Below, one piece after another: positions 1 to 64,000 of a stretch of DNA of 64,000 bases (position 1 is the first letter of the stretch; each line of letters opens with the position of its first letter). Below the pieces are notes generated by a model. The model was given only the letters and a program-made list of their open reading frames with translations. It was not told where the DNA came from and did not search any database. The stretch is from Bacteroidota bacterium. GTDB lineage: Bacteria > Bacteroidota > Bacteroidia > Flavobacteriales > Weeksellaceae. A program made the position numbers and the translations under genes. The stretch spans positions 1-64,000 of the forward strand of contig JAFDZI010000005.1 in the NCBI GenBank assembly GCA_018266955.1, written 5' to 3'.

Positions 1-91
1 ACACTTTTTTAGTACAGTATCAAGTTGATGAGCTTTAGTATCATTTCATAAAACTTTTTATGAACCCATGTTTTATAATAATTCAGTATGC

Positions 92-121
92 AAAAAAAAC
101 CTTGGAAAATCCAAGGTTTTG
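92..121. terminator. Bidirectional hairpin terminator
   Basis: An 8-bp perfect stem (ACCTTGGA / TCCAAGGT, 3-nt loop) is flanked by A and T runs on both sides. It lies just beyond the stop codon of the minus-strand nuclease gene, so it probably ends that transcript. Confidence 0.8.
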
Positions 122-126
122 AGTCG

Positions 127-1332
127 TTATTCAGCCGCTCTTTGCAAGACGACAAAGGCAGGAAAGTGGTCGCTATAACCACCGGTAAATTTATCGCCCG
201 CCCAACTTCTGAAAGGATAGCCTTTGTAGCTGCCTTCTTTGGTAATTAAATAAGCGGGGGCATATATTTCTGCCTTATAAACCGAATATTCTTTTTTAGC
301 TTCATTGTTAGGATTGTACATATTTCCAGATACAATGATTTGGTCAAATAAATTGGGCGCATCCTGATAAGCCAATGATGCAACCCCATTTTTGTATAAA
401 GGGTACATTAGATTAAGGTAAGGGGTTTTCTCCGAAAGATCCTTAGGATTGCCCACTGCTTTCAGTACATTTTTGAAACTACTGCTCACAGGGTCATCAT
501 TAAAGTCGCCCATAGCAAAAAGTTTGGTGTTCGGGTCTAAAGCTCGTACGCTGTCCATTTGTTGTTTCAAAACAGCTGCTGCTGCATTTCTTTTGGGTAA
601 TGAAATGGCTTCACCTCCTCTTCTGGAAGGCCAGTGATTGAGAAAGAATGCAACTTTTTCGTTGTCGAGCATTCCGGTAAGCACCAATATGTCCCTTGTG
701 TATTCTCTTTTGCCTTCTTCGTTAAAGATAACCACTTCTTTCTTTAAAGAATTACTTGGGGTAAATCTTCTTTTTTGATAAATAAAAGCGACATCTATTC
801 CTCTATAATCGTAAGAATTATAGTGCACCACACCATAATCATACTTTGCTAACGCAGGTTCTTTAATTAAATCCTGAACCACCTGACGGTTTTCTACTTC
901 CAATAATCCAACAATTGCAGGGGCAGTTCCGGAATATTTGGCTCCCATTTCTGAGATTACTTTTGCTTCGTTGGCTAATTTGGTTTTATAAATTTTGGTA
1001 TTGTAATTTTTGGCACTTTTAGGGGTAAATTCCTCATTGTTTCCTTGGTAGCGAACCACTCTTTTGCCTTTTAGGTTACTGTCGTTCCAAACGCCTTTGT
1101 ATTCTTCATCAATCGGGAGGTATTTAATGGAGTCCATAGGAATGCTTCTATGAAAAGCAGGATTATTAACAGCTTTGGTGCCATCGATATAATCGGCAGA
1201 GGCGATGGTGTCCCAAATATTTTCTACATTTAAAAATCCAACAACGGCTACTTTTCGTAATTGGCCTTTGGATTGTTGAGCACAAATCGAACCAACCAAA
1301 AACAGTGCGATAATGCCTAAGTATTTTTTCAT
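127..1332 (-). CDS. Secreted endonuclease/exonuclease/phosphatase family protein
   Basis: This 401-residue protein has a signal peptide (residues 1-18) and the full set of EEP-superfamily metal and catalytic motifs: NVEN near residue 36, LLEVEN with Glu145, NHWPSRRGG, GDFNDDP and a C-terminal YSDHFP. The fold hydrolyses phosphodiester or phosphomonoester bonds in nucleic acids, lipids or sugars. The exported location suggests a scavenging nuclease or phosphatase, but the substrate cannot be read from the sequence. A -7 box lies upstream at 1361-1368, and a terminator follows the stop. It is divergent from a TonB receptor/DUF5689 lipoprotein pair that may take up its products. The ATG at 1332 starts directly with the signal peptide, which supports this start. 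Confidence 0.85.
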   Translation of the reverse strand: MKKYLGIIALFLVGSICAQQSKGQLRKVAVVGFLNVENIWDTIASADYIDGTKAVNNPAFHRSIPMDSIKYLPIDEEYKGVWNDSNLKGKRVVRYQGNNEEFTPKSAKNYNTKIYKTKLANEAKVISEMGAKYSGTAPAIVGLLEVENRQVVQDLIKEPALAKYDYGVVHYNSYDYRGIDVAFIYQKRRFTPSNSLKKEVVIFNEEGKREYTRDILVLTGMLDNEKVAFFLNHWPSRRGGEAISLPKRNAAAAVLKQQMDSVRALDPNTKLFAMGDFNDDPVSSSFKNVLKAVGNPKDLSEKTPYLNLMYPLYKNGVASLAYQDAPNLFDQIIVSGNMYNPNNEAKKEYSVYKAEIYAPAYLITKEGSYKGYPFRSWAGDKFTGGYSDHFPAFVVLQRAAE

Positions 1333-1360
1333 AATGATGATTTTTAAAAAAAATGGACTC

Positions 1361-1368
1361 CAAAATTA
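1361..1368 (-). promoter_or_regulatory. -7 box (TAATTTTG) of the EEP nuclease gene
   Basis: Read on the minus strand this matches the Bacteroidota -7 consensus TAnnTTTG, 28 nt before the ATG. I see no well-placed -33 TTG. Confidence 0.4.
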
Positions 1369-1562
1369 ATTCTTTTTATGGGATAAATGTAATTCTACGC
1401 CAAAACTTTTATCAGATGAATAAAAATTAACTGTGCAATTTTAGAGTTGAATATTGCACTGTATGGGATATAATGATGTTTTTTTGAGTTAATTTTTGTT
1501 ATATTAACATAATTTAAAACAAATATCATGGTGACCTTTAGGGAATATGATGAAATTTTAAG

Positions 1563-1571
1563 TAACTTTGC
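1563..1571 (+). promoter_or_regulatory. -7 box (TAACTTTGC) of the TonB receptor operon
   Basis: Exact match to the extended -7 consensus TAnnTTTGC, 63 nt upstream of the receptor ATG. The rest of the 300-nt gap between the divergent genes (1369-1562) is AT-rich and holds no gene that I can support. Confidence 0.6.
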
Positions 1572-1634
1572 TTCCCTTTTCTTAAATTATTGAGAATTAA
1601 ATTGTAAGGAAAATAAATAAACAAAAAAATAAGT

Positions 1635-4502
1635 ATGTTTAAAAGGTTATCACTAATCTCCTTATTTACATTAATGCCAGCATCGTATTACTTTGCACAA
1701 ACCACAGTATATGCCTATTTGAAGGATGCTGATGGGAAAGTTGTCGAGCAGGCCAATGTAGATCTTAAAGGAGAAGGAAACGAGGTGAAAGCAGACAAAA
1801 TTGGATACTTCCAGTTTGTGGATCTTAAACCGGGACATTATCAAATTGTGGTTTCAAAACCTAATTTTGAAACGAAAATCGTGGCATTTGATGTTACCGA
1901 TGAAAAGAAAAAGGACTTAGGAGTCATTACGCTCTATTCCCAATTTTCTGGTGCCGCACAAGGGATGGTGCTTTTGGATAGTTCTGGAGAGGACGATAAC
2001 AACAGTACACAAACGGCTACCGTAGGACTTTTACAATCTTCTCAGGATGTTTTTAGCCGAATCGCAAGTTTCGATTTAGGAGCCTACTGGTTTCGCCCGA
2101 GAGGAATTGATGGAAGAACTGGAGAAACCATGATGAATGGTGTTTCTATGGCGGGTTCGGATGATGGAAATGTGGATTTTGGTACTTGGGGCGGTCTCAA
2201 CGAGATTACTCGTTATCCTGAAATCGCTGCCAACCATTCGCCGTCAGAATATGCTTTTGGTGGTGCCAATTCGGTGGTGAATAAATATACCAACGCCAGT
2301 GAGTACAGAAAAGGGAGTCAACTCACCTATTCCCTTACCAATAGGAATTATCGCAACCGATTGTCGTATAGATTTTCTTCAGGAATGAATAAAAACGGTT
2401 GGGCCTTTACCGGGATGATTGCCAGAAGATGGGCGCAAGAAGGAATTCAAGAAGGTACTTTTTACGACGCAATAAGTGGGTATCTCGGGATTGAAAAGAA
2501 ATTTAATGACAATCATACTGTAACTTTTAATGCCATAGGTTCTAATTTTAAAAGAAGCACTTCCAGCCCAAATACTCAAGAAGTCTATGATTTCAGAGGA
2601 GTTCATTATAATTCCTACTGGGGTTGGCAAGATGGAGAAAAAAGAAGTGAAAGGGTGAAAAAAGGTTTCCAACCTTTGTTGCAATTGACCGATTATTGGA
2701 AAATTAATAAAAACACCCAACTCACCACCACGCTTTCTTACCAATTCGGAAAAGAAAGAGGATCCAGATTGGACTGGTACAAAGCCAATAACCCATCTCC
2801 AACTTATTACAGAAATTTGCCAAGCTATTGGTTAAATTATACCAACCCTGCACCTGAACAATTCGAAAATATCGCCATTACCCAAGGTTGGTGGACCAAT
2901 AACGATCCAGAACACACACAGATTAATTGGAATAACCTATACCAAGCCAATTACAACGCTCCATACATCAATGAATTGGGTGGAAAAAGAGCCATCTATT
3001 TTCTGGTGGACGATGTAAAAGACGATAAAATATGGAATTTGGCCACCCGACTTACCCATAATTTCAACGACAATACCAAGTTTATCCTTAATTTATCCTA
3101 TCAAAACTACAGATCCGAGCAATATCGTGAAGTGAATGATTTGTTAGGAGCCGACTTCGCGCTCAATATGGACGCATTTGCCTCCAATACAACAGGGAAT
3201 AAATTCTGGGGTAAATTTAATGAACTGGAAGCAGACGGTAGTGTGGCTAAAAAAGAAGGAGACAGAATAGGATACAATTATATTTTTAAAAGACAAGAAT
3301 TCCGTGTTAATCCGGCATTGAAATTCTCTACAGGAAAATTTGATGTCTTTGTTTCTGCATTATTGGGTTACACAAACAATAATAGAGAAGGAAAATTCAA
3401 ACACTATTTATATCCAAGTTCTTTAGGGAAAGGTACAGATATGAATTTCTGGAATACCGGTTTAAAAGGACAGGTAACTTATAAACTGAACGGTAGAAAC
3501 TTCTTTGTGTACAACGGAGCCTACTTCAGCCAATCACCATTCTTGAATGACATTTTCTTTAACGCAAGGGTAAGTGGTGCGACAACACCAAACATCAAAA
3601 ATGTAATTGTAGATGCCAACGATTTGAGCTATATAATTGCCACTCCTTTTGTGAAAATGAGATTGACAGGTTTCTTGGTCAATACCATGAATGATACCAA
3701 TGTACAAAGATTCTTTGCTGATGGAATAAAGCTGACTACCTTAAGCGAAACGGGAGATCAGACCCCTGTCCAAGAAGGAGCTTTCGTTACCCAAGTACTT
3801 TCTGATGTGAACAAAAGAAATATGGGTGCCGAGTTAGGCTTGCAAGTAAAACTTACCCCAACACTTACTGCAAGTGGGTTGGCTAGTTATGGACAATATA
3901 CCTATACCAACAACCCAACGGTTTATTTTGCATCTGATGCCATAGGAGTTTTTAGAGAAAAAGATGCCAATGGTAATTTGGTGGATAAATCGTACACCAA
4001 CATGGGTACTGCTTATTTAAAAGATTACAAACAAGGCGGAACCCCACAAGAAGCCTACTCTTTAGGGTTACGATACAGTAGTCCAAAATATTGGTGGATA
4101 GGTGGTAGCTGGAGTTATTTAGGTCATTCTTACCTAGATCCTTCACCAGTCATCAGAACGGATAGATTTTATACCAACCAAGTAACTGGCGTTCCTTATG
4201 ATGGCGTAAACCAAGAAGAGCTAGCAAGAGTTTTGGCACCAGTACATTTACCTTCTTCATTCTTCTTTGATTTGAATGCAGGAAAATCTTGGTTAATAGG
4301 TAAATATTATGTTCTGGTTTCTGCAACCATTAACAATGTATTGAACAACAAAAACTATATTACCGGAGGTTTCGAACAAACCCGAAATGTAAATTACCAA
4401 GATTATGTTGCCGATAAAGATAGTGGGAACATGGTTTTCGGTCCTAAATATTGGTACAACCAAGGGAGATCGTATTTTGTTAATGTACAATTCAGATTTT
4501 AA
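1635..4502 (+). CDS. TonB-dependent receptor with carboxypeptidase-like regulatory domain
   Basis: This 955-residue outer-membrane protein has a signal peptide ending at FAQ (residue 22), then a CarboxypepD_reg-like beta-sandwich (about 25-110), a divergent plug (about 125-235) and a long aromatic-rich beta-barrel ending in VNVQFRF, the terminal Phe expected by the BAM machinery. Its role is TonB-driven import of a ligand across the outer membrane. The lipoprotein gene starts 27 nt downstream and is surely co-transcribed, as in SusC/SusD-type pairs, although neither protein looks like SusC or SusD. With the divergent exported nuclease/phosphatase, nucleic-acid or phosphate-ester scavenging is possible, but this rests on context only. 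The -7 box is at 1563-1571. Confidence 0.88.
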   Translation: MFKRLSLISLFTLMPASYYFAQTTVYAYLKDADGKVVEQANVDLKGEGNEVKADKIGYFQFVDLKPGHYQIVVSKPNFETKIVAFDVTDEKKKDLGVITLYSQFSGAAQGMVLLDSSGEDDNNSTQTATVGLLQSSQDVFSRIASFDLGAYWFRPRGIDGRTGETMMNGVSMAGSDDGNVDFGTWGGLNEITRYPEIAANHSPSEYAFGGANSVVNKYTNASEYRKGSQLTYSLTNRNYRNRLSYRFSSGMNKNGWAFTGMIARRWAQEGIQEGTFYDAISGYLGIEKKFNDNHTVTFNAIGSNFKRSTSSPNTQEVYDFRGVHYNSYWGWQDGEKRSERVKKGFQPLLQLTDYWKINKNTQLTTTLSYQFGKERGSRLDWYKANNPSPTYYRNLPSYWLNYTNPAPEQFENIAITQGWWTNNDPEHTQINWNNLYQANYNAPYINELGGKRAIYFLVDDVKDDKIWNLATRLTHNFNDNTKFILNLSYQNYRSEQYREVNDLLGADFALNMDAFASNTTGNKFWGKFNELEADGSVAKKEGDRIGYNYIFKRQEFRVNPALKFSTGKFDVFVSALLGYTNNNREGKFKHYLYPSSLGKGTDMNFWNTGLKGQVTYKLNGRNFFVYNGAYFSQSPFLNDIFFNARVSGATTPNIKNVIVDANDLSYIIATPFVKMRLTGFLVNTMNDTNVQRFFADGIKLTTLSETGDQTPVQEGAFVTQVLSDVNKRNMGAELGLQVKLTPTLTASGLASYGQYTYTNNPTVYFASDAIGVFREKDANGNLVDKSYTNMGTAYLKDYKQGGTPQEAYSLGLRYSSPKYWWIGGSWSYLGHSYLDPSPVIRTDRFYTNQVTGVPYDGVNQEELARVLAPVHLPSSFFFDLNAGKSWLIGKYYVLVSATINNVLNNKNYITGGFEQTRNVNYQDYVADKDSGNMVFGPKYWYNQGRSYFVNVQFRF

Positions 4503-4529
4503 TTCATCCAATTCTAAAATTTAAATACA

Positions 4530-5927
4530 ATGAAAAATTATAAGTTTATAAAAACAGTAGCCATTACGGCTTTCATGGCTTTTTCTCTAAGTTCGTGTGT
4601 TAAAGACGACGGTTATACCGTGCCAACCATACAGTGTAATACGAAATTTGCAGCTGCAACCAATACTTTAGGTGATCTTGTTGCTTTAGCAAAAGCCAAC
4701 CCTACACCAGCGGATATTATTGCAACCGATTATATTGTAGAAGCCTTCGTTTCTTCTAGCGACGAGCAAGGAAATATTTACAAAATGCTTTTTGTACAAG
4801 ATTCTCCTTCTAGCCCAACACAAGGAGTTGAAATAGATATCGACGGAGGAAACCAATACATCAATTACCCAGTGGGAGCAAAATTGAAAATTAACCTAAA
4901 AGGATTAATCGTACAAGGATCCAACGGAAATATTAAAATTGGTGCTTATGACCCAAGCTATGCCGTGGGTAGAATAAACCCGAACAAACTTTCCAACTAC
5001 ATCGAAAGAGTATGCGATGGACAATATCCTGTGAAAGCAGATATGATTCCTTTAGAATTTAATTCTATTGGCGAAGCGCTAAAAAATGCAGCACACATCA
5101 ACCAATTGGTGAAAATAAACAATGTACAGTTCGAGGATCCTGAATTGACAAAAACATTTGCGGATGCCGATAAAACAGGAGATCGTTATATTGTAGATAA
5201 AAAAGGAGGTAGATTAGATCTTCGTTTCAGTAATTACGCATCTTTTGCAAAAACCACTATTGGGACTAACTACGGACAAAGTGGAAGTATTATTCTAAAT
5301 TTAAGTAGATTTAGTACAACTGACCAAGCGTATATAAGAAGCTTAAACGATATACAATTTACCGAGCCTAGATTTGCACCTGGGGTGCCAGAAGATCCAA
5401 CTGCAGCTGCTGTTAACTTATTTAATGGTGCCGATTTCGAAAACTGGCCTGATTTCTTATCCAGTGTAAATTCGTTTGGGTTAAAACCTTATGCTACCCA
5501 AGGAATTGGACAAGGATTTAATGGAACCAATTCTTTACAAATATTAGGAACGCCTCCTGGAAATGAATATGTCTTCACTTCGTTTGCCGGTGCCGGTTTA
5601 CCAGCCAATCCTAAAAGAATTATCATGTACATTAAAGGTACTTCTCCTGGAAGGTCCATGTCTTTTAATGTGTATAAAGCATCTAATAATAGCCAGTATT
5701 ATACATTTAATTTAGGCGTTTTCAAAACGGGGGCAATTCTTGATCCTGCAGATAATAACCAATATACTGGGAATATTAATACGAATGGAGAATGGAAAAA
5801 AATAGAATTGGTACTTACGGGTTTAAATGATATTAACCTTACAGATACCACTAAAAATCTTTTTGCCATTAAAGTAGGTTCTGGTAGCGCTTACAATGTA
5901 CAAATAGACAATATTAGAATTGAATAA
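4530..5927 (+). CDS. DUF5689 domain lipoprotein
   Basis: This 465-residue lipoprotein has a lipobox ending in SSC with Cys23. Residues about 45-280 look like the DUF5689 domain, an OB-fold-like module seen in Bacteroidota surface lipoproteins. The C-terminal part (about 300-465) resembles a jelly-roll carbohydrate-binding or choice-of-anchor domain (GADFENWP near its start). It lies 27 nt behind the TonB receptor and is probably its surface-exposed partner that captures ligand. The ligand is unknown. A strong bidirectional hairpin follows the stop. The family assignment comes from the overall pattern and context, not from a catalytic motif. Confidence 0.75.
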   Translation: MKNYKFIKTVAITAFMAFSLSSCVKDDGYTVPTIQCNTKFAAATNTLGDLVALAKANPTPADIIATDYIVEAFVSSSDEQGNIYKMLFVQDSPSSPTQGVEIDIDGGNQYINYPVGAKLKINLKGLIVQGSNGNIKIGAYDPSYAVGRINPNKLSNYIERVCDGQYPVKADMIPLEFNSIGEALKNAAHINQLVKINNVQFEDPELTKTFADADKTGDRYIVDKKGGRLDLRFSNYASFAKTTIGTNYGQSGSIILNLSRFSTTDQAYIRSLNDIQFTEPRFAPGVPEDPTAAAVNLFNGADFENWPDFLSSVNSFGLKPYATQGIGQGFNGTNSLQILGTPPGNEYVFTSFAGAGLPANPKRIIMYIKGTSPGRSMSFNVYKASNNSQYYTFNLGVFKTGAILDPADNNQYTGNINTNGEWKKIELVLTGLNDINLTDTTKNLFAIKVGSGSAYNVQIDNIRIE

Positions 5928-5944
5928 TTCTTTTAATAAAACAA

Positions 5945-5985
5945 TAAAAATCCCCAAAGTACAGTTTACTTCGGGGATTTTTTTA
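5945..5985. terminator. Bidirectional terminator between the lipoprotein and selO
   Basis: The stem AAATCCCC / GGGGATTT is followed by T runs on either strand. It sits between two convergent genes and serves both. Confidence 0.85.
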
Positions 5986-5986
5986 T

Positions 5987-7528
5987 TTATGAACTACAAG
6001 AAAGTGTGCTACAACCGGGTTGGTCGTTATGTCGTTCTGGTCTTTTTTGCAATAAGGTCTCATCTGTACAATGATAAGGGTTTTGAATTGCTTCGAATAA
6101 TTGATGAAACATATTCATATTTCCCATTTTCAGTTCTTCAATACATTCAAATAAAAGATAATTTCTAAGAACAAATTTTGGATTGGTTTGGGACATCTTT
6201 TCTTTTCTTTGTTCTTCTGTGATGTTTTTTTCAAGCAAAAGTTTAGCGTATTGCTCTAGAAATTCTTGTACTATTAGCTGTTCATTTTCATCTAATGATT
6301 TGTAAAAACAAGGATTAAAATGATCTTTATCGGAAGTATGATACTCCCATGTTTCAAGTTTGCTAAAAAATAGGGTATAGTCTGGTTGTAGTTTATTCAT
6401 CATTTCCTGCCAAAAATCCAATAATGTGATGATAGATGCATCTACTTTCTCAAAACCTAATTTATGGGCGTTCATTTCATCTTGCTTTTGTAAAAAATAA
6501 TCATTGTAGGATTCCAATTCTTGACCTAAAAAATCAGCATCGTTAATTAAAGGAAAAAGCGCATTGGCGAGTTTCCATAAATTCCATTGGGCAATTTGTG
6601 CTTGCGCTCCAAAAGCATAGCGCCTTCCGGGAATATCCGTTGTATTTGGGGTGTATTCCTCGTTGTATTCCTCAAGCATGCCGAAGGGGCCATAGTCAAT
6701 AGTTAAGCCAATTGCGGACATATTATCGGTGTTCATCACGCCATGTACGAAACCCACTCGTTGCCACGCTACAATAAGATCAGCTGTTTTTTTAGTTATG
6801 ATTTTAAAATATTCTTTATACTTGTTTTCTTTCTTTACCTCAATTTCCGGAAAGTAATTTTGAATCGTAAAATCAAGGAGTTTTTTTAAAGTTTCTATTT
6901 CATTTTGTGCAGAAAACCATTCAAAATGTCCAAATCTTAAGAAAGACTCTGCAGTTCGGATAATTACGGCACCTGGTTCTGCCTGAGGGTTTCCATTGTA
7001 CAAAATATCCCGAATTACATTTTCACCAGTTTTGCAAAGGCTCAAAGCTCTTGTGGTGGGAATCCCCAAATGGTGCATGGCTTCACTCATCAAAAATTCC
7101 CGAACCGAAGATCTTAGGACAGCTCTACCATCGCCTCTTCTGGAAAATGGAGTTGCTCCAGCACCTTTCCATTGCAGCTCATAAGTTTTACCATTGTCCA
7201 ATTGTATTGTGCCGGCATAGATAGCTCTACCGTCGCCCAACTGTCCAGCCCAATTTCCAAATTGGTGTCCTGCATAGGCAGTGGAATAAGGTTTAATATT
7301 AGATGGTAGATTTTGGGCAGCTAGAAAATTCAAATCCTGAGATTGGTATTCACCAAGGGCTAACTGATGGGCAAGTTTTTCATTGTAAAAGATAAATTCA
7401 GGATTAGGAAACACAGCTGGTTGTACGGTACAAGCAATATATTTGGGTATGCTTCTTTGTCCTGGATGGTAGCTATAATCACATGGAAATATTGCTAAAA
7501 AGGGTTGTTGTATAAAGGTTAAATTCAT
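5987..7528 (-). CDS. selO: Protein adenylyltransferase SelO (YdiU/UPF0061 family)
   Basis: This 513-residue pseudokinase-fold enzyme transfers AMP from ATP to protein hydroxyls. Family hallmarks are intact: the nucleotide-binding stretch WKGAGATPFSRRGDGRAVLR, followed by the SSVREFLMSEAMHHLGIPTT helix, and the metal-binding VMNTDNMS and IDYGPFG motifs. Length is normal for bacterial SelO. The C-terminus ends in Cys-Ser-Ser, with a second Cys five residues before it. This is where animal SelO carries selenocysteine, so this is the cysteine version. In E. coli the enzyme modifies redox proteins under oxidative stress; the targets here are unknown. The gene stands alone between two terminators. 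Confidence 0.93.
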   Translation of the reverse strand: MNLTFIQQPFLAIFPCDYSYHPGQRSIPKYIACTVQPAVFPNPEFIFYNEKLAHQLALGEYQSQDLNFLAAQNLPSNIKPYSTAYAGHQFGNWAGQLGDGRAIYAGTIQLDNGKTYELQWKGAGATPFSRRGDGRAVLRSSVREFLMSEAMHHLGIPTTRALSLCKTGENVIRDILYNGNPQAEPGAVIIRTAESFLRFGHFEWFSAQNEIETLKKLLDFTIQNYFPEIEVKKENKYKEYFKIITKKTADLIVAWQRVGFVHGVMNTDNMSAIGLTIDYGPFGMLEEYNEEYTPNTTDIPGRRYAFGAQAQIAQWNLWKLANALFPLINDADFLGQELESYNDYFLQKQDEMNAHKLGFEKVDASIITLLDFWQEMMNKLQPDYTLFFSKLETWEYHTSDKDHFNPCFYKSLDENEQLIVQEFLEQYAKLLLEKNITEEQRKEKMSQTNPKFVLRNYLLFECIEELKMGNMNMFHQLFEAIQNPYHCTDETLLQKRPERHNDQPGCSTLSCSS

Positions 7529-7540
7529 TATAGTGTATAT

Positions 7541-7575
7541 AAAAAAATCCTTTCCAAAGATAGAAAGGATTTTGA
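7541..7575 (-). terminator. Terminator after the PBP1A operon
   Basis: The stem AAATCCTTTC / GAAAGGATTT lies directly beyond the PBP1A stop codon on the minus strand and continues into a T run. Confidence 0.75.
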
Positions 7576-7580
7576 TTGTT

Positions 7581-9950
7581 TTATTGATTAAAATCTATAT
7601 CGTCATTTTTGTGGAGATTTTCATTTACATTATCTGTTTTCTCTGTTTTTTTACCACTTTGGTTAGGGTCTTCAGATTTAGGATTTTTTAATTCATCTAT
7701 GGTTTTTAATCCTCCTTCATCTCCATAGCCGCCAGTATTTATGCCTTGTAGTTCTCCGCAACCCCCTTGCCAATCCGAAGGTTTTATGAACTTGTCTTCA
7801 GGAGAAATTCCTAATTTTTTATCGGCCCAAACTTTTTTCATATAAATTGCCCAAATAGGGAGTGCCATTTTTGCTCCTTGTCCTTCACCTGTGCTTCGGA
7901 AGTGGGTGGCTCGGTCTTCCCAACCTACCCAAACACCAGTGGCTAAGTTAGGCGTAATCCCTACAAACCAACCATCAGAGTTTTCTTGGGTTGTACCGGT
8001 TTTACATGCGATTTCTAGCCCCTTACTAATTCCTCTTCTGGAAAGTTCGCCAGCGGCAGTTCCGTATTCGGCAACTCCACGCATCATTTCCACCATAGCA
8101 TAGGCATATTTTTCGTCCATTACTTCTTTTTCTACAGGCTTTACTTCGGTAATTAACCTTCCGTTGGCATCTTCAATTCTCCAGATCATCTCTGGTTTTA
8201 TATAATTTCCGAAGTTAGCAAAGGTACTATAGGCACCAAGCATTTCGTAAATTGTAATTTCGGATGATCCTAAGGCGGTGGATAAATTATCCGGAATATC
8301 TTCGGTTACTCCTAAATCTCTAGCCAGTCGGGCTACATTTTTAGGGCCTACTTCGTCCATTACTCTTACAGCAACAGGGTTTAATGATTTGGCTAATGCA
8401 TCCTTCATGGTATAAGAACCTCCTCCTTCAGAGACTCTCCAACTGCCTTTTACAAAATCGGCATTAGAAATTACCGAGCAAGGAGTTTTACCAAGATTCA
8501 TAATTGCAGCAGCATAAACAAAGGGCTTGAAGGTAGATCCTACCTGTCTTTTACCTTGTTTGATATGGTCGTACTGAAAGTATTCCCAATTGATGCCTCC
8601 TACCCAAGATTTAATTTCGCCAGTTGCCGGTACCATAGACATAAGTCCCGCTTGAGCAATTTGCTTATGGTAACGAATAGAATCCCAAGGCGTCATTTCT
8701 ACTTCTTCTTCACCATTCCAAGAAAATTTGGTCATTTTGGTTGGGGTATGAAAATCCATCATGATGGAGTCTTCCGGTACTCCATTGGCTTTTTGTAGTT
8801 TATACCTGCCGGTTCTTTTTACGGCAGCCATCATAATGTTATTGACTTGTTGGTCGTTAATATAATAAAAAGGAGCAGATTTTCTCCCTCTTTGTTCTCT
8901 GTCAAAACTTGCTTGTAGTTGGGAGAGATGTTCTTTCATGGCTTCTTCAGCATATTTTTGCATTTTAGAATCCAAGGTGACATATATTTTTAGTCCATCT
9001 CTGTAAAGGTTTAACGATTTCCCTTTTTCCTTTTCATACTGTTTCAGGTATTCATTAATTTCTTTTCTCAAGTAAAATTTATAATATGCAGAATAACCTT
9101 CATCCACAGTTTTTACTGGTTGATAATCAATTTTTACTGGAGTTGCTTTGGCTTGGTCACAAGTAGCCTGGTCAATATATCCAGTTTTTAGCATTTGATC
9201 CAATACCACATCTCTTCGGATTCTGGCTTTTTCCGGAAATCTTTTAGGATTGTTTTTTACCGGATTTTCCAACATGGCGACAAAAGTAGCCGCTTCTGGT
9301 AGGGTAAGGGTTTTGGTGGTTTTGTTGAAATATATTCTGGACGCCATTTCAACACCATTGGCATTGTTTAGGAAATCAAATTTATTAAAATACATGGTGA
9401 TGATTTCGTCCTTAGTATATCGTTTTTCTAAACTAACGGCAACCACCCATTCTTTTAATTTTTGGAAAGCACGCTGAATTTTGTTTTGTGAGGCTCTTTT
9501 AGTGAATAATAGTTTGGCGAGCTGCTGGGTAATGGTAGAACCTCCACCTCTTCCACCTCCATATACAACAGCCCGAGCAACGGATTGCAAATCAATACCC
9601 GAATGTTCTTTGAATCTTTCATCTTCTTTGGCTTGTAACGCATAGATGAGGTATGGTGGTAAATCTTTGTAGGTAATGGGTAAGGTTTTCTCTTTTTCGA
9701 AAGAGCCTAATTTAACTCCATCAGCAGAAATAATATCCGATGCTACATAAATGTCAGGGTTTTCCAATTGTTTTACTTCTGGCATTTCACCCAAAAATCC
9801 CTGAGCTACTGCAAAAAATAAAATGGTAATTCCAGCAACAACGGCTAGTAGTGATACCCAAACCATTTTCACCCATTTTTTCCAACCGGTATTTTTCTTT
9901 TTCGGTGGAAGCGGAAAAGATCTTTTGTTATTTGATTGTTTATTTTCCAT
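7581..9950 (-). CDS. Bifunctional penicillin-binding protein 1A (transglycosylase/transpeptidase)
   Basis: This 789-residue class A PBP polymerises and cross-links peptidoglycan at the outer face of the inner membrane. It has a Lys-rich cytoplasmic tail, one membrane segment (about 28-50) and a GT51 domain with Glu109 in KEDERFKEHSG and GGSTITQQLAK. The transpeptidase domain has Ser472 in STFK, the SLN motif at 522-524 and KTGT at 650-653, so both active sites look complete. The C-terminal tail from about 735 is charged and low-complexity. The start overlaps the gldH stop by 11 nt, and the gene is last of the ricT-gldH-PBP1A operon, an order common in Flavobacteriia. Confidence 0.94.
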   Translation of the reverse strand: MENKQSNNKRSFPLPPKKKNTGWKKWVKMVWVSLLAVVAGITILFFAVAQGFLGEMPEVKQLENPDIYVASDIISADGVKLGSFEKEKTLPITYKDLPPYLIYALQAKEDERFKEHSGIDLQSVARAVVYGGGRGGGSTITQQLAKLLFTKRASQNKIQRAFQKLKEWVVAVSLEKRYTKDEIITMYFNKFDFLNNANGVEMASRIYFNKTTKTLTLPEAATFVAMLENPVKNNPKRFPEKARIRRDVVLDQMLKTGYIDQATCDQAKATPVKIDYQPVKTVDEGYSAYYKFYLRKEINEYLKQYEKEKGKSLNLYRDGLKIYVTLDSKMQKYAEEAMKEHLSQLQASFDREQRGRKSAPFYYINDQQVNNIMMAAVKRTGRYKLQKANGVPEDSIMMDFHTPTKMTKFSWNGEEEVEMTPWDSIRYHKQIAQAGLMSMVPATGEIKSWVGGINWEYFQYDHIKQGKRQVGSTFKPFVYAAAIMNLGKTPCSVISNADFVKGSWRVSEGGGSYTMKDALAKSLNPVAVRVMDEVGPKNVARLARDLGVTEDIPDNLSTALGSSEITIYEMLGAYSTFANFGNYIKPEMIWRIEDANGRLITEVKPVEKEVMDEKYAYAMVEMMRGVAEYGTAAGELSRRGISKGLEIACKTGTTQENSDGWFVGITPNLATGVWVGWEDRATHFRSTGEGQGAKMALPIWAIYMKKVWADKKLGISPEDKFIKPSDWQGGCGELQGINTGGYGDEGGLKTIDELKNPKSEDPNQSGKKTEKTDNVNENLHKNDDIDFNQ

Positions 9951-10422
9951 CGGTAGATATTAAGGATTTGCTTTGTTCAATTTTTATTCCAATGTCTTCA
10001 ATACCAGGTAATTTATCTTCCCTCATCGCTTGGGTAATTCCTATGGTGTACTTACCATTTTTAGGAAATTGGTATTTTATTTTGTATTGGAATTGCGTTT
10101 CTTTGGTATCGCCAAATCCGCTTCCCAACCATTCTCCATTCGGTTTAGCCAAGATATAATTTACAGTATCTATTGTGATTTTATTTCCTTTGCTTTCTGC
10201 TAATTGGACGATAAATCGAATATTGCTGTAAGGATAGTCATTATTGTTTCTAACGACAAAAGTAATATCTTTTGCGTTTTGACTGTCATTAATTTCGAAA
10301 GGAAATGCTTGTATTTTTTTTGCATCCCAAGATCCATCAATTGGTTTCATCATCACTTGTTCGGTATCAGACTGGCAAGCGACAATTGAAAAAGCCAGAA
10401 ATAAAAAAACTAATTTATTCAT
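9940..10422 (-). CDS. gldH: Gliding motility lipoprotein GldH
   Basis: This 160-residue lipoprotein has the lipobox SIVAC with the lipid-anchored Cys at about residue 16. GldH is needed for gliding in Flavobacterium and is widespread in the phylum, also in non-gliders. The rest is a beta-rich periplasmic domain with the conserved FPFEINDSQNAKDITFVVRN-type stretch. I chose the ATG at 10422: a longer frame runs upstream into ricT, but only this start puts the signal peptide at the N-terminus. It overlaps the ricT stop by 8 nt and the PBP1A start by 11 nt, which points to translational coupling. Confidence 0.88.
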   Translation of the reverse strand: MNKLVFLFLAFSIVACQSDTEQVMMKPIDGSWDAKKIQAFPFEINDSQNAKDITFVVRNNNDYPYSNIRFIVQLAESKGNKITIDTVNYILAKPNGEWLGSGFGDTKETQFQYKIKYQFPKNGKYTIGITQAMREDKLPGIEDIGIKIEQSKSLISTDGK

Positions 10423-11677
10423 TAGAATCCTTTTTGTTGTTGGTTTTTTTCTTAAATGGTTTTTTCTTGATTGGTTTTGGCCTTTCCTCACCGTTGGCTT
10501 TAGGTTCTAATTTCCTCTCTGTATTATTTTTCTTGCCAGAAGCTTCAAGATTGTTGTTTCTGTTTTGAGGTTTTTTGTTTTTGGGTTTTCTTTTCTTCTC
10601 AAAACGGTCCACATTGTTTTCTTGAATTAAATCAACAGGTTTGGTGTTGATTTCAAGTGGTTTGGCATCTTCTAAAGGTGGGCATTTTTCTCCTTTTTTA
10701 TTTAAGGAAATATATCGTTTAACATCCGAAATATCCATGTCATACCACGCCATTGAATTATCGGTATAAGCGAACCACATTTTCTTTTTAAATACATCTA
10801 TTTTAATACAAAAAGCTTTTCCTTTTTCTGTATCTAAAGTACTGGAAGAGGGAGGGAAATGAGATAAAGTATCCATGTAACTGTCCAATTCATAATTCAA
10901 ACAGCACTTTAATTTGCCGCATTGTCCGGCAAGTTTTTGAGGGTTAATAGACAGTTGTTGGTATCTAGCAGCATTGGTGTTGACGGATCTGAAATCCGTT
11001 AACCAAGACGAACAACACAATTCCCTACCACAAGAACCAATGCCACCTACTTTGGCGGCTTCTTGTCGGAATCCGATTTGTCGCATGTCTATTTTTATTC
11101 GAAATGTAGCGGCGTAATCTTTAATTAATTGTCGGAAATCCACTCGGTTTTCTGCAGTGTAATAAAAAATAGCTTTAGACCCATCGCCTTGAAATTCAAC
11201 ATCGGTTATTTTCATTTCTAAGCCAAGGCTGGTTGCTATTTTTCTCGCTTCAATTTTAATGGTTTCTTCCTTGTTGCGCATGGTTTGCCAAACATCAATG
11301 TCTTTTTGGTTGGCATGTCTATAAACCTTCAGAATTGCTTCTTCTGAATGTTTTTTCTTTTTCATTTGAATTTTAACCAATTCACCGGTTAGGCTTACTA
11401 CACCTATGTCATGTCCAGGGCTGGATTCTACTGTTACTATGTTCCCAATACGAAGGGGTAGCTTGTTTACATTTTTGTAAAAGCTTTTTCTATCATTTTT
11501 AAACCTCACTTCTACCCAATCACTTGCGGTAGAACTAGGATTTTTAATATTTGAAAGCCAATCGAAAACGCTTAGTTTATAGCTATTTCCGCATGTATCT
11601 ACTTTTTCACAGCCATTCTCGGATTTTGTGCCACAAGAATGGGAAGAATCGCCGGATGTTTTGCATCCACAACTCAT
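10415..11677 (-). CDS. ricT: RicT/YaaT-type PSP1 domain protein
   Basis: This 420-residue cytoplasmic protein begins with a Cys-rich segment (MSCGCK and further Cys up to about residue 30), then the PSP1 domain with the conserved Cys pairs GSCGRELCCSSWL and GQCGKLKCCLNYEL. The C-terminus is Lys/Asn-rich and probably disordered. In Bacillus, RicT acts in the Fe-S-containing RicAFT (Y) complex that affects mRNA maturation and development. The Bacteroidota role is less clear, and the conserved link to gldH and PBP1A hints at an envelope connection. The start at 11677 follows a -7 box at 11695-11703, so an ATG inside that box (11698) is excluded. Confidence 0.88.
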   Translation of the reverse strand: MSCGCKTSGDSSHSCGTKSENGCEKVDTCGNSYKLSVFDWLSNIKNPSSTASDWVEVRFKNDRKSFYKNVNKLPLRIGNIVTVESSPGHDIGVVSLTGELVKIQMKKKKHSEEAILKVYRHANQKDIDVWQTMRNKEETIKIEARKIATSLGLEMKITDVEFQGDGSKAIFYYTAENRVDFRQLIKDYAATFRIKIDMRQIGFRQEAAKVGGIGSCGRELCCSSWLTDFRSVNTNAARYQQLSINPQKLAGQCGKLKCCLNYELDSYMDTLSHFPPSSSTLDTEKGKAFCIKIDVFKKKMWFAYTDNSMAWYDMDISDVKRYISLNKKGEKCPPLEDAKPLEINTKPVDLIQENNVDRFEKKRKPKNKKPQNRNNNLEASGKKNNTERKLEPKANGEERPKPIKKKPFKKKTNNKKDSNE

Positions 11678-11694
11678 ATATTTTAATTTTAACT

Positions 11695-11703
11695 GCAAAT
11701 TTA
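11695..11703 (-). promoter_or_regulatory. -7 box (TAAATTTGC) of the ricT-gldH-PBP1A operon
   Basis: Exact minus-strand match to TAnnTTTGC, 17 nt before the ricT ATG. It decides the ricT start. Confidence 0.6.
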
Positions 11704-11981
11704 AAATAATTTTTGTATCTATTATTATTGAATAGGAGTTTCAAAAAATATTGTCTTTTAAAATGGAGTAAATTTTGTTCACTTTATTGCTTTTTTACCT
11801 AAAAAAGGATAGATTATTTCTTGGACATTCTGCTTGTTTAGTTTTAAGCAGCGGATTGAAAATATGCTTTATGAAGATGATTTTTAGTTTTATAGCTTTA
11901 TGTATTATTTCAAACATAGTAAATTTTATCCTGAATGTTTAAAATAATTAAGAAATTTTAACACAACTAGTTAAATAATCT
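11704..11981. other. AT-rich gap between divergent promoters
   Basis: I see no gene here. The only structure is a weak 6-bp inverted repeat (CTGCTT / AAGCAG, 11830-11851), with no T run after it. Confidence 0.6.
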
Positions 11982-11989
11982 TATATTTG
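11982..11989 (+). promoter_or_regulatory. -7 box (TATATTTG) of the FadL/SGNH operon
   Basis: Consensus -7 element 21 nt before the ATG at 12011. An in-frame upstream start candidate at 11987 falls inside this box and would not be transcribed. Confidence 0.6.
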
Positions 11990-12010
11990 AATTATAAATA
12001 TATAATCTTT

Positions 12011-13243
12011 ATGAAAAAACTATTTATTTCCTCAGCATTATTGGCAGGTGTTTTGTCTTATGCGGGTGGCTTTAGAGTTTCCTTGCAAGGGGTGAAGCAA
12101 TTGGCTATGGCACACACAAGTGCACATGCAGAAGATGCAAGTGTTGCCTTTTTTAATCCAGCAGGTATTTCATTTATTCCAAATAAATTGAGTATCGTAG
12201 CGGGTGGTTTCGGATCAAAGTCTGAAGTTGAATTTCAAAATGTTTCTACCTTGACTTCAACAAAAACCGATAACCCGATAGGAACTCCGATATACGCTGC
12301 AGTTGCCTATAAAATTAATCCTACGGTTTCGGCCGGGTTTAGTTTTACAACGCCTTTCGGGTCCACAATTAAATGGCCAGATAGCTGGCAAGGGAACGAA
12401 ATTGTACAAAAAATGGAACTCAAATCTTATTTTTTCCAACCGATGGTTTCTGTAAAATTGGCTCCTTGGGTATCTTTAGGAGGTAGTTTTATTTATGTTA
12501 AAGGAAAAGTGGATTGGACACAGTCTATCAATTCTTTGGGCGGACAATTAAATCTTTTTGATGATAAGGCGTCTGGAACAGGATATTCTTTTGGATTCTA
12601 TATGCAACCGGATTCTGATTGGGATGTTTCCATCTCTTATCGCTCAGCAATCGATATGAAAGCCGATCCTGGAACAGCTACATTTAAGGTAAACCCTGCG
12701 TTATACCCAGCTTTGGGGGTTCCTGCTTCCGGTAAAGATAATTTCTCAGCAATCTTGCCTTTGCCAGAGGAGTTTATGTTAGGACTTTCTTATAAAGTGA
12801 CTCCAAAATGGATGCTTTCTGCGGATTTTAACTACCAAGGTTGGTCAAAATATACGAAGCTAACGCTGGATTTTGATCATGCTACCGTGGGAAATACTGC
12901 AGATCCAACAGTGAAATCAATTCCAAAGAATTTTAAAAATTCCAAAGTATTTAGACTAGGAACACAGTATATGCTCACCGATAAATTAGCAGGAAGACTA
13001 GGTTATTATTGGGACGAATCTCCGTACACCGACAGAAACTGGATTCCAGAAACACCTTCTTTTAATGCTCATGTTGTAACTGGAGGTATTGGTTATAAAT
13101 TCGGTAAACTAGGGGTAGATGCAGCAGCTTCTTACACCATTGGAGATGCTAGAAAAGTGGATAATACTTACTTTAATCTTTATGGGCAGGCTAGAGCCAA
13201 AGTCTTTACTTTTGGTTTAGGACTATCGTATAACGCATTTTAA
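12011..13243 (+). CDS. OmpP1/FadL-family outer-membrane transporter
   Basis: This 410-residue protein has a signal peptide (MKKLFISSALLAGVLSYAGG) followed by the FadL-type N-terminal hatch, with ASVAFFNPAGISFIP as the signature stretch. The remainder is an amphipathic beta-barrel with aromatic girdles (KWMLSADFNYQGWSKY, a family hallmark) ending in YNAF. FadL proteins pass long-chain fatty acids and other hydrophobic molecules through the outer membrane without TonB. The gene is followed 14 nt later by an SGNH-hydrolase lipoprotein, so an ester lipase and a fatty-acid pore probably work together. The start was chosen from the -7 box position. Confidence 0.9.
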   Translation: MKKLFISSALLAGVLSYAGGFRVSLQGVKQLAMAHTSAHAEDASVAFFNPAGISFIPNKLSIVAGGFGSKSEVEFQNVSTLTSTKTDNPIGTPIYAAVAYKINPTVSAGFSFTTPFGSTIKWPDSWQGNEIVQKMELKSYFFQPMVSVKLAPWVSLGGSFIYVKGKVDWTQSINSLGGQLNLFDDKASGTGYSFGFYMQPDSDWDVSISYRSAIDMKADPGTATFKVNPALYPALGVPASGKDNFSAILPLPEEFMLGLSYKVTPKWMLSADFNYQGWSKYTKLTLDFDHATVGNTADPTVKSIPKNFKNSKVFRLGTQYMLTDKLAGRLGYYWDESPYTDRNWIPETPSFNAHVVTGGIGYKFGKLGVDAAASYTIGDARKVDNTYFNLYGQARAKVFTFGLGLSYNAF

Positions 13244-13257
13244 TACATTTGATAATT

Positions 13258-14778
13258 ATGAAAAAATATATTTTTCCAACAATCGCTATTGCAGCCTCAT
13301 TATTTTTAACAGGTTGTAATCATTATGATTTTGAAAATGATGTAGAAAATATGTCGGTTTCACAAGGTAAAGCTAATTTTGCGAAATATGTGGCTTTAGG
13401 AAATTCATTAACCTCTGGTTATAGAGATGGAACATTATACAGTGATGGCCAATTGGAGTCTTATCCAGCAATGTTGGCGAGTGTAATGCAAAAAGCAGGC
13501 GGAGCATTAGATTTCAAACAACCTATGATGCCCAATAACATTGGTGGGTTCCAAGGGTTGCCAGGTTTTAGCGGAAAGCTCACCCTTCAGGTAGTCAATG
13601 GTTCTTTAGCACCAGTTCCTTCTCCTGCAGCAGCGCCATTAGATAATGTGACTGCCTCTGGACCTTATCAAAATTTAGGAATACCAGGTGCTAAATCTTT
13701 CCATCTAGGATTGGCTAATTATGGAATGCTGAACCCGTATTATTCAAGATTTTCTACTGGGGTTAGTCCTATTGCTGCTGCTGTAGCACAAGCACCAACC
13801 TTCTTTTCTCTATGGATTGGAAATAATGATGTATTGTCCTATGCAACCAATGGAGGTGATGGAGTAGATCAGACGGGGAATACCAATCCAGCAACCTATG
13901 GACCTAATGATATAACCGATCCAGGTGTATTGGTGGGGGCTGTAACGGGCTATGTTAATGCACTAACTGCTGGTGGAGCGAAAGGAGTAATTGCCAATAT
14001 ACCGAATGTTACTTCCATTCCTTTCTTTACAACGGTTCCTTATAATCCTTTAACAAAAGCTGTTTTAGGAGGCGGAGACGAAGCACTAGGGCAAGCCAAT
14101 ATCACTGCATTAAATGCACAATTGTATGGACCATTAAAACAAGCATTAACTGCTTTTGGAGCTGGAGATCGAATCAATTTATTGTCCTCAACGGCACCTA
14201 ACCCTTTGCTTATTAAAGATGTAAATTTAACCAATTTGTCTCCACAATTAACCGCAGCACTTACGCCATCTTTAGGAGCGGCGACAGCAGCAGCTTTTGG
14301 AGCTATCTATGGACAGGCGAGACAAGCAACAGCGGACGATTATGTACTACTAACTACGAAAGCTGTTATTGGATCAGTGGCAACAGGTGCACCTGCAACC
14401 ATAAATAAATATGGAATTTCTTTCCCATTAGAAAATGCTCATATTCTTACCCAAACCGAAACAACAAAAGTAATGACCGCAACCGCGGCATACAATGCTG
14501 GCTTGAAAAACTTAGCCACCACCAAGGGCTTGGCCTTTGTAGATGCAAATGCTAAAATGACAGAGTTGTCTTCGGCTTCAGGGATTTTGTTTGATGGAGT
14601 GAAGTTTACAACAAAATTCGTTACTGGAGGTTCGTTCTCTCTGGATGGTGTGCATCTTACAGGGAAAGGATATGCAATTATTGCGAATGAGTTTATAAAA
14701 GCAATTAATCAAAAATATCAATCAACTTTACCACAAGTTAATATTTATAACTATTCTGGAATTACTTTTCCTCAATAG
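13258..14778 (+). CDS. SGNH/GDSL-family hydrolase lipoprotein
   Basis: This 506-residue lipoprotein has the lipobox FLTGC at about residue 20. SGNH blocks are visible: GNSLTSGY (block I, nucleophile Ser), the Gly in block II, WIGNNDVL (block III Asn) and FSLDGVHLTGKGY (block V Asp/His). It is probably an outer-membrane-anchored esterase or lipase that releases fatty acids for the preceding FadL-like pore. It is longer than minimal GDSL esterases (about 200 residues), with Ala/Thr-rich insertions around 230-370 that may form a lid. The TTG at 13249 is in frame, but the ATG at 13258 gives the better signal peptide. Confidence 0.85.
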   Translation: MKKYIFPTIAIAASLFLTGCNHYDFENDVENMSVSQGKANFAKYVALGNSLTSGYRDGTLYSDGQLESYPAMLASVMQKAGGALDFKQPMMPNNIGGFQGLPGFSGKLTLQVVNGSLAPVPSPAAAPLDNVTASGPYQNLGIPGAKSFHLGLANYGMLNPYYSRFSTGVSPIAAAVAQAPTFFSLWIGNNDVLSYATNGGDGVDQTGNTNPATYGPNDITDPGVLVGAVTGYVNALTAGGAKGVIANIPNVTSIPFFTTVPYNPLTKAVLGGGDEALGQANITALNAQLYGPLKQALTAFGAGDRINLLSSTAPNPLLIKDVNLTNLSPQLTAALTPSLGAATAAAFGAIYGQARQATADDYVLLTTKAVIGSVATGAPATINKYGISFPLENAHILTQTETTKVMTATAAYNAGLKNLATTKGLAFVDANAKMTELSSASGILFDGVKFTTKFVTGGSFSLDGVHLTGKGYAIIANEFIKAINQKYQSTLPQVNIYNYSGITFPQ

Positions 14779-14801
14779 TATGAAATTGGAACTTCGATAA
14801 T

Positions 14802-14841
14802 TAATAACCATATGGCTTTGCTGTATGGTTATTATTTTTTT
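14802..14841 (+). terminator. Terminator of the FadL/SGNH operon
   Basis: A 10-bp stem (AATAACCATA / TATGGTTATT) is followed by eight T residues. It overlaps the -33 region of the prs promoter, so the two transcription units abut. Confidence 0.85.
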
Positions 14842-14850
14842 TAACTTTGC
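14818..14850 (+). promoter_or_regulatory. prs promoter (TTG-N21-TAACTTTGC)
   Basis: A -33 TTG at 14818-14820 and a -7 box at 14842-14850 with 21-nt spacing fit the Bacteroidota sigma-A consensus, 29 nt before the ATG. Confidence 0.7.
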
Positions 14851-14879
14851 AAAATCTAATAAAAGTAAAATTATAACAA

Positions 14880-15818
14880 ATGGCAGAGCAAGCTGTATAT
14901 TTATTTACAACAAGAACAAGTAAAGTGTTGGCCGAGAAAATCGCGAAACACTATGGGAAAGATTTAGGGAAAATTAATGTTCAACTATTTAGTGATGGCG
15001 AGTTCGAGCCCGTTTTGGACGAGTCCGTTAGAGGAGGGCGTGTGTTTTTAATCGGATCTACTTTTCCTCCAGCAGATAATTTATTGGAATTATTGTTGAT
15101 GATAGATGCCGCTAAAAGAGCTTCTGCTAAAAGCATCACAGTAGTTATCCCTTATTATGGTTTAGCAAGACAAGATAGGAAAGACAAACCAAGAGCACCT
15201 ATTGGCGCAAAATTGGTGGCCAACCTACTTACTGCAGCTGGTGCAACACGAGTAATGACGATGGATTTACACGCAGACCAAATTCAAGGTTTCTTTGAAA
15301 TCCCGGTAGATCACCTATATGCATCCACTATTTTTGTGGATTATATTAAATCTTTAAATTTAGATAACCTAACCATCGCCTCACCAGATATGGGCGGTGC
15401 AAAAAGAGCAAAGAATTATGCGTCACATATTGGTGCTGAGGTTGTAATTGCTTATAAAGAAAGAAAAAAAGCCAATGTGGTTGAAGAAATGTTCCTGATA
15501 GGTGATGTTAAAGATCGAAATGTTATCTTGATAGACGATATGATAGATACTGCAGGTACTTTGTGTAAAGCGGCAGATATTCTAATGGCCAATGGGGCAA
15601 AATCTGTTCGAGCAATGGCTACCCATGGAGTGCTTTCCGGAAAAGCGTATGAAAATATCGAAAATTCTCAAATGACAGAGGTGATTGTGACCGATACAAT
15701 ACCAGTAAAGACCGATCTTACTTCCAAAATTAAAGTGCTTTCTTGTGCAGAATTATTTGCTGATGTAATGAAATCTGTACACGAACACCAATCCATCAGT
15801 AATAAATTTATTATTTAA
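14880..15818 (+). CDS. prs: Ribose-phosphate pyrophosphokinase
   Basis: This 312-residue cytoplasmic enzyme makes PRPP from ribose 5-phosphate and ATP for nucleotide, His, Trp and NAD synthesis. Visible motifs are the flexible-loop RQDRKDKPRAPIGA, the metal site MDLHADQIQGFF and the PRPP loop VILIDDMIDTAGTL. Length matches class I Prs. It has its own promoter and is followed by rplY 46 nt later, the usual prs-rplY neighbourhood of many bacteria. The window also carries nadC, a PRPP-consuming enzyme, in a separate unit. Confidence 0.97.
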   Translation: MAEQAVYLFTTRTSKVLAEKIAKHYGKDLGKINVQLFSDGEFEPVLDESVRGGRVFLIGSTFPPADNLLELLLMIDAAKRASAKSITVVIPYYGLARQDRKDKPRAPIGAKLVANLLTAAGATRVMTMDLHADQIQGFFEIPVDHLYASTIFVDYIKSLNLDNLTIASPDMGGAKRAKNYASHIGAEVVIAYKERKKANVVEEMFLIGDVKDRNVILIDDMIDTAGTLCKAADILMANGAKSVRAMATHGVLSGKAYENIENSQMTEVIVTDTIPVKTDLTSKIKVLSCAELFADVMKSVHEHQSISNKFII

Positions 15819-15829
15819 ATAATTTATAC

Positions 15830-15838
15830 TATCTTTGC
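15830..15838 (+). promoter_or_regulatory. -7 box (TATCTTTGC) of rplY
   Basis: Consensus extended -7 element between prs and rplY, 26 nt before the rplY ATG. It allows rplY to be transcribed separately from prs. Confidence 0.6.
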
Positions 15839-15864
15839 AGACTTAAAAATAAAAAATTTTTATA

Positions 15865-16509
15865 ATGAAATCAATTACAATTCAAGGAACAAAAAGAGAA
15901 AGCGTGGGCAAAAAGTCAACAAAAGCTCTACGCGATGCTGAATTAGTCCCTTGTGTTGTTTATGGAGGTAAAGAACCTTTGAACTTCTCTACTGAAGAGA
16001 AATCTTTCAAAAACTTGGTTTATACTCCAGACGCACACACGGCTACTTTAGTGATCGATGGTGAAACAATTGAAGCCGTGCTTCAAGACATCCAATTCCA
16101 CCCAATTACAGACAAAATCCTTCATGTGGATTTCTATCAGTTGTCAGCTGATAAGCCAGTAATTATGGAAGTACCAGTAAGAATTACGGGTCGTTCTAAA
16201 GGGGTAGTTGCAGGGGGTGTACTTAGACAATCTTTCAGAAAATTGAAAGTAAAAGCTATTCCTGCTAATTTGCCAGACGAAATCGTAGTAGATGTAACTC
16301 CACTTAGAATTGGTAACAAATTGTATGTAGAGAAATTGAAAAACAAATTGTACTCTTTCATGCACCCAGACAATGCAGTAGTAGTTGCTGTGAAGATGTC
16401 TAGAAATGCAATGAAAAATGCTGGGTCTATCGTAGAAGATGATGAGGACGAAGAAGAAGTAGCAGTTGAAGGTGCTACAGAAGCTCCAGCAGCAGAAAGT
16501 GCTGAATAA
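15865..16509 (+). CDS. rplY: Ribosomal protein bL25 (Ctc/TL5 type)
   Basis: This 214-residue protein has the N-terminal 5S-rRNA-binding L25 domain (about 1-90, starting [17 protein letters not shown]) and the C-terminal TL5 beta domain (about 95-185). An acidic Glu/Ala-rich tail follows ([20 protein letters not shown]), as in many Bacteroidota. It binds 5S rRNA in the large subunit. A strong terminator follows the stop. Confidence 0.95.
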
Positions 16510-16530
16510 TCTTTTTAGATTGATACACAT

Positions 16531-16561
16531 AAATCCCGACCTTTGGTTGGGATTTTTTTAT
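16531..16561 (+). terminator. rplY terminator
   Basis: The stem AAATCCC / GGGATTT with a TTTGG-type loop is followed by a T run. Confidence 0.8.
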
Positions 16562-16574
16562 CATTAAAATTTCG

Positions 16575-16582
16575 TAAATTTG
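16575..16582 (+). promoter_or_regulatory. -7 box (TAAATTTG) of sufS
   Basis: Consensus -7 element 20 nt upstream of the sufS ATG, directly after the rplY terminator. Confidence 0.5.
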
Positions 16583-16602
16583 AACCATTCTAAATAAGAC
16601 TT

Positions 16603-17829
16603 ATGTTGGACTTACAAAATATCCGATCTCAATTTCCTATTTTGGAAAGAGAAATAAATGGGAAACCTCTTATATATCTGGACAATGCAGCAACTTCTCA
16701 AAAACCTATTTTGGTTTTAAATGCCCTGCAGAATTATTATACAGATCTAAATGCCAATGTACATCGTGGGATTCATAGTCTTTCACAAATGGCCACCATT
16801 GCGATGGAAGAGGCTAGGCAAAAGATACAGAAATTCATCAATGCAAAACATGAGTATGAAATCAACTTTACACGAGGAACAACAGAAAGTATTAATTCTG
16901 TTGCGTATGCGATTGGGAATTCAAAAATATTAAAACCGGGTGATGAAATACTCGTGTCCTATCTGGAACATCACTCCAATATTGTACCATGGCAAATGCT
17001 TTGTGAAAGAACTGGAGCACAACTCAAAGTAATCCCCATGGATGAAAATGGGATTTTACAATTGGACTTTTTAGATAAGGAACTTAATGAAAAAACTAAA
17101 ATGGTCGCTTTCAACCAAGTCTCTAATGCTTTAGGGGTTATTAATCCTGTTGATGAAATCATTGCTAATGTCCGTAAGAATTCTTCTGCGCTTATTTTGG
17201 TTGATGGTGCTCAGTCTATCCCTCACATGAAGGTTGATGTACAGCAAATGGATTGCGATTTTTTTGTCTTTTCCGGACATAAAATGTACGCGCCAACAGG
17301 TGTAGGAATCCTTTATGGAAAAGCTGAGATACTGCAACAGTTGCAACCCTTCCACGGAGGTGGAGAAATGATTGCTACTTGTAGTTTTCAGAAAACTACT
17401 TATGCCGATTTGCCTTTTAAGTTTGAAGCTGGAACGCCCAATATCGCAGGAAACATTGCTTTGGGGGCAGCGGTAGATTTTATTGAAAACATCGGACATG
17501 ATGCTATTGCACAACACGAACACCAATTGTTGGTTTATGCTCAAAACAATTTGCTCAAGATAGATGGATTAAAAGTTTATGCTGAAAAAGCCAATAGAAC
17601 AGGTGTAGTTTCCTTTAATTTGGAAGGAGTGGGAATTGCATCTGATGTTGGAATGATTCTCGATAAAATGGGCATTGCCGTAAGAACCGGGCATCATTGT
17701 ACCCAGCCCATTATGGAGTTTTTTAATATTGCAGGAACAGTTAGGGCAAGTTTTGCTGTGTACAATACCTTGGAAGAAATCGATCAATTGGTTGAGGGAG
17801 TCAAAAAGGCACAACGAATGTTGTCTTAA
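16603..17829 (+). CDS. sufS: SufS-type cysteine desulfurase
   Basis: This 408-residue PLP enzyme takes sulfur from cysteine as a persulfide for Fe-S cluster assembly. The PLP lysine is Lys227 in FSGHKMYAPTG, and the catalytic cysteine is Cys366 in RTGHHCTQP, the RxGHHC form typical of SufS (type II) rather than IscS. Length is normal. No other suf genes (sufBCD, sufE) adjoin, so the rest of the system must lie elsewhere, or the gene has moved out of the usual cluster. The membrane-protein gene starts 18 nt downstream and is probably co-transcribed. Confidence 0.93.
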   Translation: MLDLQNIRSQFPILEREINGKPLIYLDNAATSQKPILVLNALQNYYTDLNANVHRGIHSLSQMATIAMEEARQKIQKFINAKHEYEINFTRGTTESINSVAYAIGNSKILKPGDEILVSYLEHHSNIVPWQMLCERTGAQLKVIPMDENGILQLDFLDKELNEKTKMVAFNQVSNALGVINPVDEIIANVRKNSSALILVDGAQSIPHMKVDVQQMDCDFFVFSGHKMYAPTGVGILYGKAEILQQLQPFHGGGEMIATCSFQKTTYADLPFKFEAGTPNIAGNIALGAAVDFIENIGHDAIAQHEHQLLVYAQNNLLKIDGLKVYAEKANRTGVVSFNLEGVGIASDVGMILDKMGIAVRTGHHCTQPIMEFFNIAGTVRASFAVYNTLEEIDQLVEGVKKAQRMLS

Positions 17830-17847
17830 TCCTATGTTCAGTTCTAT

Positions 17848-19119
17848 ATGAAAATCAAAACTAAATTTTTAAATTTATTGAGGTTGTTGTTTCCCTGTTC
17901 TGTGATAGAGTGGGGATTATTCCTATTTTTAGTACTTGGATATGGTTATTTGGCTCATAAAATAGCCTGGGATTATCGTATTATCTTCGATGATAGAATC
18001 CCTTGGGATGCCTACTTTAGTTTTGATAATCGCTCGATAATAATGACTGGTGGTGGATTTGAAAGGCATCCTTTGTCCAATTATTTTTTTGATGAATTAA
18101 GGAACTTAGCACTTTGGTTTGCAGAAGGGAAAAAAGGAGCTGGATTTCGACTTTTTTATGCATGGATGAGTACTTTAAGCATCAGTTTGGCTTTGGTGCA
18201 AATTTATAAATACCTTAAAAACATTGTGCAATTGCAGGCTGGTGTTAGCCTCTTATTGGTTTTAATGACGGCTGGTTTTTCTACCAATATATTGCTCTCA
18301 TTTACTCCAGAGACTTATACTTTTACATTTCTTTTTCTTTGTATCTATCAATACTACGCTGCTCTTAAAATTAAAAAAAATCAGGATATTCCTCTTTCTG
18401 CACTCACTTTAGCCGCAGTTGGAATAGGAGGGTTAACCATTACGAATGCAGTAAAAGTTTATATTCCTCTTTTGTACAGTAAGAAACTGTTTTGGAATAT
18501 TAAAAAGATTGGAATGGTTGTGCTGAAAGGTTTGATTTCTACCGGTATTTTTGTATTTCTTTTTCTTTACCGACTCAATTTTGATTATCAAAGAATTTTT
18601 ACCAAAACGGGTGAGCAATATGAAAAATTCTCCCAACCCAAGGTAACGCCACTTTGGGACATGATTTGTTCTTGGTTTATCGGAGGAAATGTGTTATTTC
18701 CAAGTTTTTTTATTAGGGATTATCATAGCAAACAAGGGTTTCAATACAAAGCTTTGTTTATGGATGTTTATTCCTCACCAGTTTCGTATGCTTTTATTGG
18801 GATTTTAGTTATCGTATTGCTTTGGGCTATTTTTAAGAATATTAAAAATTATTGGGTTCAAATATTAGCATTGTCTTTTTTAGTTGATGTGTTAATACAC
18901 GCTGTGCTAAAGTTTGGTTTGCATACTTCTTATATTTATGGTGGACATTTTGTATTTGTTTACCCATTGCTTTGGGGATGGTGGTTAAAAAGTTATCATC
19001 AAAAGCCTATTTTTAAAGGGATGCTGGCTGTAACCATAGTTTTTACTGTATTTTTATTTTTAAACAATAGCTATAGGATGTCGGAATTTTTTACTTTTCT
19101 AAACCTCTATTATCGTTAG
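17848..19119 (+). CDS. Polytopic membrane protein, DUF6080-like
   Basis: This 423-residue protein has about ten predicted membrane helices. Conserved-looking polar stretches are FDDRIPWDAYFSFDNRS and GGGFERHPLSNYF near residues 44-75, on what would be the first external loop, and the layout resembles GT-C-type membrane glycosyltransferases or the DUF6080 family. I cannot assign a substrate or a catalytic residue with confidence. It lies 18 nt behind sufS, and its last 29 nt overlap the 3' end of the convergent CDF transporter gene, with no terminator between them. Confidence 0.6.
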   Translation: MKIKTKFLNLLRLLFPCSVIEWGLFLFLVLGYGYLAHKIAWDYRIIFDDRIPWDAYFSFDNRSIIMTGGGFERHPLSNYFFDELRNLALWFAEGKKGAGFRLFYAWMSTLSISLALVQIYKYLKNIVQLQAGVSLLLVLMTAGFSTNILLSFTPETYTFTFLFLCIYQYYAALKIKKNQDIPLSALTLAAVGIGGLTITNAVKVYIPLLYSKKLFWNIKKIGMVVLKGLISTGIFVFLFLYRLNFDYQRIFTKTGEQYEKFSQPKVTPLWDMICSWFIGGNVLFPSFFIRDYHSKQGFQYKALFMDVYSSPVSYAFIGILVIVLLWAIFKNIKNYWVQILALSFLVDVLIHAVLKFGLHTSYIYGGHFVFVYPLLWGWWLKSYHQKPIFKGMLAVTIVFTVFLFLNNSYRMSEFFTFLNLYYR

Positions 19120-20119
19120 AAGTGTTTAATTGATGTTTCTGAACTTGGCTAATATTATTGGCATCCCAAGGAATTATTTTTACAAAAGGTTTTTGCCTTA
19201 CAGGACAATCTAAAATCTGGCATATTTCACAAGAAAACGGTTTGCAATCGTCCATGTGTAGGTTAAATTCAATGTTTCTATCAGTGTTTTCCACCCAAAC
19301 CTTTATCACCTCTTCCATGCATTGGTGTGCCTTCCTCAATTCATAATAATAGGGTAGAGTGAGGTGGCTGTCGATGTGTAATTTATTGCCATGTTGCTGA
19401 ATCCTGGTGTTGTGAAGGTCTATCCAGTCGATTTTTCTGTTGTTATTTAATATTTTGGCAAAATTTTCTAATAACTCAGGGTCGGCTTCATCCATTATAC
19501 CACTCAACGATTTTCTGATGATTTTATAGCCAACTACCATAATGTACAAAGCAAAAACCAAAGCAATGACAGCATCAATCCAAAATAGTTGGGTGAAATA
19601 TACGATGATTAAACTGATTACAACGCCCAATGTAGTAATGGTGTCCGATTGTAGATGTTTGCCCGATGATATCAAGACCAACGAGTTTTCTCTTTCCCCT
19701 TTTTTTATGGACAAATAACCAAGAACATAGTTGATAATCCCAGTGAGTGCAACAATGTAAATACCGTAGTCTATTTTGTTAATATTTTTTCCGTGCATCA
19801 AGGAATCTATCGCTTGTACGATAATCATGATTCCTGCAAAAATAATTAAGGACCCTTCTATGCCCGAAGTTACAAATTCTACCTTGCCATGTCCGTAAGG
19901 ATGGTCTTCATCTTTGGGTTTGGAAGAGAGATACAAAGAATACAATCCCATAAAAGCAGCTATGATGTTCACAATGCTTTCCATGGCATCCGAAAATACC
20001 GTATCCGAATTGGTAAGATGCCAAGCCAACAGTTTACCTATAAAAAGGGCAATTCCAATGAGGGCAATCCATTTTTGGAATGTGAAATTGGTTTGGGAAG
20101 TAGTGTTGTTTTCTATCAT
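19091..20119 (-). CDS. Cation diffusion facilitator transporter with C-terminal Cys cluster
   Basis: This 342-residue CDF protein exports divalent metals such as Zn, Fe or Mn by proton antiport. It has six membrane helices; the metal site residues are Asp44 (SDAMES) in helix 2 and HLQSD (155-159) in helix 5, and the DEDHPYGHGKVEF loop follows helix 2. The cytoplasmic domain from about 205 ends with four Cys (292, 297, 300, 305) in a DDCKPFSCEIC arrangement that could bind an extra metal ion. The metal specificity is not clear. The gene is monocistronic with a strong hairpin on its upstream side, and its 3' end overlaps a convergent gene by 29 nt. Confidence 0.9.
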   Translation of the reverse strand: MIENNTTSQTNFTFQKWIALIGIALFIGKLLAWHLTNSDTVFSDAMESIVNIIAAFMGLYSLYLSSKPKDEDHPYGHGKVEFVTSGIEGSLIIFAGIMIIVQAIDSLMHGKNINKIDYGIYIVALTGIINYVLGYLSIKKGERENSLVLISSGKHLQSDTITTLGVVISLIIVYFTQLFWIDAVIALVFALYIMVVGYKIIRKSLSGIMDEADPELLENFAKILNNNRKIDWIDLHNTRIQQHGNKLHIDSHLTLPYYYELRKAHQCMEEVIKVWVENTDRNIEFNLHMDDCKPFSCEICQILDCPVRQKPFVKIIPWDANNISQVQKHQLNTSNDNRGLEK

Positions 20120-20166
20120 TAATATTTAATGGTATTGTTGGTCATTGTTTCAATATTCTAACAAAT

Positions 20167-20199
20167 AATAAATGCTCACTTTGGGTGAGCATTTATATT
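20167..20199 (-). terminator. Hairpin between the CDF gene and asd
   Basis: A 12-bp stem (ATAAATGCTCAC / GTGAGCATTTAT) lies just beyond the asd stop on the minus strand. It ends the asd transcript. Confidence 0.75.
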
Positions 20200-20201
20200 A
20201 T

Positions 20202-21194
20202 TTATATCAACTTATTTTCTAGAAGATATTCTGCAATTTGTATGGCATTGGTGGCAGCGCCTTTTCTAAGATTATCGGCTACTATCCAGCAATTGAGGGT
20301 ATTGTCTTGGGAAATATCCCTTCGAATTCTCCCTACAAATACTTCATCTTTCCCTTCGGAGTACAAAGGCATTGGGTATATTTTATTTTGAACATCGTCC
20401 AAAACTTTTACACCTTCTGTATTTTCTAAAATATTTTTTACTTCGGTAATATCGAATTCATTTTCAAACTCAATATTCACACTTTCAGAATGTCCTCCTT
20501 GTACAGGAACTCTCACCGCAGTAGCGGTAAGGTTAAAGCTATCGTCGCTCATTATTTTTTTTGGCTCACGCATCAGCTTTAGTTCTTCTTTGGTATAGTC
20601 GTGTTCATCAAATACATCGCATTGTGGTAATGCATTCTTGAAAATGTCATACGGATACACTTTTTCTACCGTTTGGTTGCCCGTAATTTCGGCGTTCAGT
20701 TGGTCCACTGCAGCTTTTCCGGTTCCTGTTACCGATTGGTAAGTAGAAACCACCACTCTTTTTAATTTGTATTTTTTATGCAAAGGATAAAGCACCATCA
20801 CCAATTGTATCGTGGAGCAATTGGGATTGGCTATGATTTTATCGTCCTTACTTAGCTCATGAGCATTTATTTCTGGGACAATAAGCTTTTTCGTAGGATC
20901 CATTCTCCAAGCAGACGAATTATCGATTACTGTTGTGCCAACTGCAGCAAACAAAGGGGCAAACTCTAATGAAGTACTGCCACCAGCAGAAAAAATAGCA
21001 ATATCAGGTTGGGCAGCAATAGCATCTTTCATGCTTACAATACTGTATTCCTTACCCTTGCATTTGACCTTTTTTCCAACGGATTTTTCGGATGCTACGG
21101 GGATAAGTTCAGTAAAGGGAAAGTTTCTTTCTTCCAAAACTTTCAACATGATTTGGCCAACCATTCCGGTGGCGCCTACTACGGCTACTTTCAT
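20202..21194 (-). CDS. asd: Aspartate-semialdehyde dehydrogenase
   Basis: This 330-residue enzyme reduces aspartyl phosphate to aspartate semialdehyde, the branch point to Lys/diaminopimelate, Thr and Met. The NADP-binding VVGATGMVGQ is at the N-terminus, the catalytic Cys is Cys126 in NPNCSTIQ, and His235 is in QGGHSES. The start is the ATG at 21194: the longer frame adds a non-homologous leader. lysA, later in the same pathway, lies elsewhere in this window (36473). The stop is followed by a strong hairpin. Confidence 0.95.
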   Translation of the reverse strand: MKVAVVGATGMVGQIMLKVLEERNFPFTELIPVASEKSVGKKVKCKGKEYSIVSMKDAIAAQPDIAIFSAGGSTSLEFAPLFAAVGTTVIDNSSAWRMDPTKKLIVPEINAHELSKDDKIIANPNCSTIQLVMVLYPLHKKYKLKRVVVSTYQSVTGTGKAAVDQLNAEITGNQTVEKVYPYDIFKNALPQCDVFDEHDYTKEELKLMREPKKIMSDDSFNLTATAVRVPVQGGHSESVNIEFENEFDITEVKNILENTEGVKVLDDVQNKIYPMPLYSEGKDEVFVGRIRRDISQDNTLNCWIVADNLRKGAATNAIQIAEYLLENKLI

Positions 21195-21220
21195 TGAATT
21201 GTTATTTAAAATTTTAATTA

Positions 21221-21646
21221 TTATAGTCCAAAAACTTTTGCCCAAGGAAAAGCAAATGCAAATAATGCTGTAGCCAATAATCCCATGAAGAATATTTTAA
21301 GGCTTAAGATATCAGCATTTTTTACTTTTTTATTAATGATGGTCATCAAAATAGCTGCCACCAACATAGAAAATGGATGTTCTACATATTGAAATCTAAG
21401 GGCAGAATCCTTCATTACAGCGCCCATATCCATACCACCCGTGAAATGAATGACCAACATAACGATTCCAATTAGAAATTGAATGTGGAAAAAAATCATG
21501 GTGAATAAAGTGATTTTCTTTAAAAATTTATTCACTTTACCACTATAGCCAAAAGATGTTATGGCCAAAGAAATGATAAATAGGGCTACAAGGACTAATT
21601 CCAAATAACCAAAGCCTTTGTGTGCGTTGCGCAAAATTTCGTACAT
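21221..21646 (-). CDS. Four-helix membrane protein of unknown function
   Basis: This 141-residue protein has four predicted membrane helices (about 15-33, 45-65, 85-105, 115-137). Histidines occur near helix ends (His9, the FFHIQ His near 54, the VIHFTGG His near 67 and the VEHPF His near 89), the sort of layout seen in small cytochrome-b-like or heme-binding membrane proteins. I do not recognise a characterised family. It has its own -7 box at 21673-21680 and lies 26 nt upstream of the asd ATG, so both are probably transcribed together. Confidence 0.6.
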   Translation of the reverse strand: MYEILRNAHKGFGYLELVLVALFIISLAITSFGYSGKVNKFLKKITLFTMIFFHIQFLIGIVMLVIHFTGGMDMGAVMKDSALRFQYVEHPFSMLVAAILMTIINKKVKNADILSLKIFFMGLLATALFAFAFPWAKVFGL

Positions 21647-21672
21647 ATTGTTTGTTTTTAACTTTTGATGGA

Positions 21673-21680
21673 CAAAGATA
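21673..21680 (-). promoter_or_regulatory. -7 box (TATCTTTG) for the four-helix protein and asd
   Basis: Minus-strand consensus -7 element 26 nt upstream of the ATG at 21646. Confidence 0.5.
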
Positions 21681-21682
21681 AC

Positions 21683-21712
21683 AAAAATCCCGACGAATAG
21701 CCGGGATTTGAA
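21683..21712 (-). terminator. Terminator of the TonB receptor gene
   Basis: The stem AAATCCCG / CGGGATTT lies just beyond the receptor stop on the minus strand, followed by a T run. Confidence 0.75.
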
Positions 21713-21731
21713 TATCTAAAAAAACTATGAT

Positions 21732-24380
21732 TTAGAAATTGAAAGAGACACTTGCTGTCCAAGTTGTTCCAAATCCGAAATACACTTGGTTTTGTTGGCT
21801 CACTCCATTGTAGTTTCCTGCAGCAACATAAGAAGCATATTTAGCTGCATTTCCTGCAATAGTACCACCATTTATGTCGGTATATTGTTGGGCAGTTAAG
21901 TTACTATGGATGTTGGTGTTAGATTCTGCAATATAATACTTATCGAACAAGTTATATACATTTGCTCTTAGTGTAAAGAATTGTTTTGTATTGTTCAATC
22001 TTATTTTGTAGCTGGCTCCAATATCCATTAACCAGAAAGCAGGTAATTTCATTGCACCCATATCTCCAGCCGCTTGCGTTTGGAAGTTGATAGGGTTAAT
22101 GTTACCATACAAATTATCTACATATCTGTATTGAGCATTAATGTCTAAATCTTGAACTGGCTTAAAGGTAAGTCCTGCCGCGGCAGTAAGTTGTGCTGAG
22201 CTTCCTACTTTTACTTTATCCAAGTAAAGAACGGTAGTTGCTGCAGAACCATTTAAAATAGGTTCGTTGGTTTCAGTAAACATAGATCCCTCTGCGTTTC
22301 CTTCATAATACCAATCTCCAAAAGAGAACATACCGGTAAATGAAATATATTTATTCAGATTAGCGATGAAATCCATTTCGGCACCTTGGTGTATTTCTGT
22401 AATTCCAGAAATGTTTGCATAAGCAGAAGTGGTTGTAATTGGCGTAGATGGATTGCTTGGATCTGGATAGGTAACCGTAATATTAGATCTTCTCAAGAAT
22501 CTATCTTTCCACGAAGTTCTGTATAAATTCACATTACCACTAAAAATTCCTGAACGGAAACCATAACCTAATTCAACACCGAATATTTTTTCGTTGGTTA
22601 AATTCGGGTTCAAGAAGTTTTTGTTGTTTGGGTATACGGAGTTTAAGAAAGGTTGCTTGGAGTAATAACCAATATTAGCAAAAACATTGTGTTGCTCGTT
22701 GATGTTATAGTTGGCTCCAGCCTTAATGTTGTAGCCTAAAATGTCTTTAAATCCTGTTTTGGTATTCAATGCAGGGTTCATAGTTGTTGGCTGATTGGTA
22801 GAAGGAGTTCCTGCAAGAGTTCCGTTAAGTAATGAAACACCATCCACGATAAAGTTGTCAATTCTTTGGAAAGCTTGGTTGGAAATTGCTCCCTGTACAA
22901 AAGCAGAGAAGTTATCTTTGTTGTATTCCACTTGTCCAAAACCACCATACCAAAGTACTTCACCATCGTTGTCATATCCTATCATGTCGCTTATGTTACT
23001 GATAGAACCTCCGAAAGGATTCCAGTTAGGTCGAGTATTGGTTGTATTGCTTACAATGTTGTACGGAATATTTTTGTTGCTAGCATCTTTATAAGCTGTT
23101 GCTCCTAAAAGATTGGCAACCGTTTGATAGTGGTAACCGTAATAGTATCTTCCATCAACCCCTAGAGTAACTTTAATATTGTCGTTTAATTTATGATTAA
23201 AGCTAGAAATGGTACCAAACCAGTTATGGGAATTAGTAGAAGAAGTTTGCACTAAAGTATTTCCTGCTGCTGATGATGCATCCACAGTGGTAGAAGCATT
23301 GGCGGAGAAAATAGGATCCCAATTGATTTGTCCATCTGTTGTTTTGAATGTAGGATCAGAAAAAGATTTTCCTCCAGCTTTACCCACATTTCCATTTACA
23401 CCGGCACCTCTACCAAAAGAAGCATAAACAACAGTGTTCAACTTGGACTTTTCGTTAATGTTCCAATCCCAGTTGAGGGACATTACCGGTTTGTGGTAAT
23501 AATTCATACGGTTGGAAAGTACCTCTCCCCATCTGTATCCCCAGTCTGGGTTATATTTTCTGTTAGGAGTTGCGCTTCCAGCATATTTAAGATTCTCCTG
23601 AATGGTTGTGTAGGAATATCTATTGTTGTGCCATTGCGGTGCTCCTGTAATAGTAAATTGGAAATCGTGGTTTTTATTGGCTTTATACCCGAGTGCGAAA
23701 TAATAATTATATCCTTCGAACTGTGTGCCATCGGCATAAGTGGAACCTGCTGTTCTACTCATTAAGAATGAGGAAGACCATCCTCCGTTTAATTTACCAG
23801 TGTTGTAAGCGAATAAAGCTTTGTGGTAATCATTGTTACCAACGCTAATGTTGAGAACGCCTCCTTCTTTTTTGTCTGATGCTCGGGTAACAATGTTCAC
23901 TGTTCCCCCTACGGAAGCAATGGCTAGCTTGGAAGATCCCAAACCTCTTTGTACTTGCATTGCAGAAGTAACATCAGAAAGTCCTGCCCAATTGGACCAG
24001 TACACCGCACCACTTTCCATGTCGTTTACCGGAACACCATTGATCATTACAGCAATGTTTTTTTGGTCAAAACCTCGGATGTTTAGTTTTCCTTCACCAA
24101 AACCACCACCACCTTTTGTCGCATATACGGAAGGAGTTGTGTTGAGGATTTCTGGAAATTCTTGGTTTCCTAGTTTTTCAATAATTTGTGCTTCTTTAAT
24201 AGTAGAAACAGCCACTGGAGTTTTTCGATCTTTTGCAATATCGGCAACACCTGTAAGAACTACTTGTTCAATGTCTTTGGAACGAACGGTTGATTCTTTC
24301 TCTTGCGCAAAATATACACTTGCTGTAGAGAGTGTAAGCACTACGGCAAACATCGGTTTTTGGATAGAGTTAATTCTCAT
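21732..24380 (-). CDS. TonB-dependent receptor, substrate unknown
   Basis: This 882-residue outer-membrane receptor has a signal peptide ending at FAQ (about residue 26), a TonB-box-like start, the plug (about 38-165, with LNIRGFDQKNIAVMINGVPV and VGGTVNIVTRAS) and a barrel ending in ASVSFNF. There is no N-terminal carboxypeptidase-like domain. The gene is monocistronic with a long AT-rich upstream region (24381-24690) that holds a perfect palindrome at 24537-24559. No neighbour gives the ligand, so siderophore, vitamin or peptide import is all possible. Large antisense frames inside it are codon-bias shadows. Confidence 0.9.
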   Translation of the reverse strand: MRINSIQKPMFAVVLTLSTASVYFAQEKESTVRSKDIEQVVLTGVADIAKDRKTPVAVSTIKEAQIIEKLGNQEFPEILNTTPSVYATKGGGGFGEGKLNIRGFDQKNIAVMINGVPVNDMESGAVYWSNWAGLSDVTSAMQVQRGLGSSKLAIASVGGTVNIVTRASDKKEGGVLNISVGNNDYHKALFAYNTGKLNGGWSSSFLMSRTAGSTYADGTQFEGYNYYFALGYKANKNHDFQFTITGAPQWHNNRYSYTTIQENLKYAGSATPNRKYNPDWGYRWGEVLSNRMNYYHKPVMSLNWDWNINEKSKLNTVVYASFGRGAGVNGNVGKAGGKSFSDPTFKTTDGQINWDPIFSANASTTVDASSAAGNTLVQTSSTNSHNWFGTISSFNHKLNDNIKVTLGVDGRYYYGYHYQTVANLLGATAYKDASNKNIPYNIVSNTTNTRPNWNPFGGSISNISDMIGYDNDGEVLWYGGFGQVEYNKDNFSAFVQGAISNQAFQRIDNFIVDGVSLLNGTLAGTPSTNQPTTMNPALNTKTGFKDILGYNIKAGANYNINEQHNVFANIGYYSKQPFLNSVYPNNKNFLNPNLTNEKIFGVELGYGFRSGIFSGNVNLYRTSWKDRFLRRSNITVTYPDPSNPSTPITTTSAYANISGITEIHQGAEMDFIANLNKYISFTGMFSFGDWYYEGNAEGSMFTETNEPILNGSAATTVLYLDKVKVGSSAQLTAAAGLTFKPVQDLDINAQYRYVDNLYGNINPINFQTQAAGDMGAMKLPAFWLMDIGASYKIRLNNTKQFFTLRANVYNLFDKYYIAESNTNIHSNLTAQQYTDINGGTIAGNAAKYASYVAAGNYNGVSQQNQVYFGFGTTWTASVSFNF

Positions 24381-24690
24381 AACTTATTGGGTTAAATAAA
24401 TATACTGTTTTCGTTTGCAAAAATCGTTAAATTTTTTTAAAGTTTCATTAATAATTTGTTAAATTTTAATTTTGTGGAATGGGAGCTGTTTAAAATACAG
24501 ATAAATAGGGTGTTGTCGAGTGATTTCCTATGGGATTTATGCAATTATTCATTGCATAATGATTAATAAAATGCAATTTTTTTGTAATATCGTTAAAATG
24601 AGATTTTAATGAATAAACACTAAATTAAATGATTTTATATTGGTTATTTTTGAAGGTTAGAAGTGTTTTTTTAATCAATATAAAAACAAA
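24381..24690. other. Long AT-rich leader/promoter region of the TonB receptor
   Basis: No gene is visible. It contains the palindrome at 24537-24559, and close to the receptor start an imperfect -7 match (GATTTTTGC on the minus strand). The length suggests regulated expression. Confidence 0.5.
24537..24559. repeat. Perfect palindrome TTATGCAAT-N5-ATTGCATAA
   Basis: The 9-bp arms are separated by 5 nt, about 157 nt upstream of the TonB receptor ATG. There is no T run, so it is an operator candidate rather than a terminator. A further half-site ATGCAAT occurs about 13 nt away, near 24572. Confidence 0.5.
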
Positions 24691-24716
24691 AATCCCGAAA
24701 TTAATTCGGGATTTAT
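24691..24716 (-). terminator. nadC terminator
   Basis: The stem AAATCCCGAA / TTCGGGATTT with a 4-nt loop lies about 20 nt beyond the nadC stop, followed on the minus strand by a T-rich tail. Confidence 0.8.
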
Positions 24717-24735
24717 TCTTGAATTGTTCGGGTTT

Positions 24736-25593
24736 TTATTTCATTGCCTTTAAGCTTAAATCAATGTTTTTTGCCGAATGGGTAAGTGCGCCTGCTGAGA
24801 TATAAGTAACGCCAGTTTTGGCAATCTCTTGCAGTTGCTCTCTTGTGATGCCTCCAGATGCTTCCGTTTCGCATTGATTGTTGATTGTTTTTACGGCCTC
24901 TCTCATGGTTGCTACATCCATATTGTCCAGCATAATGCGATCTACTTTTGCCATGAGGGCTTCTTTTACTTCCTCTAGGTTTCGGGTTTCAACTTCTATT
25001 TTTAAATTCAGTTGGTTGTCTGCAAGGTATTGTTTGCACATTTTTACCGCTTGACCAATACTTCCATTATAGTCAATATGATTGTCTTTTAGCATCACCA
25101 TATCATACAAACCATATCGGTGATTGGTTCCACCACCTATGGCAACCGCCCATTTTTCGCAAATTCTAAAGTTGGGCGTAGTTTTTCGAGTGTCCAAAAG
25201 TTGGGTTTTGGTCCCAATTAATCGTGAATTCCAATCGTGGGTAAGGGTTGCAATGCCACTCATCCTTTGCATGCAGTTAAGTACCAGTCTTTCAGTTGAG
25301 AGTATAGAACGGGCACTACCGCTAACGATAAATGCAATGTCTCCTTTTTTTGCATTTTCACCATCCTTGATGAAAACTTCTACTTGTAAGTTTTTGTCAA
25401 AGGTTTTGAAAATAATTTCAGCCATTTCTACTCCGGCCAAAATGCAGTCTTCTTTTACCAAGAGTTTTGCTTTTTGCTGTAAATCGGCGGGTATGGTTGA
25501 GATGGAAGAAAAATCCCCTTGTTGTATATCTTCTTCTAAAGCGGATTTTATAAAAATTTGAATATTATGCTCAGTTAAATAAGAAGGTCTCAT
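24736..25593 (-). CDS. nadC: Nicotinate-nucleotide pyrophosphorylase (carboxylating)
   Basis: This 285-residue QPRTase converts quinolinate and PRPP to nicotinate mononucleotide in de novo NAD synthesis. Family motifs are present: ERLVLNCMQRMSGIAT, the substrate-binding DTRKTTPNFR, KDNHI and IMLDNM, ending in SAGALTHSAKNIDLSLK. Length is standard. The ATG overlaps the stop of the upstream 74-residue protein by 4 nt (ATGA), so translation is coupled. nadA and nadB are not in this window. Confidence 0.96.
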   Translation of the reverse strand: MRPSYLTEHNIQIFIKSALEEDIQQGDFSSISTIPADLQQKAKLLVKEDCILAGVEMAEIIFKTFDKNLQVEVFIKDGENAKKGDIAFIVSGSARSILSTERLVLNCMQRMSGIATLTHDWNSRLIGTKTQLLDTRKTTPNFRICEKWAVAIGGGTNHRYGLYDMVMLKDNHIDYNGSIGQAVKMCKQYLADNQLNLKIEVETRNLEEVKEALMAKVDRIMLDNMDVATMREAVKTINNQCETEASGGITREQLQEIAKTGVTYISAGALTHSAKNIDLSLKAMK

Positions 25594-25814
25594 GGAGTGG
25601 TACTGTTGGTTTTGTTAAATTTGTTTTTGGGTTGAGGAATGCTGCAATTGCCGGAAGCGCATCCGAATTGAAAAATCGCCATACTCATAAAGTAGAGTCC
25701 GAAAACTGAAATCCACCAAGTAGCGTCAATCAGACCTTGCACGGTCATCCATACACCACCGATGAGGTAGAGGATTCTACGAAAATTCCAATTTTTTAAA
25801 AGTGTATTTTTCAT
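25590..25814 (-). CDS. Small two-helix membrane protein with CxSGxC motif
   Basis: This 74-residue protein has two predicted membrane helices (about 13-30 and 32-48), followed by GCASGNCSIPQPK and a short polar tail. It looks like the DUF2892/YgaP-type two-helix proteins often found with rhodaneses, but I cannot confirm that. The CxSGxC motif recurs in the next upstream gene (CSSGTC), which also has two helices, so the two may act alike, for example in thiol or persulfide chemistry at the membrane. It has a near-leaderless promoter at 25821-25829 and overlaps nadC by 4 nt. Confidence 0.65.
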   Translation of the reverse strand: MKNTLLKNWNFRRILYLIGGVWMTVQGLIDATWWISVFGLYFMSMAIFQFGCASGNCSIPQPKNKFNKTNSTTP

Positions 25815-25820
25815 ATTTTC

Positions 25821-25829
25821 GCAAAGTTA
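25821..25829 (-). promoter_or_regulatory. -7 box (TAACTTTGC) just before the 74-residue protein
   Basis: Exact extended -7 match whose end lies 6 nt before the ATG, so transcription would begin at or near the start codon (leaderless). It separates nadC expression from the sulfur cluster upstream. Confidence 0.6.
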
Positions 25830-25845
25830 GTCTATTATCCTTTTA

Positions 25846-26076
25846 TTATTGAAAATTTTGTGATTCGGTCTTATCTTCATTCTTTTTTTTAGTTTCAAAA
25901 AGGCTAAAACTTAGATAGCCCATCAACATACCATAAACAGATGAGTTTAGTGGTTTGGAAGTTATGGCGCAAGTCCCAGAGCTGCAGCTGATAAAGTGGT
26001 AATAAGCATATCCCAAAAGGCCTCCAATGATAATTCCGGCAAAGCCTAATTTGTTTTTTAACAACCAGTTTTTCAT
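25846..26076 (-). CDS. DUF6132-like small membrane protein with CSSGTC motif
   Basis: This 76-residue protein has a first membrane helix (about 9-27), then SCSSGTCAITSKPLNSSVYG, then a second helix (about 47-62) and a charged tail. The C-S-S-G-T-C-x-I-T-S signature and size match DUF6132 proteins of Bacteroidota, whose function is unknown. It starts 1 nt after the stop of the methyltransferase gene, so it is part of the sulfur operon. The cysteine pair lies close to the membrane face, where a sulfur carrier or a metal ligand would be plausible. Confidence 0.75.
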   Translation of the reverse strand: MKNWLLKNKLGFAGIIIGGLLGYAYYHFISCSSGTCAITSKPLNSSVYGMLMGYLSFSLFETKKKNEDKTESQNFQ

Positions 26077-26077
26077 C

Positions 26078-26665
26078 TTATTTTTTTGTGAGTTGAATAA
26101 ATAATTCTTTGTCTTTTCTTGGTGGAATACTATTGTTGCATATTTCCATCGTTTCTATTTCAAAATAATGTTTGAAAAGTGTTTCGTACTCTTTTTTATT
26201 ACCGCCAAATGGAGGGCCTTGTTTTTCGAATACTGTGTCAAAAAGTAAACCGATAATTTTACCATTTGTATTTAATAATGAAACTGCTTTTTCTACATAC
26301 TTTTTTCGTAAATCTGGATGAATGGCGCAGAAAAAAGTTTGCTCTATCATCATATCATAATTGCTATTGTGGTCGAAGAAATCGTCACACAAAACGCTGA
26401 TTTGATGGTTTGATGCATATTTTTCTTTCAAAAGATCTACGGCTTTGGGAGCTATATCTAAAATGTGAATGTTTTTAAACCCTAAACGAACTAAGGCTTC
26501 GGCTTCATAAGCATTGCCACATCCTGGAATAAGGATTTTGATGTTTTTGTCTTCGATTTTTTCAAAAAAAGAAACAATAGCAGGAGAGGCATAACCAATA
26601 TCCCAACCTGTTTCGTGGTTTGTCCACCGATCATTCCAGAAATCTTTGGATAGAAAATTTTCCAT
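26078..26665 (-). CDS. TPMT-family SAM-dependent S-methyltransferase
   Basis: This 195-residue protein belongs to the thiopurine methyltransferase-like family: FWNDRWTNHETGWDIG at the start, the SAM-binding LIPGCGNAYEAEAL loop, ILDIAPKAV (acidic strand-2 end) and the EQTFFCAIHPDLR motif. Such enzymes methylate thiols, sulfide, selenium or tellurium compounds. In an operon with a persulfide dioxygenase, sulfide or thiol methylation is the most likely job. It lies 5 nt after the cupin and 1 nt before the DUF6132-like gene. Confidence 0.85.
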   Translation of the reverse strand: MENFLSKDFWNDRWTNHETGWDIGYASPAIVSFFEKIEDKNIKILIPGCGNAYEAEALVRLGFKNIHILDIAPKAVDLLKEKYASNHQISVLCDDFFDHNSNYDMMIEQTFFCAIHPDLRKKYVEKAVSLLNTNGKIIGLLFDTVFEKQGPPFGGNKKEYETLFKHYFEIETMEICNNSIPPRKDKELFIQLTKK

Positions 26666-26670
26666 AATCT

Positions 26671-26979
26671 TTAATTTGGAGATGATAATTCTTGCAATAC
26701 AGTAAAGAGGTTTTCCTCCGTTAATCCTTGTACTTCGTGTACTTCGTTTACTGGTATGTCAAATGTGTCACCAGAAATTAAATGGAAGCTTCTGTCTTCA
26801 AACTTAAAACTGATTTCTCCTTTTAGTACAACCAATGTTGCTGGGAATGCAGTGGTGTGTTTTTGCAATACAGCATCTTTTCCAAGGGCGACGGCAAAAT
26901 ATTTTATGTGATCATTTTTTTTGATAATGGCTACATTCGGTTTCTGTGAGTCGAAGGTAATCGTGTTGATGAGGTTCAT
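26671..26979 (-). CDS. Small cupin-domain protein
   Basis: This 102-residue single-domain cupin has beta-strand motifs AVALGKDAVLQKHTTAFPAT and GDTFDIPVNEVHEV. The histidines of the first (His38 region) and second (EVHEV) cupin motifs could hold one metal ion. It has no assigned activity. It sits between the persulfide dioxygenase-rhodanese (6 nt before) and the methyltransferase (5 nt after), which points to a role in reactive-sulfur handling as an enzyme or a sensor. Confidence 0.75.
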   Translation of the reverse strand: MNLINTITFDSQKPNVAIIKKNDHIKYFAVALGKDAVLQKHTTAFPATLVVLKGEISFKFEDRSFHLISGDTFDIPVNEVHEVQGLTEENLFTVLQELSSPN

Positions 26980-26985
26980 ATATAA

Positions 26986-28392
26986 TTATTTTAAAGTACT
27001 GGGACAAACAAAAGTAGTTTTGGGAATTTGGGTCTCTTTTATTTTATTGAAACCCCCTTCTATTTCGGTAAAGTTTCTAATCCCTCTCGAGTTGAGAATG
27101 CTGGCAGCAATCATGCTTCTATATCCGCCGGCACAATGTAGGAAAAAATGTTTTTCTTTGTCCAAAGAGGCAGACCATTGGTTGATGTCGGATAAAGGTA
27201 AAGACTCAGCGATTTCTAAATGCTCGGCACTATACTCAGACTCTTTTCTAACATCAATTATTTTTGCATTTTCAGAATATTTTTTTTCAAACGCAGCAGC
27301 AGAGATCCTATCAATAGAATCAAATTCCTTTCCTGCATTTTTCCAAGTATCCATTCCACCTTTTAGGTAACCCAATACATTGTCGAATCCTACTCGGGAA
27401 AGTCGGGTAACGGTTTCTTCCTCGCAGTTATTGTCGCATACCAATAAAATAGGTTGTTGTACATCTACAATCATAGCGCCTACCCATGGTGCGAAATCTC
27501 CTTTTAAGCCGATGTTTATGGCATTGGGAATGAATGCTTTGTGGAAATCCTCGGCGTTTCTGGTGTCTAAAATTAAGGCTGAACTATCTTCAGCGATTTG
27601 CTCAAATTCTTCAACAGTTAAAGGGTGGTTTCCTTTTTTCAATACAGTTTCAAAGCTTTCATATCCGCTTTTGTTCATCGCTACATTCATACCAAAATAA
27701 GATGGTGGAGCGGATAAGCCATCCAAGACCGCCGCTATAAAAGCTTCTTTGTTGGGTTGGTTTAGCGCATAATTACTTTTCTTTTGGTTGCCCAATGTAT
27801 CCATGGTTTCTTTCTGCATGTTTTTACCACAAGCCGATCCTGCGCCGTGAGCCGGATACACAATAATATCATCGGACAAAGGCATGATTTTATTTTGTAA
27901 AGAATCGTATAAAATTCCAGCCAATTCTTCTTGGGTCATATTTGCAGCTTTTTGCGCTAAATCTGGTCTTCCTACATCTCCTAGAAACAAAGTGTCTCCT
28001 GAGAAAAGTGCCGTTTCTTTCCCGTTTACATCTATTAATAAAAGGGAAATGCTTTCCATGGTATGTCCTGGGGTGTGTAGTACTTTAATGGTGATATTCC
28101 CAATTGTAAAAATTTGATTGTCGGTAGCAATTAAAGTGTCAAAAGAAGGATTAGCAGTTGGTCCATAGACGATTTGAGCACCCGTTTTTTTACTCAAATC
28201 CAAATGACCAGAAACAAAATCAGCATGAAAATGAGTTTCGAAAATATATTTTAATTCGGCATTATCTTTTTTTAATCGCTCCATGTAAGGTTGCGTCTCT
28301 CTGAGAGGGTCGATAATAAAAGCTTCGTTGTTGGAAACTACATAATATGCACCTTGTGCAAGGCATCCTGTATATATTTGTTCAATTTTCAT
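26986..28392 (-). CDS. Persulfide dioxygenase-like MBL protein fused to two rhodanese domains
   Basis: This 468-residue cytoplasmic protein has an ETHE1/PDO-type metallo-beta-lactamase domain (about 1-240) with His54, His56 and Asp58 in THFHADFVSGH, the HTPGHT motif and GDTLFLGDVGRPDL. Two rhodanese domains follow (about 265-355 and 370-465). The second carries the likely active-site Cys420 in HCAGGYRS; the first has CDNNCEEE in its loop and is probably structural or altered. The dioxygenase oxidises glutathione or other low-molecular persulfide to sulfite, and the rhodanese handles persulfide/thiosulfate. The half-size TSUP transporter upstream could export the sulfite. Confidence 0.92.
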   Translation of the reverse strand: MKIEQIYTGCLAQGAYYVVSNNEAFIIDPLRETQPYMERLKKDNAELKYIFETHFHADFVSGHLDLSKKTGAQIVYGPTANPSFDTLIATDNQIFTIGNITIKVLHTPGHTMESISLLLIDVNGKETALFSGDTLFLGDVGRPDLAQKAANMTQEELAGILYDSLQNKIMPLSDDIIVYPAHGAGSACGKNMQKETMDTLGNQKKSNYALNQPNKEAFIAAVLDGLSAPPSYFGMNVAMNKSGYESFETVLKKGNHPLTVEEFEQIAEDSSALILDTRNAEDFHKAFIPNAINIGLKGDFAPWVGAMIVDVQQPILLVCDNNCEEETVTRLSRVGFDNVLGYLKGGMDTWKNAGKEFDSIDRISAAAFEKKYSENAKIIDVRKESEYSAEHLEIAESLPLSDINQWSASLDKEKHFFLHCAGGYRSMIAASILNSRGIRNFTEIEGGFNKIKETQIPKTTFVCPSTLK

Positions 28393-28487
28393 AGTGGATA
28401 TTTATATTTTTAAATGGTTGAAAGTTATCGCCTATTTTAATGATTGTTTTGTTGAAAACTGTTTGTTAATGGCGATTTTCTATTGTG

Positions 28488-28871
28488 TTATATTTTAATT
28501 GCTTTGTCAAAGAATAACATTTTAAACGCGATAATTAAAAGTAGTATGGCAAAAATCTTTTTTAAAATTTCTTGCGGTATTTGGTTAGCAAATTTCCCAC
28601 CAAAGTAGCCACCAATAAAAAAAGCAACTGCCAAAATACCAGCCGTTTTTATATCGCCATGCCCGGCTTTATAGTATTGAATTGCTGCCATAAGTCCCAC
28701 GGGTAGGGTCATCATCATCAGGGTTGTTCCTTGGGCTGTTTGCTGGGAGTAGCCCATCACCATAGCCAATGCCGGTATAATGAAAACAGCACCACCAATG
28801 CCCAATAGTCCGCTGAGGATACCACTTATGAGTCCCACGATGAGGAGTAATAAAATCTGATTGACTTCCAT
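28488..28871 (-). CDS. Half-size TSUP (TauE/SafE) family transporter
   Basis: This 127-residue protein has four predicted helices and the TSUP signature GLISGILSGLLGIGGAVFIIPALAM near its N-terminus. It is about half the usual 250-residue, eight-helix transporter, and begins and ends cleanly, so it is not truncated by a frameshift. It probably dimerises or pairs with another half. It is the first gene of the sulfur cluster, 95 nt before the persulfide dioxygenase, and would export sulfite or a related sulfur anion. I see no partner half in this window. Confidence 0.85.
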   Translation of the reverse strand: MEVNQILLLLIVGLISGILSGLLGIGGAVFIIPALAMVMGYSQQTAQGTTLMMMTLPVGLMAAIQYYKAGHGDIKTAGILAVAFFIGGYFGGKFANQIPQEILKKIFAILLLIIAFKMLFFDKAIKI

Positions 28872-28904
28872 TGTAATTTTTTTTACAAATATCTTAGTTT
28901 TAAA

Positions 28905-28932
28905 ATAAAAAATCTGTAACGATTGTTACAGA
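28905..28932 (-). terminator. Terminator after the MliC-like lipoprotein gene
   Basis: The stem TCTGTAAC / GTTACAGA with a 4-nt loop is followed on the minus strand by a T run, about 20 nt beyond the stop at 28953. Confidence 0.8.
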
Positions 28933-28952
28933 CCTAATAGATTGTGTCGATA

Positions 28953-29339
28953 TTATTGTTCGCCTTCGGGCTTGTAGGTCTCAATGTTCCCTGCTTTGTC
29001 GGTAAGCCTTCCAGAAGTGCCACTTTCCATAATTTCCCATGCGTAAGTGTCGTCAGTAAATATAGGCTCTCCTTTGTTGTTGCTTCCTCGGGCGTTCAGT
29101 TTGTGTTCTTTTCCGTTGATGGTAATTTTAACAGCCACCTCATCGCCTTCAGCAAAATAGACGACTTTAATGCTTTCGCCTTTTTGGTTTTTTAGCATTT
29201 TGGCCTCTTGTTCTAAGGAGGATTCGGTATTCTCTGCAGTAGTTTCGGTGCTAGGCTTATCTTCTTTGTTGCATGCGGATATGGCTAACAATTGGAAAGC
29301 AAATAGTGCCGTAAGTATTGAATATGATATTTTCTTCAT
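28953..29339 (-). CDS. Small lipoprotein, MliC-like
   Basis: This 128-residue lipoprotein has the lipobox AISAC with Cys at about residue 23, followed by an acidic linker. The C-terminal 80 residues (KVVYFAEGDEVAVKITINGK, then a YAWEIMESG stretch) resemble the small beta-barrel of MliC lysozyme inhibitors in pattern (a Trp-containing strand near the end), but the MliC signature is not clearly complete. It is cotranscribed with the Gre-like gene, which ends 8 nt before its ATG. Confidence 0.6.
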   Translation of the reverse strand: MKKISYSILTALFAFQLLAISACNKEDKPSTETTAENTESSLEQEAKMLKNQKGESIKVVYFAEGDEVAVKITINGKEHKLNARGSNNKGEPIFTDDTYAWEIMESGTSGRLTDKAGNIETYKPEGEQ

Positions 29340-29347
29340 GAGTTAAT

Positions 29348-29791
29348 TTATAGAATGTTAATAATTTGGTGATGGATATTGCCAATTTCTATGGTGTCAC
29401 CAATGTTTTTACCTTTTAGTTTGTTGTAGATAGGTGCTTCCTTAGAAATGCAGAATAATTCTTTCTCATTTATTTTTAGTTTTGGCAAAGGTACAGCTAA
29501 AAAGAAATAATTTTTATCCGTTTCTACAATTGCTCCAAAATCGATTTCTGTATAAGATTTATTGAGTTCATTTAATACGAATTCTAGATCATTTTTCTCT
29601 TTTTGTAGCATTTTTTCGAAACGCAATTGCATGTCTTTGGCTTCGGCCTGTCGAGCATAATCATCCGGGTCCGAAGTGCTGTCTTCGTCCATGTCAGAAG
29701 CGGTTTTGAATTGGGTAACAGACTCTTTTAAACTGTCGATAACTCTATGTTGTTCTTTGATGATTTCTTGTAGTATATCTTCTCTTTTCAT
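29348..29791 (-). CDS. GreA/GreB-like protein
   Basis: This 147-residue protein has an N-terminal helical hairpin or coiled coil (about 1-85, with DSTSDPDDYARQAEAKDM at its tip) and a C-terminal FKBP-like domain (about 88-147). That is the arrangement of Gre transcript-cleavage factors and their relatives that insert a coiled coil into the RNA polymerase secondary channel. The hairpin tip is acidic (DEDSTSDPDD), consistent with a Gre-type or Rnk/GfH1-type function; which one is not clear. A -7 box lies at 29815-29822. Confidence 0.7.
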   Translation of the reverse strand: MKREDILQEIIKEQHRVIDSLKESVTQFKTASDMDEDSTSDPDDYARQAEAKDMQLRFEKMLQKEKNDLEFVLNELNKSYTEIDFGAIVETDKNYFFLAVPLPKLKINEKELFCISKEAPIYNKLKGKNIGDTIEIGNIHHQIINIL

Positions 29792-29814
29792 TTTGATTTT
29801 TTTTTGGAAAAAAA

Positions 29815-29822
29815 CAAAGTTA
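29815..29822 (-). promoter_or_regulatory. -7 box (TAACTTTG) of the Gre-like/lipoprotein unit
   Basis: Minus-strand consensus -7 element 23 nt before the ATG at 29791. Confidence 0.5.
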
Positions 29823-29905
29823 GTATTATTTTTTAATACGATCTAAAACTTGTTGGCTAATAAAAGTCATTCTGAAATAACTTATCACAGGCTCTTAAAA
29901 TAGGG

Positions 29906-31894
29906 TTAGTAAGAATAATTTAAGTTGATGAAGAAATTTCTGCCCGGTCTGGGAATTTTATTCCAGTCCGAAAATGTAGTGTAGTTGGTGTCTAGTATAT
30001 TTTCTACCCCAGTTTTTATGTCCAATTTTTGTGCTTTCCATAGAAATTGATATCCGATATTAAACCCAATAATTGCGTAATCTGCAGTGTTGCTTTCCCC
30101 ATATTTAGGATTAAATTTATTTTTTGCTGCATTTCCTGTAAGGCTTAGTTCTGATGATATAGATTGTTGGTGATAGCTTAAAGATGTTCTGTATCGAAGC
30201 GGACTTATATAGGGCAAGATTTGTTGTTGCTTATCTCTTCCATCATTATAAGAAATTTGGCCTATCCATTTAAAATGTGGGTTTATTTTTATTTCAGAAT
30301 TTAATCCAATATTCAGTATATAAACTCTATCCAGAGCGGTAGTTTTTTTTACTCCCAAACCTCCAATGGTCATTGGAACTAAACCTGGAATTACTTCTCC
30401 TACAATGTAATTTCTAATGTTGAAATACGATGCGTTTAATTGTAAAGAAACCGATTGGTTTTTCCATCGTACATAAAGGTTTCCTTCTAAAGATTCTTCG
30501 TTTTTTAAATATGGATTGCCAATATAATCATATTTTTCCATTGAGTTGAAAAGATAAAATCCATACCCCTCCGATACTGAGGGAGCTCTTTCTCCGTAAC
30601 CCATGCCAAAGCCAGTTTCTATATTCTTGAATTGGTGATTGTATTGTACGGCTATACTTTTCAGTCCTCTGCTTTTTTGCTCTTTCATTTCTGGATAAAA
30701 AATCTGTAAACTTTCTATTCCCATTGTATTGTTTACTTTATTTTGATGAAAAGTAAAAGACACATTGGCTTTCAAATTACTGTTATCGTTTATTGTAAAG
30801 GTGTCTTCAAGGTACAAAGCCTGATTTAGGGTGTGCACATCTGGCCAAGTAAGCATGTACATGAGTTTTTCAGATGATTGGTTGGGGTACATGGTCATAT
30901 CGGCTAATGAACGGTTGAAGAAACCTGAAATATTACCAAGAATTTGGTGTTTGCCCCAATTAGCGTTTGCTTTACTATAATAACCATAGGTGGTACTCCA
31001 GCCTGGCATATCCATGTGGATAGGAACGGCAGGCCTTTGGGTGTCGTCCATTCTGTGTGTAATGTTGTTATAATAAATTTTTGTTTCCCAAGATTGTAAT
31101 TTCCCTTCTTTGTTGTTGTATTTATGTTGAACAGAACCTATTATGGCCTCTGCTAAAGAAACATCCATGGGCAATGCGGGATAGCCAACATGAGTCGCTT
31201 TGTCATAGATAACAGAAGCTTCTACTAGGTTGTTGTCATTTAATTTATACCCTAAAGTTTGGGAAAGATTCATTTTTTTATACTGAGAATAAGGAATCTC
31301 TATGCCGCCTCCTGCTTTATAGTTATGGGCATCACGAAACATAAAATTAGTATCGTTGTACCATTGTTTGTTTTTGAACTGAAGGCTTCCACCCCATATT
31401 TTTTGTTGATTAACGGATTCGAAACCTGTATTTAAATACACTTTCCATTTTTGCTCTCCAAAACTGTTTTTGTTTCTTTCTAAATTTATGGCGCCTCCAA
31501 TGGTTGTGCCGTGGCAAGAGCCTTGTTGCCCACTGGTAATTTTAGCGGAAGAAAGATTGGAAACTTCTACATAAGAGGTTATGGGATCCATTTTGTCAGT
31601 ACAAGCACCAAAAATCCTCATGCCATCTATGGTAACAAGGGTTCGTTCCGTTGTCATGTTGTTGATGATGGGTTCCCACGCATAAGCACCTCTACGGATC
31701 ATGTCCACTTGATTGGATTTTTGTAAATATTCGTCTATAGATCCAAGAGGTTTTGCTTCTTTTTTGGCTAAAGTGTTGGATTTTATGAGGATTACTTCTT
31801 GTATGCCTTGGGTGGAGATGCTATCGTTATGGTTTTGTGCTTTCCCGTATCCTGCCCAGATAAGACAGGATAAAAGGATGATATTCTTTTTCAT
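29906..31894 (-). CDS. TonB-dependent receptor, probable copper receptor (OprC/NosA-like)
   Basis: This 662-residue receptor has a signal peptide ending near residue 20, a plug with TLVTIDGMRIFGAC and the segment Cys98-T-D-K-Met102 followed by DPITSYVE. This CxxxM plug pattern matches the copper-binding Cys/Met pair of OprC. A second Cys-His (127-128) precedes GTTIGGAINLE. The barrel ends in a Tyr-rich strand, ...INLNYSY. Its role is import of copper across the outer membrane. It shares a cluster with a Met/His-motif lipoprotein and a small Cys/His protein upstream. The start at 31894 was chosen because it opens the signal peptide. Confidence 0.82.
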   Translation of the reverse strand: MKKNIILLSCLIWAGYGKAQNHNDSISTQGIQEVILIKSNTLAKKEAKPLGSIDEYLQKSNQVDMIRRGAYAWEPIINNMTTERTLVTIDGMRIFGACTDKMDPITSYVEVSNLSSAKITSGQQGSCHGTTIGGAINLERNKNSFGEQKWKVYLNTGFESVNQQKIWGGSLQFKNKQWYNDTNFMFRDAHNYKAGGGIEIPYSQYKKMNLSQTLGYKLNDNNLVEASVIYDKATHVGYPALPMDVSLAEAIIGSVQHKYNNKEGKLQSWETKIYYNNITHRMDDTQRPAVPIHMDMPGWSTTYGYYSKANANWGKHQILGNISGFFNRSLADMTMYPNQSSEKLMYMLTWPDVHTLNQALYLEDTFTINDNSNLKANVSFTFHQNKVNNTMGIESLQIFYPEMKEQKSRGLKSIAVQYNHQFKNIETGFGMGYGERAPSVSEGYGFYLFNSMEKYDYIGNPYLKNEESLEGNLYVRWKNQSVSLQLNASYFNIRNYIVGEVIPGLVPMTIGGLGVKKTTALDRVYILNIGLNSEIKINPHFKWIGQISYNDGRDKQQQILPYISPLRYRTSLSYHQQSISSELSLTGNAAKNKFNPKYGESNTADYAIIGFNIGYQFLWKAQKLDIKTGVENILDTNYTTFSDWNKIPRPGRNFFINLNYSY

Positions 31895-31982
31895 TTGTAG
31901 ATAATTAAGTTTTGGGTTTGTGGTACAGAGTTTCAAAAAATTCGTACCCTCGTTATTTTAATCATTTTTTTTATGATAGAAG

Positions 31983-32016
31983 CAAACGACAAGACGGTTG
32001 ATGATCTTGCCGTTTG
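31983..32016 (-). other. Intercistronic 12-bp stem-loop in the copper cluster
   Basis: The arms 31983-31994 and 32005-32016 pair over 12 positions in the minus-strand RNA (CAAACGGCAAGA / TCTTGTCGTTTG, one G-U pair), with a 10-nt loop. On the plus strand the same position is an A/C mismatch, so it looks built for the minus-strand transcript. No T run follows, so a processing or mRNA-stability element is more likely than a terminator. Confidence 0.5.
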
Positions 32017-32101
32017 TATGAAAAAAAATGAATGTTCGTATGAGTTGTATCGCGTTAATACCGTTATAATAAGATCAGTACTACAGCGAAATTAGATTTA
32101 A

Positions 32102-32953
32102 CTAAAATTCTAGTTCAAAAAATATACTACTGGCTGGGGTGCTATCGCTTATCTCTTCTCCCTTTAATATATTACCACTTGTATTGGCTAATTGTAAATT
32201 TATTTTCCAATAACCAGTCATGGTTAGCGATAATTTTCCGTAGTACAATCCACCAGCATTTTTCTGTGTAGCATGTATATTATTAGGAGAAGAATGATTT
32301 CCCATGCTAGGCATTCTAGGATCAATTTTTACAGTATAGCCATCGACAACAGAAAAATTCATCATGTCTTCCATTTTCCAAACACCCACCGTTAAATCAT
32401 TGGTAGCTACTTTAGGGTTTTTGGGATGTATGTAAGCTAAAATATATTTAACATTGTCACTGCCTTTAAAACTTGTCACTACTCTTTTTGGACTTGCAGG
32501 AACATCCAATACCGTAGTGGTGGTGTAATTGTTCCCATTAATGGTGTAGTCTATTTTTATATCCCAATATTCAGAGGCATTTTGTACCATGGTAAATACA
32601 ATATAACCGGTATATAAATTGTTTCCAGCGATTTTGGTTACAGCCGATTTCGGACAAGAGTGGCTCATGCTGGTCATGTGCATTACTGGCTGCCATTGTA
32701 TTTCTGCATTATTTTCGTATAATCCAGTAGCTTTGTTTTTGATGCGGATAAAAACATCATGGTATCCTTGGCTCAGTTGCCCAGACGCGGAGTACAGCTC
32801 GATGATGTGCTTGTCGTTGGATGTTTCTTTAATAAGTTTTAAATCTTGCAACTCGTTGGTCGTTTCTGTAATATTGTCTTCAGAATTACGGCAAGATACT
32901 AGTGTGATGGCCAAAAATAGAGTGGCCAATATCATTTTAAATATTGATTTCAT
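32102..32953 (-). CDS. Lipoprotein with two YtkA/FixH-like domains and Met/His motifs
   Basis: This 283-residue lipoprotein has the lipobox ending at Cys21. Two similar beta-sandwich halves (about 40-150 and 155-283) each carry a Met/His-rich loop: MHMTSMSHSCP at 91-101 and MPSMGNHSSPNN at 214-225. YtkA/FixH-type domains with such loops are linked to copper handling, and Met/His motifs of this kind bind Cu(I). It is encoded between the Cys/His protein and the OprC-like receptor, so it probably captures or passes on copper at the outer membrane. The link to YtkA is by pattern only. Confidence 0.72.
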   Translation of the reverse strand: MKSIFKMILATLFLAITLVSCRNSEDNITETTNELQDLKLIKETSNDKHIIELYSASGQLSQGYHDVFIRIKNKATGLYENNAEIQWQPVMHMTSMSHSCPKSAVTKIAGNNLYTGYIVFTMVQNASEYWDIKIDYTINGNNYTTTTVLDVPASPKRVVTSFKGSDNVKYILAYIHPKNPKVATNDLTVGVWKMEDMMNFSVVDGYTVKIDPRMPSMGNHSSPNNIHATQKNAGGLYYGKLSLTMTGYWKINLQLANTSGNILKGEEISDSTPASSIFFELEF

Positions 32954-33062
32954 GTGGATTAAATTTAATTGTTTCTAAAAAAAATAGTGTATATAAGTCG
33001 TAACAATCCTTTTATTTGCCCATTTGAGGAAATAAATTGTTCGAAATAAGTTTAGAAGTCAA

Positions 33063-33425
33063 TTAAATTTGTGGTGGATGCGGAATAATGTCCATATATC
33101 CCGGTAAAATGGGTTGGATGTAAAGATTGAAACCGTCGTTTTTGTCTTCCCAAATGCTTGGTTTAGTTTGCGCAATTTTTAAAGTTTCGGTAGGGAGGAT
33201 GTTCATTTCAAAACAAAATTTGGCTACCAAATAAATACCTGCTTTATTTTCGGTTTCTTTATTCAGTTGGCATTTTCCATGACAACTGAGTTCGGGTTTA
33301 TTTTTGTTTTCGCAATGGGTTTCGTAAAATTCCTGATTGATTTGATAATCCACCAACACCAACGAGCTTTGAAAACTCGAAGCAAAAACTAAAATGGCTA
33401 ATATGGTGGTTATCCAAGATTTCAT
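33063..33425 (-). CDS. Small exported protein with HC...CHGKC motif
   Basis: This 120-residue protein has an N-terminal signal sequence or membrane anchor (about 1-26), then His37-Cys38, Cys48-His49-Gly-Lys-Cys52, and later Cys71. It ends in HPPQI. The motif C-x9-C-HG-K-C would suit a soft metal. Similar small proteins occur beside TonB copper receptors in Flavobacteriia, but I know no characterised function. It is the first gene of the copper cluster, directly behind a consensus promoter only 5 nt from its ATG, which rules out the longer frame start at 33461. Confidence 0.65.
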   Translation of the reverse strand: MKSWITTILAILVFASSFQSSLVLVDYQINQEFYETHCENKNKPELSCHGKCQLNKETENKAGIYLVAKFCFEMNILPTETLKIAQTKPSIWEDKNDGFNLYIQPILPGYMDIIPHPPQI

Positions 33426-33430
33426 GTTTA

Positions 33431-33461
33431 CAAATTTAGAGTGATATATCCGTTTTATCAA
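33431..33461 (-). promoter_or_regulatory. Copper-cluster promoter (TTG-N20-TAAATTTG), near leaderless
   Basis: On the minus strand a -33 TTG (33459-33461) and a -7 TAAATTTG (33431-33438) are separated by 20 nt. The ATG begins 5 nt after the -7 box, so the mRNA would have almost no 5' leader. Confidence 0.7.
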
Positions 33462-33587
33462 TGATTTTTTTCATGTTCATCAAATGACATTCATCAGCGT
33501 ATTTCCTTAGTTGGGCATTTAGATTTTTTTTGTTGAAACCAAAAAATAATTACCTTTATCCTTTCAATTGTTTTAGCAACACATTTT

Positions 33588-35129
33588 ATGGAAAAGAAAT
33601 CGCAATTTATTGATGAACTTAGTGCAAAATACAGCACCAAAGGCGAGAATATTATTTTGGGAAAAGGAATGTTGAATGGAGAAGTGGTACAAGAGGTAGA
33701 TGTAAAAATTCCTTTGAAAACCATTAACAGACATGGATTGATCGCTGGTGCAACCGGTACCGGAAAAACCAAAACCATTCAAGTTTTTGTAGAACAACTT
33801 TCCAAATCGGGTATTCCGTCCTTGGTATTGGATATAAAAGGAGATTTCTCTGGAATTGCCGCTCAGGGTGCTGTTAATTCTATCATAGAAGACCGTTATG
33901 CTAAAACAGGTTATACTTTTACGCCACAGCAGTTTCCTGTTGAATTGATGACCATTTCCGACGAGAAAGGAGTGAAACTTAGGGCTACAGTCTCCGAATT
34001 TGGTCCTATATTGTTGAGTAAAATTTTATTACTCAATGACACGCAACAAAGCATAATGTCCATCGTTTTTAAATATTGCGACGACAAAGGATTGCCACTT
34101 GTGGATCTAGAAGATCTGAAAAAAGTATTGCAATACATGACGGATCCAGAAGGTGGAAAACAAGAAGTAGCGAGCAATTATGGGAATGTGGCACCTGCAT
34201 CTTTAGGAGCAATACTCAGAGCTATTGTTGCATTGGAGCAGGAAGGAGCAACTAGTTTTTTCGGTGAACCTAGTTTTGATGTTTGGGATTTATTAGCGAA
34301 AGAAGGAGATAAAGGGGTGGTTAATATATTGAGGGTAGCAAATATTCAAAGTAAACCGAATTTGTTTTCTACTTTTATGCTTTCTTTATTCGCGGAAATC
34401 TATATGTCTTTCCCAGAAGAAGGAGACAGTGGAAGACCTAAGTTGGTTTTGTTTATTGATGAGGCTCATCTTATTTTTAAAGAGGCTTCCAAAACATTGT
34501 TGGCACAAATTGAAACCATGGTCAAACTAATCCGTTCTAAGGGAGTGGGGATTTATTTTATTACCCAAATCCCCGGAGATGTGCCGGAAAATGTATTGTC
34601 TCAGTTGGGATTAAAAATTCAGCATGCATTAAGAGGTTTTACCGCAAAAGATAGAAAAGAAATTGATAAAGCAGTAGAAAATTACCCAATCACAGAATAT
34701 TATGATGCGGGACAATTAATTCAAAATTTAGGAATTGGTGAAGCCTTTGTAACAGCATTAAGCGAGAAAGGAATACCTACACCATTGGTTCAGACCTTTT
34801 TAATTTCACCTGAATCCAGAATGGATGTTCTAACAGATGAGGAATTAACGGTACTCACACAATCCTCTGCGTTGGTAGAAAAATATGAAACAGCAGTAAA
34901 TAAAGAATCTGCTTACGAAATTTTATCCGAAAGGATGCAAGCCATAACATTGCAAGAAGAAACACAAACGGAAACGCAGCAGAGAACAACCAATGAAGAT
35001 GAAGGGCCAAGTGTTTTTGAACAAGTTTTGAAGAGCAGCGCAGGAAGAACATTTGCCAACACGCTGATGCGTGAGGGAGCGAAAGCCGTTTTAGGAATGT
35101 TGGGATTAGGGAGTAGAAGAAGGCGTTAA
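33588..35129 (+). CDS. HerA-like ATPase (DUF853 family)
   Basis: This 513-residue P-loop ATPase has Walker A GATGTGKT at 54-61, Walker B LVLFIDEAHL near 290 and the arginine-finger region GFTAKDRKEI. It ends in an Arg-rich GLGSRRRR tail. DUF853 proteins are the bacterial members of the HerA/FtsK superfamily; archaeal HerA is a hexameric DNA translocase that works with NurA in end resection. The bacterial job is not well characterised. The exonuclease gene starts 13 nt downstream, so a helicase-nuclease pairing is suggested by position. Confidence 0.88.
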   Translation: MEKKSQFIDELSAKYSTKGENIILGKGMLNGEVVQEVDVKIPLKTINRHGLIAGATGTGKTKTIQVFVEQLSKSGIPSLVLDIKGDFSGIAAQGAVNSIIEDRYAKTGYTFTPQQFPVELMTISDEKGVKLRATVSEFGPILLSKILLLNDTQQSIMSIVFKYCDDKGLPLVDLEDLKKVLQYMTDPEGGKQEVASNYGNVAPASLGAILRAIVALEQEGATSFFGEPSFDVWDLLAKEGDKGVVNILRVANIQSKPNLFSTFMLSLFAEIYMSFPEEGDSGRPKLVLFIDEAHLIFKEASKTLLAQIETMVKLIRSKGVGIYFITQIPGDVPENVLSQLGLKIQHALRGFTAKDRKEIDKAVENYPITEYYDAGQLIQNLGIGEAFVTALSEKGIPTPLVQTFLISPESRMDVLTDEELTVLTQSSALVEKYETAVNKESAYEILSERMQAITLQEETQTETQQRTTNEDEGPSVFEQVLKSSAGRTFANTLMREGAKAVLGMLGLGSRRRR

Positions 35130-35142
35130 AATTAGATACATA

Positions 35143-36366
35143 GTGTACACAATAATCGATATAGAAAGCAATGGTGCCGGGTTTAGGAAGGAGAGCATCA
35201 TCGAAGTTGCAATTTACAAATATGATGGACACCAGATTGTCGATCAGTTTATAACATTGGTTAATCCAGAGGCTGAGATTACCCCTTTTGTGCAAAAGTT
35301 AACTGGGATTTCATCTAAAATGGTGAAAACTGCACCTAAATTTCATGAGATAGCCAAAAGAATAGTAGAAATAACCGAGGGAACTACATTAGTAGGCCAT
35401 AATATAGAGTTTGATTTTAGAATGTTGAAGCAATCCTTCGAACGATTGGGGTATCACTACCAAATCGAAACTTTGGATACCATTCCTTTGGCCAAAAAAT
35501 TAATTCCAAATGCGGAGAGCTATTCATTAGGTAAATTGGTGAGGTCTCTTGGGATTCCACTTACAGATCATCACAGAGCTGCAGGAGATGCAAGAGCAAC
35601 TCTAGAACTCTTTAAGTTATTATTAACAAAAGATGCGGTACACGAAATAATACAGCAGCAATACGAAGAGACCCAAGCCAAAACATTTAATAATAAAATT
35701 AAAGAACTGACCACACATTTGCCCAATACACGGGGAATAGTATATTTTCAGGATGTTCAAGGAACAATTTTGCATTCGGATTATACAGAAAACATCCACC
35801 GGTATGCAAAAAATGTACTCCAATCCAAATCCAGCAAAAGAAAATCCATCCAAAACCGATGTGAACAAATCAGCTTTGAAACGACTGGAAATCTACTTTT
35901 GTCTAAACTCATTGTTTTATCAAAAAATATGAAATGGAAAGAAAGCTTACCGTATGCCTTGTATTACCATCATCAGCAATTTTGGATAGAAAAAAAAATG
36001 ATGCAAAAAGGGCATGCTCCTTTACTTTATTTTAAATCCTATACTCAAGGGTTGAAAGCCTTGAGTTTTATAAAAAAGAACTTCGAGCCATTGTCTGAAG
36101 AAAACTTGAATACCAAAATTCAAATAGAAAATAAAACAGGTTTGTTGTCAGGAGAAGGGAGGGTTTTAGGTGAAAAAGTTTTTCTGGTAATCAACAAAGG
36201 AAAGCTGGTTTCATTTGGGTTTTATGAATACCATACCCAGATACAATCCAAGAAAAAATTGGCATTACTAAGCATGGATTTGCCAGAAGTAGGGACTGAA
36301 GTGTACAACGAAATTCGTCTATCTTTGCTAAGGGGAGATGTGCAATGGTTGCAACAGTCAAAATAA
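35143..36366 (+). CDS. DEDDh exonuclease fused to a degenerate GIY-YIG domain
   Basis: This 407-residue protein starts at GTG and has a DnaQ-like 3'-5' exonuclease domain (1-165). All catalytic residues are present: Asp6 and Glu8 in IDIES, Asp91 in GHNIEFD, and His144/Asp149 in HRAAGDA. The next part (about 192-280, LPNTRGIVYFQDVQGTILHS) aligns with the UvrC-type GIY-YIG domain, but both signature Tyr and the catalytic Arg are replaced, so nuclease activity there is probably lost. The rest (280-407) is a UvrC/Cho-like C-terminal extension. It is likely a DNA repair exonuclease and lies behind the HerA-like gene. Confidence 0.85.
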   Translation: MYTIIDIESNGAGFRKESIIEVAIYKYDGHQIVDQFITLVNPEAEITPFVQKLTGISSKMVKTAPKFHEIAKRIVEITEGTTLVGHNIEFDFRMLKQSFERLGYHYQIETLDTIPLAKKLIPNAESYSLGKLVRSLGIPLTDHHRAAGDARATLELFKLLLTKDAVHEIIQQQYEETQAKTFNNKIKELTTHLPNTRGIVYFQDVQGTILHSDYTENIHRYAKNVLQSKSSKRKSIQNRCEQISFETTGNLLLSKLIVLSKNMKWKESLPYALYYHHQQFWIEKKMMQKGHAPLLYFKSYTQGLKALSFIKKNFEPLSEENLNTKIQIENKTGLLSGEGRVLGEKVFLVINKGKLVSFGFYEYHTQIQSKKKLALLSMDLPEVGTEVYNEIRLSLLRGDVQWLQQSK

Positions 36367-36472
36367 TTTATTTTTGAAAAATATGAATTTTCAGCCCTTT
36401 ATTTCTATGGTTTTATTTAGTTTTGTTATTATTTTTACATCTTTATTTATTTTAATATAATTTTTTTAAACA

Positions 36473-37672
36473 ATGAACAACAAAGAATTGTTGAAAGTTG
36501 CCGAAGAGTTTGGCACACCAACCTATGTGTACGATGCTGCATCCATCAAAAGTCAATACGAAAAATTAGTAAGTTCTTTTCAAAAGAGCACCAAGTTTTT
36601 CTATGCTTGTAAGGCATTGTCCAACATCAATATTCTAAAGTATGTTCAGCAATTAGGTGCTAATCTGGATTGTGTAAGCATTAATGAAGTAAAACTAGGA
36701 CTCAAAGCCGGTTTTACACCCAAAAGAATTCTCTTTACCCCTAATTGTGTGGATTTGGCTGAGATAGAAGAAGCCATGGCTTTACAAGTGCATATTAATA
36801 TAGACAATATCTCTATTTTGGAGCAATTCGGAAATAAATATGGCGCTACTTATCCCATTTTTGTTCGTATTAACCCTCATATTTTCGCTGGGGGAAATTA
36901 TAAAATCTCTACAGGACATATCGACTCCAAATTTGGTATTTCCATTCACCAGCTCAGACATATCGAAAGAATTGTACAGTCCACTCAAATTAATGTAGAA
37001 GGGCTACACATGCATACAGGAAGTGAAATAAAAGATACCGATGTTTTCTTGCAAGGACTGGATATTATGTTTGAATTGGCCGCTCATTTTCCCAACTTGA
37101 AATATCTGGATATGGGAAGCGGCTTCAAGATTCCTTACCAAGATGGAGAAATAGAAACCGATGTAATGGCTTTGGGCAAGAAAGTACATAAAGCTATGAC
37201 AGATTTTGCCAAAGAAAGTGGAAAAAAACTCGAACTATGGTTTGAGCCAGGAAAATTTTTGGTGAGTAAAAGCGGACATTTTTTAGTGAAAACCAATGTA
37301 ATCAAACAAACGACGGCAACAGTTTTTGCTGGAATTAATTCAGGCTTCAACCACCTGATTCGTCCTATGTTTTATGATGCCTACCACATAATTGAAAACT
37401 TATCGAACCCTAAAGGACCAGAGCGAATTTATACCGTGGTTGGGAATATTTGTGAAACGGATACCTTTGCTTGGGACAGAAAAATAAACGAAATTCGCGA
37501 AAGCGACATTCTTGTTTTTAGAAATGCAGGAGCTTATGGATTCGAAATGAGTTCCAATTTTAATTCTCGATTAAAGCCAGCGGAAGTATTGTTCTTGGAT
37601 GGGAAAGCACTTCTAATAAGAAAAAGAGACGAATTCGAAGATTTATTAAAAAACCAAATTGAAATTTTATAA
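36473..37672 (+). CDS. lysA: Diaminopimelate decarboxylase
   Basis: This 399-residue PLP enzyme converts meso-diaminopimelate to lysine, the last step of lysine synthesis. The PLP lysine is Lys47 in FYACKALSN; the glycine loop MGSGFKIPY, the EPGKFLV motif and CETDTFAWDR (with the catalytic Cys contributed across the dimer) are present. Length is standard for LysA. It has 100 nt of AT-rich upstream sequence and no close neighbour. asd of the same pathway is 15 kb away. Confidence 0.95.
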   Translation: MNNKELLKVAEEFGTPTYVYDAASIKSQYEKLVSSFQKSTKFFYACKALSNINILKYVQQLGANLDCVSINEVKLGLKAGFTPKRILFTPNCVDLAEIEEAMALQVHINIDNISILEQFGNKYGATYPIFVRINPHIFAGGNYKISTGHIDSKFGISIHQLRHIERIVQSTQINVEGLHMHTGSEIKDTDVFLQGLDIMFELAAHFPNLKYLDMGSGFKIPYQDGEIETDVMALGKKVHKAMTDFAKESGKKLELWFEPGKFLVSKSGHFLVKTNVIKQTTATVFAGINSGFNHLIRPMFYDAYHIIENLSNPKGPERIYTVVGNICETDTFAWDRKINEIRESDILVFRNAGAYGFEMSSNFNSRLKPAEVLFLDGKALLIRKRDEFEDLLKNQIEIL

Positions 37673-37805
37673 AAAATACATTGAATGAAATTGGCATGTA
37701 CAAATTTGCTTTTCACGCAAATGCCGATGAAAAATGGCGATTGACTTCGTCGAACCACTTCTTTAGGTTTCCACATGACCATTAAAAAAACAATAAATAT
37801 CACAC

Positions 37806-38582
37806 ATGAAAAATACTAAAATAATAGGGTTGTTTTTATTTCTGCTTTATCAAAGCTTATTTTCACAAATGACCATTTATGAAGGATATCCACCAGAGCA
37901 AACTTATTATAAAGGGGGTAGTGTAGCCTTCTATAAAGAGTTGAGACAGGTGTTGTTAGACAAGAAAAAAGATCCTTGTAATAATCGAACAGAACATTAT
38001 GCAATACCGATTTTAATTAAAGAAGATGCGACTATAAGTTTGATAAAAGACGAAAACACTTCGGAAATCGAGAAAAATAAATGTGCTTATGAACTCATTC
38101 GCTTTGCGCTACCTTATTTGGAAAATTGGAATCCAGCGGTTTTGAATGGGGCAAAAATAAATACCATTGTGGAGCTTGATTTTTATCCTGATGATTTGTT
38201 TGTCGGTTATAAAGAATCCTATAGTGGGCCAGATGATAATTTGATTGTTCCTGAATTTCCAGGTGGAATAGATAAATTTAGAAATAAAGTGATCACTTTT
38301 GTTGAAGCAAAAGGTATAAAATATAGTGAAAGAATACACTTGGGTTTTGAGATAGATAAAGATGGAAATTTGATAAATCCTTCCATCTTGGGATATGAAA
38401 AATCTGAATTTGCTCAAGAAGCGGTTAAGAGTTTGTCTAGAATAAATACCAAATGGAAGCCTGCTACAAAAAATGGAATTCCGATTTCATTTAAATTTAG
38501 AATGCCATTGTCCATTGTAGTTGAAGAGCCTAAAACAGGAAATGACGATTATAAAGAAAATGATATTTTCCAGAGAAGGTAA
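37806..38582 (+). CDS. Exported protein with TonB C-terminal-like domain
   Basis: This 258-residue protein has a signal peptide (about 1-19), an N-terminal region with QTYYKGG and a conserved Cys pair (DPCNN, NKCAYE), and a C-terminal TonB_C-like domain (about 150-245): VPEFPGGIDKFRN, then HLGFEIDKDGNLINP and KWKPATKNGIP. It lacks a membrane anchor and Pro-rich linker, so it is not a classical TonB. Related stand-alone TonB_C proteins are common in Bacteroidota, with unknown roles. A decayed copy of its last domain follows directly. Confidence 0.78.
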   Translation: MKNTKIIGLFLFLLYQSLFSQMTIYEGYPPEQTYYKGGSVAFYKELRQVLLDKKKDPCNNRTEHYAIPILIKEDATISLIKDENTSEIEKNKCAYELIRFALPYLENWNPAVLNGAKINTIVELDFYPDDLFVGYKESYSGPDDNLIVPEFPGGIDKFRNKVITFVEAKGIKYSERIHLGFEIDKDGNLINPSILGYEKSEFAQEAVKSLSRINTKWKPATKNGIPISFKFRMPLSIVVEEPKTGNDDYKENDIFQRR

Positions 38583-38629
38583 TTTGTATTTAAAGACTTT
38601 ACCAATCGACTTGTTTTCGAAGTTTTTGA

Positions 38630-38828
38630 AACTGAATTATCGTCAATAGAGAAGGGCTAATCATCAATCCGAAACTTGAAAGCTATAATAATTTTGTCTT
38701 TGGGAAATCTGTCATTTCAGCCATTTACAGAATTAAAAACAAATGGAAACCCGCAGTATAAAACGGAAAAAGTAGTAAATTATGGCTATCGTTTACCAGT
38801 ATCTTTTATAGAAGAAAAATCATTTTGA
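38630..38828 (+). pseudogene. Remnant of a second TonB_C-like domain
   Basis: In the frame from 38651 the translation reads EGLIINPKLES..., then RIKNKWKPAV, a stop at 38759-38761, and NGK. A one-base frameshift later the match resumes (from 38772) as VNYGYRLPVSFIEEKSF and ends at 38828. The intact protein upstream reads DGNLINPSILG..., KWKPATKNG and KFRMPLSIVVEE at the same places. So this is a diverged, broken tandem duplicate of the 3' end of the preceding gene, with one in-frame stop and one frameshift. I see no coding start for it. Confidence 0.8.
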
Positions 38829-38868
38829 TGATGGTACTTTTGAAGTATTTTGAATACATTTTTAAATA

Positions 38869-38897
38869 GAAAGACTTTCGTACGAGAGTCTTTTTAT
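38869..38897 (+). terminator. Terminator behind the TonB_C remnant
   Basis: The stem AAAGACT / AGTCTTT with a TCGTACGA-containing top is followed by TTTTTATTTTTTA. It would end the transcript of the TonB_C-like gene. Confidence 0.75.
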
Positions 38898-39010
38898 TTT
38901 TTATTTCACACTTTCACATAAGGATTAAATGACAGTTGCCAAGCATAAGTAACAAGAGAAATGATTTATAAATCCAATGAATAAGACTGCCAATTTGTCA
39001 TAAAAATAAT

Positions 39011-39019
39011 TATCTTTGC
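39011..39019 (+). promoter_or_regulatory. -7 box (TATCTTTGC) of miaB
   Basis: Exact extended -7 match, 12 nt before the first ATG (39032) and 21 nt before the second (39041). Confidence 0.6.
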
Positions 39020-39031
39020 ACCATTCAAAAA

Positions 39032-40474
39032 ATGATTATCATGCAAGAAAAATATATAGACGAATCCAAACAAGGTGAGGCTTACGCCATAGCCGAAAAA
39101 CCACAGAATACCAAAAAATTATTCTTGGAAAGTTATGGGTGCCAAATGAATTTTTCCGATTCAGAAATCGTGGCATCCATCCTAAATAACGAAGGCTATA
39201 ATACGACTTTGAAGGAAGAAGAAGCAGATTTAATCTTGCTCAACACTTGTTCTGTTCGAGAAAAAGCGGAACAAACCGTAAGAATGCGTTTGTCTAAATT
39301 TAAAAGCCTGAAAAGAACCAAGCCTAATCTTATTGTAGGGGTGTTGGGATGCATGGCAGAAAGACTGAAAAGTAAGCTCTTGGAAGAAGAGCAATTGGTG
39401 GATTTGGTAGTAGGCCCCGATGCTTACAGAGATTTACCCAATTTATTGAAGGAAACCGAAGGCGGAAAAGATGCCATTAATGTAATACTTTCCAAGGACG
39501 AAACCTATGCCGATATTTCTCCTGTTCGTTTGGGAGGAAATGGGGTAACAGCTTTTGTTACCATTACCCGAGGTTGCGATAATATGTGTACCTTCTGTAT
39601 TGTTCCATTTACTCGAGGTAGAGAAAGAAGTCGTGATCCACACTCCATCATCAAAGAATGTAAAGAGCTTTGGGAAAATGGATATAAAGAAATTACCCTT
39701 TTGGGACAAAATGTAGATTCTTATCTTTGGTACGGTGGAGGTGCGAAAAAAGATTTCAGCAAAGCCTCAGAGATGCAACAAGCAACCGCCATACATTTCG
39801 CTCAACTACTGGATATGGTGGCTACTGAATTGCCAGAAATTAGAATTCGGTTTGCAACTTCCAATCCACAGGATATGAGCATTGATGTCTTCCGGATGAT
39901 GGCAAAGCACAAAAATATTTGCAAATATGTTCATCTCCCGGTGCAAAGTGGGAGCAATAATATGCTGCAAGCAATGAACCGACAGCATACTCGTGAAGAA
40001 TATTTGACATTAATCCGAGAAGCGAAAAACTTGGTACCAGAAATTGCTTTTTCACAAGATATTATGGTGGGATTCTGTAACGAAACAGAGGAAGATCACC
40101 AAGATACCTTGTCCCTAATGCGTGAAGTAGAATACGATTATGGCTATATGTTCGCCTATTCCGAACGACCAGGGACACCGGCGCATAAAAAAATGGAAGA
40201 CAATATTCCGGATGATGTTAAAGGACGACGACTGCAAGAGGTGGTTGATTTGCAAGGTGAACTATCTACCCTGAGAATGAAATCCTATGTTGGTAGAATT
40301 CATGAAGTCTTGATCGATGGGGTTTCTAAAAAAGATAAAAACCAATGGAAAGGGAGGAATTCCCAAAATGCAGTAGTGGTATTCGATAAAAAAGAAGGAA
40401 CCCAATTGGGAGACTTTGTACAAGTAATGGTGCACGATTCCACGCGTGGAACATTACTAGGAGAAATGGTGTAA
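39032..40474 (+). CDS. miaB: tRNA-2-methylthio-N6-dimethylallyladenosine synthase MiaB
   Basis: This 480-residue radical-SAM methylthiotransferase modifies A37 of tRNAs reading UNN codons. It has the N-terminal MTTase domain with three Cys (SYGCQMNFSD, LNTCSVRE, VLGCMAER) for the auxiliary [4Fe-4S] cluster, the radical-SAM motif GCDNMCTFC (CxxxCxxC), and a C-terminal TRAM domain (about 415-480). Length is slightly longer than E. coli MiaB (474). Two start codons (39032 and 39041) are both possible; the second removes only MII. It probably depends on sulfur from the SufS route. Confidence 0.95.
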   Translation: MIIMQEKYIDESKQGEAYAIAEKPQNTKKLFLESYGCQMNFSDSEIVASILNNEGYNTTLKEEEADLILLNTCSVREKAEQTVRMRLSKFKSLKRTKPNLIVGVLGCMAERLKSKLLEEEQLVDLVVGPDAYRDLPNLLKETEGGKDAINVILSKDETYADISPVRLGGNGVTAFVTITRGCDNMCTFCIVPFTRGRERSRDPHSIIKECKELWENGYKEITLLGQNVDSYLWYGGGAKKDFSKASEMQQATAIHFAQLLDMVATELPEIRIRFATSNPQDMSIDVFRMMAKHKNICKYVHLPVQSGSNNMLQAMNRQHTREEYLTLIREAKNLVPEIAFSQDIMVGFCNETEEDHQDTLSLMREVEYDYGYMFAYSERPGTPAHKKMEDNIPDDVKGRRLQEVVDLQGELSTLRMKSYVGRIHEVLIDGVSKKDKNQWKGRNSQNAVVVFDKKEGTQLGDFVQVMVHDSTRGTLLGEMV

Positions 40475-40529
40475 GAAATTGATGACAAACATGGTTTTCA
40501 AATTGCCCTACTTAATTTAATTTAGAAAA

Positions 40530-41810
40530 ATGTCTGACTTACAAAATATAAAGAATAGATTCGGGATTATTGGAAATTTTCCAGCCCTCAATCGTGCCAT
40601 AGAAAAAGCGGTACAAGTAGCTCCTACAGATATTTCTGTATTGGTCATTGGTGAAAGTGGCACCGGAAAAGAGTTTATACCGAAAATCATCCATTCAGAA
40701 TCTAGAAGAAAACACAAACCTTACATTGTTGTCAACTGCGGAGCCATTCCGGAAGGGACCATAGACTCCGAACTTTTTGGACACGAAAAAGGAGCTTTTA
40801 CAGGAGCAACAGCAACCAGAAAAGGTTATTTTGAAGTGGCAGATGGTGGAACTATTTTTTTGGATGAGGTAGGGGAATTGCCTTTGCAGACTCAAGTGCG
40901 ACTTTTAAGAGTTTTGGAAAGTGGCGAATTTATGAAAGTGGGTTCGTCCCAAATTCAGAAAACCGATGTGCGCATTGTGGCAGCAACCAATGTAAATATG
41001 ATGAAAGCCATACAAGACGGTCGCTTTAGAGAAGATTTATACTACCGATTAAATACGGTGCAAATCGATATTCCAGCTCTTAGGGACAGACATGGTGATG
41101 TACACCTTTTGTTTCGGAAGTTTGCCATAGATTTCGCTGAAAAATACAGAATGCCAGAGTTGAAACTTTCTCATGAAGCCATACAATATTTGGAAGGATA
41201 TGCTTTTCCCGGAAATGTGAGGCAATTAAGAAATTTAGTAGAGCAAATGACTGTGGTGGAACAATCCAGGGAAGTTTCGGCTACAAAATTGATGGAGTAT
41301 ATACCAACACAAACGAATTTGCCAGCCGTGGTTGCTAAAAATAATTCGGGGGTTTCCAGTTCAGAATTTCATACAGAAAGAGAAATAATGTACAAAATAC
41401 TTTTTGATATGCGTAATGATATTAATGATTTAAAATCCTTAACTTCGGAACTTATCAAAAATAAAAATAATACCACATTCAGTACACAAGAAAAAGATTT
41501 GATCTCTAGGGTTTATTCACCAAATGCGGAGGTAAATCAAAACTCATTACTGTATTTTGAAAACGAAAACCCAAGAGCGGTGCAAAATCCAACAATTGTT
41601 TCGCACACTTCGAATGATTTTGATGATGCTGAAGATATAGAGCTGGAAGAAGCCACTCCAGAGTCCTTGTCCCTTCAGAACAACGAAAAAGATTTGATTA
41701 TAAAAGCGCTGGAAAAACACAACGGTAGAAGGAACAAAGCGGCAGACGAATTGGGAATTTCACAAAGAACGCTTTACAGAAAAATAAAACAATATAATCT
41801 TGAAGATTAG
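40530..41810 (+). CDS. Sigma-54-dependent transcriptional activator without receiver domain
   Basis: This 426-residue AAA+ activator has Walker A GESGTGKE, the sigma-54 contact loop GAFTGAT, FLDEVGELP and VRIVAATN. A C-terminal Fis-type helix-turn-helix (about 380-426, RRNKAADELGISQRTLYRKI) binds DNA. There is no N-terminal receiver or other sensor domain, so activity must be set by partner proteins or expression level. Such stand-alone activators are common next to lptE in Flavobacteriia. lptE starts 1 nt after its stop, which makes an operon with lptE and the long acidic protein. Confidence 0.93.
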   Translation: MSDLQNIKNRFGIIGNFPALNRAIEKAVQVAPTDISVLVIGESGTGKEFIPKIIHSESRRKHKPYIVVNCGAIPEGTIDSELFGHEKGAFTGATATRKGYFEVADGGTIFLDEVGELPLQTQVRLLRVLESGEFMKVGSSQIQKTDVRIVAATNVNMMKAIQDGRFREDLYYRLNTVQIDIPALRDRHGDVHLLFRKFAIDFAEKYRMPELKLSHEAIQYLEGYAFPGNVRQLRNLVEQMTVVEQSREVSATKLMEYIPTQTNLPAVVAKNNSGVSSSEFHTEREIMYKILFDMRNDINDLKSLTSELIKNKNNTTFSTQEKDLISRVYSPNAEVNQNSLLYFENENPRAVQNPTIVSHTSNDFDDAEDIELEEATPESLSLQNNEKDLIIKALEKHNGRRNKAADELGISQRTLYRKIKQYNLED

Positions 41811-41811
41811 T

Positions 41812-42366
41812 ATGAACCTTATTAAATATACTTTTAGAAGAATGAAATCTGGGACTAAACTATGTGTTCTGGTTTTGCTATTGGCACTACTGTCTGGTTG
41901 TTATAGCTTTACCGGATCATCCCTAAGTCCAGAAACTCAGACGATTCTTATTCGAGATTTTCCCAACAATTCGGCATTGGTCAATCCAAATTTGTCTCAA
42001 CAATTTTCCATAGACATACAAAATAGATTTTTGCAAAGAACTACTTTGAAAGGAACATCCGACAATCCAGATATTTTGATTGAAGGAGAAATTACGGACT
42101 ATACCATTAGCCCTTCTGCGATTTCCTCACCAGTCAATACCGGAACTGGAAATATGATACAAGCTGCTCAGAATAAATTAACCATAACCGTTAAGGTTCA
42201 CTATGAAAATAAAAAAGAACCTGAAAAAAGTTTTGACAGAACTTATACAGATGAAAGTTCCTTTAGCAGTAGTTTGGATTTTACTTCTATAGAAGCCGCT
42301 CAGGTGAAGATAGTAAATGAAAGAATCATCAATAAAATTTTTAATGATATTGTAGCCCAGTGGTAA
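41812..42366 (+). CDS. lptE: LPS-assembly lipoprotein LptE-like
   Basis: This 184-residue lipoprotein has the lipobox LLSGC followed by YSFTGSSLSPETQTI, a typical start of Bacteroidota LptE; the later domain (FSIDIQNRFLQRTTL, VKVHYENKKEPEKSF) is an alpha/beta fold with a long second helix. It would plug and help assemble the LptD outer-membrane barrel for LPS export. An in-frame ATG at 41842 would give a shorter signal peptide (MKSGTKLCVL) and is also possible. It is directly followed (1 nt) by the acidic protein. Confidence 0.85.
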   Translation: MNLIKYTFRRMKSGTKLCVLVLLLALLSGCYSFTGSSLSPETQTILIRDFPNNSALVNPNLSQQFSIDIQNRFLQRTTLKGTSDNPDILIEGEITDYTISPSAISSPVNTGTGNMIQAAQNKLTITVKVHYENKKEPEKSFDRTYTDESSFSSSLDFTSIEAAQVKIVNERIINKIFNDIVAQW

Positions 42367-42367
42367 A

Positions 42368-44134
42368 ATGAATGCAAGAGTTTTAGAAATCATACAAAAC
42401 CCACAGATTATTTCAGAAAATGATTTGGGTATTCTAGAGAAAGAAATTGCTCAGTCTCCTTATGCACAAGGTTTAAGAGCATTGTACCTCTATGGCTTGA
42501 GTTGTTATAAAAAAGAAGAATATGCCACTCAGCTTGCAACAACGGCGGCTTTTACAACGGATAAGAAGATTTTGTACACATTCATCAATGGAGAAAAACA
42601 AAAACCTAAACTTCAAGATGCCCACCACGCAACTTTGGATGCGACTACAATACCAAATGAATTAGACAGTGAGAAGGAAATTCAAAAAACATCTGAAATA
42701 ATAAATGAACCTACCGCTATAATCACAGATTCTGAGCATGAAGAGGTAGAACAAACTACCATAATTGTGCAAGATACTGGAAATAATGAACTAAAAACGA
42801 GAGTCTTGGAAAGTAATGCCGATGAACAAGTGGAAATAATGATTTCTGAAGAAAGTGTAGAAGATGGCCAAGAGAGTATAGTGGAGGTTTCTATGGAGGG
42901 AAATAGTATTTTAGAAGAGCCTTCTACTATTGAACAGATAAAAACTGAAGATATGATTTCAGAGGAAATGGTAGAAGAAACGAGTGATGCGACTACTGAA
43001 AACAATAAAATAACGGAAAAAGACGCTAAGGAAACCAACAAAGAGGACGATGCACCACTCAATTTTCATGGAGTTGATGAATTTTTGCCTCAAGTAGCAA
43101 TGATGGTTCCCTCAAAAGAGAAAAGTTCATTTATACCAACGCAACTTCCATCTGATAAAGAGAAAAAACAACAGGACGAAATGCAGCGGCTCATTGCGGA
43201 AGTGGAAGCGAAAATGAAAGCTAAAAAACAAAACCAAGCGACACAAGTAGAAGCTGATTTAACGCCGGAAGTAAGCAGTCATGAAATTAATTTTTCTGAA
43301 GTGCATGATGTTTTTTTGGAAAGAAAAGAAATCGTTTCCGAATCTGCCCTTACCAAAGTAGGTGAAAATACAGAAAATGCGAATGAATGGGTGCCTATGA
43401 CTGGTCAATCAGTTGAGCCTTCAGGAAGATTTGCGTCACCTGAGTCGCAATTAAATATTGCTATTGAACCTTTGGAATCGGACACAAAAATAGAGACCGA
43501 CGACGAACCATCGGTAGAAAATTCATTTTCTGAGGAAAAACAATCGTTAGAGCATTCATCTGAAAAAATTACGACTGAAACAATTCCAGACAAAAGCAAT
43601 GTTCCACAATTCATTAATACTTGGCACAGTTGGTTGAAGCTGGACAAAGAGCACGAAGACGGTTCGGTCTTGTTGGATGTTAATAAAAAAGACGATGAAA
43701 AAATTTCAGAAGATACCGTAGAAATTCCTTCTACAGAATTGTCGGAACAAGAAAGTCAGTCTCAAGAATTAGATGATTCACTGAATAATTCCAATGAAAC
43801 AATACAAGAAGTTTCATCAGGATTGATTATTGATGAAGAAATACTTCCTAAAGACGATCAGAAAAATAAAGCGATTGATACTTTCATAGAAAACGAACCA
43901 AAAATTTCAAAACTTAAAGAGTCAACTGAGTTCTTGCATAAAGACCGTGGGGATGATATCTCTCATCTAATGACAGATACCTTGGTTTCATTGTATATAG
44001 AACAGCGACTTTACACCAAGGCAATACAAGGGTATGAAATCTTAATGGAGAAATTTCCAGAAAAAAAAGAAGAATATTTACAAAAAATAGAATCTGTAAA
44101 AGCATTAAAATTGAATCCTAGAAGTGGAGAATAG
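42368..44134 (+). CDS. Large acidic protein with short folded ends
   Basis: This 588-residue protein has a conserved-looking N-terminal helical segment (about 1-75, SPYAQGLRALYLYGL), then a long Glu/Ser/Thr-rich, probably disordered middle (about 85-530) and a C-terminal TPR-like pair of helices (TDTLVSLYIEQRLYTKAIQGYEILMEKFPEKKEEYL). There is no signal peptide, so it is cytoplasmic. I do not recognise the family. Similar proteins follow lptE in other Flavobacteriia, as far as I know without a function. The ATG lies 1 nt after the lptE stop. The repeats in the middle are low-complexity rather than tandem. Confidence 0.7.
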   Translation: MNARVLEIIQNPQIISENDLGILEKEIAQSPYAQGLRALYLYGLSCYKKEEYATQLATTAAFTTDKKILYTFINGEKQKPKLQDAHHATLDATTIPNELDSEKEIQKTSEIINEPTAIITDSEHEEVEQTTIIVQDTGNNELKTRVLESNADEQVEIMISEESVEDGQESIVEVSMEGNSILEEPSTIEQIKTEDMISEEMVEETSDATTENNKITEKDAKETNKEDDAPLNFHGVDEFLPQVAMMVPSKEKSSFIPTQLPSDKEKKQQDEMQRLIAEVEAKMKAKKQNQATQVEADLTPEVSSHEINFSEVHDVFLERKEIVSESALTKVGENTENANEWVPMTGQSVEPSGRFASPESQLNIAIEPLESDTKIETDDEPSVENSFSEEKQSLEHSSEKITTETIPDKSNVPQFINTWHSWLKLDKEHEDGSVLLDVNKKDDEKISEDTVEIPSTELSEQESQSQELDDSLNNSNETIQEVSSGLIIDEEILPKDDQKNKAIDTFIENEPKISKLKESTEFLHKDRGDDISHLMTDTLVSLYIEQRLYTKAIQGYEILMEKFPEKKEEYLQKIESVKALKLNPRSGE

Positions 44135-44340
44135 TATTCGAATAAGATTAAAGACTCTTTAATTTGGAGCGAATTCTAGTAAATTCAGTAATTATTTTAA
44201 AAATAAATCGAAGTATAAAGTGTTATAAATCAACTGGTCAAAAGAGTTGAACTTTATTTAGACTGTATAAAAATTAACAAAAATTAACAGTTTTGGGGTA
44301 AAATCATAGAAAATGACTAATTTTGAACGCTTATAAAGCT
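44135..44340. other. Upstream region of the cbb3 locus with an inverted repeat
   Basis: It holds no gene. TCAACT (44230-44235) and AGTTGA (44245-44250) form a perfect 6-bp repeat separated by 9 nt, about 110 nt upstream of the ccoS ATG, a possible regulator site. A FNR-like TTGAT-N4-ATCAA is not present. Confidence 0.35.
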
Positions 44341-44349
44341 TAAATTTGC
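44341..44349 (+). promoter_or_regulatory. -7 box (TAAATTTGC) of the cbb3 locus
   Basis: Exact extended -7 match ending 6 nt before the ccoS ATG, so the transcript would be almost leaderless. A -33 TTG at standard spacing is not evident (TTTTG lies 15 nt upstream). Confidence 0.55.
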
Positions 44350-44355
44350 GACACC

Positions 44356-44559
44356 ATGGATTTTTTATATTTGATGATTATTTGCAGTGTTTCGCTGGCA
44401 GTGGTTTTTTTAATCATTTTCATCATCAATGTTAAAAAAGGACAGTTCGAAGATGATGAATCTCCGGCAGTTAGGATATTATTCGAAGATGAAGTGAGAG
44501 AACAAAAAGAAACCGAAGAAAGTCCAAAGCAAGAAAAAAAAGAAGAAAAAAACAGTTAA
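44356..44559 (+). CDS. ccoS: cbb3 oxidase assembly protein CcoS
   Basis: This 67-residue protein has one membrane helix (about 3-25) followed by a FEDDESPAVRILFED stretch, the conserved CcoS pattern, and a charged Lys/Glu tail. CcoS helps insert copper and heme cofactors into cbb3 oxidase. It is first in the cbb3 locus, 9 nt before ccoNO. The usual partner CcoI (copper P-type ATPase) is not next to it in this window. Confidence 0.88.
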   Translation: MDFLYLMIICSVSLAVVFLIIFIINVKKGQFEDDESPAVRILFEDEVREQKETEESPKQEKKEEKNS

Positions 44560-44568
44560 TTATATAAA

Positions 44569-46827
44569 ATGGAGACACAAAAGTTTAGTTACGACAACAG
44601 TATTGTTCGTGCATTTCTCTATGCAACCATCGTTTTTGGTATCGTAGGGTTTTTGTTAGGACTTACTGCTGCTTTGATGTTATTCTATCCGGAGCTTCCT
44701 GAATATTTTTTAGGAACCGATGACACAACCATCAAAACCTTATCTTCTGGAGGGATTCAAGGTTTGATCAATTCTCATGGGTATTTTGGTTTCGGTAGAA
44801 TTAGAATGTTGCATACCTCTGCGGTAATTTTCGCATTCGTATGTAATGGTTTCTTTGCCGGAGCTTATTATTCTATGCAAAGATTATTAAAAACAAGAAT
44901 GTGGAGCGATACACTTTCTTGGGTGCATTTCTGGGGATGGCAATTAATGATTGTTGCCGTGGTAATTACTTTCCTTATGGGGATTAATACCTCTAAAGAA
45001 TATGCAGAGCACGAATGGCCAATCGATATTTTGATTACCGTTATCTGGGTGATTTTTGGTATCAATATGTTTGCAACAGTTGCCATCAGAAGAGTAAGAC
45101 ATTTGTATGTGGCTATTTGGTTCTACATCGGAACTTGGATTGCTATTGCTATGTTGCATATATTCAATAATTTAGAAGTTCCACTTTCATTTACTGGATG
45201 GAAATCATATTCAGCTTATTCTGGAGTAAAAGATGCATTAGTACAATGGTGGTACGGACACAATGCCGTAGCATTTGTACTTACAACGCCTATCCTTGGT
45301 TTGATGTATTATTTCGTTCCTAAAGCTGCAGAAAGACCAGTTTTCTCTTACAAACTTTCTATTATTCACTTCTGGTCATTGATTTTTGTTTATATCTGGG
45401 CAGGGCCTCACCATTTACAATATACAGCTTTACCTGCATGGGTACAAGCTACAGGAACAGGTTTTTCCATTATGCTTATTGCTCCATCTTGGGGAGGGAT
45501 GCTCAATGGTTTGCTAACATTGAGAGGTTCTTGGGATAAGGTTAGAGAAAATCCTATCCTTAAATTCTTTGTTGTTGCCATCACTTGTTATGGTATGGCT
45601 ACTTTCGAAGGGCCAATCTTGGCAACGAAAACCTTAAATAAAATTGGTCACTTTACCGATTGGGTAATTGGGCATGTTCACTTAGGTGCTTTGGGATGGA
45701 ATGGTTTCATCACCTTTGGTATGATTTATTGGTTGGTACCCGTAATGTGGAGAACCAAATTATGGTCTGTTAAGTTGGCCAACTGGCATTTCTGGTTAGG
45801 AACATTAGGAATTATTTTCTATGCCGTTCCTTTGTACATCGCTGGTTTTACACAAGGATTAATGTGGAAAGAATTCAATCCAGACGGTACTTTGATGTAC
45901 AAAAACTGGTTGGATACCGTAACGGCTATTTTACCTTACTATAAAATGAGATTTGTAGGTGGTACATTATATATTACAGGAGCTATCCTTATGGTAGTGA
46001 ATGTGATTGCCACTGCAAGACAAGGATCATTCCAAAAAGAAGTACCTGCTGAAGCTCCTGCATTGGCAAACATCGGAAAAGCAAGAAAAGAAGGAGAAGG
46101 CGTACACTTATGGTTAGAGAGAATGCCTTTGTATCTTACAGTTTTATCTTTAATTGCGCTTGCAATTGGTGGTATGGTACAGATTATTCCTACATTGACC
46201 GTAAAAGAAAATGTACCTACAATCTCTGCTGTTAAGCCATATTCACCACTAGAATTAGAAGGTAGAGACTTGTACATCCGTGAAGGTTGTAACTCTTGTC
46301 ACACGCAAATGATTCGTCCTTTCCGTGATGAAGTAGTTCGTTTTAACGGGAAAAATGGTCAATATTCTAAAGCCGGAGAGTTTGTTTACGATAGACCATT
46401 CCTTTGGGGATCTAAGAGAACGGGACCGGATTTGCACAGACAAGGTGGTAAAAACCCAAGTTCTTGGCATTACAAACACATGTACAACCCAAGATCGACA
46501 TCCGCAGGTTCTATCATGCCTCGTTACCCATGGTTGATCGCAACCGATTTGGATCGTACCAAAATGGTGGATAAGTTGAATTTGATGAAGAATACTTTCG
46601 ATGTACCGTATACTCAAGCAGAAATCGATAGTGCTAACACTTGGGCAGATAACCAAGCGAAGAAAATCGTTAAGGATATTTTCTCTGAAGCAGCCGACCT
46701 AAAAACGGCTTACGCAGATAGACCAGGTCAGTTAGAGAAAAAAGAAATCGTAGCATTGATTGCTTACCTACAAAGATTAGGAACAGACATCAAAACGACG
46801 GAAGTAAAAACTGCTAGTATAAAATAA
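44569..46827 (+). CDS. ccoNO: cbb3 cytochrome c oxidase subunit CcoN-CcoO fusion
   Basis: This 752-residue protein fuses the catalytic subunit I (CcoN, about 1-485, twelve helices) to the membrane-anchored monoheme cytochrome c (CcoO, about 525-752). Heme/copper ligands are visible: RMLHTSAV (low-spin heme), WWYGHNAV and GPHHLQY (CuB), and GHVHLGALGW (both hemes). CcoO carries NSCHTQMIRPF (CxxCH heme). The fusion is typical of Bacteroidota. The enzyme reduces O2 with high affinity and pumps protons, suggesting microaerobic growth. ccoQ follows 21 nt later. Confidence 0.96.
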   Translation: METQKFSYDNSIVRAFLYATIVFGIVGFLLGLTAALMLFYPELPEYFLGTDDTTIKTLSSGGIQGLINSHGYFGFGRIRMLHTSAVIFAFVCNGFFAGAYYSMQRLLKTRMWSDTLSWVHFWGWQLMIVAVVITFLMGINTSKEYAEHEWPIDILITVIWVIFGINMFATVAIRRVRHLYVAIWFYIGTWIAIAMLHIFNNLEVPLSFTGWKSYSAYSGVKDALVQWWYGHNAVAFVLTTPILGLMYYFVPKAAERPVFSYKLSIIHFWSLIFVYIWAGPHHLQYTALPAWVQATGTGFSIMLIAPSWGGMLNGLLTLRGSWDKVRENPILKFFVVAITCYGMATFEGPILATKTLNKIGHFTDWVIGHVHLGALGWNGFITFGMIYWLVPVMWRTKLWSVKLANWHFWLGTLGIIFYAVPLYIAGFTQGLMWKEFNPDGTLMYKNWLDTVTAILPYYKMRFVGGTLYITGAILMVVNVIATARQGSFQKEVPAEAPALANIGKARKEGEGVHLWLERMPLYLTVLSLIALAIGGMVQIIPTLTVKENVPTISAVKPYSPLELEGRDLYIREGCNSCHTQMIRPFRDEVVRFNGKNGQYSKAGEFVYDRPFLWGSKRTGPDLHRQGGKNPSSWHYKHMYNPRSTSAGSIMPRYPWLIATDLDRTKMVDKLNLMKNTFDVPYTQAEIDSANTWADNQAKKIVKDIFSEAADLKTAYADRPGQLEKKEIVALIAYLQRLGTDIKTTEVKTASIK

Positions 46828-46848
46828 TCAAATTTCTAAAGGAGCATT

Positions 46849-47031
46849 ATGATACCACAAAGTTTTAAGGATATATTATCCAATGGAGAAAATGCCAATC
46901 TGTATCAGATTATTGCATTGTTTATCTTTATCTTTTTCTTCGTAGGCTTAATTGTTTATGTCTTTTCAAGACCGAAAAAACATTACGAAGAAGATGCGAA
47001 TGCTCCTTTAGATGATGATACTAATCAATAA
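46849..47031 (+). CDS. ccoQ: CcoQ/FixQ-like small subunit of cbb3 oxidase
   Basis: This 60-residue protein has one membrane helix (about 20-41) followed by FSRPKKHYEEDANAP, a pattern of CcoQ-type subunits (helix, then short polar segment with Arg-Pro-Lys). It lies between ccoNO and ccoP, where CcoQ normally is, and is thought to stabilise the complex. Confidence 0.82.
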   Translation: MIPQSFKDILSNGENANLYQIIALFIFIFFFVGLIVYVFSRPKKHYEEDANAPLDDDTNQ

Positions 47032-47050
47032 CAATTAAAGATATTAAATT

Positions 47051-47929
47051 ATGAAACCTAGAACTCCCATATATATCAGCATCTTTTGGGTATTTGTAGC
47101 CCTATTTGTTGTGTATTACATGTTTGTACAAAACAGTTCTTTCCTTACATCACCATACTTTTGGGGTACTTCTGTAATAGCAATTATCCTAACTTTTATC
47201 CATTCTTCTCTAGGTGATGTCATTGAAAACGAACAATTCAAACGACTTTCAGGCGAAGAGAAAGCAGCTTATATTGAAAGTAAGAAAAAACCTTATTTCA
47301 AAGCTCTTTACGAATCTGCGTTTAAAAAACAAAGTGCCAAAGAAGAGAAAGACATCCTTATCGACCATGGTTTTGATGGGATTATGGAACTAGACAATCA
47401 ATTGCCAAAATGGTGGTTAGGACTTTTCTGGTTCGGTGTAGCCTATTGTATTGTATATCTAGTTGCATTCTCTTTTTCAGATTTCGCACATCAAGGGAAG
47501 GAATATGATGAAGAATACAAACACCAGACAGCTGCTATTGCAGAATACATGAAAACAGCTCCTCAAGCCACTTTAGAAAATGCAAAATATTCTGCGGATA
47601 ATATTGCAGCTGGTGAAGAAGTTTTCAAAACGAACTGCGTATCTTGCCATGGAGATGGTGGTAAAGGAGGAATTGGTCCTAACTTAACGGATAACTCATG
47701 GATTAACCAACCGGAAAAAACATTATTTAAAAATGTATTCCACATGGTAGAAGATGGTAGCCCGAACAACCCTGCCATGCAGGCATTTGGTAAAAATGGT
47801 GTATTAACAGGAAATGACATTCAAAATGTTGCAGCCTATGTATATCACATCAACCAAGAAGTAAAACCAATCACTACCGCAGAAGGGGGTGCTGCTCCTC
47901 AAGGAACAGAAGCTCATTGGGAAAAATAA
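47051..47929 (+). CDS. ccoP: cbb3 oxidase cytochrome c subunit CcoP (monoheme)
   Basis: This 292-residue protein has two membrane helices at the N-terminus (about 8-27 and 33-50), a further helix near 125-147, and the CcoP N-terminal signature FDGIMELDNQLPKWWLGLFW. One cytochrome c domain follows (about 180-272) with a single CVSCHGDGGKGG heme site and a Met ligand (NPAMQAFG). Proteobacterial CcoP has two hemes; this single-heme form is usual in Bacteroidota. It is followed by a terminator, so ccoG is a new unit. Confidence 0.93.
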   Translation: MKPRTPIYISIFWVFVALFVVYYMFVQNSSFLTSPYFWGTSVIAIILTFIHSSLGDVIENEQFKRLSGEEKAAYIESKKKPYFKALYESAFKKQSAKEEKDILIDHGFDGIMELDNQLPKWWLGLFWFGVAYCIVYLVAFSFSDFAHQGKEYDEEYKHQTAAIAEYMKTAPQATLENAKYSADNIAAGEEVFKTNCVSCHGDGGKGGIGPNLTDNSWINQPEKTLFKNVFHMVEDGSPNNPAMQAFGKNGVLTGNDIQNVAAYVYHINQEVKPITTAEGGAAPQGTEAHWEK

Positions 47930-47946
47930 TCTCCACAATTATACTG

Positions 47947-47977
47947 AAAAGTCATCCCAAGTGGATGGCTTTTTTAC
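47947..47977 (+). terminator. Terminator behind ccoP
   Basis: The stem AAGTCATCC / GGATGGCTT (one G-U pair, 5-nt loop) is followed by a T run. Confidence 0.8.
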
Positions 47978-48032
47978 TTTATTGAAAATATAATTCGTAA
48001 TCATAGTCACAGACTTTACGGGGTTTATACAC

Positions 48033-48040
48033 TAACTTTG
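48033..48040 (+). promoter_or_regulatory. -7 box (TAACTTTG) of ccoG
   Basis: Consensus -7 element 26 nt before the ccoG ATG, after the ccoP terminator. Confidence 0.55.
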
Positions 48041-48066
48041 TAGGTCAAATTAATTTTTACTTTTTT

Positions 48067-49524
48067 ATGTCAGATCAAGATCAGTCTCAAAATTTTAGAG
48101 GTGGACAAGGACAAGTGGTAGATCCCGAAACTTTTAGAGATACCGTAGGAACCATGGATAATACAGGGAAAAGAAAATGGGTATTCCCTAAAATGCCTAA
48201 TGGTGTCTATACTAATTATAGGACCATAGTAGCAATCGTATTACTTATTTTGTTTTTCATTATTCCTTTCATTAAAATTAATGGCAACCCACTTATTTTA
48301 ATCAATATTTTAGATCGAAAGTTTTTCTTGTTTGGACAACCATTTTTTCCACAAGATTTCTTTATTCTTGCTCTCGGAGCCATTACCTCATTGGTGTTTA
48401 TCATTCTATTTACCGTAGCATTTGGTCGAATTTTTTGCGGATGGATTTGTCCACAAACAATATTCATGGAAATGGTTTTTAGAAAAATAGAATATTGGAT
48501 AGAAGGCGATAGAAACAAACAAATGAAACTCGATCGACAAAAATGGGATACAGAAAAAATATGGAAAAGAGGATTGAAATGGTCCATCTATATTATTATT
48601 TCTCTCATTGTAACTCATTTTATGTTCATGTATATCGTTGGATACCAAGAGGTAGTTCGAATAATGAAAGAAGGCCCACTGGCCAATTCAACCAATTTCT
48701 TGGTTATGGTTTTGTTCACTGCTGCTTTCTATTTTGTATTTGCATGGTTTAGAGAACAAGTTTGTACACTAGTTTGTCCTTATGGAAGATTACAAGGGGT
48801 ACTGATAGACAAGCAAACCATTAATGTGTACTATGATTTTAAAAGAGGTGAAAATAGAGCGAAATGGAAAAAAGGGGAAGATAGAAAAGCCGCTGGAAAA
48901 GGGGATTGTATCGACTGCAACCAATGTGTAGTAGTTTGCCCTACAGGGATTGATATCCGAGATGGTCAGCAGTTGGAGTGCATCAATTGTACTGCATGTA
49001 TAGATGCTTGCGACGAAGTAATGGTTAAAGTTGGTTTCCCAAAAGGACTCATTCGTTACGCTACAGAAGATGAAATTGAACAAGAAAAGCCATTCAAATT
49101 TACTACCAGAATGAAAGCATATGCATTAGTTCTATTAGCGATGATTGGATTTTTAGTCTTTTTATTGCAAGACAGAGGAATTATGGAGGCTAAATTTATA
49201 AAACCAGCTGGATCTACTTACTTTGTGCGCGATGGAAGAATTTCAAATTCATATAATTATACACTTTTAAACAAATCGAATAAAGATATTAAACTAAGTG
49301 TTAAAGTTATAAGTCCTTCACACGGGGAAGTTTCCATGGATGGCAGTCAATTTATTATTGTTAAAAGAGATCAAATAACCAAAGGAACGATTAGCATCAG
49401 CTTTCCAGAAAAAGAAATAGCCCTGTCCAAACAAAATATTGAAATTGCCGTTTACAACGAAAAAGGTGAAAAACTGGACGAGTATAAAACTTATTTCGAA
49501 GGACCGTTTAAACTTGCTTTTTAA
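48067..49524 (+). CDS. ccoG: Cytochrome oxidase accessory protein CcoG
   Basis: This 485-residue membrane protein has an N-terminal helix (about 53-75) and further helices, with FCGWICPQT and LVCPYGRLQG motifs. A cytoplasmic dicluster ferredoxin domain follows: CIDCNQCVVVCPTG and CINCTACIDACDE (two [4Fe-4S] clusters). The C-terminal part (about 365-485) is an Ig-like periplasmic domain. In other bacteria CcoG reduces Cu(II) to Cu(I) for cbb3 assembly. It is the first gene of the ccoG-ccoH-safE unit. Confidence 0.95.
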   Translation: MSDQDQSQNFRGGQGQVVDPETFRDTVGTMDNTGKRKWVFPKMPNGVYTNYRTIVAIVLLILFFIIPFIKINGNPLILINILDRKFFLFGQPFFPQDFFILALGAITSLVFIILFTVAFGRIFCGWICPQTIFMEMVFRKIEYWIEGDRNKQMKLDRQKWDTEKIWKRGLKWSIYIIISLIVTHFMFMYIVGYQEVVRIMKEGPLANSTNFLVMVLFTAAFYFVFAWFREQVCTLVCPYGRLQGVLIDKQTINVYYDFKRGENRAKWKKGEDRKAAGKGDCIDCNQCVVVCPTGIDIRDGQQLECINCTACIDACDEVMVKVGFPKGLIRYATEDEIEQEKPFKFTTRMKAYALVLLAMIGFLVFLLQDRGIMEAKFIKPAGSTYFVRDGRISNSYNYTLLNKSNKDIKLSVKVISPSHGEVSMDGSQFIIVKRDQITKGTISISFPEKEIALSKQNIEIAVYNEKGEKLDEYKTYFEGPFKLAF

Positions 49525-49533
49525 AAATTAATT

Positions 49534-49989
49534 ATGGTTAAAAATTTTAATTGGGGACATGGGATTGTATTGGCGTTAGCCTCCTTCATGGCTTTTATAT
49601 TATATATGGTATTTATCTTTCCAAACGGGAAGCAAAATGCAGAAATGATTTCGGATAATTATTACGAAGAGGAAATGCAATACCAACAAGTAATTGATGC
49701 CAAAAATAATGCATCCCAACTTAGTGAAATTCCAAAATATTCTGAATCTGACGCAGGGATTACCCTATCTTTTCCTTCTTCTATCCAGGTAGATCAAGGT
49801 AAAGTTGACTTCTCCTTATTCCGTACAGATGATAAAAATTTGGATGTCAATAAAAGCATTGTGTTGGATGCCAACAAATCATTCGTTATACCGAAGCAAG
49901 TATTAGTAGCGGGTTCTTATACCTTAAAGGTGAAATGGAAAGAAAAAAGGAATGATTTTCAGGTAGATTACGATATACAATGGAAGTAA
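49534..49989 (+). CDS. ccoH: FixH/CcoH-like membrane protein
   Basis: This 151-residue protein has one N-terminal membrane helix (about 8-27) and a periplasmic domain with NYYEEEMQYQQVIDA, the pattern of FixH/CcoH, which helps cbb3 assembly and stability. The C-terminus is an immunoglobulin-like strand set. It lies 9 nt after ccoG, and its stop region overlaps the next ATG by 10 nt. Confidence 0.9.
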   Translation: MVKNFNWGHGIVLALASFMAFILYMVFIFPNGKQNAEMISDNYYEEEMQYQQVIDAKNNASQLSEIPKYSESDAGITLSFPSSIQVDQGKVDFSLFRTDDKNLDVNKSIVLDANKSFVIPKQVLVAGSYTLKVKWKEKRNDFQVDYDIQWK

Positions 49990-50714
49990 CCCTCGTCATA
50001 TCTGCTTTAGCATTGGGCTTTGCCTCTGGATTCCATTGTATTGGAATGTGCGGTCCCATTGCTTTATCTTTGGGATTAACCAAATCTCAAGCATTGAATT
50101 ATTATTTTCAAAATCTAACCTATCAGTTGGGCAGGATTGTTTCGTACAGTTTCTTGGGTGCAATTTTAGGAATCGTGGGTCAAGGTTTTGAAATGGCTGG
50201 ATTTCAACAATATTTAACCATTGGGGTAGGTATTCTTTTGATTCTAATGGCCATTTTTTCTTTTGGTGGAAAGGATTTTGCAAGTAAAATTCCTTTTCTT
50301 ACACCAGCTTTGTTTGCTGTTAAAAAAAATCTTGGACAACTAATCCAAAAATCGGATTATCAATCGAGGTTTTTAACTGGAGTGTTGAATGGGTTTTTAC
50401 CTTGCGGAATGGTGTATATGGCACTTACCGCTTCTTTAGCAGCTGGAGGAATTTGGCAAAGTGCAACTTATATGGCTGTTTTCGGTTTAGGTACACTTCC
50501 TTTTATGTTTGCAGTAGTACTTCTGGGGGGAATGGTAACTCAAGCATTTAGACTGAAAGCGCTCAAACTCATTCCTTTTATCATGATTGTATTGGGAGGA
50601 TTGTTTATCCTTAGAGGTATGGAATTAGGTATTCCCTATATTTCGCCTAAATCAGAAGCATTGCATTTGCATAAATCAAATTCATCATCGGATGTAAAAG
50701 AGAACTGCCATTAA
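49980..50714 (+). CDS. SafE/UreH-type membrane transporter of the cbb3 locus
   Basis: This 244-residue six-helix protein has GFASGFHCIGMCGPIALSLG at the N-terminus, the His-Cys-Gly-Met-Cys-Gly-Pro signature of the DsbD-like/UreH family, and FLPCGMVYMALT later. Members next to cbb3 genes are thought to move copper or thiol-redox equivalents; they are labelled sulfite exporter TauE/SafE by homology, which is probably misleading here. The gene overlaps ccoH by 10 nt. The tail is His-containing (LHLHKSNSSSDVKENCH), a possible metal site. Confidence 0.85.
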   Translation: MEVTLVISALALGFASGFHCIGMCGPIALSLGLTKSQALNYYFQNLTYQLGRIVSYSFLGAILGIVGQGFEMAGFQQYLTIGVGILLILMAIFSFGGKDFASKIPFLTPALFAVKKNLGQLIQKSDYQSRFLTGVLNGFLPCGMVYMALTASLAAGGIWQSATYMAVFGLGTLPFMFAVVLLGGMVTQAFRLKALKLIPFIMIVLGGLFILRGMELGIPYISPKSEALHLHKSNSSSDVKENCH

Positions 50715-50726
50715 GCCCAAAATATA

Positions 50727-50762
50727 AAAGCCTCTGAAATCTTTATTCAGAGGCTTTTTTTT
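50727..50762. terminator. Bidirectional terminator between the safE-like gene and lon
   Basis: A 12-bp stem (AAGCCTCTGAA / TTCAGAGGCTT) is flanked by A and T runs and serves two convergent genes. Confidence 0.88.
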
Positions 50763-50776
50763 CCTGTTAATTTATT

Positions 50777-53179
50777 TTAAACCAAGGCAAGAGAAATTAC
50801 TTCGTAAATGGTTTTCACATATTTTATAGACATACCTTTCAGATAGTCTTGCTTTATTTCTTCTACATCTTTTTTGTTTGCTTCACAAAGGATAACTTCT
50901 TTTATCCCTGCTCTGTTGGCAGCCAATAATTTCTCTTTAATTCCACCTACTGGCAGCACTTTACCTCTAAGGGTTATTTCTCCTGTCATCGCCAAATGGG
51001 GTTTCACATTTCTATTTTTAAAACTCGACACCATAGAGGTCAGCATGGCGATTCCAGCGGAAGGACCATCTTTAGGGGTTGCCCCCTCTGGTACATGTAC
51101 ATGGATGTTGTGGTTCTCAATAATGTCCGCATCAATGCCAAGATCTTGATGTTTGGCTTTAATGTATTCCAATGCAATGGTAGCAGATTCCTTCATAACA
51201 TTACCCAGATTTCCCGTCATGGTTAGATTGCCTTTACCTTTGCTCAAAATACTTTCGATAAATAAAATATCACCACCAACAGAAGTCCATGCAAGTCCGG
51301 TAACTACTCCAGGAACTTCACTTTCTTCAGATTGATTTTTCGGTCTTGGTATGCCCAATATTTCATCGATCTTTTCAATGGATATTTTGGGATCAAAATC
51401 TTTTTCCATCGCAGTTTGCAAAGCAACCCATCGGGCAATAGCGGCAATTCTTTTTTCCAAAGTTCGTACGCCACTTTCCGAGGTATGTGCTTCTATGATG
51501 TGCTTAAACTCAGCATTTCCCAATTTAAAAGATTTGGTTTGAAGCCCATTTTCCTCTATTTGTTTTTTAATTAAATGCTTTTTGGCTATTTCAATTTTTT
51601 CTTCTAAGGTGTAACCTGATATTTCTATCAGCTCCATTCTGTCCAAAAGTGGGGTTTGTATGGACGAAAGAGAATTGGCTGTTGCAATAAACATTACTTT
51701 GGAAAGATCGTATCCTATTTCCAAGAAATTGTCATAAAACGAATGATTTTGTTCCGGATCCAGTACTTCCAATAATGCAGAACTTGGATCTCCATGCATG
51801 CCTTGTCCTAGTTTGTCTATCTCATCTAACACAATCACAGGATTGCTGGTTCCGGATTTTTTAATACTTTGTAATATTCTTCCAGCCATTGCACCTATAT
51901 AAGTTTTTCTGTGCCCTCGGATTTCGGACTCATCGTGCAAGCCACCCAAAGAAACACGAACATATTTCCTGCCCAAAGCATCGGCAATAGATTTGCCTAA
52001 AGATGTTTTCCCAACTCCCGGAGGCCCAACCAAACAAAGGATAGGAGATTTCATATTGCTTTTAAGCTTTAAAACCGCCATGTGTTCCAAGATTCTTTTC
52101 TTGATGTCTTCCAATCCAAAATGGGCTTTATCCAGAATTTTTTGGGCTTTATTAATATTAAAAATATCCTGAGTATAATTTTGCCACGGCAAATCGGTGA
52201 AAAAATCTAAATAATTTCTTTGAACATTATAATCTGGAGAATTAGGATTATGTCTTTGTAGCCTTTTGATTTCTTTTTGGAAGTGTTCTTCAATTTCTTT
52301 AGACCAAGATTTTTTCTTAGCCTTGGCCAATAGGTCGTCAACATCCGATTCTGGGCCTCCTCCTAATTCTTCTTGTATCGTTTTTATCTGCTGATTAAGG
52401 AAATACTCTCTCTGGTTTTTGTCTAGTTCTTTATTGGTTTTTTGATGAATTAAGTTTCTTAATTCTAATTTTTTGAAGTCTTCCAACATCAATTCATAAC
52501 ATTTTTCAGCTCTTTTTTGAATCGATCTTTCTTCTAATAAAATTTGCTTATCGCTCGCATTAAAGTTGGCGTTGGTGCAAATGAAATTCAACATTTCTTC
52601 ACCTTTGTTCATATTATTGATGGCGAAATTGGCCCCATTGGGAATGTTGGGGTCCAGTTGAATAATTTTAAGCGCAAGATCTTTTATATTTTCAAGTAGC
52701 GCATCGTATTCCTCGTTGTTTTTAGCAACTGTATCACTCAACTTAGATACTGTTGCACGGAAATAAGTAGCACTGTCCGAAAGTTTTTTTATTTTAAATC
52801 TTTGGATACCTTTGGTGATTACAGTGGTGTTTCCATCGGGGAGTTTGATGGTTTTAATGATGCGTACAATAGTACCTACGGTGTACAAATCCTCTATTTT
52901 GGGATTTTCTACATTGGGGTTTTTCTGGCTTACAATGCCTATTAATTCATTGTTTTTTTGCGCTTCTTCTATTAGTCGTTTACTTTGATCTCTACCCGCA
53001 GTAATGGGGATAATGATTTGTGGAAACATTACAAGATTTCTAACCGGTAGGATAGGGTAATCGATTTGTTTTTTATTGATTTTGTCACCAACGGGTTCTC
53101 TCAAATCAATTTCTTCGCTTACAATACTAAATCCTTCCGTTAGGATGTCATCAAAATCTATATCATCAAACTCTGTCAT
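50777..53179 (-). CDS. lon: ATP-dependent protease La (Lon)
   Basis: This 800-residue protease has the N-terminal LON substrate-binding domain (about 40-245), the AAA+ module with Walker A GPPGVGKTSLG (about 385) and Walker B VIVLDEIDKLG, and a C-terminal protease domain with the Ser/Lys dyad (GPSAG and GGIKEKLLAA). It degrades damaged and regulatory proteins in the cytoplasm. The length fits the LonA type. It is monocistronic. Confidence 0.97.
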   Translation of the reverse strand: MTEFDDIDFDDILTEGFSIVSEEIDLREPVGDKINKKQIDYPILPVRNLVMFPQIIIPITAGRDQSKRLIEEAQKNNELIGIVSQKNPNVENPKIEDLYTVGTIVRIIKTIKLPDGNTTVITKGIQRFKIKKLSDSATYFRATVSKLSDTVAKNNEEYDALLENIKDLALKIIQLDPNIPNGANFAINNMNKGEEMLNFICTNANFNASDKQILLEERSIQKRAEKCYELMLEDFKKLELRNLIHQKTNKELDKNQREYFLNQQIKTIQEELGGGPESDVDDLLAKAKKKSWSKEIEEHFQKEIKRLQRHNPNSPDYNVQRNYLDFFTDLPWQNYTQDIFNINKAQKILDKAHFGLEDIKKRILEHMAVLKLKSNMKSPILCLVGPPGVGKTSLGKSIADALGRKYVRVSLGGLHDESEIRGHRKTYIGAMAGRILQSIKKSGTSNPVIVLDEIDKLGQGMHGDPSSALLEVLDPEQNHSFYDNFLEIGYDLSKVMFIATANSLSSIQTPLLDRMELIEISGYTLEEKIEIAKKHLIKKQIEENGLQTKSFKLGNAEFKHIIEAHTSESGVRTLEKRIAAIARWVALQTAMEKDFDPKISIEKIDEILGIPRPKNQSEESEVPGVVTGLAWTSVGGDILFIESILSKGKGNLTMTGNLGNVMKESATIALEYIKAKHQDLGIDADIIENHNIHVHVPEGATPKDGPSAGIAMLTSMVSSFKNRNVKPHLAMTGEITLRGKVLPVGGIKEKLLAANRAGIKEVILCEANKKDVEEIKQDYLKGMSIKYVKTIYEVISLALV

Positions 53180-53432
53180 AGTTATCGGTCAATTTGTCTT
53201 TGTTAATTATGTTTTCACTCATTTCCTTCACCGTTTTTATCGTTTAATTATGTGAAAGAATAGGCATTAGACTTCAATCTCAATTCTTATGCCATTGCAA
53301 AAGATTAAGACAATTTTGCAGTTGGTGAAAATTGAGGCTTTAATTTAACGCTTAATGACCTTTTGACAGTTAATCAAAAATAAATTTGTAAAATGGGCGG
53401 ATTGAAATTAATTTAAATCAAAAATTCTGTCT

Positions 53433-54197
53433 TTATTTATACGCTTTGTTGTTCACATTGATGAAATAAAATCGATTTCCATCTTTTGATACTTCAAATA
53501 AATGACCTAATTTCCAACTGTAGTTTCTCTTAATATCCACATATTCAAAGGGGATAATGATTTGATTATTCGTGTCGATTACGCCAAACCTATTATTTTT
53601 GGATGCAATTAACAAGGGAGCATCAATATTTTTTCCTTCCAAGACATGGATGAATTCGTACTGAGGATGGATTTTGAAGAGTTGTTTTTCTTCATCTTCG
53701 GTATATTGTTCGTATTCAATTAATCCAAATTGATTGTGGTATTTATATACCAAGTACTTTTGTTTCACATAATTGTTGGTGCATTTTCCTAGGTCGGCAT
53801 CATTGTATTGATAGACCTTTTTGCCTTTACGATCAATTCGATAATCTTTTCCGTTTTCCTGTACTGAAGCGTAGTCAGAACTTCCGAAAATTTTAACATC
53901 TTCATTGTTGGCATTCATAAGCCTACAATCTTCAGCAAAAAAACAAACATTATTGTATTGTGGAGGTATGGCAATGGTTCCTTCAGGTGTTTTGAAACCA
54001 TATTTTCCTTTCAGGTGAAAAGGAATAAGGGTGGCTACAGGGAAATTCTCTAGGCTATAGAGATTTGCCCCACTCGTGGTGGTTAAATTGTTTTTCATCA
54101 TTTTTGTGTTGGCTTCATCTATCTTCTCGCCTATGGTTAGTTGAGCAAAAGATAAAGCACTGATAACCACCATTGCTAACGAACAATATTTTTTCAT
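53433..54197 (-). CDS. Exported WG-like repeat protein
   Basis: This 254-residue protein has a signal peptide (MKKYCSLAMVVISALSFAQ) and at least three WG-type beta repeats: KYGFKTPEGTIAIPPQYNNV, a middle copy around NQFGLIEYEQ, and NRFGVIDTNNQIIIPFEYVD. WG repeats form small beta-propeller- or sheet-like scaffolds in Bacteroidota; no enzyme motif is seen. The start at 54197 follows a -7 box (54219-54226) that excludes the longer frame. Confidence 0.7.
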   Translation of the reverse strand: MKKYCSLAMVVISALSFAQLTIGEKIDEANTKMMKNNLTTTSGANLYSLENFPVATLIPFHLKGKYGFKTPEGTIAIPPQYNNVCFFAEDCRLMNANNEDVKIFGSSDYASVQENGKDYRIDRKGKKVYQYNDADLGKCTNNYVKQKYLVYKYHNQFGLIEYEQYTEDEEKQLFKIHPQYEFIHVLEGKNIDAPLLIASKNNRFGVIDTNNQIIIPFEYVDIKRNYSWKLGHLFEVSKDGNRFYFINVNNKAYK

Positions 54198-54218
54198 TAT
54201 CATGGTTTTTAGTTGATA

Positions 54219-54226
54219 CAAAGGTA
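54219..54226 (-). promoter_or_regulatory. -7 box (TACCTTTG) of the WG-like gene
   Basis: Minus-strand consensus -7 element 21 nt before the ATG at 54197. Confidence 0.5.
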
Positions 54227-54391
54227 GGATATTTTCGGATTACGATTTACTTTTATTTTGACTGAAACTTTTTCAGCATTATTTTCAAAATTATTTGATG
54301 TTGGTTTTTGTGATTTCAAAACTTTTGTAACAGATACTTTTTGGTATTGATGAAATGTCCGATTATATTTTTATAATTTATTAAAAATGTG

Positions 54392-54400
54392 TATTTTCGC
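54392..54400 (+). promoter_or_regulatory. Candidate -7 box (TATTTTCGC) of the ppiD-like gene
   Basis: One base off the TAnnTTTGC consensus, a variant that also occurs in Flavobacteriia, 27 nt before the ATG. Confidence 0.4.
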
Positions 54401-54427
54401 ACACTATATAAAAAACGATATTAGAAA

Positions 54428-56566
54428 ATGGCAGTTTTAACTGAAATTAGAAACAGACCTTGGCTTTTGATGGGGACTATAGTAATTGCTCTTTTGGCAT
54501 TTTTGGTCAATCCAGATAGCATAGAAAAAGTCTTTGGTAAAAATCCGGATGTACTAGGTAAAGTAAATGGGGAAAAAATTACTCGAGAAGAGTATAACGA
54601 CCAGCTCTTTGTTTTGCAACAACAGGCACAGCAACAAGGTCAGCCAACCACTGGACTAGAGGAGCAAGCATGGCAGTTTATGATTCAAAGCAAACTCATA
54701 AAACAAGAATTTGAGAAAATGGGCTTGAAAATGACCGATGAATTATTCTGGTCTATGTTGCCTACTGATCCAATGTTTGCACAAAATCCTTCCAATTTCG
54801 ATGAAAAGGGAAATTTCAAACTTCAAGATATTAAAAAACAAATCGAAGAAGTCAAAAATACAAATCCAGAAGTATATAATGGTTGGTTGAAGACCAGAAA
54901 ATCCATGGAATACAGAATGATGGCGAACTTAGTATTCAACAACCTGAATGCAGGAATTACCACCGGTAAAAAGGAAGCCGAAGAAATGATGAAGCAAAAA
55001 GACAATGTTGCGGATATCGATTTTGTAAAAGTTAGCTATGATGAATATCTGAAAAAAAATCCTATTAAAGTAACCACTGAGGACTTAAAAAATTATTTGG
55101 CTCAGTATCCTTTAAGATATAAAGCAACAGCGAGTAGAAACTTAGGAATTGCATTTTTCCCAGCACAAGCAAGTCCTGCGGATGAGTCTGTTGTGTTAAA
55201 AGAAATGGACAAATTACTTAATGGAGGAACAGAAGCCAGTGGTGGAAAAGAAAATTTCCAAAATACAACCAGCGATTCTTTATTTGTTGAAGTTAATTCG
55301 GATGTTAGGTTCAATCCTAATTATATGAATTCTTCCATGTTGCCAGTGGCAATAAAGGATAAAGTAGCTACTGCCAATGTGGGGCAAATATTTGGTCCTT
55401 ACAAAGAAGCCGGTTACTATGTGCTTTCTAAATTGGTAGGTAAAAAACCATCGGACTCTACTTTGTCTAGCCATATTTTAATTGCTTATAAAGGTGCTGA
55501 TAGATCCACAGCCACTCGTACAAAAGAAGAAGCTAAAGCTTTGGCAGATAAAATCTTAGCCGATGTAAAGGCCAATCCTGCCAAATTTGAAGAGGATATG
55601 AAACAATCCGACGAGCCTAATGCCGTAGAAAGAAAAGGAAGTGTGGGTTGGACAACGCCAGAATCTCCTTTTGCACCAGGGTATCTAGCTTTCTTAGCAC
55701 AAAATGCCAAAGGTACTTATGGTTTGGCTGAAACTTCTTTCGGGTATCACATCATCCATATCGATGATAAAAAATCCGGATCTATGGGGTACAAAATAGC
55801 CAATGTTGCCAAACTTATTAAACCTTCTGAGCAAACAGAAAGCGAAATTGATAAAAAAGCAAGAAGATTTATTCAGCAAGTACAAGGAAAATCGTTCAAT
55901 GATTTTGAGAACCTTGCCAAAAAAGGAAATTATAATTTCTTAAATCCTAAATCGGTGAAAAGATTTGATGGAGCCATTCCAGGCTTAGGTACCGATAAAG
56001 ATACTGAAATTATGGCTTGGGCTTATGATAAAAACAGAAAAGTAGGCGATACTGAATTCTTTACTGTAGATGGTACTGGAGATAGAATAGTAGTGATGCT
56101 TAAAGCGATACAAGAACCAGGAACAACCGATCCTGAAAGTGTTAGAGATCAAATTGAACCCATCGTGAAAAACCAATTGGCAGCAAAAATAATCGCTGAA
56201 AAATTGAAGTCTGTTAACTCTTTAGATCAAGTGGCTAAAATGTTTGCAACTTCACAACAAAATGCACAAGTTAACTTGATTAATCCACAAATTGGAGGTG
56301 TTATTGAAGCTAAAGTAGCTGGTGCAGCCTTCGGAATTGCCAAGGGAAAAGTGTCCCAAGCGATTGAGGGAAATACGGGTGTTTATGTATTGGTGAAAAA
56401 ATCAGAAACCCTGAACAAACAACCAGGAGATTTGAAACAAATGACCCAATCTATTACGCAACAAAACGCTCAGTTCTTTGGACAAGGCTTTATGAAGAGC
56501 TTACAAGACAATGCAAAAATTGATGATTACAGAATAGAAATCTGGGGCAAAACCGGACAACAATAA
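54428..56566 (+). CDS. PpiD/SurA-like periplasmic peptidyl-prolyl isomerase
   Basis: This 712-residue protein has a short cytoplasmic N-terminus, a single membrane anchor (about 13-28, LLMGTIVIALLAFLV), a SurA-N-like chaperone region (about 40-240) and a parvulin (rotamase) domain (about 345-455) with SSHILIAYKGA and GSVGWTTPESPFAPGY. A second, weaker parvulin-like region follows (about 470-600). It assists folding of outer-membrane and exported proteins. A terminator shared with the convergent xre gene follows. Confidence 0.9.
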   Translation: MAVLTEIRNRPWLLMGTIVIALLAFLVNPDSIEKVFGKNPDVLGKVNGEKITREEYNDQLFVLQQQAQQQGQPTTGLEEQAWQFMIQSKLIKQEFEKMGLKMTDELFWSMLPTDPMFAQNPSNFDEKGNFKLQDIKKQIEEVKNTNPEVYNGWLKTRKSMEYRMMANLVFNNLNAGITTGKKEAEEMMKQKDNVADIDFVKVSYDEYLKKNPIKVTTEDLKNYLAQYPLRYKATASRNLGIAFFPAQASPADESVVLKEMDKLLNGGTEASGGKENFQNTTSDSLFVEVNSDVRFNPNYMNSSMLPVAIKDKVATANVGQIFGPYKEAGYYVLSKLVGKKPSDSTLSSHILIAYKGADRSTATRTKEEAKALADKILADVKANPAKFEEDMKQSDEPNAVERKGSVGWTTPESPFAPGYLAFLAQNAKGTYGLAETSFGYHIIHIDDKKSGSMGYKIANVAKLIKPSEQTESEIDKKARRFIQQVQGKSFNDFENLAKKGNYNFLNPKSVKRFDGAIPGLGTDKDTEIMAWAYDKNRKVGDTEFFTVDGTGDRIVVMLKAIQEPGTTDPESVRDQIEPIVKNQLAAKIIAEKLKSVNSLDQVAKMFATSQQNAQVNLINPQIGGVIEAKVAGAAFGIAKGKVSQAIEGNTGVYVLVKKSETLNKQPGDLKQMTQSITQQNAQFFGQGFMKSLQDNAKIDDYRIEIWGKTGQQ

Positions 56567-56592
56567 TTTTTTAATTCATCACATTTTTATAT

Positions 56593-56623
56593 AAAACTGA
56601 CTCCATTCTGGGGTCAGTTTTTT
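56593..56623. terminator. Bidirectional terminator between ppiD-like gene and xre gene
   Basis: The 12-bp stem AAAACTGACTCC / GGGGTCAGTTTT (one G-U pair on each strand or mismatch-free reading) is flanked by A and T runs. Confidence 0.85.
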
Positions 56624-56945
56624 ATGATATGTTCTTTGGATTGAATATTCTTAGTACTTCGTTCATCATTTTTTTATCAGATACTAACATTACCATTATG
56701 CTGTTGTTAATGGTACTTTCATTAAATATTTGATGAATATTGGTGTCTTTAGATGTTTCAAACAAATCCTGAATATTTACTCCTAATTTTTCAGCGAGTA
56801 ATGGAATAAATTCAGATTTAACATCTGAAATTTCATTTTCCCAGTTAATGTATGTCTTTCTATCAACACCAACAAAATCTGCAAGTTCTTGTTGAGAAAT
56901 TTGTGCTTTTGTTCTAAGAATTCTTAATTTTTTTCCAACTATCAT
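56622..56945 (-). CDS. XRE-family helix-turn-helix regulator
   Basis: This 107-residue protein has an HTH_3 domain (about 3-58, LRILRTKAQISQQELADFVG then DRKTYINWEN) and a short C-terminal helical part (about 60-107) for dimerisation or ligand sensing. It is divergent from the six-cysteine/GLPGLI operon, with 128 nt between the two starts. A perfect 13-bp palindrome lies over its own -33 element, so autorepression and control of the divergent operon are likely. The start at 56945 is preferred: the longer frame begins beyond the -7 box. Confidence 0.8.
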   Translation of the reverse strand: MIVGKKLRILRTKAQISQQELADFVGVDRKTYINWENEISDVKSEFIPLLAEKLGVNIQDLFETSKDTNIHQIFNESTINNSIMVMLVSDKKMMNEVLRIFNPKNIS

Positions 56946-56959
56946 TTTTATTATTTTTA

Positions 56960-57001
56960 CAAAAATAGTAAAAATGTACAATTATTGCCACAAACTTTGT
57001 G
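56960..57001 (-). promoter_or_regulatory. xre promoter with overlapping 13-bp palindrome
   Basis: On the minus strand TTTG (56991-56994) and TATTTTTG (56960-56967) are spaced by 23 nt. The perfect palindrome CACAAACTTTGTG (56989-57001) covers the -33 element, as an autoregulator site would. Confidence 0.6.
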
Positions 57002-57035
57002 TAATAAATTCTGTTATGATTAATATAACTTCTTC

Positions 57036-57043
57036 TAAATTTG
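57036..57043 (+). promoter_or_regulatory. -7 box (TAAATTTG) of the six-cysteine/GLPGLI operon
   Basis: Consensus -7 element 30 nt upstream of the first ATG (57074). No -33 TTG at good spacing; an activator may be needed. Confidence 0.5.
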
Positions 57044-57073
57044 TTTTATTAATAATTTAAAAAAAAATATATT

Positions 57074-57559
57074 ATGAAAAAATTAATGCTAGTATTTGTA
57101 TTACTAATTTCGGTATTTTGTTTATCGAATGATAAGGTAACTGTATTCTCTGACTCGAGTTTCAAAGAAATGAAAATTAATAAAAAAGACATTTCTAAAA
57201 CTCTTAACGGAAAAGAGATGAAATTAAGATTTATTATTGGTCAATCTATAGAGGGTAAAATAACCTCTATTGAAATTGAAAGTCTTGATGGTTCAAAAAA
57301 AGTTAATGAAATTATTAATTTAGAAGAATTTAAATCAGATATTAAGGATTTTATTCATACATTGCGATACGATAATGTACAAAGTACCTATGGTGGTGTT
57401 CCAGTTTCTGTAAAACCAAGTTGTTATGATTCATGTACAAAAAAATGGGATTGTTTCAATAAACCAACTGAGGCTGGAGTTTTTTTATGTGCAGAGGACT
57501 GTTTTATCGAATGTTATTTAATCACTGTTAAACAGAGTACCTCTCTAAATTCTAATTAA
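57074..57559 (+). CDS. Secreted six-cysteine protein (first paralogue)
   Basis: This 161-residue protein has a signal peptide (about 1-18), a Lys/Glu-rich middle part, and a C-terminal cysteine module: Cys117, 121, 127, 139, 143 and 147 with spacing C-x3-C-x5-C-x11-C-x3-C-x3-C and the conserved KPTxxGxxLC. The third gene of the operon has the same module with identical spacing. Six cysteines could make three disulfides or hold metal. I do not recognise a known family. It is first in a three-gene operon and lies 8 nt before the GLPGLI gene. Confidence 0.65.
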   Translation: MKKLMLVFVLLISVFCLSNDKVTVFSDSSFKEMKINKKDISKTLNGKEMKLRFIIGQSIEGKITSIEIESLDGSKKVNEIINLEEFKSDIKDFIHTLRYDNVQSTYGGVPVSVKPSCYDSCTKKWDCFNKPTEAGVFLCAEDCFIECYLITVKQSTSLNSN

Positions 57560-57567
57560 TTTGTTTT

Positions 57568-58395
57568 ATGAAAACCCTCTTTTCATTTTTCTTTTTCTTT
57601 ACATTGCTAAATCTCATTTCAGCTCAAGAAATGACGGTTCAATATGATTATAATAAACAGAGAAACATAGAAGATACTCTCAGAACCAAAGAAATAGTTT
57701 TTTTGAAAATAAATGGAAAGATGTCTTCTTTTTTTAGCCAAAACGATTATTTGGCAGATTCTATTGTTGCAGCAAACGATAAAAACAATGTTCGTACTTC
57801 TTTTAGAAACCTACCGGAAAGTGATTTGGGCTATCATATCGACAAAGATCTTGCTAACCAAAAAGTAACTTATTTTTCTGATGATTTTTTGGATCAACAA
57901 TTTTCCTATGAAGAGAAACCTAATTTTAAATGGAAAATTACCAATACAAAGAAAAATATTCTCGGATATGAGGCTGTTTTGGCAACCACCAACTATGCTG
58001 GTAGAGATTATGAGGCGTATTTTACCGATAAAATCCCTGTGCAAGATGGTCCCTATAAGTTTTGTGGTTTGCCAGGTTTGATATTGGAAATTTCGGACAC
58101 TCAAAAAAAGCATATTTTCAAAGTCATTGGTATATCAAATAAAAAAAACGACATACAACTGGATATGAATAACAGAAAATACATCATGGTCACAAAACCA
58201 AAATATGTAGAAGTAAGGAAAAATTACGAGGCCAACCCTATGAAAAGAATGTTCGAATTGATGAATTCTACCCAGATATATGAAAGAGTAGATCCCAATG
58301 GCAATGTAGTTGATTTAAAAAAAATGAACTTCCAATTACAAAAGCAATTTCAAGAAGAATTTAAAAGAAAAAACAACATCGAAATACAAAATTAA
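57568..58395 (+). CDS. GLPGLI family protein
   Basis: This 275-residue exported protein has a signal peptide (about 1-20) and the family motif CGLPGLI at 166-172 after FTDKIPVQDGPYKF. The family (TIGR01200) is confined to Bacteroidota, and no function has been shown that I know of. The N-terminal half (about 21-115) and the C-terminal basic tail (QLQKQFQEEFKRKN) fit the family. It lies between two six-cysteine paralogues with 8 and 6 nt gaps, so the three proteins probably act together outside the inner membrane. Confidence 0.88.
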   Translation: MKTLFSFFFFFTLLNLISAQEMTVQYDYNKQRNIEDTLRTKEIVFLKINGKMSSFFSQNDYLADSIVAANDKNNVRTSFRNLPESDLGYHIDKDLANQKVTYFSDDFLDQQFSYEEKPNFKWKITNTKKNILGYEAVLATTNYAGRDYEAYFTDKIPVQDGPYKFCGLPGLILEISDTQKKHIFKVIGISNKKNDIQLDMNNRKYIMVTKPKYVEVRKNYEANPMKRMFELMNSTQIYERVDPNGNVVDLKKMNFQLQKQFQEEFKRKNNIEIQN

Positions 58396-58401
58396 AAAGT
58401 C

Positions 58402-58962
58402 ATGAGAAAAAATTTATTAGTAAAACTATTGTTCATTGTAACATTGTTTACCATTCAACCAATATTGGCAAATATTCATTTAGATCCAATTCACAATTCA
58501 GATTATTACAAAGATTTTCGTAAGAATGAATCCCCCAAAGGCATAGTATTTAAAGAATTGGTAGGCGTCCATACGGTTTTACCAAAAAATACTGACGATT
58601 ATACCATTTATAAAAAAGACAGCCAAGGGAACGGTTATTATTTTAAAGTTTTGGTTCATCCTGTTACTCAAATGCCAATTGCAACCTCTTTTGCTGCGGA
58701 AAACAAGGAAATTAGTAAAGAAACAACTTTAGTTTTAATTAGTGCCAGCAAAGAACTTCTTGGTAAAGATAGTAAGGTAGAATACACAACAGATGAGGGT
58801 GGTCCTATTTTTTCGGAAGCGGCAACGAAATGTGTCATCCGTTGCAACCGAGAAAGTGGCTGTTATGACAAGCCAACGAATCTTGGAGCATTATTATGTA
58901 GTTTGAATTGCAATTTAGAATGTGATAAGAAAACCAAAACAATATCCCAAAGTGTAAACTAA
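58402..58962 (+). CDS. Secreted six-cysteine protein (second paralogue)
   Basis: This 186-residue protein has a signal peptide (about 1-24), then a different N-terminal part from the first paralogue, and a C-terminal module with Cys144, 148, 154, 166, 170 and 174. The spacing is identical to the other copy (x3, x5, x11, x3, x3), and KPTNLGALLC matches KPTEAGVFLC. N-terminal parts share little, so the cysteine module seems to be the conserved business end. It is the last gene of the operon and is followed by a hairpin terminator. Confidence 0.65.
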   Translation: MRKNLLVKLLFIVTLFTIQPILANIHLDPIHNSDYYKDFRKNESPKGIVFKELVGVHTVLPKNTDDYTIYKKDSQGNGYYFKVLVHPVTQMPIATSFAAENKEISKETTLVLISASKELLGKDSKVEYTTDEGGPIFSEAATKCVIRCNRESGCYDKPTNLGALLCSLNCNLECDKKTKTISQSVN

Positions 58963-58985
58963 ATATTGTTTCTTAGGTATAAAAC

Positions 58986-59018
58986 CAAAACTGACACCTC
59001 GTAAGGAGTCAGTTTTTT
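58986..59018. terminator. Bidirectional terminator between the cassette and the TPR regulator
   Basis: The stem AACTGACACCT / AGGAGTCAGTT (one mismatch, 4-nt loop) is followed by T runs on the plus strand and has an A run on the other side. Confidence 0.8.
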
Positions 59019-60709
59019 TATGGGTTTTCATTGGCAAATAAGGACTCGTATTTTTGTCCTAGCTTTTTCTTAAGTCTTTGTTTGGCTTTCTTTATAGCCT
59101 CAGTACTTATTCCTAATAAGTGAGTAATTTCTATAGGAGGAATGCCTAGTTTGAGCAAAATAATAAGCCGCATATTGGATTCGGTAAGTTCATCAAAATT
59201 TTCGGTTAAATAGCTGTAGTATTCAGGATATGCCAAGATGAAAGTGTCTTTAAATTTAAACCAATTTTCGTCCGTCATCAAGTGGGAGTCCAGCATATTC
59301 CTTACATCCGCTATTTTTTCAATATTTTTTACTGATTTTGATTTTTCCAATTGCAATAATTCCGCATTCAGTTTTTCAATTTGTTGGTTTTTCTCTTTTA
59401 GATATTGCTTATAAGAATCTATAGAATGTTGTGTTTCTTTGAGCTTATTTTCGGATTTTATTTTTTCAATTTCAGAGTGTAACATCCAATTTTGGTGTTC
59501 CGCTTTTTCCGCTTTTAACTTTTTATTGATGGCTTGCAGTAAAAGAACTCCCCCTATGATTGAAAATAATAATAAAGCGATAAGGAAATTATTTTTGTAT
59601 TGGCTAACTTTTATTTTTGCCTCCTCTTTTTCCTTTTCATGGTTAATTGCTGCAATCTGTGCGTTGTATTTTGCATATTCTATCGTTTCGGGACCATCAT
59701 AATTTTTTAAAATTTTTTCCAGGTGGTCTATTTTTCTACGCCAAGTAATTTCTTGTTCAATATCATTTTTTAGAATAGCAATCGGTGTTAGAATTTTTAA
59801 AATTTCTAACTCCGAAGATTTGTAAGTGTCCTTACTCAAAGCTATGTTATAAGCTTCTTTTAGGATTTTTTCGGCTTGCTCAGGGTTGTTTTGCTGCCAA
59901 TAGATTTTACCTAATGCAATTTGCGCAAACATTTGGTTTTGGAGGGCATTTTCCTTTTTTGAAAATTCAATGTCCTTCAATAATAAGCCAATCGCTTTAT
60001 TGCCTTGTTTTAGTTCCCAATAGAGAAGCGCTTGGTTGCCATAGATTTTTGCAATTCTTATAGTATCACGCTGCCTTTCTGCAATTTCGAGCGCTTGAGA
60101 GAAGTGTTTTTCTGCTTCTTTATAGTTTTTAAGCCTTAGATGCCCTATTCCTATATTGTCATACAAGGCTGCAAGCAAGTTTTGATCCATAGTATTTTTT
60201 ACTGATTGTTTAAGAAAATGTATGGATTTTTGATGTTGTTGGATGGTGGAAAGGTAATAGCCAATAAATCTGAAACTCTCTTCAGGGTGAATGAGGTCTT
60301 CTTCGGGGATTTTATTAATCTCATCACTCAAACGAATGACAATGGGTAAAGATTGTGGCATGTTTCTGAACTGATAAAGATATTGTGCATACTGTACCTG
60401 TAGCCAAATTTTCAGGTGTTCATAGTTCTGTTCTTCTGCCCAACGGATGGCTTTCTCAAATTTTTCTTTCGATTGTTTGTTTTCTTTTTCGTTTTGGTTA
60501 TGGATGATTTTTAGAATTTCATCAATGCATTGTTTTTCCTTTTGAGATAATGATTGTCCAATTTCTATCTTTTGGGTAATTGTTTTAGCATCTATATACT
60601 TTTCATATCGTTTAGAATTGTCATTCGATCGGCATTGTATGATAAAGAATAAATAAAAAAGAACAGAAATAAAATGGGAAAATTTAATCGTAGGATCGTT
60701 TTGTTTCAT
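59018..60709 (-). CDS. Membrane-anchored TPR protein with C-terminal LuxR-like HTH
   Basis: This 563-residue protein has an N-terminal signal or lipid-anchor stretch (FFIIQC, Cys near 26), a TPR array (about 60-330, e.g. AALYDNIGIGHLRLKNYKEA and AKIYGNQALLYWELKQGNKA), one membrane helix (about 375-392), a coiled coil (about 400-465) and a C-terminal HTH (about 505-560, LGIPPIEITHLLGISTEAIK). So TPRs face the periplasm and the DNA-binding domain the cytoplasm: a one-component transmembrane regulator common in Flavobacteriia. It is convergent with the six-cysteine operon and may control it. The ligand is unknown. Confidence 0.8.
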   Translation of the reverse strand: MKQNDPTIKFSHFISVLFYLFFIIQCRSNDNSKRYEKYIDAKTITQKIEIGQSLSQKEKQCIDEILKIIHNQNEKENKQSKEKFEKAIRWAEEQNYEHLKIWLQVQYAQYLYQFRNMPQSLPIVIRLSDEINKIPEEDLIHPEESFRFIGYYLSTIQQHQKSIHFLKQSVKNTMDQNLLAALYDNIGIGHLRLKNYKEAEKHFSQALEIAERQRDTIRIAKIYGNQALLYWELKQGNKAIGLLLKDIEFSKKENALQNQMFAQIALGKIYWQQNNPEQAEKILKEAYNIALSKDTYKSSELEILKILTPIAILKNDIEQEITWRRKIDHLEKILKNYDGPETIEYAKYNAQIAAINHEKEKEEAKIKVSQYKNNFLIALLLFSIIGGVLLLQAINKKLKAEKAEHQNWMLHSEIEKIKSENKLKETQHSIDSYKQYLKEKNQQIEKLNAELLQLEKSKSVKNIEKIADVRNMLDSHLMTDENWFKFKDTFILAYPEYYSYLTENFDELTESNMRLIILLKLGIPPIEITHLLGISTEAIKKAKQRLKKKLGQKYESLFANENP

Positions 60710-60831
60710 GTTTTTAGTTTATTTAATCGTTAGGTAAAAATACATTTTATTTTTTTTATCCAAATAAAATATTGTTAAATGTCAGAAAATCAATAAAATA
60801 AAAAATGTCCCCATGTTGTCCCTTCGTTTTC

Positions 60832-60863
60832 TTGTGTTTTTTATGATTCAAAACATACATTTG
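60832..60863 (+). promoter_or_regulatory. Promoter (TTG-N21-TACATTTG) of the candidate small RNA
   Basis: A -33 TTG (60832-60834) and a -7 box TACATTTG (60856-60863) at 21-nt spacing match the Bacteroidota consensus. No open reading frame follows on the plus strand, while a terminator-like hairpin lies 90 nt downstream. Confidence 0.6.
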
Positions 60864-60983
60864 TAATCGAAAACTAATAACCATTACTTCAATTATTGCA
60901 ACATTTTAAAAAGCAACAACACAAATGATGAATTTTGTTGCAATAAAAACCAAGGAACAACCCCGCTGTTGTTTCTTTTTTTG
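60864..60983 (+). ncRNA. Candidate structured small RNA or leader
   Basis: Between the promoter at 60832-60863 and the hairpin at 60954-60983 the sequence holds a perfect 10-bp repeat TTATTGCAAC (60893-60902) / GTTGCAATAA (60937-60946). A competing stem GCAACAA (60913-60919) / TTGTTGC (60935-60941) shares the same right arm. I know no RNA family that matches (not tmRNA, SRP or RNase P RNA by their core motifs). It would be about 115 nt. Alternatives are a leader of mlaD or DNA-level operator repeats. Confidence 0.45.
60954..60983 (+). terminator. Intrinsic-terminator-like hairpin
   Basis: The 8-bp stem GGAACAAC / GTTGTTTC (one G-U pair, loop CCCGCT) is followed by seven T residues. Its left arm with one more base also pairs perfectly with GGTTGTTCC at 61053-61061. 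Confidence 0.65.
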
Positions 60984-61005
60984 TTTTTACATGAAGGATT
61001 GTAAG

Positions 61006-61093
61006 GAAATAGTCATCAAAGTTCAAGGTCATTTTCATCATATAAAGCAATAGGTTGTTCCAACTTCGTGGGGGTTCTTATTTTGACTATTTC
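61006..61093. repeat. Inverted repeat GAAATAGTCA / TGACTATTTC around the mlaD -33 region
   Basis: The perfect 10-bp arms (61006-61015 and 61084-61093) enclose 68 nt. The right arm overlaps the candidate -33 TTG of mlaD (61083-61085). Confidence 0.6.
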
Positions 61094-61118
61094 TAAATTC
61101 TAAAATCTGTATATTTGC
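61083..61118 (+). promoter_or_regulatory. mlaD promoter (TTG ... TATATTTGC)
   Basis: The -7 box TATATTTGC (61110-61118) is an exact extended match; a TTG lies 24 nt upstream at 61083-61085. It places the start of transcription after 61118 and thus excludes the in-frame TTG at 61115 as a start codon. Confidence 0.6.
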
Positions 61119-61138
61119 GAATTATAAAATTTAAAAGA

Positions 61139-62089
61139 GTGAAGTTGAGTAAAGAGATAAAAGCCGGATTAATTGCAGTTTTGGCGATCGTAAGTTTTGT
61201 AGTGCTTTTCCAATTTATGAAAGGGAAATCACTGTTTTCCTCAGACAATGTATTTTATACCCAGATAGATGATGTTGCCGGTTTAGCTACTTCCAGTCCA
61301 GTATCCATTAACGGATTAAAGGTAGGGCAAGTAGATGAAATAAAACCCATTACAAAAAAAGATGGTACAATGGGTTTTGTTGTCAAATTATTGGTGAACA
61401 AAGATTTTATTTTTTCCAAACAATCTACCGTTCAAATTTTCGAACCCGGAATGATGTCTGGAAAAGAAATGAAAATTTCCCTAATCTATGGTGGAGAAGT
61501 TGCCCAATCTGGTGATACATTAAAAGGCAGCAATGAGCTTTCCATGATGGCGAGTCTTACTTCACAAGTAGGACCTGTAAAAGACCAACTTCAAAATGCA
61601 TTAAAGGGAGTGGACTCTTTAGCCAATAGCGCCAACAAAATTTTAGACGAAAAAAATAGAGCCGAAATAAGGGCTTTATTAATTAACCTGAACAGAACGG
61701 TGGCTGGTTTTGAAGCAACCTCCAAACAAGTAAATGCACTTTTGACCAACAATGATCCCAAATTACAAAAATTATTAGAAAGTGCCGATAAAACCATGGC
61801 TACTGCCAATGATGCAGTAGGAAAGTATGGACAAATCGCTCAAGACCTCGATACCAAAAAACTCAACCAAACGGTTGCTGATTTGGACGCTTCCATTGTA
61901 AAGCTCAATTCTGTTATTTCCGGCATACAAAATGGCGAAGGTTCTCTTGGTAAACTCGCAAAAGATGAACAACTTTACCAAAACTTAAACCAAGCTTCGG
62001 CCAATCTCAATAATTTATTGATCGACTTAAAAGCCAATCCTAAACGATATATCAATATCTCCGTGTTTGGTAAAAATAACAAAAACTAA
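61139..62089 (+). CDS. MlaD/MCE-domain protein
   Basis: This 316-residue protein starts at GTG (61139, then KLSKEIKAG), has one membrane anchor (about 8-25) and an MCE domain (about 30-115, VFYTQIDDVAGLATSSPVSI and GLKVGQVDEI). A long helical or coiled C-terminal part follows (about 150-300), then a short tail. MCE proteins ferry phospholipids or other lipids between membranes, usually with MlaE/MlaF ABC partners, which are not adjacent here. The upstream TTG frame would start inside the -7 box. Two Fe-S protein genes follow 13 nt and more downstream. Confidence 0.88.
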   Translation: MKLSKEIKAGLIAVLAIVSFVVLFQFMKGKSLFSSDNVFYTQIDDVAGLATSSPVSINGLKVGQVDEIKPITKKDGTMGFVVKLLVNKDFIFSKQSTVQIFEPGMMSGKEMKISLIYGGEVAQSGDTLKGSNELSMMASLTSQVGPVKDQLQNALKGVDSLANSANKILDEKNRAEIRALLINLNRTVAGFEATSKQVNALLTNNDPKLQKLLESADKTMATANDAVGKYGQIAQDLDTKKLNQTVADLDASIVKLNSVISGIQNGEGSLGKLAKDEQLYQNLNQASANLNNLLIDLKANPKRYINISVFGKNNKN

Positions 62090-62102
62090 AATCACTCAAC
62101 TT

Positions 62103-63440
62103 ATGCAATATCTTGATAATATTTTATTCGCCATACTGCTTATTGTAGGTTTTGGACTCTTTTTTAAAGGGTTAAAAGAAATTTATAGAAACATCCAATT
62201 AGGAAGACCCATCAACCGTAGTGATAGGAAAAATGAACGATGGCAAACCATGGCCAGAGTTGCTATGGGACAAAGCAAAATGGGAAAAAGGCCCATCGCA
62301 GGTTTTCTTCATGTACTGGTCTATGTAGGTTTTGTAATCATCAATATCGAGCTTATCGAAATTATTATTGATGGTATTTTCGGTACGCATCGCTTTCTTT
62401 CCACCATTATGGGACATACTTTGTATGGCGTTTTTACAGCGTCTTTAGAAGTGCTGGCAATTTTGGTAGTCATTGCAGTAGTGTTGTTTTTTATTCGTAG
62501 AAATATTCTCCATGTAAAGAGGGTAAGCTCTACTGCCAAAGATCTACAAGGCTGGGCAATTAGCGATGCTAATATTATTCTTATTATAGAATTTGCCTTG
62601 ATGATGGCTTTCTTTAAAATGAATACAGCCGATTTTTTATTGCAACAAAGAGGGGTGCTACACGAAGTTGGTTCTTTCCCAATCAGTCAATGGCTTATGG
62701 TGCCTATTTTTGAATGGTTCCATTTCTCCGATGGCTTCCTTATGTTTGTAGAAAAAGGAGCATGGTGGTTTCACTTTGTTGGGATTTTGGTCTTTATGAA
62801 TTATCTGTACTACTCCAAGCATTTACACATAATATTTGCTTTTCCTAACACTTGGTATTCCAATTTAGAACCTAAAGGTAAATTCAATAATCTGGAATCT
62901 GTTACCAAAGAAATCAAACTGATGATGGATCCCAACGCAGATCCGTACGCAGCACAACCGGAAGGGACAGAACCCCCTGCAAAATTTGGGGCAGAAGATA
63001 TATTTGACCTCAACCAGGTACAGTTGCTTAATGCCTATTCTTGTACCGAGTGTGGAAGATGTACCTCTGCATGTCCGGCCAATATTACCGGGAAAAAACT
63101 TTCGCCAAGAAAAATAATGATGTCCACCCGAGACAGAATAGAAGAAGTGGGTAAAAACATCAACAAAAACGGAAAATTTGTGGATGATGGTAAAAAATTA
63201 TTGGGCGATTACATAACCAAAGAAGAACTTTGGGCTTGTACCAGCTGCAACGCTTGTGTGGAAGAATGTCCAGTGCTTATTGATCCACTTTCCATTATTG
63301 TGGAAATGAGAAGATTTTTGGTGATGGAACAATCAGCAGCGCCACAAGAATTGAACCTTATGATGTCCAATATCGAAAACAATGCGGCGCCTTGGCAATA
63401 CAACCAAGCCGATCGTTTGAACTGGGCAAATGAAAATTAA
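62103..63440 (+). CDS. Membrane Fe-S protein with 4Fe-4S dicluster domain (HdrC/GlpC-like)
   Basis: This 445-residue protein has several N-terminal helices (about 5-25, 70-95, 110-140, 155-180, 225-245) like a NarI/DsrM-type cytochrome b membrane part. A dicluster ferredoxin domain follows: CTECGRCTSACPAN (about 315) and CTSCNACVEECPV (about 380). It probably passes electrons between quinol and a partner with CCG domains, encoded directly downstream. The start ATG at 62103 is favoured over an upstream GTG that overlaps the mlaD stop. Confidence 0.88.
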   Translation: MQYLDNILFAILLIVGFGLFFKGLKEIYRNIQLGRPINRSDRKNERWQTMARVAMGQSKMGKRPIAGFLHVLVYVGFVIINIELIEIIIDGIFGTHRFLSTIMGHTLYGVFTASLEVLAILVVIAVVLFFIRRNILHVKRVSSTAKDLQGWAISDANIILIIEFALMMAFFKMNTADFLLQQRGVLHEVGSFPISQWLMVPIFEWFHFSDGFLMFVEKGAWWFHFVGILVFMNYLYYSKHLHIIFAFPNTWYSNLEPKGKFNNLESVTKEIKLMMDPNADPYAAQPEGTEPPAKFGAEDIFDLNQVQLLNAYSCTECGRCTSACPANITGKKLSPRKIMMSTRDRIEEVGKNINKNGKFVDDGKKLLGDYITKEELWACTSCNACVEECPVLIDPLSIIVEMRRFLVMEQSAAPQELNLMMSNIENNAAPWQYNQADRLNWANEN

Positions 63441-63512
63441 TCATTAACGACTATTGTATTGCTTTCTTGGTACTTTGCAATAAGAAAGCAACACCAAATA
63501 AATTTAAAAACA

Positions 63513-64000
63513 ATGGATTTCAAAATAAAAACAATGGCAGAATATGCTGCCGAAGGTAAATTTCCTGAAGTATTGTTCTGGGTAGGTTGCTCAGGAAGTT
63601 TTGACGATAGAGCCAAAAAAATTACCCGTGCTTTTTGTAAAATTCTAAACCATATCGGAGTAGAATTTGCCGTTCTCGGACAAGAAGAATCTTGTACCGG
63701 AGACCCTGCCAAAAGAGCTGGGAACGAGTTTGTTTTTCAAATGATGGCCTTAACCAATATCGAAATTCTGAACGCCTACGAGGTGAAAAAAATCGTTACC
63801 GCATGTCCTCATTGTTTTAATACCATCGGTAACGAGTATCCAGAATTGGGTGGGAAGTATGAAGTACTGCACCATACCCAATTTTTGAAAAACTTAATGA
63901 ATGAAGGACGATTAAAGATAGAAGGAGGAAAATTTGAAGGGAAAAAAATTACCTACCACGATCCATGCTATCTGGGTAGAGCGAATGGAGAATACGAAGC
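63513..64000 (+). CDS. CCG-domain Fe-S protein, HdrB-like (3' end cut by window)
   Basis: The frame is open from the ATG at 63513 to the window end (162 codons seen). It has FWVGCSGSFDDRAKK, then TACPHCFNTIGNEYP and YHDPCYLGRANGEYE: the cysteine-rich CCG motifs that bind a noncubane [4Fe-4S] cluster in heterodisulfide reductase subunit B and in related lactate or glycerol-3-phosphate oxidases. With the upstream dicluster membrane protein it forms an electron-transfer pair. The C-terminus is outside the window. Confidence 0.88.
   Translation, partial: MDFKIKTMAEYAAEGKFPEVLFWVGCSGSFDDRAKKITRAFCKILNHIGVEFAVLGQEESCTGDPAKRAGNEFVFQMMALTNIEILNAYEVKKIVTACPHCFNTIGNEYPELGGKYEVLHHTQFLKNLMNEGRLKIEGGKFEGKKITYHDPCYLGRANGEYE

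What the first reader, a model, noticed from the sequence alone, without database searches (positions are those of the whole stretch)
57074..58962. Paired six-cysteine secreted proteins around a GLPGLI protein
Seen: three tightly packed genes (gaps 8 and 6 nt). The first and third encode exported proteins whose C-termini share the exact spacing C-x3-C-x5-C-x11-C-x3-C-x3-C plus KPTxxGxxLC, while their N-termini are unlike. Known: GLPGLI (TIGR01200) is a Bacteroidota-only family of unknown function. Inference: the cysteine module is the functional end, and the three proteins form an extracytoplasmic assembly, for example a redox, metal-binding or toxin-like system controlled by the divergent XRE protein.
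Basis: partly seen in the sequence, partly recalled or inferred. Interest (0 to 1): 0.78.

Follow-up and report, generated by a model that had tools for sequence, protein, structure and literature searches.

The report
Paired six-cysteine proteins flanking GLPGLI
A small operon in a relative of Chryseobacterium makes two exported proteins that share a six-cysteine helical tail and, between them, a GLPGLI protein predicted to have the bowl shape of the lipoprotein carrier LolA; the trio is inherited as a unit in related bacteria, which gives a testable idea of what the unexplained GLPGLI proteins do.

Summary
In detail: P1 (57074-57559), GLPGLI (57568-58395) and P3 (58402-58962), with two identical C-x3-C-x5-C-x11-C-x3-C-x3-C modules. 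The modules are homologous; no Pfam, NCBIfam, PHROGs or PADLOC model covers P1 or P3. A profile finds the module in 16 of 320 genomes of the window's family (one hit rejected) and credibly nowhere outside it. Of 19 loci examined, 16 have GLPGLI (or its remnant) directly adjacent, two have it third gene on behind an ABC transporter, one is a decayed gene without it. Order P1-GLPGLI-P3 is exact in 11, with a divergent XRE gene in 9. All three proteins are under purifying selection. AlphaFold models: the module is a two-helix hairpin (three stacked disulfides inferred); GLPGLI is a LolA/LolB/RseB-type half-barrel, closest to the PNGase F-II bowl domain (Z 15). More generally, about half of GLPGLI genes in two congeneric genomes adjoin some small secreted Cys protein (20/41 versus 1/39 matched controls). 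Best reading: GLPGLI is a dedicated periplasmic carrier for cognate small disulfide-bonded exported proteins. Binding is untested; toxin, redox and metal readings have no positive support.

The parts
56622..56945 (-). XRE-type HTH regulator (107 aa from ATG), divergent from P1
   Evidence: HTH_19 E 1e-10, HTH_3 E 3e-10; XRE gene at this place in 9 of 11 P1+P3 loci
56946..57073 (.). Divergent intergenic region: palindrome CACA-n5-TGTG (TTCCACA-n5-TGTGGAA in Chryseobacterium) and a TAnnTTTG box upstream of P1
   Evidence: alignment of four loci; sequence read directly; function inferred
57074..57559 (+). P1: exported protein, 161 aa, own N-domain plus six-Cys module
   Evidence: ORF; no Pfam/NCBIfam/PHROGs/PADLOC family; homologues
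57422..57514 (+). Six-Cys module of P1
57568..58395 (+). GLPGLI protein, 275 aa, predicted LolA/LolB-like half-barrel with C-terminal helices
   Evidence: TIGR01200 E 1e-49; AF2 model; PNGF-II N-domain Z 15.0, RseB Z 10.0, LolA Z 9.9
58402..58962 (+). P3: exported protein, 186 aa, beta/alpha N-domain plus six-Cys module
   Evidence: ORF; AF2 model; homologues
58831..58923 (+). Six-Cys module of P3, predicted two-helix hairpin

Best explanation
P1-GLPGLI-P3 is an accessory, XRE-controlled operon of an exported carrier and two cargo (or partner) proteins. P1 and P3 pass the inner membrane by Sec and fold in the periplasm, where each C-terminal module becomes an alpha-hairpin stapled by three stacked disulfides (C1-C6, C2-C5, C3-C4, inferred). 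The GLPGLI protein is a LolA/RseB-type bowl that holds its cognate P1 and P3 in the periplasm and hands them to, or across, the outer membrane. It is one instance of a wider arrangement in which GLPGLI paralogues are encoded next to different small secreted cysteine proteins, often followed by a CarboxypepD_reg protein that looks like an outer-membrane barrel. Shown: gene arrangement, its conservation and co-evolution, the module's homology, selection, predicted folds. Inferred: disulfides, binding, delivery, final location and benefit.
For: GLPGLI directly adjacent in 16 of 19 module loci, third gene on in two more; exact order in 11. Pairwise distances of P1, GLPGLI and P3 correlate (Spearman 0.86-0.92), and module-linked GLPGLIs form one clade (100/97). 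The GLPGLI model matches the PNGF-II bowl domain, VioE, RseB/MucB and LolA; profile-sequence match to PNGF-II E 8e-4. In this genome 8/16 and in its congener 12/25 GLPGLI genes are next to a small secreted protein with at least 2 Cys, against 1/39 size-matched secreted genes (Fisher p 8e-5 and 1.6e-5); usually the small gene is directly upstream. All mature Cys of P1 and P3 lie in the module and are even in number. Dedicated LolA paralogues exist in Bacteroidota: LolA2/LolB2 lie in the flexirubin operon (PMC11885536).
Against: No binding or complex was tested. The LolA-like fold is shared by proteins with other roles (VioE enzyme, RseB sensor, ependymins). AF2 alignments are shallow (11-12 rows; mean pLDDT 73-76). 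P1 and P3 have no lipobox on inspection, so they are not LolA-type lipoprotein cargo. The neighbour pattern is weak in two other genomes under strict adjacency (3/15, 2/15), and tandem clusters are not independent. Many GLPGLI genes have no small neighbour.
Confidence: 0.42

Rival explanations
1. Antagonism: P1 and P3 are secreted hairpin proteins that harm competitors and GLPGLI (with an ABC transporter in two genomes) gives self-protection.
For: Small secreted disulfide-type proteins, patchy distribution (16 of 320 genomes), XRE control, ABC ATPase and permease between module gene and GLPGLI in G018 and G052; alpha-hairpinins are antimicrobial in plants.
Against: dN/dS about 0.04-0.25 in all three genes and near zero in the module between close relatives, so no hypervariability; no PADLOC, PHROGs or toxin-family match for P1 or P3.
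Confidence: 0.15
2. Capture of a ligand or metal: P1 and P3 are secreted binding proteins (metallophore- or hemophore-like) and GLPGLI with an outer-membrane barrel returns the loaded form.
For: Several GLPGLI genes precede CarboxypepD_reg barrel-like proteins; six Cys could bind metal.
Against: No barrel gene in this operon; the Cys geometry fits stacked disulfides in an exported protein; no metal-type regulator beside it.
Confidence: 0.15
3. Envelope sensing: GLPGLI acts like RseB/MucB, sensing its partners in the periplasm, and P1/P3 are the ligands or outputs.
For: RseB and MucB are among the best fold matches (Z 9-10); PhoP directly controls several GLPGLI genes in Riemerella (PMC9603813).
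Against: No anti-sigma factor or membrane regulator in the cassette; XRE proteins are cytoplasmic.
Confidence: 0.13
4. The linkage is only operonic convenience: three exported proteins without direct contact under one regulator.
For: Gene content varies (P1 missing in G109 and G275; order changed in G030).
Against: Adjacency to GLPGLI survives those changes; the wider small-Cys/GLPGLI pairing is far above background.
Confidence: 0.15

Closest known systems
GLPGLI family (TIGR01200; Pfam PF09697 Porph_ging)
   Same: the middle protein is a clear member (169 bits, cut-off 50)
   Different: family function is unknown; only 3 papers in the library mention it; pairing with small secreted Cys proteins was not found described
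PNGase F-II N-terminal bowl domain (4r4x, 4r4z, 7zgn; PF22252)
   Same: closest fold (Z 15.0, 173 residues) and weak sequence match (E 8e-4)
   Different: no catalytic PNGase domain; extra C-terminal helices
LolA/LolB and RseB/MucB periplasmic half-barrels
   Same: predicted half-barrel over about residues 17-210, Z 9-10; exported
   Different: no significant sequence match; partners here are not lipoproteins; many paralogues per genome
alpha-hairpinins and twin-CX3C/CHCH helical hairpins
   Same: two helices with CX3C stripes facing each other (model)
   Different: six instead of four Cys; C-terminal module of a larger bacterial protein; no sequence relation

Membership tests
GLPGLI (TIGR01200) | profile score over the curated cut-off and GLPGLI motif | tested here: met
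   169.3 bits vs 50; motif GPYKFCGLPGLILEI in the translation
LolA/LolB-like half-barrel | fold | tested here: met
   AF2 model; Foldseek E 6e-4 for LolA 2w7q, VIA Z 9.9
LolA/LolB-like half-barrel | significant sequence similarity to LolA or LolB | tested here: inconclusive
   profile search of PDB sequences finds PNGF-II (E 8e-4) and 7zgn (E 0.08), no LolA
LolA/LolB-like half-barrel | binds lipoprotein acyl chains | not testable with these tools
   P1 and P3 lack a lipobox on inspection, so a different cargo is assumed
alpha-hairpinin | helix-loop-helix with CX3C motifs | tested here: met
   helices 139-151 and 160-177, block pLDDT about 89-95 over most of the module
alpha-hairpinin | short peptide with four cysteines | tested here: not met
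   six Cys in a module of a 160-186 aa protein
T9SS cargo | C-terminal sorting domain | tested here: not met
   no NCBIfam sorting-domain match for P1 or P3 at E up to 1; many relatives end at or just after the last Cys
toxin-immunity or defence system | recognisable toxin, immunity or defence protein | tested here: not met
   no PADLOC, PHROGs, Pfam or NCBIfam match for P1 or P3

The most novel reading that the evidence does not exclude
GLPGLI proteins are a large Bacteroidota set of dedicated LolA-fold periplasmic carriers, many matched to their own small disulfide-bonded exported protein, forming an undescribed export or display route (Sec, then GLPGLI, then a CarboxypepD_reg outer-membrane barrel); the paired six-Cys cassette is a two-cargo version of it.
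Probability: 0.28. Interest if true: 0.8.

Novelty: new variant of a known kind. Interest (0 to 1): 0.58.

Why it matters
GLPGLI is a family with up to 28 copies per genome and no known function. The predicted LolA-type bowl and the repeated pairing with small secreted cysteine proteins turn it into a testable question: is each GLPGLI protein the private carrier of its neighbour? The six-Cys cassette is a compact model, with two cargo candidates, clear homologues, natural losses and one regulator. If true it would add a periplasmic delivery route to a phylum already known for unusual secretion.

Tried and rejected
Fold matches for P3: none convincing (Foldseek best E 0.15; best VIA Z 5.1), so no fold family is claimed. 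Module hits outside the family were inspected and rejected: G343 shows no six-Cys module at the site, G818 is a different CNGQGDC..GTG..C...C stretch; inside the family G105 is a partial match without the Cys ladder. NCBIfam and Pfam near-hits for P1/P3 (YqfC, ETRAMP, PG1828 and the like) are all below cut-off and judged chance. Plasmid and phage records: no match to P3. Lipoprotein status: a Cys near the P1 signal end is not in a lipobox and is Ser in one relative. The first named-genome scan with P3 alone found nothing; the alignment scan found 11 loci. The C39-type exporter and SPASM-like neighbours in G170 and G264 (named by inspection) are limited to these two genomes and were set aside.

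Full report
Observation. The middle protein is a member of TIGR01200 (169.3 bits, cut-off 50) and of Pfam Porph_ging. Both flanking proteins carry C-x3-C-x5-C-x11-C-x3-C-x3-C with KPTxxGxxLC. In 464 kb of this genome in six frames the spacing occurs only at these two places, and never in 20 triplet-shuffled controls. The two protein families align only over the module (43 columns, 33% identity, hhalign probability 98.8, E 6e-17). No Pfam, NCBIfam, PHROGs or PADLOC model covers P1 or P3; P3 relatives scanned with Pfam and P1 relatives with NCBIfam gave only sub-threshold hits.

Distribution. The genome (2.45 Mb, 59 contigs) has only this pair. A profile of the module finds 16 of 320 genomes of the window's own family (one of these, G105, is rejected on inspection). 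Draws of 395 genomes from the phylum and 396 from the order add no credible case outside the family; the two weak hits, G343 and G818, are chance or another motif. Named relatives are Chryseobacterium species, Amniculibacterium aquaticum (same genus group as the window) and Frigoriflavimonas asaccharolytica. P3 has no match in plasmid or phage records.

Linkage to GLPGLI. I examined 19 module loci. Eleven have the exact order P1-GLPGLI-P3, including two separate copies each in C. echinoideorum and C. binzhouense. One has P1-P3-GLPGLI (G030). Two have GLPGLI-P3 without P1 (G109, G275). One has GLPGLI and a frameshifted P3 (G030 contig 4), and one has P3 behind the surviving 3' end of a GLPGLI gene near a contig edge (G168). 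In G018 and G052 the order is module gene, ABC ATPase, permease, GLPGLI (the module gene is broken in G052). One decayed P3 (G276) has no GLPGLI. So 16 of 19 are directly adjacent and in 2 more GLPGLI is the third gene on. GLPGLI genes number 5 to 28 per genome, far too few for this to be chance.

The cassette as a unit. Pairwise distances of the three proteins over 12 loci correlate with Spearman 0.86 to 0.92. The GLPGLIs next to the module form one clade (100/97). dN/dS between relatives is about 0.04 to 0.25 for all three genes and near zero in the module for close pairs, i.e. purifying selection. A divergent XRE gene precedes P1 in 9 of the 11 exact-order loci, from three XRE subfamilies by inspection; the other two have a TPR-type gene there. 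In four loci the divergent region is alignable, with a palindrome (TTCCACA-n5-TGTGGAA in two Chryseobacterium loci, CACA-n5-TGTG in the window) and a TAnnTTTG box upstream of P1, which from general knowledge resembles the Bacteroidota -7 element.

Structure. P3 (12 aligned sequences, mean pLDDT 75.7, pTM 0.70): a four-stranded sheet plus helix, then the module as two helices, 139-151 and 160-177, with block pLDDT of about 89-95 over most of it. C1 and C2 lie on the first helix, C3 just after it, C4, C5 and C6 (i, i+4, i+8) on one face of the second. There is no convincing PDB fold match for P3. GLPGLI (11 sequences, pLDDT 72.8, pTM 0.67) is a half-barrel matching the PNGase F-II N-terminal bowl domain (Foldseek E 2e-8, Z 15.0 over 173 residues), VioE (Z 10.4), RseB (Z 10.0) and LolA (Z 9.9). 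A profile-sequence search also picks PNGF-II first (E 8e-4), and 7zgn, a PNGase deposited as 'Glpgli family protein', at E 0.08.

A wider pattern. In the window's genome 8 of 16 GLPGLI genes, and in its congener 12 of 25, have an immediate same-strand neighbour that is a small secreted protein with at least two Cys in the mature part; among 39 secreted genes of 200-350 aa in 464 kb of the same genome, 1 has (Fisher p 8e-5 and 1.6e-5). The small gene is mostly directly upstream (-1 to 93 nt). These small proteins are of several unrelated kinds; the ten tested with NCBIfam match nothing above cut-off. Paralogues within a cluster share the signal peptide but not the mature part. In other genomes the effect under strict adjacency is smaller (3/15 in G018, 2/15 in G052), partly because a second GLPGLI gene intervenes. 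The linked state is scattered over the GLPGLI tree (13 changes, shuffled mean 17). Several such pairs are followed by a long protein with a CarboxypepD_reg domain, probably an outer-membrane barrel; in a genome of another family of the order (G339) the order is divergent XRE, small Cys protein, GLPGLI, CarboxypepD_reg-like protein.

Mechanism. The most economical reading is that GLPGLI is a periplasmic bowl that holds its cognate small exported protein(s) and passes them on. The module is the constant part that the bowl, or a later receptor, could recognise, while the N-domains differ. Precedent: LolA paralogues in Flavobacterium johnsoniae, one pair of which lies in the flexirubin operon (PMC11885536). 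Literature on GLPGLI itself is thin: three papers in the library, of which one shows direct control of several GLPGLI genes by PhoP in Riemerella (PMC9603813). I rate the carrier reading at 0.42; antagonism, ligand capture, RseB-like sensing and mere operonic convenience follow at 0.13-0.15 each.

Limits. Signal peptides were called by a simple rule. Alignments for AF2 were shallow. Gene calls come from ORFs, not from trained gene finding. The literature library holds only open-licence papers, so 'not described' means not found there.

Noticed in passing
L106, L108, L110, L113, L214, L215 (other contigs of the window's genome): Other GLPGLI genes of the same genome are preceded by unrelated small secreted Cys proteins; paralogues within a cluster share the signal peptide but not the mature part.
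   Followed up: partly
L016 5371-6615 and L057 5437-6661: A short ABC ATPase and a permease without Pfam match sit between a six-Cys gene and a GLPGLI gene in two genera.
   Followed up: partly
L213 2764-7283 (another family of the order): Divergent XRE, small Cys protein, GLPGLI, 923-aa CarboxypepD_reg-like protein: same layout outside the window's family.
   Followed up: partly
window 59018-60709, minus strand: TPR protein with a C-terminal regulator-like part, convergent with the cassette; a TPR-type gene stands divergently in front of P1 in G170 and G264.
   Followed up: no
L051 710-4525 and L053 2190-10707: C39-type peptide exporter, SPASM-like fragment and double-glycine-type peptides beside the cassette in two Chryseobacterium genomes (named by inspection only).
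   Followed up: no
L014 5156-5600, L056 5300-5676, L057 5239-5350: Decayed module genes (frameshifts or stops), showing that the cassette is repeatedly lost.
   Followed up: partly
L143 around 1369-1455: A different Cys motif, CNGQGDCFNPGTGLGLY..C...C, weakly resembles the second half of the module.
   Followed up: no
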